Shown piece after piece: positions 1 through 33,829 of a DNA stretch of 33,829 nucleotides. Each line of letters opens with the position of its first letter. Within the stretch, counting starts at the first letter, position 1. The DNA lies in assembly GCA_015152565.1 (NCBI GenBank), contig SUTT01000022.1:1-33829 (forward strand), in the 5' to 3' direction. Source of the DNA: Cyanobacteria bacterium SIG27 (GTDB lineage: Bacteria; Cyanobacteriota; Vampirovibrionia; Gastranaerophilales; Gastranaerophilaceae). The translations under genes were made by a program, and so were the position numbers. Under the pieces are notes generated by a model that searched no databases, had not been told where the DNA came from, and was given only the letters and a program-made list of their open reading frames with translations.

Positions 1-1725
1 AAATTTCTTTTTGAAATTTTCGAGTGATTTTTTCTTGTTTTGTTTTAATTCTTTTAATTTTGTATCAAATTCGTCTTTTGTTTTTTTTGCTTTGTCCAGA
101 TTTTGTGTTGCTTCTTGTTCTTTTTTAATTAAGCTTTGGTTTGTTTTTTCAATTTCTAAAAATATTTTTGAATTTTCGCTTTTTCCATCGATTAAAATTT
201 CTCGAGCACGATTTATGATTTTAGAATTAAGCCCAAGTTGAGATGAAATATCAATAGCATTTGATGTTCCTGACATTCCTACAATTAAATTATATTTAGG
301 TTTTAGCGTTGCAACATCAAATAAAACTGTGGCGTTTTCAAAGTAGCTATCTTCATATTTTAGAGTTTTTAGTTCACCTAAATGGGTTGTGATTATTCCT
401 TTGGTATTTTTTTCTTTTATAAATTCTAATATTGCTCTTGATAAACTAGCGCCTTCTGATGGGTCTGTGCCTGAGCCAAGTTCGTCCAATAAAATTAAAT
501 CGTTATCGGTTATAATATTTAAAATATCGGAGATATTTTTAATATGGGCACTAAATGTTGAAAAACCTTGTTCCAAGCTTTGTTCTTTTGAAATGTCGCA
601 GTATAAATTTTCAAATGGATAGATTTTAGCACCCAAAGCTGGAATATGAAGCCCTGCTTTTGTCATTAAAACCATTAAGCCTGCGCATTTTAGGGATATT
701 GTTTTGCCGCCGGTATTTGAACCTGTTATTAAAAGGCAATCATAATTTTTTCCAAGAATAAAATCATTTGCAATAACATCTTTTTTAACTTCAACTAGTA
801 AAGGATGGCGCATTGCTTGAATATCAATGTATTTTTCATCAATTATTTCAGCACTTGTTGCGCTCAAATGGATTGAATATTTTGCTTTTGCGAATATAAC
901 ATCAAGTTTTAGAAGAGTATTTTGATTTTTTTCAAGTTCACTTTTGATTTCTTTAAATCTGTTTGATAAAGCCATTAAAATTCTATCTATTTCGGATTGA
1001 ATTTCGATTTCAATTTGTCTTAATTTGTTAGACAATGGCACAAGCGAGCTTGGCTCAATAAAATAGGTCAAATTTGTTGATGAAATATCATGGACTATTC
1101 CTGAAACTTTGTTTTTGCAACTTGCTTTAACTTGAAAAACGGGGCGATTATCACGAATGGTTACAACGGTATCTTGCAAATTTTCAACAAAAGAATGATT
1201 TTGCAAAAGTGAATTAATTGTTGTTTTTAAATTGTCTTTGTTGTCTTTGTATGAATTTCTTAGACTTTTAAGAGTGTCAGAAGCGCTATCTACGACGTTT
1301 AATTCATTATCAAAAGTTTCAAAAATTTCATCTTCAAAAGCTTTATCAATATAGAAATTTTTAATTATTTCGTTTAAATTTTTTGCTTGTTCGTTTTTTG
1401 AAATATAATTTTTAACTACTCTTGCACAACGTAAATTTTTAGCTAGTTCAACAATTTCTTCGGCGTTAAAATAGTTTTCGCTAAATATTTGATTAACATC
1501 TAAAATTTCATCAATTGGAGCTGACGAGTTATTATCATCAATTATTTTTTTAGCTTCATCAACCAAAGTTAGTTCATATTCAATCTGTGCTTTTTTGGAA
1601 TAAATTTCAAGATTGCAACAAGCATTTTGAGCCAGTTTTGAATTGGCGTATTTTGAAAGATTGGATAGAACTTTGTCAAATTCTAGCGCTATATGATGGT
1701 CGTTTAAAAATTCAAAAGTTTTCAT
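1..1725 (-). CDS. mutS2: MutS2 endonuclease/ribosome-rescue ATPase, C-terminus cut by window edge
   Basis: MutS2 is a MutS-family ATPase without the mismatch-reading domain. Described roles are suppression of homologous recombination and splitting of collided ribosomes. The reading frame is open from the ATG at 1725 to the window edge, 575 codons. The N-terminus is typical of the family. A Walker A motif GSNTGGKT lies near residue 335 and the Walker B segment LILLDELGSGTDPSEG has its Asp near residue 414. A Lys/Glu-rich coiled segment follows. Full-length proteins are about 780 residues, so the KOW and Smr nuclease regions are outside the window and cannot be checked. No clear Shine-Dalgarno is seen. 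The GC-rich hairpin repeat begins about 40 bases upstream of the start codon, so the promoter is either in that short gap or beyond the repeat. Confidence 0.93.
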   Translation of the reverse strand, partial: MKTFEFLNDHHIALEFDKVLSNLSKYANSKLAQNACCNLEIYSKKAQIEYELTLVDEAKKIIDDNNSSAPIDEILDVNQIFSENYFNAEEIVELAKNLRCARVVKNYISKNEQAKNLNEIIKNFYIDKAFEDEIFETFDNELNVVDSASDTLKSLRNSYKDNKDNLKTTINSLLQNHSFVENLQDTVVTIRDNRPVFQVKASCKNKVSGIVHDISSTNLTYFIEPSSLVPLSNKLRQIEIEIQSEIDRILMALSNRFKEIKSELEKNQNTLLKLDVIFAKAKYSIHLSATSAEIIDEKYIDIQAMRHPLLVEVKKDVIANDFILGKNYDCLLITGSNTGGKTISLKCAGLMVLMTKAGLHIPALGAKIYPFENLYCDISKEQSLEQGFSTFSAHIKNISDILNIITDNDLILLDELGSGTDPSEGASLSRAILEFIKEKNTKGIITTHLGELKTLKYEDSYFENATVLFDVATLKPKYNLIVGMSGTSNAIDISSQLGLNSKIINRAREILIDGKSENSKIFLEIEKTNQSLIKKEQEATQNLDKAKKTKDEFDTKLKELKQNKKKSLENFKKKF

Positions 1726-1766
1726 ATTTAAATTGTAGCAAAAATATCTTTATGTAGAAATTTTTT

Positions 1767-2043
1767 AACGGCGGTCATCTAAGGTCTTCACACTCGTCGC
1801 CAGCTCAACGCTGCCGCCGTCGTGCTTCGCACAGTATAGCCTTCGCCTGCGTTCGGCAAGCTCGGCAGAGCTAGCCTTACTTGGCTCAGGATGCTCCTGA
1901 GGGCGCAAGCGCCCACGTCGCCTTGGTACGGTTTTCGCCCTGTCCGCCAGACCTCATCGGTCTGCCGTCACGAGCTTCACACACCTATGCCGTTCGCCTG
2001 CGTTCGCTAAGTGCAGTCGCACTAAACTCACTTGGCTCAGGAT
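1767..2043. repeat. GC-rich mosaic hairpin repeat, copy 1
   Basis: This block fills the gene-free gap 1726-2036. Its base composition is far richer in G+C than the surrounding AT-rich DNA. It consists of short inverted repeats in series: CGGCGG with CCGCCG, GTGC-ttc-GCAC, GCTC-ggca-GAGC, GGGCGC-aa-GCGCCC, AGACC with GGTCT, and AGTGC-agtc-GCACT. It ends in GGCTCAGGAT. The first ~95 bases match 16775 onward with very few differences. The segment from about 1882 to 2043 matches 16558-16720 nearly base for base. Short open frames across it are by-products of the composition and I do not call them genes. No transposase is adjacent. Confidence 0.88.
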
Positions 2044-3140
2044 ATTTTATAGCCTTGCTCGAATTTTTTTGGTAAATACTCACCAATTGTTGTAATTAAA
2101 ATATAGTTTTGAAAATTCAAAACCATTAAAGTATCATTGGAAGCATATTTTTGACGAATTCTTCCAAGACTTTTAATTGAAACAAGCCCATCATTATAAA
2201 TTTCGCCATTTTGTACTGATGATTCATCTCCAAAATATGCTACAGCGCTTATTGTGGTGTTATTTCCGTATTTTTCTATTGCCTTTGAGGCGCAGATTTC
2301 AAGCGCTTCCGTGTTCCATCTTTTTGTCCAATCAATCTTTGAAGCTGTTATGATTTCATTGTTTGCAATAATGGAAGCAGAAATATTTTGTTTTGAAACA
2401 TTGGCGAAATTATTCTTTTGATAGTTTTTGTAAGTTTCATTTAATAATTCAAGAATGTCGTTTGGTTTAAGGTTAAATTTAACTAATGATACTTGGGAAT
2501 TTTTAGAAAATCTTATTTCTTTATTTAAGCTAAAATCGCTTGATGTTGCATAAGTTTTATATGGTAAAAAATTTACTAAACGAGAAGCTCTAACCACAAG
2601 TTCTTTATTTTCTAATCTTTCAAAAGAAAAAACTAAAGTATTAAAGTTAAAATACCTGTTGGTATTTAACCAAGATAAACAATCTTCACAAGGAGCTATC
2701 ATACTAGAAGTTTCTTCTAATTCAATGTTAGATGCCATACAAAGATATTTAATTTTGAAATCAAATTTGCCTTTCGGTCTTCTTGAATATCTTAAAAGAG
2801 CTTCATTATATGACGCTAAAATTGCGCTTCTTTCGCCACAAACTGATGAGATATCATTTCTTGTATTGTTGAAGTTTGTTCCTAATGACCAAGCTCTATC
2901 AAAAGTGCAAACATTTGTTGCAAAACCACGCCCTGTGATGTTTCCAGCTAATACGTTGATTTTTGCAAATTCGTGTGCTTCAATGAGTTTTTCAACAATG
3001 ATATATTTTTCTCCTAAGCCTAGTTCAATATCGTCATCATAGACAAAAGGAGTGTTTAGAATATTCATTCCGTATTTATTTAAAACAGAGTTTTCTGTAG
3101 CAACATCAAAAGTTGCATTATTATTTTTGTTAATAGCCAT
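2037..3140 (-). CDS. Two-domain cytidine deaminase-like protein
   Basis: Probably a zinc-dependent deaminase of the cytidine deaminase superfamily (pyrimidine nucleoside salvage), 367 residues. The N-terminal domain has the core motif CGERSAI, with zinc ligand Cys101 and proton-shuttle Glu103, followed by PCEDC with ligands Cys151 and Cys154. The C-terminal half looks like a second, degenerate deaminase fold: it has the helix TEALEICASKAI and an ending resembling the family's LPxxF, but no zinc motif. Common cytidine deaminases are about 130-140 residues; dimeric E. coli Cdd is 294 with a comparable active-plus-inactive arrangement. This protein is longer than both, so substrate is uncertain. 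No good Shine-Dalgarno is visible before the ATG at 3140. The last codons and the TGA stop lie in the terminal bases of the hairpin repeat. Confidence 0.72.
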   Translation of the reverse strand: MAINKNNNATFDVATENSVLNKYGMNILNTPFVYDDDIELGLGEKYIIVEKLIEAHEFAKINVLAGNITGRGFATNVCTFDRAWSLGTNFNNTRNDISSVCGERSAILASYNEALLRYSRRPKGKFDFKIKYLCMASNIELEETSSMIAPCEDCLSWLNTNRYFNFNTLVFSFERLENKELVVRASRLVNFLPYKTYATSSDFSLNKEIRFSKNSQVSLVKFNLKPNDILELLNETYKNYQKNNFANVSKQNISASIIANNEIITASKIDWTKRWNTEALEICASKAIEKYGNNTTISAVAYFGDESSVQNGEIYNDGLVSIKSLGRIRQKYASNDTLMVLNFQNYILITTIGEYLPKKFEQGYKIS

Positions 3141-3181
3141 ACTAATATAAAACCACTGAAAAAAAATTTTGTCATGAAAAA

Positions 3182-3436
3182 ATAAAAAATTAATCCACTT
3201 GATATCAAGTGGATTTTCCCCAAATCTAGTAGTTAACCTAATTTAAACTTTTTTCGTTAATAATCTTAAATAAATAATCTAGTTCATTCCTATACTACTC
3301 AACCTCTATAATTAAGCCATCACTCCTTCCGTAAAAGTGTTATGTTGTGCGCTTCTTGACTATATTTCTATTCTATTCCTAAGGGGTTTTATTGCAAGTT
3401 AAATACATGTTAAAAAACTTTTACAATGGCTAAAAT
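3182..3436 (-). ncRNA. Possible small RNA upstream of the deaminase gene
   Basis: The gene-free interval 3141-3565 holds no convincing open reading frame in this part. On the minus strand there is a promoter-like pair, TTGTAA (3469-3464) and TATATA (3447-3442), with a 16-base spacer. About 220 bases later comes the perfect palindromic terminator at 3192-3215. A transcript between them would be about 250 nt. Internally a CACTTTTACGGAAGGAGTG segment can fold into a 7-bp stem including G-U pairs. I recognise no RNA family (not SRP RNA, tmRNA or RNase P). It could equally be a long attenuated leader of the deaminase gene. The 5' end is an estimate. Confidence 0.3.
3192..3215 (-). terminator. Perfect palindrome with T-run, intrinsic terminator
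   Basis: Arms AATCCACTTGAT and ATCAAGTGGATT form an uninterrupted 24-bp palindrome. On the minus strand it is followed by a T-rich run (ATTTTTTATTTTTT), the layout of a Rho-independent terminator. It sits about 50 bases upstream of the deaminase start, so it ends something transcribed from 3216-3450 or acts as an attenuator for the deaminase gene. On the plus strand there are only four Ts, then Cs, so plus-strand termination would be weaker. Confidence 0.65.
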
Positions 3437-3503
3437 TTATATATATAGTGTTAAAATTCGTGTTTACAAACTTAATATATTAACTTTTTCTTGACAAACG
3501 CAA

Positions 3504-3542
3504 AAACAAGAGCACACCAAACTTTTTAGCATGCTCTTGTTT
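3504..3542 (-). terminator. Intrinsic terminator of the 46-residue peptide gene
   Basis: Arms AAACAAGAGCA (3504-3514) and TGCTCTTGTTT (3532-3542) are perfectly complementary. On the minus strand the stem runs into TTTTTG. It lies 24 bases downstream of the stop codon at 3566, which supports the small gene as a transcribed unit. Confidence 0.65.
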
Positions 3543-3565
3543 AAAATACAGCAATATGTTAATTC

Positions 3566-3706
3566 TTAAAAACTTAATTCGCTTAAATACAAATCGTAAT
3601 CATACATTCCTGCATAATCACTGTTGCCGTTTCCTGATAGACCATTTCCGCTAAGTTCGGTTGGTTTAATTTCAAGTTCGTCAAAATTCATTAATTCATT
3701 ATTCAT
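3566..3706 (-). CDS. 46-residue peptide, possible secreted or modified peptide precursor
   Basis: A short frame not matching any family I recognise. It starts MNNELMNFDELEIKPTELSG and ends in a Gly/Asn/Tyr-rich tail (SGNGNSDYAGMYDYDLYL, then SELSF). A GAGGG Shine-Dalgarno lies 8 bases before the ATG, and an intrinsic terminator follows 24 bases after the stop, so it looks like a real single-gene unit. An acidic N-terminal part followed by a Gly-containing junction and a short, odd tail is the general layout of ribosomally made peptide precursors, but there is no modification enzyme, protease or exporter of that type beside it. That reading is inference. It lies 78 bases downstream of the ChrA pair on the same strand. 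Confidence 0.6.
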   Translation of the reverse strand: MNNELMNFDELEIKPTELSGNGLSGNGNSDYAGMYDYDLYLSELSF

Positions 3707-3784
3707 GGTTTTTACCCTCGATAATATTCTCTTATATATAAAAAGTATATTTCGTGGATATAATTGCTAAAAAATAAAACTTCA

Positions 3785-4339
3785 TTAACAAAATTTAATA
3801 ATCACACCAACAATTGCAGCTATCATCATATATATAATTGGATCACGGCGCAATTTGAAAGTTAAAATAAATAGAATAACAACTAAACCTAAACCTAAAT
3901 AATCGATGTTTGAAAAAGATAAATTGTTTTTTAAAATTGAACTATAAAACAAACGTAAACCTACACCAGCAATTAAAGCACAAGATGTTGGTCTTAAAAC
4001 ATATAAAATCGATTTAACTAATTTACTTTCGCTAAATTTTAAATAAATTCTAAATATTAATGATGTTATTATAATCATTGGCAACACCAAAGCTAAACTT
4101 GATGTTAATGCACCTAAAATACCTAATGTTTTAAATCCTGCAAAGGTTGCCATATTAAACCCAATAGGACCTGGGGTAATTCCTGCTATAGCAATCATTT
4201 GAGTTAATTCAAAGCTTGAAAACCAATTATAGTTTTCTATCATTTGATATAAAAATGGCAGTGAAGCATATCCCCCGCCAAAGGTAAATAAGCCAACTTT
4301 TATAAATTCAAAAAAGAGAAGAAAATATGAGTTAAGCAT
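3785..4339 (-). CDS. Chromate transporter (CHR) domain protein, second of a pair
   Basis: A half-size ChrA-family membrane protein of 184 residues with about five to six hydrophobic segments. It carries the family signature FGGGYASLPF near the N-terminus and the loop ITPGPIGFNMATFAGF. In this family, short single-domain proteins work as adjacent pairs and export chromate or other anions; the real substrate in a gut organism is unknown. It overlaps the upstream partner by 8 bases (4332-4339) and has its own AAGGAG Shine-Dalgarno, so the two are translated together. Full-length ChrA proteins fuse the two halves in about 400 residues. The gene symbol is left empty because the substrate is not established. 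Confidence 0.85.
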   Translation of the reverse strand: MLNSYFLLFFEFIKVGLFTFGGGYASLPFLYQMIENYNWFSSFELTQMIAIAGITPGPIGFNMATFAGFKTLGILGALTSSLALVLPMIIITSLIFRIYLKFSESKLVKSILYVLRPTSCALIAGVGLRLFYSSILKNNLSFSNIDYLGLGLVVILFILTFKLRRDPIIYMMIAAIVGVIIKFC

Positions 4340-4877
4340 TTTTTTCTCCTTTAATCAAATGTAAAATTGCCCCAACTAATATTGATGAAATTATTAAAAT
4401 TACAGGACTAACTTTTAAAACAGTTAAGATTAAAATTAAAGCAAACCAAATTGAGGAAAATAAATCAACAATGCTTTTTTGCCACATTTCTTTTAAGGCA
4501 AGATAAATTAAAACAATAACAGATAAATTTACTCCCCAAAAGATTCCATCAATAAATGGTATATTTGAAATTTTATTTAATATATTTGCAATTAGTAAAA
4601 TAATAATGAAAGGAGAAAAGCTCATTCCTAAAATCGACGCTAAAACTCCTTTAAACTTTGCCAATTTATAGCCAACCAAAATTGACATATTAACAGCAAT
4701 AATACCAGGTAAACATTGGCTAACACAGTAATAATCGCAAAGTTCTTGTTCATTAAGCCAGTTTCTTTTTTCTACAAGTTCACTTTGCATAATTGGGATT
4801 ATGACATATCCTCCGCCAAGCAGAATTGCGCCAATTTTTAAAAAAGTGATAAATATGTTTATAAAATTAACTTTCAT
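4332..4877 (-). CDS. Chromate transporter (CHR) domain protein, first of a pair
   Basis: The partner half-transporter, 181 residues, hydrophobic throughout. It shows the paired family motifs LGGGYVIIPIMQSELVEKR near residue 20 and the CLPGIIAVNMSILVGYK loop. The two halves of a CHR pair are expected to insert in opposite membrane orientation and form one transporter. Its ATG overlaps the stop codon of the preceding gene by one base (TAATG), so translation is probably coupled; no separate Shine-Dalgarno stands out. The three genes 5500-3785 form one minus-strand operon downstream of tRNA-Thr. Confidence 0.85.
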   Translation of the reverse strand: MKVNFINIFITFLKIGAILLGGGYVIIPIMQSELVEKRNWLNEQELCDYYCVSQCLPGIIAVNMSILVGYKLAKFKGVLASILGMSFSPFIIILLIANILNKISNIPFIDGIFWGVNLSVIVLIYLALKEMWQKSIVDLFSSIWFALILILTVLKVSPVILIISSILVGAILHLIKGEKNA

Positions 4878-5500
4878 TATTTATTTTCAAAACCCAATGA
4901 ACCAACAAAATCTGAAATGATTTTAGGGTTGAATGCTTTATGATGTACGACATAAACAATTAGTTTAGTTGAAGCTTTTTGGTTTTCATCTTGTGTTGAA
5001 TAAGCACCAATTACCCCAATTACATCTTTGAAAGGAACATTTTTAACATTGGCGCTAAATTTTAAATATGGAATAGTTTTGTTTTTAGCACTATACTTTC
5101 CTTTTTCCAAAATTTCAAAGTCTTCGTATGTAATTAAAGAATCTTTTGTTTTATTTAAAATTTCTTCGATTTTATCATTAATCTCGCCTGTATGAAAATC
5201 ACTAACGGAAATTAATTCTTCATCTTTTAAATCGTATATTGCTATTTTTTGACTTGTTGGAAGATATTTCGCAACTATCTTTTTAAATCCAAAAAAATTA
5301 AAACAACGGCAGAGCTGATAATCGCCCGAAACATTGGCAAAATCTGCGAATTCTTTTTCAGTTTCAACAAAAACTTCCCTCGGCGGGTTTTTATATTCAC
5401 TTATTTTTTTCTTGCAAAATGCCCAACCACCAAGCGTAAAAAATGCTGCAATAAGTAAAATTATTAATATTTTTTTCAATATGCTCTTCAAACAACCCAT
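4877..5500 (-). CDS. Membrane-anchored protein of unknown function
   Basis: A 207-residue protein that I do not recognise. A basic start (MGCLKSILKK) is followed by one hydrophobic segment (about residues 10-28) and then a soluble, mixed-charge domain that would lie outside the membrane. A Cys pair (LCRC) occurs near residue 60. I chose the ATG at 5500 because GGAGG lies 6 bases upstream; the longer frame starting at 5539 would run into the tRNA-Thr gene. It is the first gene of the ChrA operon and its stop overlaps the next start, so it may assist or regulate the transporter, but nothing in the sequence proves this. Confidence 0.7.
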   Translation of the reverse strand: MGCLKSILKKILIILLIAAFFTLGGWAFCKKKISEYKNPPREVFVETEKEFADFANVSGDYQLCRCFNFFGFKKIVAKYLPTSQKIAIYDLKDEELISVSDFHTGEINDKIEEILNKTKDSLITYEDFEILEKGKYSAKNKTIPYLKFSANVKNVPFKDVIGVIGAYSTQDENQKASTKLIVYVVHHKAFNPKIISDFVGSLGFENK

Positions 5501-5514
5501 TTTATCCTCCTTAA

Positions 5515-5587
5515 AGCCGACAGTGGGACTTGAACCCACGACCTACTCATTACGAATGAGCCGCTCTACCATCTGAGCTATGTCGGC
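5515..5587 (-). tRNA. tRNA-Thr (anticodon CGT)
   Basis: A full cloverleaf is readable on the minus strand. The acceptor stem GCCGACA pairs with TGTCGGC. The D-arm is GCTC...GAGC, the anticodon stem GCTCA/TGAGT has loop TTCGTAA giving anticodon CGT, and the T-arm is GTGGG-TTCAAGT-CCCAC. CCA is not encoded. The gene ends 14 bases before the start codon of the membrane-protein gene, so tRNA and mRNA may share a transcript that is then cut. Confidence 0.96.
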
Positions 5588-5633
5588 ACAAAAATAATAT
5601 AGTTTAAATTAAAACAAAATACAAATTTGTAAA

Positions 5634-6524
5634 TTAGTTGGCATGTGGATGAACTGTTTGATAAACATCTTTTAATCTTTGAATTGAAACGTGAGTATAA
5701 ATTTGAGTGTTTTTAATGCTGGAATGCCCTAGAAGCTCTTGAACAATCCTTAAATCAGCGCCATTTTCGAGCATTTTAGTGGCAAAACTGTGGCGAAAAA
5801 CGTGCGGAGTAACATGTTTTGTAAAATGAATGTCAGCTAAGCAAGCTTTAAGAGCTTTTCTAATGCTTTGATTTTGCAAACGATAGCCGTTGTAGTTGAT
5901 AAATAGCGGCGAAGATGATGATTTTGTTGTTTTGCAGATTAAATCAGAAACATTTTCGATGTAGTTAATTAATGCTTCTTTTGTTTTATTGGGAATTAAA
6001 ACAATTCTTTCTTTTGCGCCTTTTCCGAATACTCGAATTTCATTTTGTTCTAGATTTAAATTTTCATAATTTAGTGATGATAATTCAGAAATTCGCATTC
6101 CAGTCACCCAAAGAAGCTCTAAAATTATTCTATTTCTATAACCTGCCGGAGTTTCAATCTTAATCCCTCTTAAAATATTTTCTACTTCATCTTCATATAA
6201 AAAGTGCGGCAGAGTTTTATTTTGTTTTGGAATTGAAATAGAATCGGCAGGATTGTACTCCATTAGTTCTTCTTGATATAAAAACTTGTAAAAAGCACGA
6301 ATGGAAGCGATTTTTCGAGCAATTGTTGTTTTAGTGTAGTTAATTTGCGAAATAAAATGAATATATTCACTAAATTTTTCAGGTTCAATTTCAAGAGGAT
6401 TTAATTCTCCAATCCATAATAAAAAAGTGTAAACATCAGCACAATAAGCCCTTATTGTGTGAAGAGAAAAATTCTTTTCGCTCTTTAGGTGGATTTTAAA
6501 ATCTTCTATAAACTCTTGCTTCAT
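5634..6524 (-). CDS. Tyrosine recombinase, XerC/XerD family
   Basis: A site-specific tyrosine recombinase of 296 residues, the normal size for XerC/XerD, which resolve chromosome dimers at dif. The N-terminal SAM-like core-binding domain covers about residues 1-90. All catalytic residues are present: Arg144 (TGMRISEL), Lys168 (FGKGAKER), His241 and Arg244 (HVFRHS), His267 (LGHSS) and the nucleophile Tyr276 (IYTH). A TTG at 6560 would add 12 residues (MLSFSKIVYNYQ) outside the usual fold, so I prefer the ATG at 6524; neither has a clear Shine-Dalgarno. It sits between two tRNA genes, a position also used by integrases, but length and motifs fit the housekeeping type better. XerC and XerD cannot be told apart here. 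Confidence 0.88.
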   Translation of the reverse strand: MKQEFIEDFKIHLKSEKNFSLHTIRAYCADVYTFLLWIGELNPLEIEPEKFSEYIHFISQINYTKTTIARKIASIRAFYKFLYQEELMEYNPADSISIPKQNKTLPHFLYEDEVENILRGIKIETPAGYRNRIILELLWVTGMRISELSSLNYENLNLEQNEIRVFGKGAKERIVLIPNKTKEALINYIENVSDLICKTTKSSSSPLFINYNGYRLQNQSIRKALKACLADIHFTKHVTPHVFRHSFATKMLENGADLRIVQELLGHSSIKNTQIYTHVSIQRLKDVYQTVHPHAN

Positions 6525-6584
6525 TTGATAATTATAAACTATTTTAGAAAAAGAGAGCAAATTTTTTATTGCCGAAAAATAAAC

Positions 6585-6612
6585 TTGAAAATATACAATT
6601 TTTTGTTAGAAT
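6585..6612 (+). promoter_or_regulatory. Sigma-70-type promoter for tRNA(CAT)
   Basis: TTGAAA (6585-6590) and TAGAAT (6607-6612) are separated by 16 bases and lie about 60 bases before the tRNA gene. No other plus-strand gene uses them. Confidence 0.6.
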
Positions 6613-6632
6613 GATTTAAGAAACATTTCAAG

Positions 6633-6644
6633 TGGGGCTATGGC
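6633..6644 (+). repeat. 12-base copy of the tRNA 5' end
   Basis: TGGGGCTATGGC occurs here and again at 6672-6683, where it spans the base before the tRNA and its first 11 bases. The copy lies in the probable 5' leader and is not followed by a tRNA fold. Confidence 0.6.
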
Positions 6645-6672
6645 AAGGACTCCGCGAGAAAGATTAAATAAT

Positions 6673-6747
<75 letters not shown>

Positions 6748-6750
6748 TTA

Positions 6751-6777
6751 AAGAGAGTAGTGATACTCTCTTTTTTT
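6751..6777 (+). terminator. Intrinsic terminator of tRNA(CAT)
   Basis: AAGAGAGTA (6751-6759), loop GTGA, TACTCTCTT (6764-6772), then a run of Ts. It begins 4 bases after the CCA end of the tRNA. Confidence 0.85.
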
Positions 6778-6923
6778 GTTGCCATTCGGGATGCGACCTT
6801 TGGAGATAGTCTTGCAGGTTGAGAATTTCAGACTGCAAAACGAGAATTTTTCTTTTGAATTTGAACTGTCCAACACGTGAAATTAAAAAGTCGGACAGTG
6901 AAAGTAAAAAGCCGTTAATACTT

Positions 6924-7859
6924 TTAATTGTCGACAGGAAACCCCATTTTTATATATTTATTATCCTGTTTGTATGGCAAATAATATTCATTAAAATCTG
7001 TTTTTTCGGTATTATTGCAAATTTCAAATAAATTTAGGTGTAAAATTTCTAACATTTCTCCTATATTTTTCGAGATAATTATTAAATCGTCTATTGATAG
7101 AATGTTAAATTCTGCCCTTAATAAATTTTCTTCTTGATTTAATTGCAAAATAGATTTTGCAACAGCTGGAGTAAGATGAGGTATACAAATCAATTTTTTG
7201 CTCTTTGCGGTAATTTTAGAAATTTCAGTGTTGTCATAAATCATCAAATACCCTTCATTGGCTTCAATTGAAGATGGAGTTTTGCTTCCATAAGGGTTTA
7301 GGGCAACCGATAAACCATGTTTATATTGAGAATAAAACTTTTCGTATTTTAAATAAAAATCAACAAATTTCGCAAGATTTTCTTGTAAATTTAATATAGC
7401 TTTTTTATACATTAAAAATAATTCTTGTGCATTCTGCCAATCTTTATTTATATCAAAATAAGGAATTTGATATTCGCTACAAATGTTTTTCAAATCATTA
7501 ACATTAAATTTTTTAATATACTGATATACCTTTGTGGCATTATATCTAATAACATTTTTAACAAAATATTCAATGTTTTTTGACAATAACATCAAAGAAA
7601 ATAAATCTTCAATATATTGCATTGTTTCTGCAAGTGCAGAAAAGATTAATCCATTTTTAATTTCTTTATTAAGCGTAATTTCGCCAGTTGCATCATACGG
7701 TTGTTTAATATCTTCAATAATATTGGAATAAAAATTTGGCATATTTTTTAATATTTTGGAAATAGTTAAAACTTGAACATGTCTCCATTTTGGATACTGC
7801 GATGCTAAATAATTTTTTAATTGTTGTTTGCCGATTTTTAGACGATCTTTTTGATTCAT
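6924..7859 (-). CDS. Unknown protein, last gene of the restriction-modification operon
   Basis: A 311-residue protein that I do not recognise. It has no signal peptide or membrane segment and looks mainly helical, with many Lys, Asn and Ile and several amphipathic stretches. No nuclease, kinase or nucleotide-binding motif is evident. The start ATG at 7859 lies 7 bases after the stop of the preceding gene and lacks a clear Shine-Dalgarno, so translational coupling is likely. The position, co-directional and tight behind a membrane protein and a restriction-modification pair, suggests a defence-linked accessory or cargo gene. After its stop, to the tRNA terminator (6778-6923), I see no gene; an ACTGTCC/GGACAGT inverted repeat with a ~20-base loop lies there. 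Confidence 0.75.
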   Translation of the reverse strand: MNQKDRLKIGKQQLKNYLASQYPKWRHVQVLTISKILKNMPNFYSNIIEDIKQPYDATGEITLNKEIKNGLIFSALAETMQYIEDLFSLMLLSKNIEYFVKNVIRYNATKVYQYIKKFNVNDLKNICSEYQIPYFDINKDWQNAQELFLMYKKAILNLQENLAKFVDFYLKYEKFYSQYKHGLSVALNPYGSKTPSSIEANEGYLMIYDNTEISKITAKSKKLICIPHLTPAVAKSILQLNQEENLLRAEFNILSIDDLIIISKNIGEMLEILHLNLFEICNNTEKTDFNEYYLPYKQDNKYIKMGFPVDN

Positions 7860-7866
7860 TATAAAA

Positions 7867-8751
7867 CTATACTTTTGTATTTTGTGCTGTATTTATAACA
7901 GTTCCCATTTGTGACATTAACCCTTCAGCTTGTGCTGCACCAATTTTTTTATGCAAATAGTTTGCCCTATCTATAACAATATTATCTTGGAGATTCCGAA
8001 ACACTGAGGCTGTTTCTACATTGTTTAAATTCATTGTCGCATCTTTTTGGTATTCATCTTTAATAATAGTTATTTTTGCATTATTGGAAATTACATTTTT
8101 ACCTTCTATGACTTTAGTTTCTGGAATATTTTGAATTTTGCTTTCGAACCTATATATAATTCTTTCTTTTGCTTCTGTTGAATATGTAATTTGCACATCA
8201 AACCATAATTCGACTTGTCTGTTATTGTCGAGCTGTTCCCATAATTTCTTCCTTTGTTCATTATTATGAACTCTTAAGATAAACTCTTCGCCACCCCGTA
8301 ATAATTTAATATTGTTATTATATTGTTCTTCAATTATTGCATTTGATTCGGTTGTTAATTTAGTTTTTATATTAACATTTAACGCATGTAAGTTATTTCG
8401 ACTTTCATTTTTAACACAAAACAATCTGTGATTCTCTGTGTATAATTTTTCTGAATCATCATAAAAATCAAAACCGTCTTTAGGCGAAGAAAGCACTAAA
8501 ACTCGCTCCCTGTTGTTATATGTGATTAACTCATCTATTACATTGCCAAAACTACAAAATTTAAGATATGGCTTAATAATAACTAATTTATCTTTTTTAT
8601 ATTGATAATCTTTGTCTTTTTCATACGTTTCAATAGTTTTTTTATGAGTATAAATTACTGCAACTAAAGTCGCAGTGGCAGTTAATAGTCCTGAAAAAAT
8701 TGTGGCACCAAAAATCCACCAATCCGTAATAAAAATAGTCTGATTCACCAT
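7867..8751 (-). CDS. Membrane-anchored protein of unknown function, linked to restriction-modification
   Basis: A 294-residue protein with no family I recognise. One strong membrane helix lies at about residues 11-34, followed by a charged, probably coiled segment (YTHKKTIETYEKDKDYQYKK). The remainder is a soluble, mostly beta/mixed domain expected in the cytoplasm, because positive charges follow the helix. The start is well supported by AGGAGG 8 bases upstream of the ATG at 8751. It begins 18 bases after the methyltransferase stop and is followed 7 bases later by the 311-residue gene, so all four genes read as one operon. A membrane sensor or anchor paired with a soluble partner is a common layout in phage defence, but that role here is only inference. 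Confidence 0.75.
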   Translation of the reverse strand: MVNQTIFITDWWIFGATIFSGLLTATATLVAVIYTHKKTIETYEKDKDYQYKKDKLVIIKPYLKFCSFGNVIDELITYNNRERVLVLSSPKDGFDFYDDSEKLYTENHRLFCVKNESRNNLHALNVNIKTKLTTESNAIIEEQYNNNIKLLRGGEEFILRVHNNEQRKKLWEQLDNNRQVELWFDVQITYSTEAKERIIYRFESKIQNIPETKVIEGKNVISNNAKITIIKDEYQKDATMNLNNVETASVFRNLQDNIVIDRANYLHKKIGAAQAEGLMSQMGTVINTAQNTKV

Positions 8752-8769
8752 TTATGATACCTCCTTTGA

Positions 8770-9801
8770 CTAACTTGCCAAAACTAATTTAGCGTTATTT
8801 TGCAGGTTAATAACAGAACTTAAATCTTCCATTATTTTACTTGCTAATGCATAAGCCATATTTACAGGAACTGCATTTCCAACCATTTTGTAACCATTTA
8901 TTAGATTTGAATATTTAAATTCAAAATCATCAGGGAATGTCTGAATTCTTGCACATTCTCTCAATGATAATCTTCTGTATAAATGCTCTTGCCCTTTAAC
9001 AAATTCTCTTTTGTTTTGTTCTACAAAGGTCATTTTAGGCGCTTGTGGATGAATCGGTGCGTGTCGTCCACCTGCTTGTATTGTAAATGAAGGCTCATCC
9101 CAAGCTCTAACACGATTTCTTGACATAAATATTGTGGAAAAGCCACCTATCATATATTCATGATTTGGAACAATGCATTTTGAACCATTTGTATAATTTT
9201 TTTCTTTAGCAGGTAAAGCGGATTCTTTTAAATCCCAAATGGCATCCTTTAAAACTGGTTTATATTCTTGCATTTCAGGAAATTCAAAAGTTATATTTAA
9301 ATCGTTTCTGTACCCAACAAAAATTACACGTTTTCTATCTTGCGGTACATTGTAATTGTTTGCATTTATCAATCTAAAACTTAAATTATAGCCAGATTCT
9401 TTAAATAGTTTTTTAATATTAGATAAAGCTTCTGAATGTCTTTGTGCTAACATTCCTTCAACATTTTCAGCCAAGAAAAACAAAGGTTTTTTATCTCTTA
9501 AGATTCTAATAAATTCGTAGAATAATTGCCCCCTTGAGTCGTTTATTCCTCGCAAGGCACCTGCTTCACTCCAACTTTGACAGGGCGGACCGCCAATAAT
9601 TCCGATACAGTCTGGAATATCTTCAGATGGAACATTTCTAATGTTTCTTCTATCAAGAACAGTATTAGGGAAATTATGTTCAAATGTTTCCCAAATAGTT
9701 GAATCATATTCATTTGCCCATACAATATCAAACCCAGCTTTTTCGAAGCCTTTATCTAACCCCCCTGCACCTGAAAATAAACTTACAATTTTTTTAGTCA
9801 T
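8770..9801 (-). CDS. DNA (cytosine-5) methyltransferase, type II
   Basis: Transfers a methyl group from S-adenosylmethionine to carbon 5 of cytosine in the recognition site, protecting host DNA from the adjacent nuclease. It has 343 residues. The conserved motifs are in order: [11 protein letters not shown] (residues 9-18), [11 protein letters not shown] with catalytic Cys74, VI AENV (111-114), VIII QDRKRV, the target-recognition region from about 190 to 280, and [11 protein letters not shown]. Size and partner match the NgoPII system, whose methylase acts on GGCC; the specificity here is inferred from the nuclease family. The start overlaps the end of the nuclease gene by 8 bases. Confidence 0.95.
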
Positions 9802-10648
9802 AATAAAACTCCAAAAATTTGATATTTTCTAAATTAGCAGGATTATTTGGATTTTTAATTTGCAAACTTGAAATAAAAAATTTATTATTATCAACTAAAT
9901 TTTCTAAATTATTTCTATCAATTTCACAAAAAGAATTGTATTTTTCTTCTTTTATTACACAATAAAATGCAAAATTTGAATTTTCTTTTTTCTTTGGAAG
10001 ATAATCAAATACTTTTTTAGGTTGAGAAAGCAACCACATTCCTCGAACCCTTAAACTTGTAATACCAAGTGGATCAACTTTATTGATTCTCCCTAATTCA
10101 TTAGTTTCTGCTAATTCGATATTAGGAATAGAATGTAACCCCTCAGTAATAGTATTTTTTATTCGCTCATATATTTCCTTATCAGCAGCATAACAATCCC
10201 CATATACAAACCAAAGTTCTTTTAAACTGTTATCATCCGTGTGCCCTATGATGTAAATAATATCTTTTTCTGTCCATTGTTCACAGTTTTGGCAAGCACG
10301 ATTTATCATTCGACTATTTGAATACAATTTCGCTTTAGGATATGAACTATTTAACTGTAAATCAATCGAATTACTTTGCACTTTCTTAACTTCAATTGCA
10401 TCGCCATTTCTCAATATAATATCAGGTGGATTATTTTGATTTCCTGTATAGGAAAATACTTCATTATAAGTCTGTATTCTGCAATAGTCATTATTGCAAG
10501 ATAATGTATTTGCAAATAAATCTTTGATATATTTTTCTAAAGCATCGCCAACACCATTAGCACGATTTCGTCCTGAATAATGAGAAGTTAATTCGATTAC
10601 AGGGCTTTCTACTAGGTTTTTAATTGCGATTAAAATATTTGAACTCAC
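9794..10648 (-). CDS. Type II restriction endonuclease, NgoPII-like
   Basis: Cuts unmodified DNA; members of the NgoPII family recognise GGCC. It has 284 residues. The N-terminal part has the family-like segment [20 protein letters not shown]. The catalytic PD-(D/E)xK motif reads PPD (Asp76), then GDAIEVKK with Glu86 and Lys88. A Cys pair (CQNC) near residue 118 and the segment [10 protein letters not shown] also fit my memory of this family. The start is GTG at 10648, preceded by GGGGGA at good spacing. It is the first gene of the operon, with the nuclease before the methylase, so expression timing must be controlled somehow. No classical C-protein gene is present. Confidence 0.85.
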
Positions 10649-10669
10649 ACTTCCCCCTTGTATAAGTTA

Positions 10670-10707
10670 ATTATACATAAAAATAACCATTTTTACATGT
10701 TTGTAAA
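10670..10707 (-). promoter_or_regulatory. Promoter/operator of the restriction-modification operon
   Basis: On the minus strand a perfect TATAAT box (10675-10670) lies 21 bases before the nuclease GTG codon. An inverted repeat TTTACA-tgtt-TGTAAA (10692-10707) covers the position expected for the -35 element, which is itself poor. That layout suits a promoter controlled by a dimeric DNA-binding protein. The regulator is unknown. Confidence 0.45.
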
Positions 10708-10738
10708 GTTTAACTAAATTATTAACTTGACTTCCAAG

Positions 10739-10750
10739 CACTTGCAAGTG
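10739..10750. promoter_or_regulatory. 12-bp palindrome in the divergent promoter region
   Basis: CACTTGCAAGTG is a perfect palindrome. It begins 7 bases after a TTGACT (-35-like, near 10727) that points toward the plus-strand 71-residue gene. It could be an operator. No protein partner can be named. Confidence 0.35.
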
Positions 10751-10758
10751 ATGTATGT

Positions 10759-10780
10759 CACAACCTAAAAGGAGGTTGTG
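10759..10780 (+). promoter_or_regulatory. Hairpin containing the ribosome binding site
   Basis: CACAACCT (10759-10766) pairs perfectly with AGGTTGTG (10773-10780) around an AAAAGG loop. The AAGGAGG Shine-Dalgarno of the next gene spans the loop and the first bases of the 3' arm, one base before the ATG. It may tune translation. Because the arms are symmetrical it could also be a DNA operator. Confidence 0.45.
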
Positions 10781-10781
10781 T

Positions 10782-10997
10782 ATGGAAGAAAGATTTGTTA
10801 TCAAAAGAAAAGATTTTAAGAAACTAGAAAAATATGCTGAAAATATTTATAACACAGCAGTTGTGATTGATTATTTTTGCTCATCACAAAAGGAATACGA
10901 AGAACTATATAACTTAGCACCAATTGTGAAAAATCTTCGTCGTGATGCAGACCAAGTTAATGCGTTTTTTATAAATTATCCTGAAAGTATAGACTAA
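10782..10997 (+). CDS. Small unknown protein divergent from the restriction-modification operon
   Basis: A 71-residue, charged, probably helical protein (MEERFVIKRKDFKKLEKYAE at the start) with no recognised family. I chose the ATG at 10782 because AAGGAGG lies 6 bases upstream; a longer frame from 10755 would translate through the hairpin. It is transcribed away from the nuclease gene and shares about 130 bases of intergenic DNA with it, the place where control proteins of restriction systems often sit. However, I see no helix-turn-helix pattern like that of C proteins, so a regulatory role is only a possibility. Confidence 0.6.
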   Translation: MEERFVIKRKDFKKLEKYAENIYNTAVVIDYFCSSQKEYEELYNLAPIVKNLRRDADQVNAFFINYPESID

Positions 10998-11291
10998 TAA
11001 TTTTTAATTTTGAATTACATTTTGAATAAAATTTTCAAATAAATTACATTCAATAAATTACATTGGTGGAATAATTATTCCTAAATTTACTTAATTTTGT
11101 AATTTTAACAAAATTAGGTTCAAAGTCTTTCTGCAACTCATTTTCAACCAGATTTATCCAAATGTAATTAAAGCTCAATAAATTACATTTGATGTAATTT
11201 ATTCAAAACTTCCCTCTAGGTCGGAAGTTGTTATTAGGAGAGGGAAGAAAGTATTTCCCTTGAAGTGGGAAGTAAAAAACTAATGCAATTG

Positions 11292-11323
11292 AAAATGTAA
11301 TCGAAAATTTTCGATTACATTTT
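11292..11323. repeat. Perfect 32-bp palindrome
   Basis: The left half AAAATGTAATCGAAAA is followed directly by its exact complement, with no loop and no mismatch. There is no T-run directly after it, so it is a poor terminator. It is more like a protein-binding or cruciform site. Confidence 0.9.
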
Positions 11324-11352
11324 ATAAAAACACTAAAATTTAAATATATAAA

Positions 11353-11407
11353 GGACATTTGAGGGACAAAGCTAGGACAAGCAAAGGACACAAAACGGAC
11401 ATTTCGT
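11353..11407 (+). repeat. Five GGACA repeats at exact 11-bp spacing
   Basis: GGACA starts at 11353, 11364, 11375, 11386 and 11397, each exactly 11 bases apart, about one DNA helical turn. The six bases between copies differ, so this is not a simple tandem duplication, and a period of 11 is incompatible with a coding repeat. The last unit lies in AAACGGACATTT (11393-11404), which has an exact inverted copy at 11504-11515. The arrangement resembles iterons or a multi-site protein binding array. Confidence 0.8.
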
Positions 11408-11619
11408 CCATCACTACTTTGTCCAACCAAAACCGAGGGAAGCAGCCTCAATCTCAAATACCAAGCCAATCTCACTTCAAAATTTCAATTACATATTTTT
11501 CAAAAATGTCCGTTTATCTATACAGAAAAAGACATTTGGTTTTTAGTTTATTTTTTTTAAATTATAAAAAAATAATTAAGAAATTCCCAAAAATAAAATT
11601 TTAGTTTTAATATAATATT

Positions 11620-12660
11620 ATGAAATACAAAGACTATTATGAAATACTAGGCGTTTCAAGAAGCGCTTCGCAACAAGAAATTAAATCATCATATAGAAAA
11701 TTGGCTCGCAAATATCATCCAGATGTTAATAAAACATCTGATGCACAAGCGAAATTTAAAGATATAAACGAAGCTTATGAAGTTTTAGGAGATGAAGCCA
11801 AAAGAAAAAGATACGACCAGCTTGGCTCTGCTTGGTCATCTGGTGCAGATTTTAATGTTCCTCCCGGATTTGAGGGCTTTAATTTTTCAAATTTTGGCGG
11901 TGGGCAATCAACCGGCGGTTTTTCAGACTTTTTCTCTGCAATTTTTGGGGACATGATGTCGTCTCAAATGGGCGGCAGTTCAAGAGGATTTAATCAAGGC
12001 TTTTCATCCGGAGGCTTTGGAGATTTTTCACAATTTAACCAAGGTAACCAAAGAAGAAATCAAGCGCAACAGCAAAAAGATGAATCTCTTGATATTATTC
12101 AAAATGTTGTTTTAACACTTGAAGATGTTGTTAATTCGCCTAAAAAAACTGTTACAATAACAGCTTATCAACAGTGCAGCGTATGCCATGGCTCTCGTCA
12201 GGGTTTTTGTTCAAATTGTTCTGGAACAGGTATTGAAAAAATAACCAAGAATATAACTTTTCAAGTACCAAAAGCCGTTAAACAAGGGCAAAAAATTCGT
12301 TTAAAAGGTGAAGGCAAAAAAGACGCCTATGGAAGAGTTGGAGATGTTTATCTGACGGTTAAAATTGAAGATAGTGAATATGAAATTAACGGTACAACTC
12401 TAATTAAAGATGTTGAGCTTTTGCCATACGAGGCGGCTTTGGGTTGTGAAAAACAAATTCAAACACCATCCGGAAAAGTTAAAATCAAGTTTCCTCCTAA
12501 AATGTCAACCGGCAAAAAGCTTCGTTTAAAAGAAATGGGTTTACCATCAAAAGATAATAAAAAAGGTGATTTTGAGGCAAGAGTTAAAATCATTATTCCA
12601 TCTGAATTATCAAAAGAAGCAATTGAGTTGTATGAAAAACTCAAAAAAATTAATTCTTAA
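11620..12660 (+). CDS. DnaJ-like co-chaperone with a reduced zinc-binding domain
   Basis: A J-domain protein that stimulates the ATPase of Hsp70 (DnaK) and delivers substrates to it; 346 residues. The J domain covers about residues 1-70 with HPD at 33-35. A long Gly/Phe/Ser/Gln-rich linker follows (about 80-160). A small Cys cluster has CSVC (186, 189) and CSNC (197, 200), and two beta-sandwich substrate domains run to the C-terminus. Classical DnaJ has four CxxCxGxG repeats binding two zinc ions; CbpA has none. This protein has two and so is intermediate. No dnaK or grpE is adjacent. No Shine-Dalgarno precedes the ATG; a TATAAT at 11611-11616 lies only 3 bases before it. Confidence 0.9.
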
Positions 12661-12692
12661 TATTATTTTACAATAATGTCAATTAAAGTTTG

Positions 12693-12744
12693 AAAATATC
12701 CTTTATATATACAAGAGAGATAAAAATAATTGAAAGGATATTTT
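12693..12744 (+). promoter_or_regulatory. 12-bp inverted repeat occluding a Shine-Dalgarno
   Basis: AAAATATCCTTT (12693-12704) is exactly complementary to AAAGGATATTTT (12733-12744), with a 28-base loop. The 3' arm contains the AAAGGA Shine-Dalgarno and abuts the ATG at 12745. If folded in the mRNA it would block ribosome binding. The pairs are mostly A-U, so it could open with temperature or ligand binding. Confidence 0.6.
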
Positions 12745-13242
12745 ATGAGCTTTACTGATATGGCGATTAGAACCGGTACTTATACACCAAAAGCGTTAGA
12801 TTCGAATAATAATGGTGTAAACGAATTTAAACGAGTTACAAACACGCAAAGTGGCGTAATTGAATTTGAAGATTTTGATTTTGATGAAAACGGTGCTGTT
12901 GACTATCGTAGAAGCTATTCATATACAGAAGACGGTAAAATGACATCGGAAGAATTTTTCACTAATTCTCCTCGAAATAATGAAAAAGTTTGGATGGAAG
13001 AAAAAACACCTTTTGATAAAATTTTAAATTCTTTAGGAATTGAAACAGAGTTAACTTTAAGCGATATAGACGTAGAGGCAATGAGAGCACAAGCCGATGA
13101 ACTGACAGCTCAGTATGTTTCAGAATTTGGCGAAGAAGAGGAAATAAAAGCTGAATCTGTTGCAATTATTAAGGCGCAAATGGAAGCTGCAAAGGCTGCT
13201 ATAGCTAAGTCTATTGATGAGTTGCCATTTAAGCTAGGTTAA
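12745..13242 (+). CDS. Small protein with EF-hand-like calcium loops
   Basis: A 165-residue protein without a recognised family. Two loops resemble calcium-binding EF-hand or dockerin loops: DSNNNGVNEF (residues 19-28) and DFDENGAVDY (46-55). A third, weaker one follows (YTEDGKMTSEEF). The C-terminal half is acidic and Ala-rich and probably helical (about 100-160). There is no signal peptide or membrane segment. I chose the ATG at 12745 because AAAGGA lies 6 bases upstream; an upstream TTG at 12730 would translate the Shine-Dalgarno itself. Calcium binding is inferred from the loop pattern only. Confidence 0.7.
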   Translation: MSFTDMAIRTGTYTPKALDSNNNGVNEFKRVTNTQSGVIEFEDFDFDENGAVDYRRSYSYTEDGKMTSEEFFTNSPRNNEKVWMEEKTPFDKILNSLGIETELTLSDIDVEAMRAQADELTAQYVSEFGEEEEIKAESVAIIKAQMEAAKAAIAKSIDELPFKLG

Positions 13243-13355
13243 AATTTTAACTAAACATTACAGACTTTCTTTTTCTTATACTTTTGTCTATTATGATATA
13301 GTTAAGTCAGATGTATAATAAACTTATGACTAACTGTCGAATAGAGGAAAGTAAA

Positions 13356-14570
13356 ATGGAAAACAAAGAACATCTTAAATTAACAAAAATTCGCTTTTGG
13401 GCAATATTAATTCTTGCATTAGTTGGTATTGGTTTATGTATAGAACTTGGTTATATTTTTTATAAAACCAACTTTTTATCAACGTTTGCACCAAGTTTTT
13501 GTGCGGTTTCGGAATTAATTGATTGCGATGGAGTAGCTCAAACAAGTTATGCATTATCCATGGGTGTTCCAAACGCTGTTTGGGGTTTGATATTGTATCT
13601 TGTTATGATAATGCTTTTGTTTGTTGATAAAATTCAAGCAAAATTTAAAAACACAATTTTTGACGTTTTTGAAAACCCAAGAAGCTATATTTCTTTTTTT
13701 GGTATTTTATCGTTCATTATTTCGATGGTTTTAGCGTTTATTTCAATTTTTAAAATTCAAAAAATTTGTGCGCTTTGTTTTGTTACTTATTTTATTAATT
13801 TTGCAATTGCACTTTTAGCTAATACCAAAGGCTTTTTTGTGCAAGATATTATCATCACTGTTCGTGATTTTTTAAAAGGTGCAAAAAAACATTTTATCTT
13901 GTTTTTGATTGTTTTGACTGCTTTTATTTCAACATTGGTCTATTGTCAAAACAGCCTAATTTTTTCTCCAAAACTTAAAAAAGAAAAAATGCAAAAAGAA
14001 TTTTTTGAAGCAACTAAAAACAAATATCCTGTCAAAGGAAATATTTTAGGCAGCAACAATGCAAAAGTTGTTATATATGTATATAGTGATTATAACTGTC
14101 CATTTTGTAAAGTTGTACACATGATGCTTCATAAAGCAGCCAGAGAAGAAAATATTAAAGTTGAAGAAGTTCATTTTCCGCTAGATACAAGTTGTAATAC
14201 AAAAATTGGCGGAACATTGGGCGGGCATGAGAATTCTTGTGCATATTCAAAATATGCTATGGCAGCCAAAAAACAAGGATATTTATGGCCAATGGCAGAT
14301 ATTTTATTCTATAAGCGTCCAATGAATCTAGATGAAATGAAGCAATATGTTAAAGAAGCAAAATTGAATATTGACTTTGAACAGCTTGAAAAAGATTATC
14401 AAAGTAAAGAGATTGAAGAACAACTTCAAAAAGATATAGATAGAACTGTATCTAAAGGAATTATGGGTACTCCTAGCCTTGAAATTAATGGCGTTGTTTA
14501 TGTTGGTGCTATGCCTTATGATGAATTAATTAAACAAATTAAACTTGCTAAAAAAAGAGCAGAAAATTAA
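13356..14570 (+). CDS. VKOR-thioredoxin fusion, disulfide-bond formation
   Basis: A membrane protein that oxidises cysteines in exported proteins and passes the electrons to a quinone; 404 residues. The N-terminal VKOR domain has four to five membrane helices. Its loop cysteines Cys49 and Cys57 and redox centre CALC (Cys138, Cys141) correspond to the four essential cysteines of bacterial VKOR. After another membrane helix (about residues 180-200) comes a DsbA-like thioredoxin domain with CPFC (Cys248, Cys251) and the cis-Pro motif GTPSLEING. One protein thus joins the DsbB-like and DsbA-like functions, as in cyanobacteria. The start at 13356 has GAGGAAAG upstream. The next gene follows after 9 bases. 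Confidence 0.93.
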   Translation: MENKEHLKLTKIRFWAILILALVGIGLCIELGYIFYKTNFLSTFAPSFCAVSELIDCDGVAQTSYALSMGVPNAVWGLILYLVMIMLLFVDKIQAKFKNTIFDVFENPRSYISFFGILSFIISMVLAFISIFKIQKICALCFVTYFINFAIALLANTKGFFVQDIIITVRDFLKGAKKHFILFLIVLTAFISTLVYCQNSLIFSPKLKKEKMQKEFFEATKNKYPVKGNILGSNNAKVVIYVYSDYNCPFCKVVHMMLHKAAREENIKVEEVHFPLDTSCNTKIGGTLGGHENSCAYSKYAMAAKKQGYLWPMADILFYKRPMNLDEMKQYVKEAKLNIDFEQLEKDYQSKEIEEQLQKDIDRTVSKGIMGTPSLEINGVVYVGAMPYDELIKQIKLAKKRAEN

Positions 14571-14579
14571 TAGGAAGTT

Positions 14580-15131
14580 ATGAAAAAAATAATACTACAT
14601 GCTTGTTGTGCACCTTGCGCAAGTTATCCGATAAAAAAATTAATTGAGGATGATTATGAGCCTGTAGTATTTTTTTATAATCCGAATATTTTTCCTTCTT
14701 GTGAATACGATATCAGAAGAGTTGAGCTTGAAAAATATTGCAAAAAAAATGGAGTTCAATATTTTGAGGGTGATTATGAAATTAAAAGATTTTATGAAGC
14801 TATAGATGGTTTTGAAAATGAACCAGAAAAAGGAAAGCGTTGTTCAATTTGTTTTGATTTAAGGCTTGATAAGAGCGCACAGTTTGCAATTTCTAAGGGT
14901 ATAAATTGTTTTACAACAACTCTATCAGTTTCGCCACACAAAAATTCTATTCAAATTTTTGAAGCAGGAAGAAAAATTGCTCAAAAGTATGGTGTTGAAT
15001 TTTTAGAATACAACTTCAAAAAACAAGATGGTTTTAAAATTTCTCGTGCTATTGCAAGAGAAAATAATATGTACGCACAAAGCTATTGCGGGTGCGAGTT
15101 TAGCAAAGATAAAATAAGTATTGAAAAATAG
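14580..15131 (+). CDS. queH: Epoxyqueuosine reductase QueH
   Basis: Catalyses the last step of queuosine synthesis, reducing epoxyqueuosine to queuosine in the wobble position of certain tRNAs. It is the iron-sulfur alternative to the cobalamin enzyme QueG. It has 183 residues. The family cysteines are present: HACCAPC at the start (Cys9, Cys10, Cys13), CSIC (Cys88, Cys91) and CGC near the end (Cys170, Cys172). The TTLSVSPHKN segment (about 118-128) is also typical. It starts 9 bases after the VKOR fusion gene, so the two are probably co-transcribed, although their functions are not obviously related. No other queuosine genes are in the window. Confidence 0.93.
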   Translation: MKKIILHACCAPCASYPIKKLIEDDYEPVVFFYNPNIFPSCEYDIRRVELEKYCKKNGVQYFEGDYEIKRFYEAIDGFENEPEKGKRCSICFDLRLDKSAQFAISKGINCFTTTLSVSPHKNSIQIFEAGRKIAQKYGVEFLEYNFKKQDGFKISRAIARENNMYAQSYCGCEFSKDKISIEK

Positions 15132-15150
15132 TAAAATTTGAGGATTAAAT

Positions 15151-16524
15151 ATGAATAAAAAAATATTTTTCTTGTTTTTAACAGCTTTTTTGATGTTAAA
15201 CTTTCAAGTTGGTTTTTGTGAAAAACAACAGTTGCAAGAAGAGAGCTCGAATGAAACTTTGAGTGCTAATGTTGTATTTAATCTTGATAAAAAAGATACC
15301 AATTTGATTAAACTTGAAAAAATTAAAGCTGTCGATTTAAAAAAATATAATCAAAAAATAGCAAATGATTATAAAATTTATCAAGCAAATAAAGGTAAAA
15401 TTAATGATGATATTTACAATCTATACATAATTTTAGATAGAATTTTAAGGGCAAATAATCTTCAATATCAAAATTGGAGAATTGGTTTAGATATTGAAAC
15501 CGACGATCCAAATGCTTATAGTGCTAATGCAAATTTAATAATTGTATATAGCTCACTATATGATAGTTTATATCAAAACCCTGATGCTTTAGCTTTTGTT
15601 GTTGCGCATGAGCTAGCGCATTTAATTTTGGGTCATGGTCAGATTGTTTTAGAAAATAATATTAAAATTGAAAAGATTAAAAGGGATATTTCAAAAGCAA
15701 GATATAGAGCCGAGGTCGACGAGCTAACTTCTACAATTAAAAAGTCATACAATTATAGATATGATTATGGCTACGGATATGGATATGGATATAATAATTC
15801 TTATTCTATTATGGCGGATGGAATTTCAAGTCTTGGCAATACTGCTATTGTTGCCATGCTTAAAAAAGAGATGGAGCGTATTTATGCGCAAGAAAGAATG
15901 CTTGAAATTGATGCTGATACCGAAGCTATGGTGCTTTTAACAAAAGCTGGTTTTGACCCTCAAAAAGCAAAAACAGCAATGGAATTTTTTGAAGGCATTC
16001 CAAACGTTGTTACAAAAAGAAGCACACATCCCGATGTTAAAACTCGTTTGGTCAATATTGACGAACAAATAAAATTAAATGATGTTGAAATATTGAAAAA
16101 TCAAGGAAGAAAAGCAATTATTGATTCAAAAGTGCTACCTGTTAAAAAATCAAGTGATAAAAAAACTGTAGTTTTATCAAAAGAAAGCAATTGTTCAAAA
16201 TTTAAATACGTGCCAATTTCTAAAGAAGAAAAATTGATTAAAAAAGCTTATGTAAATTATTTGGAAAACAATAATACAGAAGCAAAAGATTTATTTGAAC
16301 AAGCGTATGAAATTAACCATGATAATTTTATACCAGTGCTTTATTTATCATATATAAATGAATATGAGTTTAAAATTAATAAACAGAAAAAATCTCTTAA
16401 ACAAGCTGGAAAATGGGCAAGAAAAGCGCACAAATTAAGCCCTGAAAATAAATTTGTTAAAAAGCAAAATGAAGACATCAAAGAAATTTTGGTTAGTTTA
16501 AAAGAAGCAAAGAAAAAGAAATAA
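15151..16524 (+). CDS. Secreted M48-family metalloprotease with TPR-like C-terminus
   Basis: A zinc protease probably acting in the cell envelope, comparable to BepA or LoiP quality-control proteases; 457 residues. A signal peptide covers about residues 1-23 (KKIFFLFLTAFLMLNFQVGF). The zinc motif HELAH has His153, Glu154 and His157, and the third ligand Glu252 lies in EIDADTEAM. Between them is a low-complexity Tyr/Gly stretch, YGYGYGYGY near residue 205, encoded by a short GGATAT repeat that may vary in length. The C-terminal ~100 residues are Lys-rich helices of TPR character. It starts 19 bases after queH. The GC-rich hairpin repeat begins 10 bases after its stop. Confidence 0.88.
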   Translation: MNKKIFFLFLTAFLMLNFQVGFCEKQQLQEESSNETLSANVVFNLDKKDTNLIKLEKIKAVDLKKYNQKIANDYKIYQANKGKINDDIYNLYIILDRILRANNLQYQNWRIGLDIETDDPNAYSANANLIIVYSSLYDSLYQNPDALAFVVAHELAHLILGHGQIVLENNIKIEKIKRDISKARYRAEVDELTSTIKKSYNYRYDYGYGYGYGYNNSYSIMADGISSLGNTAIVAMLKKEMERIYAQERMLEIDADTEAMVLLTKAGFDPQKAKTAMEFFEGIPNVVTKRSTHPDVKTRLVNIDEQIKLNDVEILKNQGRKAIIDSKVLPVKKSSDKKTVVLSKESNCSKFKYVPISKEEKLIKKAYVNYLENNNTEAKDLFEQAYEINHDNFIPVLYLSYINEYEFKINKQKKSLKQAGKWARKAHKLSPENKFVKKQNEDIKEILVSLKEAKKKK

Positions 16525-16534
16525 AAGAAAAGAG

Positions 16535-17049
16535 TAAGTGCAGTCGCACCAAGCTCACTTGGCTCAGGATGCTCCTGAGGGCACAAGCGCCCACGTCGCC
16601 TTGGTACGGTTTTCGCTCTGTCAGCCAGACCTCATCGGTCTGCCGTCACGAGCTTCACACACCTAAGCCGTTCGCCAGCGTTCGCTAAGTGCAGTCGCAC
16701 TAAGCTCACTTGGCTCAGGATAACCGCCTGTGAAATCAAAGATTTCTTCGCTCCTTGCGTTTCACTACAGTCGCAACGGCGGTCATCTAAGGTCTTCGCA
16801 CTCGTCGCCAGCTCAACGCTGCCGCCGTCGTGCTTCGCACAGTATAGCCTTCGCCAGCGTTCGCTAAGTGCAGTCGCACTAAGCTCACTTGGCTCAGGAT
16901 GCTCCTGAGGGCGCAAGCGCCCACGTCGCCATAGTACGGTTTGAATTAGCCCACCAAGCTCATCGCTTGCTGTGCTAATTCAGCACACACTTCTGCGAGC
17001 CTTCTCAATTTAAGTGCAGTCGCACTAAAAATTGAGTGCGGCTCGTACT
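16535..17049. repeat. GC-rich mosaic hairpin repeat, copy 2 (composite)
   Basis: This block fills most of the gene-free gap 16525-17331. It repeats the modules of 1767-2043 in a different order and number. TAAGTGCAGTCGCAC(T/C)AAG-type hairpins start near 16535, 16687, 16867 and 17011. The GGCTCAGGAT boundary recurs after the first three. The GCTCCTGAGGGC...GCGCCCACGTCGCC module occurs twice (16570 and 16900) and the CGGCGGTCATC...CCGCCG module once (16777). The last ~117 bases (16933-17049) are a nested set of inverted repeats. Open frames across the block are composition artefacts. No transposase or other gene is associated. Confidence 0.88.
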
Positions 17050-17169
17050 TTTATTTTTTTAAAGATAACGAACTAATCTAAAAAAACGATTTTTTACTTA
17101 GAGCCTACGTATTTTACACGATTTTTTAAAAATTTCAAGTCTTTTGTAAAATTTTGTAAAGCCGAAATA

Positions 17170-17197
17170 TTGACCCTTGTAATTCAGCCTATATAAT
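17170..17197 (+). promoter_or_regulatory. Promoter of the rpoB-rpoC1-rpoC2 operon
   Basis: TTGACC (17170-17175) and a perfect TATAAT (17192-17197) are 16 bases apart. The 5' untranslated leader would be about 130 bases, ending in an AGAGG Shine-Dalgarno (17320-17324) before the ATG. The leader contains the palindrome ATGTAATTACAT at 17303-17314. The promoter lies about 120 bases after the hairpin repeat. Confidence 0.8.
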
Positions 17198-17331
17198 TAA
17201 TAAAGTCAAATAAAATGTTGCATTATGGCATAAAATCGCTTTTTGATGGATAAACCCTTAAAACAAGCTAATACCGCCACTTTTGCACAATTTGAAAACA
17301 AAATGTAATTACATATATTAGAGGTATTTAG

Positions 17332-20300
17332 ATGACAACTACAAAAAAAGCAAGCCGTGTTACTCCTCAAGGTATTCCGGGTACTCGTCTGACTGACCTA
17401 CCTGACTTGATTGAAGTTCAAAAGAAATCATTTGAACAGTTTTTAAAAGAAGGCTTAAAGGAAGAATTACTGTCATTTAGCCCTATTAAGGACTATACTG
17501 GCAGATTAGAATTACACTTTCTTCCAAACTATACTTTTGATAAGCCAAAATATACTATTGAAGAAGCTCGCATTCATGACGCAACTTACGCTAAACAATT
17601 GCGTGTTATGATGAGATTAGTTAACCGTGATAGCGGTGAAATTAAAGAACAGGAAGTTTATATCGGCGATATTCCTACAATGACAGACAAAGGTACTTTC
17701 ATTGTTAATGGTGCAGAACGTGTTATCGTTTCTCAAATTGTTAGATCTCCTGGTATTTACTATAAAAAAGAAGTTTCTCCAACAGGTAAACGTCTTTACA
17801 ATGCTACTTTAATTCCAAACCGTGGCGCATGGTTAAAAATCGAAACAGATTCTAATGACCTTGTTTATGTAAAAATTGATAAAAACAGAAAAATCTTAGC
17901 TACAACTTTATTAAAAGCTTTGGGTATTACTCCTGTTGAAATGGAAACATTGTTCACTCACTTTGATTTCTTAAAGAAAACACTAGAAAAAGATACAGCA
18001 TCAACAACTGATGAAGCTTTGGTTGAAGTTTATAAAAAACTAAGACCTGGCGACCCTGCAACTCCTGCTGGAGGACGCTCTATTTTAGAGGCTCGTTTCT
18101 TTGATGAAAAGAAATATGATATCGGTAAAGTTGGTCGTTACAAATTAAACAAAAAATTAGGTCTAAACTTACCTGAAACACAAAGAACAATCACAATTCA
18201 AGATATCGTTGCAGGTATTGAATATTTAATTAATTTAACTTACGACGAAGGTCAACTAGATGATATCGACCACTTAGGTAACCGTCGTATTCGCTCAGTT
18301 GGCGAATTATTGCAAAACCAATTCAGAGTTGGTTTATCAAGAATCGAAAGAATTGTTAAAGAAAGAATGACTCTTCAAGATTCAGACACTTTAACACCAT
18401 TAAATTTATTAAACACAAAACCATTGGTAGCTTCATTAAAAGAGTTCTTTGGTTCATCTCAATTATCACAATTTATGGACCAAACAAACCCACTAGCTGA
18501 ATTAACTCACAAAAGAAGAATTTCAGCTTTAGGACCTGGCGGTTTGATGAGAGAACGTGCAGGTTTTGCTGTTCGTGATATTCACCCATCTCATTATGGT
18601 CGTTTATGTCCAGTAGAAACTCCTGAAGGACCTAACGCAGGTTTGATTAACTCTTTGGCAACTCACGCTAGAGTTAATGATTATGGTTTTATTGAAACTC
18701 CATTCTTTGTTGTTAAAGATGGTCAAGTTACCGATGAAGTACACTATTTAACAGCTGATGAAGACGAAAACTATCGTGTAGCTCCAGCTGATATCGAATT
18801 AACAAAAGATAGAAAAATTAAAGATGAATATGTTGCTGTTAGATATCGTTCAGAATTTACAATGGGCGAATCTACAAAAGTCGACTACGTTGGTGTATCG
18901 CCAATCCAAATCATCTCTGTTGCGACATCATTAATTCCATTTATCGAACACGATGATGCGAACCGTGCACTGATGGGTTCAAACATGCAACGTCAAGCGG
19001 TTCCTCTTTTGGTAACTCAAAGACCAGTAGTTGGAACAGGCTTAGAGGGTCGTGTTGCAAAAGACTCTGGTATGGTTGCTGTTTCAACTGTTGATGGTAA
19101 AGTTGTCAAAGTTATGGGTGAAGAAATTCACGTAAAAGATAAAGAAGGCAATGTTCATCAATATCAATTATTGAAATATGTTCGTTCAAACCAAGACACT
19201 TGCATTAACCAAAGACCTATCGTTAAAGAGGGTGATGAAGTTAAAGCAGGTGACGTTATTGCAGATGGTGCTTCAACAAATTGCGGTGAACTTTCATTAG
19301 GTAAAAACGTTCTTGTAGCGTATATGCCTTGGGAAGGTTACAACTACGAAGATGCTATCTTGTTAAATGAAAGATTGGTATATGATGATGTGTTTACATC
19401 ATTACATATCGAAAAACTTGAAATTGATGCTCGTCAAACAAAACTAGGACCTGAAGAAATTACTCGTGAAATTCCAAATGTTTCTGAAGATTCAATCAGA
19501 CACTTGGATGAACGTGGTATTGTTCGTATTGGTGCTAGAGTTTATGCTGATGACGTTTTAGTTGGTAAAATTACTCCAAAAGGTGAATCTGAACATCCTC
19601 CAGAAGAAAAACTTCTTCGTGCAATCTTTGCTGAAAAAGCAAGAGATGTTAAAGATAATTCACTTCGTGTACCTCATGGTGAAGGCGGTCGTGTAGTCGA
19701 CGTTAAAGTATTTGACAGAGAAAAAGGCGACGAACTTCCACCAGGAGCAAATACAGTAATCAGAGTTTATATTGCTCAAAAACGTAAAGTATCAGTTGGT
19801 GATAAATTATCTGGTAGACACGGTAACAAAGGTATTGTTTCAAGAATTCTTCCAAAAGAAGATATGCCATTCTTGCCAGACGGTACTCCAATTGATATCG
19901 TATTAAACCCACTAGGTGTACCTTCTCGTATGAATGTTGGTCAAACTTATGAACACTTGCTAGGTTTAGCAGCATACTTGACAGGTAACCACTATGAATC
20001 TCCATTATTTGATGAAATGTATGGAGCTAACCAATCAGAACAAAATACCAAAGCTGAATTATTAAAAGGTATTAAAGAACGTGGTATTGATTGGGTTAGA
20101 GAAGATGGTAAAGTTATACTTTACGATGGTAGAACAGGTGAACCATTTGATGAACCAATTGCTGTTGGTGTTTCTTACATCCTTAAACTTGTTCACTTAG
20201 TTGATGATAAAATCCACGCTCGCTCAACTGGTCCATACTCATTAGTTACTCAACAACCATTAGGTGGTAAAGCACAATTTGGTGGTCAAAGATTTGGTGA

Positions 20301-20646
20301 GATGGAAGTTTGGGCTCTTGAAGCGTATGGTGCAGCTTATACTCTTCAAGAAATGTTAACAATTAAATCAGACGATGTTAACGGTAGATCTCGTGCTTAC
20401 GAAGCAATCGTAAAAGGCGACAACATTCCAAGACCTGGTATTCCAGAATCATTCAAAGTATTGGTTCGTGAACTTCAAAGTATCGGTCTAGATATTGCGG
20501 TATCTAAAAAAGGCGGAGAAGAAGTTGACTTAATGAGTGATACTGATGATTTAAGAAAATCAGCTCCAAAAAGAGTACTTTCTGATATAGATTCAGAATT
20601 ACTTAACATCGACTTTTTCGACACAAGCGCAAGCTTTAAAGACTAA
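17332..20646 (+). CDS. rpoB: DNA-directed RNA polymerase subunit beta
   Basis: The beta subunit of RNA polymerase, forming one side of the active-site cleft; 1104 residues, close to the usual cyanobacterial length. Recognisable regions include the rifampicin pocket ([20 protein letters not shown], followed by ISALGPGGL) with the Asp, His and Ser positions of sensitive enzymes, the following segment [16 protein letters not shown], and near the C-terminus [20 protein letters not shown], which contacts beta'. The start has AGAGG 7 bases upstream. It is the first gene of the operon. The ribosomal protein genes rplK-A-J-L that often precede rpoB are absent here and replaced by the hairpin repeat and the protease gene. 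Confidence 0.98.
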
Positions 20647-20689
20647 TCGTAAGACTGATAATTAGATTAATAAAATCAAAGGAGAATAA

Positions 20690-22402
20690 ATGTCTACAAG
20701 TATTGATTATTTTGATTATATAAGAATCTCAATCGCATCGCCTGAGAGAATTCTAAAATGGTCATACGGGGAAGTTACAAAACCCGAAACAATTAACTAT
20801 AGAACACTTAAACCTGAAAGAGATGGTTTATTCTGCGAAAAAATCTTTGGACCTACAAAGGACTGGGAATGTTTTTGCGGAAAATATAAAAGAGTACGTC
20901 ACAAAGGTATCATCTGCGAACGTTGCGGCGTAGAAGTTACTGATTCAAAAGTAAGACGCCACAGAATGGGTCATATTAAACTAGCAGCTCCAGTTTCTCA
21001 TATCTGGTTCTTAAAAGGTATTCCATCTTATCTTGGTTTACTTTTGGATATGACTTTAAAAGATTTAGAACAAATCATCTACTTTAACAACTATGTTGTA
21101 GTTGATGGAGCCGATAGCCCATTTAAAAAATTCCAACTTTTAACAGAAGAAGAATATGAAGATTTCATCATGGAAAATGAAGAATCTAAATTAAAAGTTG
21201 GCATTGGTGCTGAAGTAATTAAAGAATTATTAGCTGAAATTAATCTTGATGAATTAGCAAATGAAATCAGAACAGAATTAGACGCAGCAGGCGGTTCAGT
21301 TCAAAAACGTGCTAAATTAATCAAACGTTTAAGATTGGTTGAAAGTTTAATTGAATCCGGAACAGAACCAACTTGGTTTGTAATGGATATTTTACCTGTT
21401 ACACCTCCAGATCTTCGCCCAATGGTTCAATTAGATGGTGGTCGTTTCGCAACATCAGACTTAAACGATTTATATAGACGTGTAATCAATAGAAACAACC
21501 GTTTATTAAGATTATTAGAAATGGGTGCTCCTGAAATTATCGTTAGAAATGAAAAACGTATGCTTCAAGAAGCAGTTGACGCTTTAATTGATAACGGTAG
21601 ACGTGGAAGAACAGTAGTTGGTCCAAATTCAAGACCTCTAAAATCATTATCTAATATCATTGAAGGTAAACAAGGTCGTTTCCGTCAAAACTTACTTGGT
21701 AAACGTGTTGACTATTCTGGTCGTTCTGTAATCGTAGTTGGTCCACAACTTCAATTAAATCAATGTGGTTTACCAAAAGAAATGGCGATTGAATTATTCA
21801 AGCCATTCGTAGTTAATAAATTAATTGAACGTGGTTTAGTTCAAAATATTAAATCTGCTAAGAAGAAAATCGAACGCTCAGAAGCAATCGTTTGGGATAT
21901 CTTAGAAGAGGTGGTAGACGGACACCCAGTAATGTTGAACCGTGCTCCAACCTTACACAGACTTGGTATTCAAGCATTTGAACCAGTTTTAGTTGAAGGT
22001 AGAGCAATTCAGCTTCACCCATTAGTATGTACAGCATTCAACGCTGACTTCGATGGTGACCAAATGGCTGTTCACGTACCACTTTCAATTGAAGCTCAAG
22101 CAGAAGCAAGAATGTTAATGTTAGCTACAAATAACATCTTAGCTCCTGCAACAGGTAAACCAATTATCACTCCAACACAAGATATGGTACTTGGTATGTA
22201 TTATTTAACTATTATCAAAGATCCAAATGCACCATTAAAAGGTTACTTCCATGACTTTACAGATGTAATGGCAGCACATGCTACAGGCGTTCTAAAATTA
22301 CACGATAAAGTTATTGTAAGAGATGAAAATGGTAACAGAATTGAAACTACTCCAGGAAGAATTATCTTCAATGAAGCAGTTAGAAAATCAGTTCTAGCAT
22401 AG
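20690..22402 (+). CDS. rpoC1: RNA polymerase subunit gamma (N-terminal part of beta')
   Basis: Carries the catalytic magnesium site of RNA polymerase; 570 residues. The N-terminal zinc finger is present ([20 protein letters not shown]), as are the sigma-binding coiled-coil region (about 210-290) and the catalytic loop [12 protein letters not shown] with Asp453, Asp455 and Asp457. The protein ends about 110 residues after this loop, where beta' of most bacteria continues. This split is a hallmark of Cyanobacteria and their close relatives. AAGGAG precedes the ATG. The gap to rpoB is 43 bases and to rpoC2 40 bases; rpoC2 is in a different frame with its own start, so this is a true split and not a single sequencing error. 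Confidence 0.97.
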
Positions 22403-22442
22403 TTTGTTAATAGTAAATTAAACAAAAGAGGTAAATAAAATA

Positions 22443-25400
22443 ATGACTACAATAACTCCTGAAAGCTCAAAAAAGAAAAAACACGTTGAGTTTATCAATA
22501 AGGTAATGAATAAAAAAGCTCTTAACCAACTTTTATCTCAAGTTTATCTTGAATGGGGTGGAGCGAAAACGGCTGAATTAGCCAATAACTTAAAAAACTT
22601 AGGTTATAAATATGCAACTAAATCAGGTACAACTATTTCAATCCACGACTTAGAAGTACCAACAGCAAAAGCACAACTTCTTCAAGAAGCTCAAGATGAA
22701 ATTGAACGTTCTACTCGCCGTTATTTAAAAGGTGAAATTACAGAGGTTGAAAGATACACAAAAGTTATCGATACATGGTCTGAAACAACTGCAAAATTAA
22801 CCGAAAAAGTTGTTGAAGGTTTCAACAGATTGAATCCAGTATATATGATGGCATTCTCTGGGGCGAGAGGTAACTTATCACAAGTATCTCAATTAGTTGG
22901 TATGCGTGGTTTGATGGCAGATGCACAAGGTCAAATCATCGACTTGCCTATTAAATCAAACTTTAAAGAAGGTCTATCTTGTACTGAATACGTTATTTCA
23001 TCATACGGTGCAAGAAAAGGTCTTGTAGATACTGCCTTAAAAACAGCTGACTCTGGTTACTTAACAAGACGTCTTGTTGACGTTGCTCAAGATGTAATCA
23101 TCAGAGAAGAAGACTGTCATACTGAAAAATATATCAACTTAACAGCAATCACTGATGGTGAAGATGTTATCGTTGCACTAGAAGACAGGCTTTTAGGAAG
23201 AACTATTGCGCAAGACGTATTAGATGCCGATGGTAATGTTTTAGTTGCTAAAAACACAACAGTTGATAGAGATGATTTAGAAAAAATTAAATCTGTTAAC
23301 TTGAAAGAAATTAAAGTACGTTCTACTTTAACTTGTGAACTAGAATATGGCATTTGTCAAAAATGTTATGGTTGGTCAATGACTACTCAAAGACCAGTTG
23401 ATATTGGCGAAGCAATCGGTATTATCGCTGCTCAATCAATCGGTGAACCTGGTACGCAATTGACAATGAGAACATTCCACACAGGTGGTGTATTCAAAGG
23501 TTCTGGTGTCACTCGTCAAGCAAAAGTTACTGTTGATGGTGTAGTTAACACTGAAGTTAAAACTAAAGAACAAAGAACTCGTCACGGGGATGTTGTACAA
23601 ATTGCAATTAAAGAAGCTGATGTTGAAATTAAAGGCAAAAAAGATTCTGAAAAAGTTCACATTCCAATGGGTGCAAGAGTTTTAGTTAAAAAAGGTGACG
23701 AAGTAGTTGCAGGTCAAGCAATTGCTGAGTTTGACCCAGCTTCAAAAGGCGACGGTTCTCGTTTAACTGAAAAAGCTCTTAAAGATATCACTTCTGATAT
23801 TTCAGGTGAAGTTGTATTTGAAGACTTTGTTGCAGACGAAAGAAAAGATAGACAAGGCAACATTTCAAGAATTGCTAACAAACAAGGCATTGTTTGGGTT
23901 CTTGGTGGCGATGTTTACGCTCTTCCTGCTGGTTCAAAGGTTTTAGTTGAAGATGGTCAAAAAATTAAAAAAGGCGAAAAACTTGCTGAAACTTTAATTA
24001 TTTCTGAACATGGCGGTGAAGTTCGTGTTAATGATGCTCTTCAAATTGAAGAAGTTAAATTTGAAGGAAAGAAAATTAAAAAGATTGTTTCAGGTAAAGA
24101 ACTTACAATCGTAATTGCTTCTATTCAAGCGTCAAATGCTGTATTTGAACAAACTAAAAAAGAACAACTATGGACAGTTCCAGAAACAGGTGAAAAATAT
24201 ATCGTTAAATGTCCTATTGATACAACAGTTGAAAATGGCATGATTATTGCTGAACTTATTGATGAAACATACAAAGTTGAATCATCTGGTGAAATCAGAT
24301 ATAACGGACTTGAAGTTGATGAAAACCAAGTTGTTATTACTCCTGGTCAATTGGTGTTTATTCCTGAAGAAATTCATCAAATTTCAAAAGATGCAAGTCT
24401 TAAACTTGTTGAATCAGGAACTTACGTTGAAGCAGGTACCGAAGTTGTAAAAGATATCTACACTCATATTGCTGGTATCGTTGAAATTAAAGAATTTAAC
24501 GATATTATTCATGAAATCGTAGTTCGCCCTGGTGAATTACATACCCTTGATTCAATTAACGATTTAAAAGTTGGCGAAGGCGAAGTGGTTAAAGCAGGAA
24601 CTGTTGTTGCTGGTAAAATCAAAGCTAAAGTTGATTCTATCGTTACAATCGTTGAAAACGAATCAGACATGATGGAACTTGATGATCTTGATGAAGAATT
24701 AACAGAAGACGTTATGGATGATGAAACTCCAGATGGACAACCTGTTCAAATCTTAATCAGACCAATTCAAGCGTTTGATATCAAACAAAAAGAAGCATCA
24801 ATTAAGTTTGAAGCAACTGATGAAGCAATTGAGCTTGTTCCAATTACCCAAGTTCAATTTAAAGATGGTGCTAGAGTTAGAAATCTTGATGGTGCAGTAT
24901 TAACTAGAACATCTCTTGTATTATCAATGTCAGGTTACATTTCACACTTAAAAGGTATGGTTGAGCTTGATAATAAAGGTGATTTAAAAATCGTTGTATT
25001 AGAAACTCTTATTGTTCGTCGTGAACAAGAAGATGGTTCTCGTGGTTTATCATCTACTCAAACAGAACTTTTAGTTGAAAATGGTCAAATTATCGGACCA
25101 AAAACTCCTGTAACAAAAACTCAAGTATTAGCAGTTAATGATTCTGTTGCTTCAATTAATTCCAAAGACGCTGATTTAAGAAGACTTCTTCTTGTTTCAG
25201 ATAATTACGAAGAAACAATTAAATTGACTTCAAAAGCAATTGTTAAAGTTGGCGAATACGTAACAATTGATCAAAAAGTTTCAGAAAACGAAACTACACC
25301 ATTCTCTGGTAAAGTTGTTAAAGCAGACGCTAAATCAGTTGTTGTTAGAGTTGGTCGTCCACACTTAATCTCTCCTGGGGCAATGCTTCAAGTTGATAAC

Positions 25401-26291
25401 TCTGCATTAATCCTAAGAGGCGACTTGCTTGCAACATTAGTATTTGAAAGACAAAAAACAGGTGATATTGTTCAAGGTCTTCCTCGTGTAGAAGAACTTT
25501 TAGAAGCAAGAAAACCAAAAGACAGTGCAATTGCAGCTGAAGAAGATGGCGTTGCTGTTATTGAATATGAAGATGATGTTTTAAGACTATACATTGAAAA
25601 CGAAAATGGCAGAACAGAAATCAAATATCCAATTGAAGCAACTGTTATTGTAAATAATAAACAACAAATCAAAAAAGGCGACGCTTTAACTTCTGGTTCA
25701 ATGAATCCACATGACGTTATCAGATTAAGAGGCGCTAACGCTGCTCAACAATATCTTGTAGACGAAGTTCAAAGAGTATATCGTTCTCAAGGTGTTGAAA
25801 TTTCTGATAAACACGTTGAAGTTATTGTTCGTCAAATGATTAAAAAAGTTAAAGTAGTTGATTCTGGTACAACAAAACTTCTTCCTGGCGAATTAGTTGA
25901 GCTTAAAGTGATTGAAGCTGAAAATGCAAGAGCGAGAGAAAATAATGGTCAAGAAGCAACATACGAAGCATTGTTGCTTGGTATCACAAAAGCTTCATTG
26001 AACACTGAATCATTTATCTCTGCTGCTTCATTCCAAGAAACAACCAGAATTCTTACAGAAGCCGCTGTTGAAGGCAAAAAAGACTTATTAAGAGGTCTTA
26101 AAGAAAATGTAATCATTGGTAGATTAATTCCAGCTGGTACTGGTTACTATCATTTGATTAATGCTTCTGAAGAAAAGGAAAAAGAGGCTCTTAAACGAGC
26201 AGCTCAAAAACATCAAGCAAGAAAACCTTCTGCAATTTTGGAAGAAATAGAAGGAATGTTTGGTGTTGTTGATCCAGATATGCAATTCTAA
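22443..26291 (+). CDS. rpoC2: RNA polymerase subunit beta' (C-terminal part) with giant trigger-loop insertion
   Basis: The second part of beta', 1282 residues. The bridge-helix region (FSGARGNLSQVSQLVGMRGL) lies at about residues 138-157. The second zinc site uses Cys225, Cys298, Cys305 and Cys308. The trigger loop begins at QLTMRTFHTGG (about 340-350). It is interrupted by about 650 residues before resuming at GDIVQGLPRVEELLEARKPK (about 1007-1026). That insertion is the SI3 domain, built of repeated beta-sandwich hybrid motifs and about 190 residues in E. coli but several hundred in cyanobacteria. The C-terminal end contains KENVIIGRLIPAGTGY. AGAGG lies upstream of the start, at a somewhat long spacing of about 12 bases. 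Confidence 0.97.
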   Translation: MTTITPESSKKKKHVEFINKVMNKKALNQLLSQVYLEWGGAKTAELANNLKNLGYKYATKSGTTISIHDLEVPTAKAQLLQEAQDEIERSTRRYLKGEITEVERYTKVIDTWSETTAKLTEKVVEGFNRLNPVYMMAFSGARGNLSQVSQLVGMRGLMADAQGQIIDLPIKSNFKEGLSCTEYVISSYGARKGLVDTALKTADSGYLTRRLVDVAQDVIIREEDCHTEKYINLTAITDGEDVIVALEDRLLGRTIAQDVLDADGNVLVAKNTTVDRDDLEKIKSVNLKEIKVRSTLTCELEYGICQKCYGWSMTTQRPVDIGEAIGIIAAQSIGEPGTQLTMRTFHTGGVFKGSGVTRQAKVTVDGVVNTEVKTKEQRTRHGDVVQIAIKEADVEIKGKKDSEKVHIPMGARVLVKKGDEVVAGQAIAEFDPASKGDGSRLTEKALKDITSDISGEVVFEDFVADERKDRQGNISRIANKQGIVWVLGGDVYALPAGSKVLVEDGQKIKKGEKLAETLIISEHGGEVRVNDALQIEEVKFEGKKIKKIVSGKELTIVIASIQASNAVFEQTKKEQLWTVPETGEKYIVKCPIDTTVENGMIIAELIDETYKVESSGEIRYNGLEVDENQVVITPGQLVFIPEEIHQISKDASLKLVESGTYVEAGTEVVKDIYTHIAGIVEIKEFNDIIHEIVVRPGELHTLDSINDLKVGEGEVVKAGTVVAGKIKAKVDSIVTIVENESDMMELDDLDEELTEDVMDDETPDGQPVQILIRPIQAFDIKQKEASIKFEATDEAIELVPITQVQFKDGARVRNLDGAVLTRTSLVLSMSGYISHLKGMVELDNKGDLKIVVLETLIVRREQEDGSRGLSSTQTELLVENGQIIGPKTPVTKTQVLAVNDSVASINSKDADLRRLLLVSDNYEETIKLTSKAIVKVGEYVTIDQKVSENETTPFSGKVVKADAKSVVVRVGRPHLISPGAMLQVDNSALILRGDLLATLVFERQKTGDIVQGLPRVEELLEARKPKDSAIAAEEDGVAVIEYEDDVLRLYIENENGRTEIKYPIEATVIVNNKQQIKKGDALTSGSMNPHDVIRLRGANAAQQYLVDEVQRVYRSQGVEISDKHVEVIVRQMIKKVKVVDSGTTKLLPGELVELKVIEAENARARENNGQEATYEALLLGITKASLNTESFISAASFQETTRILTEAAVEGKKDLLRGLKENVIIGRLIPAGTGYYHLINASEEKEKEALKRAAQKHQARKPSAILEEIEGMFGVVDPDMQF

Positions 26292-26300
26292 TAAGGTATA

Positions 26301-26337
26301 AAGCGCAAGTTCTTTTTACTTGCGCTTTTATTTTGTT
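26301..26337 (+). terminator. Intrinsic terminator of the rpo operon
   Basis: AAGCGCAAGT (26301-26310), loop TCTTTTT, ACTTGCGCTT (26318-26327), then TTATTTTGTT. It starts 9 bases after the rpoC2 stop codon and ends just before the next gene. Confidence 0.9.
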
Positions 26338-26339
26338 GA

Positions 26340-28655
26340 ATGTTATCTTCCATTAAGGAATTGGATGTAAATAGTATTGAAAGCTCGACATTAATTGAGT
26401 ATCTACGCATAAAAGGTGAAAATCCTGATTGCGTTATCTTATTTCAAATTGGTAAATTCTTCCTTACTTTTTTTGAAGAAGCGAAACTTTTCTCTCAATT
26501 GACGGGCTTTATTCTTAATGCCAGAACTTTTAAAGGAACTGGCGATATAATGCAGTGCGGATTTAATGCTAGTAGTAATCCAAATGTGTATATAAAATTA
26601 TTATTAAAAGAAGGATATAGGGTATGTTTATGTCCTGAGTATAAAAATGAAAATGGCAAAAGTTTTAGAAGATTAACAAGAATTTATACTGCTGGCACAA
26701 CATTTGAGGCTGATTTTCTTGATTGTGATGAAAATAATTATATTCTTGCTGCTTGCAAAAGTGGTAAAGAGATAAATATTGCTTATGCTGATGTATCAAC
26801 GGGTCAATTTTATAGAACAAAAGGCGAATATGCGGAAGCTAAAATTGAGATAGAAAAAATTGAGCCTAGCGAAGTGTTGATTTTGAAATCTCAAAAAGAA
26901 CATTTTGAAAACATAATTAATAAATATAACACCATTCTTCTTGACGATAATTTTAGTCCTGATTGCCCTAAGTTTAATATTGAACAGTATTGCAAACTGA
27001 CTCAAAAAGATTTTTGTTCAAAGCTTGATGAGATTATTGATTATGAAATTGATAACTATTTGTCAATGGATGAAATCACAAGAAAAACTCTTGAACTGAC
27101 AAAAAATAAACGTTTTTTGAAGAAAAAAGGAAGTTTGTTGTGGTTTTTGGATTATACAAAAACATCGATGGGTGCTCGACTTCTTAAAAAAAATATTAAT
27201 GAGCCGTTGTTAAACATTAAAAAAATTCAACAAAGGCAAGAAGCGGTTCGAGAATTATTAAATAATCCTAAAATTATAGAATCTTGCATTGAAGTTATGA
27301 AAAAATTCTGCGATTTACAAAGAACTTGTAGCAGAATTTCCAATCAAACGATTTTGCCTAAAGACTTATTATCCTTGGCGCAAAATTCAGTCTTTCTTGA
27401 AGAATTGAGTTTAATTTGTGCTAATGTTGATTCATATTTATTGAAATTAAACAAAAGTAAAGTTGATAAAATTCTAGATTTTGCTTACGAAATTCAAACA
27501 GCAATAAAAAATGATGCTTCATCTGAATTAAAAAATGGCAATATAATAAAAGATGGCTATAATGGTGAATTAGATTTCATTAGAAGTCAGCTTTATAAAT
27601 ATGACAAGGAATTAGACAAGTACGAACAAGAGTTAAGACAAAAGTATGGCATTAAAAATTTAAAGATTACAAAAAGTATAGGAATTGGTTTTTGCGTTGA
27701 AGTGACGCCTTCAAATGCGCACAAACTGATTGATAAATTTTATAAAATTCAAGAAATATACAATTGTATTCGCTTTACTAACGATAAATTAAGAGAAATA
27801 CAAAAAGAATATAGTGACTTGATTTTAAAAGCTAACAAGCTTGAATATAAATTATATTGTGAAATTCGTTTGTTTTGCACTCAATTCGTTGGAATCATAA
27901 GAACACTTGCGCAAGAAATTGCAAATATTGACGTGTATGTTTCTTATGCAAAAGCCGCACTTGATAATGGTTTGGTTTGCCCTAGTTTTAATGAAGATGG
28001 AATATATATCCAAAATGGTTTTCATCCGAGTTTGTTGAAGCTTCAAAATGCCGTGATTAAAAACGGAACAAATATGGATAATGGTAATACTTTTGTGATT
28101 ACAGGCGCTAACATGAGTGGAAAGTCCACTTATTTAAAACATAATGCAATCATTGTATTATTATCTCAAATTGGTGCTTATGTTCCTGCTGATAAAGCCG
28201 ATATATCAATTGTGGATAAGATTTTCTTTAGGCAAGGCTCAACAGATGATATTGTCAATAGCAATTCAAGCTTTATGATTGAGATGAATGATTTAAAATT
28301 TATTCTTGAAAATATTACAAATAATTCTCTTGTATTGTTGGATGAACCTGCTAAAAGCACAAATGCAAAAGAAGGCGGTGCCATAGCAAGAGCAGTTTGC
28401 GAATATTTGATTGAAAATACAAATGCTAAAATAATGGTTGCAACGCATAATTTGGAATTAGCCAAAATGGAAAAAATGTTCCCACAGCGTGTTTATAATT
28501 ATGTCATTGGCGAAAGTGATGCTTCTAAAGCAATCATTTTTGATCGAAAACTTCGCCGAGGAGTTGTTGATTCGAGCTTTGCAATAAATACAGCAATTTT
28601 GGCAAAGTTTCCAGATAAAATAATCAAGCTTGCAAAAAAATATGCTGCAAATTAA
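26340..28655 (+). CDS. MutS-family ATPase lacking the mismatch-recognition Phe-x-Glu motif
   Basis: Related to MutS, which finds mismatches in DNA; 771 residues against about 850-880 for typical MutS. The N-terminal domain I is recognisable (LIEYLRIKGENPDCVILFQI), but the invariant GDFYE is replaced by GKFFL (residues 38-42), so the wedge Phe is kept and the Glu is lost. The ATPase core is present: Walker A GANMSGKST (589-597) and Walker B LVLLDEP with Asp668 and Glu669. The following signature reads AKSTNAKEGG instead of GRGTSTYDG. It is thus a diverged MutS1 or a paralogue with another task. The start follows directly after the rpo terminator and has no Shine-Dalgarno, so a different start or low expression is possible. 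No mutL is in the window. Confidence 0.85.
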   Translation: MLSSIKELDVNSIESSTLIEYLRIKGENPDCVILFQIGKFFLTFFEEAKLFSQLTGFILNARTFKGTGDIMQCGFNASSNPNVYIKLLLKEGYRVCLCPEYKNENGKSFRRLTRIYTAGTTFEADFLDCDENNYILAACKSGKEINIAYADVSTGQFYRTKGEYAEAKIEIEKIEPSEVLILKSQKEHFENIINKYNTILLDDNFSPDCPKFNIEQYCKLTQKDFCSKLDEIIDYEIDNYLSMDEITRKTLELTKNKRFLKKKGSLLWFLDYTKTSMGARLLKKNINEPLLNIKKIQQRQEAVRELLNNPKIIESCIEVMKKFCDLQRTCSRISNQTILPKDLLSLAQNSVFLEELSLICANVDSYLLKLNKSKVDKILDFAYEIQTAIKNDASSELKNGNIIKDGYNGELDFIRSQLYKYDKELDKYEQELRQKYGIKNLKITKSIGIGFCVEVTPSNAHKLIDKFYKIQEIYNCIRFTNDKLREIQKEYSDLILKANKLEYKLYCEIRLFCTQFVGIIRTLAQEIANIDVYVSYAKAALDNGLVCPSFNEDGIYIQNGFHPSLLKLQNAVIKNGTNMDNGNTFVITGANMSGKSTYLKHNAIIVLLSQIGAYVPADKADISIVDKIFFRQGSTDDIVNSNSSFMIEMNDLKFILENITNNSLVLLDEPAKSTNAKEGGAIARAVCEYLIENTNAKIMVATHNLELAKMEKMFPQRVYNYVIGESDASKAIIFDRKLRRGVVDSSFAINTAILAKFPDKIIKLAKKYAAN

Positions 28656-28666
28656 CTTATTATAAT

Positions 28667-30058
28667 TTATTTATTAGCTCTTCCGTAGATATCTTTATAT
28701 CTTATAATATCTTCTTCGACTAATTTATCGCCTTTTTGAACTTCGATAATTTTTAGTTCACTATCGTAAGGGTTAGCTAAAGAATGAATTGCTTTAATTG
28801 GAATATCAATTGAAGAACCGGCTTTAAGCATATATACTTTATCGTCAAGTGTTACTCTTGCAATTCCTGATAAAACTACCCAATGCTCAGAGCGATGGTT
28901 GTGAGATTGCAAGCTTAATTGACCTTTTCTTGAAACACAAATCATTTTTGTTAAGTAGCCATCACCTTGGTTTAATACAGTATAATAACCCCAAGGGCGA
29001 TAAACAGTTGTGTGGATTTTATGAGCGTCATTTTTCTTTTCTTTGAGTTGTTCAAAAATGTGTTTAACATTTTGAGTATCGTTTTTATCGCAAGCTAAAA
29101 TGGCGTCTGGAGTTTCAACTATTATCACATCTTTTAAGCCAACACCTGCTACGGTTCTATTTGATGAATATAGCATTGAATTTTTGCAATCGGTTTCTAT
29201 GACGTTTCCAATTTTAACGTTTCCGTTTTCATCTTTTTTATTAGTAGCATAAACCGCATCCCAAGAGCCTAAATCTGTCCAATCGCATTGCATTTTAACC
29301 ATTGCGATATTTTTAGCATGTTCTAATACGGCATAGTCAAATGAAATTGATGGATATTTATCAAAAGTCATATAGTTTATATCGTCTTGAATTTTGAAAT
29401 TAAATTCTTGTGTAACGTTGTAAATATCTGAAGCTACGTCTTTTAAAGTTTCTATTAAAATAGAGGCCTTAAAAACAAAAATGCCTGAGTTCCAAAAATA
29501 GTTTTCATCGTTTAAATATTTTTTTGCAGTTTCCATATCCGGCTTTTCTTTAAAACATTCGACACTGTAGCCGGTTTCTAGTTTTTCGCCTGTTTTAATA
29601 TACCCAAAGCCTGTACCTGCTTGAGTTGGTTTAACGCCAATTGTCGCAATGTAGCCTAGTTTTGCAAGTTTTTGAGCCTCATCAATAGTTTTTCTAAAAT
29701 TATCTTCATCTTCAATTAAATGATCAGACGGTAAAACCAATATTATATCGTCAACTCCGCAATCTAAAATGAATTTTGTGGCTATTGCAATAGCAGGAGC
29801 TGTGTTTTTGGCTGCTGGTTCTGCCATGATTCTGACATCTTTGTTATATTCGCTTAATTGCATTCTAACATCGCTAACATGTTTAGCGTTTGTAATGGCT
29901 AAAATGTTGTCGATATCCATTATTCCCATTAAGCGTTCGTAGGTGCGCTCTAATAGGCTTTTTTTGGAATTTAATTTTAGCAATTGCTTAGGGTAAAGTT
30001 CACGAGATAAAGGCCACAATCTTGAACCTGAACCGCCTGCTAATATAATTCCATGCAT
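28667..30058 (-). CDS. manC: Mannose-1-phosphate guanylyltransferase / mannose-6-phosphate isomerase
   Basis: A bifunctional enzyme making GDP-mannose: it isomerises fructose-6-phosphate to mannose-6-phosphate and joins mannose-1-phosphate to GTP; 463 residues, typical length. The N-terminal nucleotidyltransferase shows GGSGSRLWPLSRELYPKQ at residues 8-25. The C-terminal type II isomerase cupin shows YRPWGYYTVL and QLSLQSHNHRSEHWVVLSG (about 380-400). GAGGTG precedes the ATG. On the minus strand a TATAAT box lies about 40 bases upstream (near 30097), with no clear -35. It converges with the MutS-like gene, with only 11 bases between the stops. GDP-mannose feeds surface polysaccharide, in line with its neighbours. 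Confidence 0.94.
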   Translation of the reverse strand: MHGIILAGGSGSRLWPLSRELYPKQLLKLNSKKSLLERTYERLMGIMDIDNILAITNAKHVSDVRMQLSEYNKDVRIMAEPAAKNTAPAIAIATKFILDCGVDDIILVLPSDHLIEDEDNFRKTIDEAQKLAKLGYIATIGVKPTQAGTGFGYIKTGEKLETGYSVECFKEKPDMETAKKYLNDENYFWNSGIFVFKASILIETLKDVASDIYNVTQEFNFKIQDDINYMTFDKYPSISFDYAVLEHAKNIAMVKMQCDWTDLGSWDAVYATNKKDENGNVKIGNVIETDCKNSMLYSSNRTVAGVGLKDVIIVETPDAILACDKNDTQNVKHIFEQLKEKKNDAHKIHTTVYRPWGYYTVLNQGDGYLTKMICVSRKGQLSLQSHNHRSEHWVVLSGIARVTLDDKVYMLKAGSSIDIPIKAIHSLANPYDSELKIIEVQKGDKLVEEDIIRYKDIYGRANK

Positions 30059-30121
30059 TTTAACACCTCTTTATTATACTAATTAGGTTAATTATAGCAT
30101 AATTTAGAGCATGGGGAGTGA

Positions 30122-30940
30122 TTATTTTTTAGCTAAAAGATAATCAGATAATGAATTTTCCCAATTAGGGAGAACATCACCACTATCTAAAACGCAATAT
30201 CTTGGTCTTAGCGCCGGGCGAGGAAAATCACTTTTATCTATTGCACTAACAACAACATCTCTTTTTTTAAGTTCAAAAATTTTCTTGGTAAAATCAGCCC
30301 AACCAGCACTTCCTGATGAAGTTACATGGTAAATTCCATAGGGTTTATTTTCTTTTATTGTTTCAATGATTTTTTTAGCTAAATCGGCTGCGTTAGTAGG
30401 ACAACCAATTTGATCATCCACAACTGAAATTTCTTTTCTAAAATTAGAAAAAGTAAGCATAGCATCAACGTACCCACCAACACCATATAACCAAGAAGTT
30501 CTTAAAATATAGTGTTTTTTTGTCGCTTTTATAATTTCTTTTTCGCCAGCAAGTTTAGATTTACCATAGATATTTATCGGGTTTGTAGCGTCAGTTGTTT
30601 TGTACGGTTTATCTGAATTTCCATCAAAAACATTGTCAGTTGAAATATAAAGTATTGGAATATTGTGATTTTTGGCAATTCGTGCAATGTTTTTTGTACC
30701 GAGTTGATTAACGTTATATGCTAATTCAGGGTTATCTTCTGCTTGGTCAATATTCGTGTAACCTGCTAAATGAATAATGAAATCAAGGCTAATTTTATTC
30801 ATAATTTCATTAACCATTTTTGTATTGGTTACATCAAAAATTTTAGAATTACAAGCCCAATATTGCCAGCCTTCTTCGTCTAGCAAAGGACATAAGGATT
30901 TGCCTAATAATCCTGACGCACCTGTAACTAAAATTCTCAT
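30122..30940 (-). CDS. dTDP-4-dehydrorhamnose reductase family protein (RmlD-like)
   Basis: A short-chain dehydrogenase of 272 residues that probably carries out the last reduction in dTDP-rhamnose synthesis. The NAD(P)-binding motif GASGLLG is at residues 7-13 and the catalytic Tyr-x3-Lys is YGKSK (Tyr125, Lys129). The STDYVFDG segment of this family reads STDNVFDG. The segment VDDQIGCPTNAADLAK matches the RmlD pattern DQxGxPT. The other rml genes are not adjacent, so the sugar product could be another deoxyhexose. The weak ribosome site AAGGCG lies upstream of the ATG. It is followed by manC on the same strand after a 63-base gap with its own promoter-like element. Confidence 0.88.
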   Translation of the reverse strand: MRILVTGASGLLGKSLCPLLDEEGWQYWACNSKIFDVTNTKMVNEIMNKISLDFIIHLAGYTNIDQAEDNPELAYNVNQLGTKNIARIAKNHNIPILYISTDNVFDGNSDKPYKTTDATNPINIYGKSKLAGEKEIIKATKKHYILRTSWLYGVGGYVDAMLTFSNFRKEISVVDDQIGCPTNAADLAKKIIETIKENKPYGIYHVTSSGSAGWADFTKKIFELKKRDVVVSAIDKSDFPRPALRPRYCVLDSGDVLPNWENSLSDYLLAKK

Positions 30941-30973
30941 CTATGCTTCGCCTTTAGAAAAAATCACTCTACT

Positions 30974-31002
30974 TTAGACTTTTTATATCATTTAATTATG
31001 AT
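30974..31002 (+). promoter_or_regulatory. Promoter for the substrate-binding protein gene
   Basis: TTAGAC (30974-30979) and TATGAT (30997-31002) are 17 bases apart. The expected transcription start is only about 5-8 bases before the ATG at 31015. No Shine-Dalgarno is visible there, so the mRNA may be nearly leaderless. Confidence 0.5.
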
Positions 31003-31014
31003 AAAATCAATATT

Positions 31015-32856
31015 ATGAAGAAATGTGTTTACTTAATCTTAATATTTTTATTTTTGATTGGAATTAGCTGTTTAATTTTTAAAAAAGATTATGGTTTTGA
31101 TGAAAACCATGCTGAAATCCATGAACCGTTAATTGTTCAAAATAGCTATGTTCCTACTGGTAAAAACGTTACAATTGATGGCGTTGATTATTTGCAAACC
31201 CAATTACCTATTGGTAAATTTGGCGGAGTTTTTACATCTAGCATTTTAGGAGATCCTAAAACATTTAATCCATACAATGCAAGTGACGCTACTAGCACCG
31301 AATTATCTGAAATTATGTATGATGGTTTAGTGCAAACAAATCCAACAAATGGTGAAGTTATACCAAAATTAGCTAAAAAAATAGAAGTTTTAAAAGATAA
31401 TAAAACTTATATTATAACTTTAAGAAAAGGTATAAAATGGTCTGATGGTGTTGAAATTACGGCTGATGATGTTTATTTTACATACAACACCATTATTTTT
31501 GGCGGTTTTGGAGATGGTTCAGCTAAAGATGTTATGACAATTGATGGCAAATTACCAAGTATAGAAAAGATTGATAAATACACGGTTAAATTTACAACTC
31601 CTAAAATTTTTGCACCGTTTTTAAGAAATTTATCGGCTTCAATTGTTCCAAAACACGTATTTGAAAAAGCAACAAATAAGGGAAAAGAATATTTCTTAAC
31701 TTTTCAAAGTATTGATACTAAACCTAATAACATCATTTATAGCGGAGCTTTCTATATTAGTGAATATATTCCATCTCAAAGAGTGGTGTTAAAGAAAAAT
31801 CCTAATTATTATTTAATTAATAAAAATAATGAAAAATTGCCTTATATTGATAAGTGGGTAAGTATAATTTCGGGTGATACAAACAATCAAACTCTTAAAT
31901 TTGAATCAGGTGCAATTGATGTTTTGGCTGTTAACGGAGCTTTGGTTAACCGTTATCGAGAATTAAAAAAACATGGTGATTTTGAATTATATAACCTTGG
32001 GGCAAGCACAAATACAACTTTTGTTGTTTTTAATCTAAATAATAGAAAAAATAAAGATGGAAAATATTATGTTAACCCAACAAAACAGGCTTGGTTTCAT
32101 GATAAGAATTTTAGAAGTGCAGTTGATTGGGCAATTGATAGGCAAGATTTAGTTATTAATATTTTTTCTGGACTAGCGCAGCCTTTGTATAGTGCTGAAC
32201 CAATAAATAGTATATTTTTAAATGAAAAAGTAGCAAAAGGGCATCCAAAAGATATTGAATATGCTAAAAAGTTGCTTTTAAAAAGTGGGTTTTATTATAA
32301 AAATAATATTTTATACGATAAAAAAGGAAATAAAGTTGAATTTGAGCTTTTAACTAACGCAGGAAACACTCAAAGAGAAGCTTCAGGGGTTTCTATAAAG
32401 CAAGATTTAGAAGCTCTTGGAATGAAAGTTAATTTTAAAGCGATTGAGTTTAACAGTTTAATTAATCGAATTATGAACACTGTTGATTACGACTGTGTTT
32501 TAATAGCATTAACTTCAAATATTAATGAACCAAATGCGGGCTATAATGTTTGGAATCCTTACGGAGCTTTGCATTTATTTAACCAAAGAACAGCAAATGA
32601 CCTAAAAGAAAGTGATAAAATTTTAGATTTTGAAAATAAAATAATTAATCTGTTTAAAAAAGGAGCGCTTGAATTAGATTTTAACAAAAGAAAACAAATT
32701 TATGATGAATATCAGCAAATTGTTGCGGATGAAAACCCTATGATATACTTATATGCCCCATTAAACATTTACGCTATTAGAAAAAAAGTAAAAAACGTTT
32801 ATCCAACAAAAATTGGCGGTCTTTTTCATTCGATGGCAGAAATTTATATCGATTAA
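31015..32856 (+). CDS. ABC transporter substrate-binding protein, family 5 (peptide/nickel type)
   Basis: An extracytoplasmic binding protein of the oligopeptide/dipeptide/nickel importer type; 613 residues. It has an N-terminal hydrophobic segment (about residues 4-22) with Cys20 in LIGISC, which is only a partial lipobox, so it may be a lipoprotein or stay anchored by the helix. The family core is clear: DPKTFNPYNASDATS, then YIITLRKGIKWSDGVEITAD (the signature region), and later FRSAVDWAIDRQDLV. No permease or ATPase genes are adjacent, so it would work with a transporter encoded elsewhere. The substrate cannot be told. Its stop overlaps the convergent ligase gene by 3 bases. Confidence 0.88.
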   Translation: MKKCVYLILIFLFLIGISCLIFKKDYGFDENHAEIHEPLIVQNSYVPTGKNVTIDGVDYLQTQLPIGKFGGVFTSSILGDPKTFNPYNASDATSTELSEIMYDGLVQTNPTNGEVIPKLAKKIEVLKDNKTYIITLRKGIKWSDGVEITADDVYFTYNTIIFGGFGDGSAKDVMTIDGKLPSIEKIDKYTVKFTTPKIFAPFLRNLSASIVPKHVFEKATNKGKEYFLTFQSIDTKPNNIIYSGAFYISEYIPSQRVVLKKNPNYYLINKNNEKLPYIDKWVSIISGDTNNQTLKFESGAIDVLAVNGALVNRYRELKKHGDFELYNLGASTNTTFVVFNLNNRKNKDGKYYVNPTKQAWFHDKNFRSAVDWAIDRQDLVINIFSGLAQPLYSAEPINSIFLNEKVAKGHPKDIEYAKKLLLKSGFYYKNNILYDKKGNKVEFELLTNAGNTQREASGVSIKQDLEALGMKVNFKAIEFNSLINRIMNTVDYDCVLIALTSNINEPNAGYNVWNPYGALHLFNQRTANDLKESDKILDFENKIINLFKKGALELDFNKRKQIYDEYQQIVADENPMIYLYAPLNIYAIRKKVKNVYPTKIGGLFHSMAEIYID

Positions 32857-33829
32857 TTTAGCTCGGGCGCATTTAATATCGCAATAAATGTCCAAAATAA
32901 AAACTGCAATTGTGGTCTAAACCAAATAGTATCAAAAAGACCGTGTCCCATTGTCGCAGCTATTAAAAGAATAATTGATAAAGCTAATACTTTTGAATTT
33001 ATTGCTTTTTTGTCATTAAGACAAACTTTAAGGCAATGTCTTACGACTAAAATTAAAAATATTATAAAAGAAATCAAAGCGAAAATGCCGCTTTCAACAG
33101 CAATTTCTAATGGTACGCAGTATGAACCGAGTGCATCGTAGCCTGTTTTCATATATAATCCATAAATTTCTCTAAAGTTTTGGTTTCCAACACCAATACC
33201 CAAAAATGGATTATCTAGAAACATTTTAATTACGGCTTCATAGACGTTTAATCTAAAAGAAATTGAACTATCGGCACGAAGTGCAAAAATTGATTCGAAG
33301 CGTTTAATTAAAGCAGGGTTTGTGATTATAAAAAGAAGCATTCCAATTATTCCTGCTATAGTTAAATTTTTATATCTTTTTTTGATATTAGATAAGCCAC
33401 CAAGTTGGGTTTTTGCATAATAAATTAAAGCTAAAAATAATACTGGGAAAAAGAATAAAAATCCAAGATATGCACCTCTGCAACCTGTATCGATTATTGC
33501 GATTAAATTAATAAGTAATAAAGCTAGAAATACTAAAGCTATTCTTTTTTTACCTTGTTTTAAATTAACCAAAATTAAATAAACTAAACTCGGTAAACCA
33601 CAAAGCAAGTACCCTGCTAAAAGATTGGGGTTATAAGGTTGTAATGTTCCATAAGCACGAGATATGACTTGCTCTGGGTTGATATTTGTCATATCTTGCC
33701 AGCCTGAAATTTCAACCACTCCACCCATATTTTGTAAAATTGCAATAACTGATTCAAAGCTCATTAAGCCGGCTATAAAAAGAATTATTGAGGGAATTTT
33801 AGATGAATTTGTTTTAAAAAATATTCCTG
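32853..33829 (-). CDS. O-antigen ligase / polymerase family membrane protein, N-terminus beyond window
   Basis: A polytopic membrane protein of the Wzy/WaaL (O-antigen ligase) family, which polymerises surface polysaccharide repeats or joins them to a lipid carrier. The frame is open to the right edge (the visible part begins GIFFKTNSSK and continues hydrophobic), so the ATG at 33764 is probably internal; 325 residues are visible. The family region is recognisable: CRGAYLGFLFFF followed by SFRLNVYEAVIKMFLDNPFLGIGVGNQNF, then further membrane helices. At least eight hydrophobic segments are visible. The neighbouring manC and rmlD-like genes support a polysaccharide role. Ligase and polymerase cannot be separated by sequence alone. 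Confidence 0.85.
   Translation of the reverse strand, partial: GIFFKTNSSKIPSIILFIAGLMSFESVIAILQNMGGVVEISGWQDMTNINPEQVISRAYGTLQPYNPNLLAGYLLCGLPSLVYLILVNLKQGKKRIALVFLALLLINLIAIIDTGCRGAYLGFLFFFPVLFLALIYYAKTQLGGLSNIKKRYKNLTIAGIIGMLLFIITNPALIKRFESIFALRADSSISFRLNVYEAVIKMFLDNPFLGIGVGNQNFREIYGLYMKTGYDALGSYCVPLEIAVESGIFALISFIIFLILVVRHCLKVCLNDKKAINSKVLALSIILLIAATMGHGLFDTIWFRPQLQFLFWTFIAILNAPELN

Follow-up and report, generated by a model that had tools for sequence, protein, structure and literature searches.

Among the closest described counterparts of the array analysed here are the iterons within phage replisome-organiser, DnaD-like and O-like genes, in which a short motif recurs at 11-bp spacing between diverged spacers, often beside an AT-rich flank, and whose motif varies between phages while the spacing stays constant. 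Iteron plasmid origins (Rep_3, RepA_N) likewise consist of direct repeats adjoining AT-rich DNA, in units of about 20 bp. The attP arm-type and RDF arrays (Xis-like, wHTH; RdfS/IntS of ICEMlSymR7A; PMC11963761) include the arm-type sites of attP, and the winged-helix protein BldC is described as binding cooperatively and head-to-tail at intervals of about one turn, a mode that has been proposed for RdfS (PMC11963761). PLE (PMC8263062) and PICMI (PMC10803314), both compact islands, restrict phages or make use of them; the origin of PLE is non-coding and consists of ~30-bp semi-palindromic iterons, and PLE also encodes RepA and an integrase (PMC8263062), and the P4-like satellite defence hotspots and hitcher elements (PMC9122126, PMC11389934) carry interchangeable anti-phage cargo.

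The locus described here lies in a window of 33,829 nucleotides (the whole stretch that was analysed) from Cyanobacteria bacterium SIG27. Unlike the phage iterons, its array is non-coding, lies where a defence island ends and is neither inside an initiator ORF nor accompanied by an initiator gene; unlike the plasmid origins, it is built of 11-bp units, is chromosomal and has no Rep gene. With the attP-type arrays it may share cooperative binding about one turn apart, and its two ends, if joined, would bear sites on both sides, but neither a recombinase gene nor a core direct repeat was found with it. Insertion next to a tRNA gene, as in tyrosine-integrase genomic islands, is encountered here, whereas attL/attR-like direct repeats are not; as to possible arm-type sites, GGACA occurs at both ends, with weak end-to-end similarity. 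As regards the hallmarks of Tn7-like transposons, no obvious inverted repeats were seen at the ends and no transposase among the cargo in the window. The RepA, integrase and ~30-bp semi-palindromes of PLE were all absent from the window island, and the P4-like satellites, which it resembles in its cargo and in an assumed dependence on a helper, differ in their integrase and other core genes and in their unrelated ends.

The array and its island in the window

On sequence comparison, the array belongs to a conserved right-end (RE) module of ~200 bp in what appears to be a mobile defence island; this island spans ~4.7 kb (about 6803-11522), and its left end (LE) abuts a tRNA-Met gene. Its features are these:

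6673-6747, + strand: tRNA-Met (cat), neighbour of the island
6803-6935, no strand: LE, from GTCTTGCAGGTTGAGAATTTC onward, with degenerate 22-bp periodicity and TGTCC and GGACA inside (sequence comparison)
6924-8751, - strand: two cargo ORFs (7867-8751 and 6924-7859) without family match in PADLOC, Pfam, PHROGs or NCBIfam
8770-9801, - strand: C5-cytosine DNA methyltransferase, cargo (PF00145, E 2e-95; TIGR00675)
9794-10648, - strand: NgoPII-type restriction endonuclease, cargo (PF09521, E 4e-116; PADLOC REase_II)
10782-10997, + strand: small ORF of ~71 aa, defence-island associated, with homologues in 201/383 family genomes
11030-11317, no strand: outer RE segment with ATTACATT repeats and a 32-bp palindrome, only in some copies
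11318-11522, no strand: RE core module, ~200 bp, conserved in seven loci (alignment A3)
11318-11352, no strand: AT-rich stretch adjoining the array
11353-11401, + strand: five GGACA units in exact 11-bp phase (direct reading; 0/200 shuffles)
11420-11424, - strand: inverted GGACA (TTTGTCC), retained in other RE copies, that of G203 among them
11507-11511, - strand: inverted GGACA within the terminal motif AAATGTCCGTTTATCTATA

The preliminary description of this DNA, namely five GGACA units at exactly 11 bp with unrelated spacers, next to AT-rich DNA, with a 12-bp inverted copy about 100 bases on, the whole some 200 bases before a dnaJ-like gene, is accurate in each of these respects. The units start at 11353, 11364, 11375, 11386 and 11397 of the + strand by direct reading, and the spacers have a mean pairwise identity of 0.19. 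As GGACA is not enriched in the window (26 occurrences against 28.5 expected), it is the arrangement that is unusual: no other pentamer of the window forms at least five units at a constant period between 8 and 30 bp, and such arrays were absent from all 200 dinucleotide-preserving shuffles. A search for the triple-unit pattern returned no second GGACA array in the 1.84-Mb assembly, and the pattern is absent from the 57 related genomes scanned. The DNA immediately to the left of the array is almost entirely A/T and may be an unwinding element. The arms of the inverted pair, AAACGGACATTT (11393-11404) and AAATGTCCGTTT (11504-11515), are separated by 99 bp, and the inverted GGACA at 11507-11511 falls inside this pair.

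Two readings suggested by the same description did not survive comparison. A plasmid origin is unsupported, given the absence of any plasmid match and of a Rep gene; Rep, initiator, integrase, recombinase and packaging genes all went unrecognised among the island's ORFs in Pfam, PHROGs and NCBIfam. The array ends 219 bp short of the dnaJ start, yet in a DNA search of the genus the 90 bp ahead of dnaJ proved common to the whole genus and the array region did not, and in G002 dnaJ is immediately preceded by ruvB and lacks the array, so that regulation of dnaJ is likewise unsupported. Homology of the window to this ruvB-dnaJ junction picks up at the final bases of ruvB. At 11545-11620 the right flank of the island meets dnaJ at the end of a missing ruvB, and the position of tRNA-Met beside xerC was not seen in relatives; a rearrangement is likely. 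The split rpoC of the window and the Candidatus Gastranaerophilales label of matching contigs assign the host to this lineage of non-photosynthetic gut cyanobacteria. Empty sites could not be read at the tRNA-Ser and xerC loci, whose flanks are too rearranged between species.

LE and RE emerged from local comparison as two blocks that recur together. No direct repeat of at least 9 bp was found around the window island, and two other islands yielded only AT-rich 9-10-mers; in the absence of a convincing repeat, no recombination core was identified.

Ends and cargo in other genomes

The RE core with a GGACA array is present in seven copies (the window, G002:C8, L466, SIG32/G290, L470, RGIG2002/G352 and G203), which align with a mean column identity of 86%. 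Individual units are mutated in four of the seven, and the 11-bp spacing is kept in all seven without a single indel within the array, a constancy that, since the copies are related, is weaker evidence than that from independent motif classes. In the homologous but more diverged RE of G144, the equivalent position bears an 11-bp array whose motif is a different one. Drifted spacing in relatives, which the preliminary description had named as grounds against iteron-like sites that are in helical phase and bind a protein cooperatively, was therefore not seen, 11 bp being kept even where the motif is another one, and the invariant spacing argues for such sites. A second RE subtype (G002:C43 and two copies in G073) retains the terminus and lacks the 11-bp array, which may consequently be dispensable for end recognition. 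Two further observations concern the architecture of the ends: a perfect 32-bp palindrome, AAAATGTAATCGAAAATTTTCGATTACATTTT, occupies 11292-11323 among the scattered repeats of the outer segment, and at L473/G352 an LE-like sequence directly follows an RE, suggesting tandem stacking of islands.

The RE copies of G203, G352 and G290, which belong to other genera of the family, are 89-93% identical to those of the window and SIG32, whereas rpoB of G203 and G352 is 79-81% identical to that of the window (no rpoB match was found in G290), thereby indicating that the RE module moves horizontally. Between G203 and G000, the amino acid identity is 93% for the type III Res protein and 97% for the small ORF. 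Two RE matches, L466 and L470, come from contigs assigned to Helicobacteraceae and Clostridia, respectively, assignments that may reflect mis-binning or chimeric contigs, and L466 may be close to a contig end. The LEs carry GGACA/TGTCC or close variants, some spaced 22 bp apart, a period that is weak in some copies, and their sequence similarity to the REs is marginal at best (p 0.04-0.9). Each of the LEs that were found and checked lies roughly 57-205 bp downstream of a tRNA-Met, Ser, His or Gln gene.

Beside further tRNA genes, and in further genera of this family, identical end types flank differing defence cargo: type I/IIG restriction in G002:C8, a type I-like system in G002:C43, a type IIG enzyme on the SIG32 contig, and a type III system together with a TIR protein in G203. 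An Mrr nuclease and AbiH are bounded by an LE and an outer RE in G001:C1, and three loci have an LE match only, ahead of a type III system (G000:C42), an island with Shedu (G003:C7) and a GmrSD locus (G073:C13); at L470 the RE core is present and cargo is absent. By their gene content and surroundings, these islands are sets of swappable anti-phage genes beside tRNA genes in gut-dwelling relatives of cyanobacteria. The restriction-modification genes that had been remarked upon as neighbours of the array are thus relevant as interchangeable cargo, but not as genes under its regulation. Just within one LE lies a truncated serine recombinase (L461:2992-3411; PF00239, DNA-invertase-like), the sole recombinase observed in these islands.

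A small gene beside arrays of other motifs

Relatives of the small ORF are spread over 31/41 genera of the family, with at most nine per genome; none was found in IMG/VR, and the ORF has no family match in Pfam, PHROGs, NCBIfam or PADLOC. Its product is predicted to be all-helical, with moderate confidence (mean pLDDT 76). Downstream of this gene an 11-bp periodicity was detected at p < 0.02 in 20/24 loci, a figure that overstates the number of independent cases since several of these loci are close homologues, and upstream of it in 0/24; the control periods of 9, 10, 12 and 13 bp were detected downstream in 1/24, 3/24, 6/24 and 1/24 loci, respectively. The arrays mostly comprise five units of motifs such as TTTTAAA, TTTAAAC and TTCAAA, and in several of these other-motif classes they come directly after the small ORF, the window array lying ~350 bp beyond it. 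Among the genes upstream of the small ORF are those for the R, M and S subunits of type I systems, for Dcm together with Vsr, and for a reverse transcriptase (PF00078; L504:1787-3211, - strand), the last possibly a defence gene of the retron or DRT type.

Readings of the array

The array is probably the docking site of a protein that comes from elsewhere and either moves or copies the island. We rank first, with a probability of roughly 0.4, the reading in which it forms the core of a cis-acting RE site in a mobile defence island that is tRNA-linked and non-autonomous. A single kind of DNA-binding protein would occupy the five units with several protomers, lined up along one helical face, and since the window island encodes no recognisable recombinase or initiator, this protein would have to be provided in trans. 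The array, the inverted GGACA close to the RE terminus and the sites in the LE would jointly assemble a complex that may excise, insert or otherwise mobilise the island with whatever defence cargo it encloses. The occurrence of GGACA/TGTCC in LEs and RE, along with the 22-bp period of some LEs, favours one protein acting at both ends, and hence a recombination or mobilisation complex. The lack of a core repeat, the marginal LE-RE similarity and the second RE subtype, which has no array, count against it, and neither a circular junction nor excision or binding was seen.

An alternative that we place below the mobilisation end, and regard as somewhat less likely, takes the iterons and the adjoining AT-rich DNA as a replication origin used in trans by the replisome organiser of a helper phage, the island being a phage satellite of minimal size whose replication and spread depend on an initiator borrowed from the helper. 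Defence cargo and a want of own genes are consistent with satellites, the AT-rich flank favours an origin, and phages do possess comparable arrays: many in IMG/VR have 11-bp GGACA arrays with diverged spacers, raw match counts being misleading in that 10-bp and scrambled-motif scans likewise give ~120 rows, and these arrays commonly lie ~340-365 nt into ORFs of 220-340 aa. In a set of 49 ORFs that contain these arrays, up to 18 match a single DnaD-like loader family, and others match O-like, replication-initiation and replisome-organiser families. A scan with the scrambled motif ACAGG at 11 bp recovered the same gene class (phrog_2514 in 21/52), so that this set, containing initiator genes, is unusable as a null and 11-bp arrays of varied motif appear to be general in such initiator genes. 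Within the genus itself, a prophage initiator (L474, G026:C41) has an internal 11-bp array of NGACAA and a weaker initiator match (L475, G023:C32) a similar pattern of GCGAAA, both read by eye. Against a helper origin, however, the 28 genomes of the genus have no GGACA array outside the island, the RE is unmatched in IMG/VR and phage records, these searches yielded no helper bearing the motif, and the window island has no initiator, integrase or packaging gene.

The remaining explanations seem to us less probable still. Direct repeats of 11 bp are typical of the operators of some response regulators, and a small gene adjoins the array, which might thus be an operator for a regulator of neighbouring genes, such as one of the PhoB kind; this is improbable given that the array is retained with unrelated cargo, in either orientation and in the cargo-free L470, that the nearest cargo promoter in the window, that of the restriction gene, is ~700 bp away, and that the dnaJ of relatives has no array. 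We attach very little weight to an action as RNA, either as a 3' element of the small-ORF transcript or as a sponge of repeated GGA: the arrays that directly follow the small ORF and the folding of the + strand would agree with it, but the folding score is weak (z -2.4 against shuffles, a mild effect), the distance from the small ORF in the window is considerable, Rfam matches in the window are limited to two tRNAs, and a spacing of one DNA turn suits DNA binding. Equally improbable is that the array is what remains, without function, of a phage initiator gene that contained an origin, for although the forward translation of the array resembles initiator linkers, the open frame is not conserved, no initiator N-terminus lies upstream, and the copies in other genera have undergone no decay of spacing.

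More broadly, and tentatively, the mobilisation-end reading may extend to a class of defence cassettes in Gastranaerophilales that depend on a helper and have not been described before, defined by an end module with a five-unit 11-bp array and by the small conserved gene. In this class the motif (GGACA, TTTTAAA, TTTAAAC, TTCAAA and others) would diversify while the geometry stays fixed, from which it would follow that every motif class is served by a trans-acting mobilisation protein of its own. If so, the arrays would offer a sequence handle on the spread of anti-phage genes between genomes without a recombinase of their own, a searchable landing site of fixed geometry in which motif changes predict which helper moves which cassette, and a common geometric rule, one helical turn per protomer, for phage replication initiators and island ends. 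A different spacing was met in L153, L163, L170 and similar IMG/VR loci, where GGACA arrays at 10-bp spacing are accompanied by a second, inverted array 60-70 bp away, several of them inside long ORFs.
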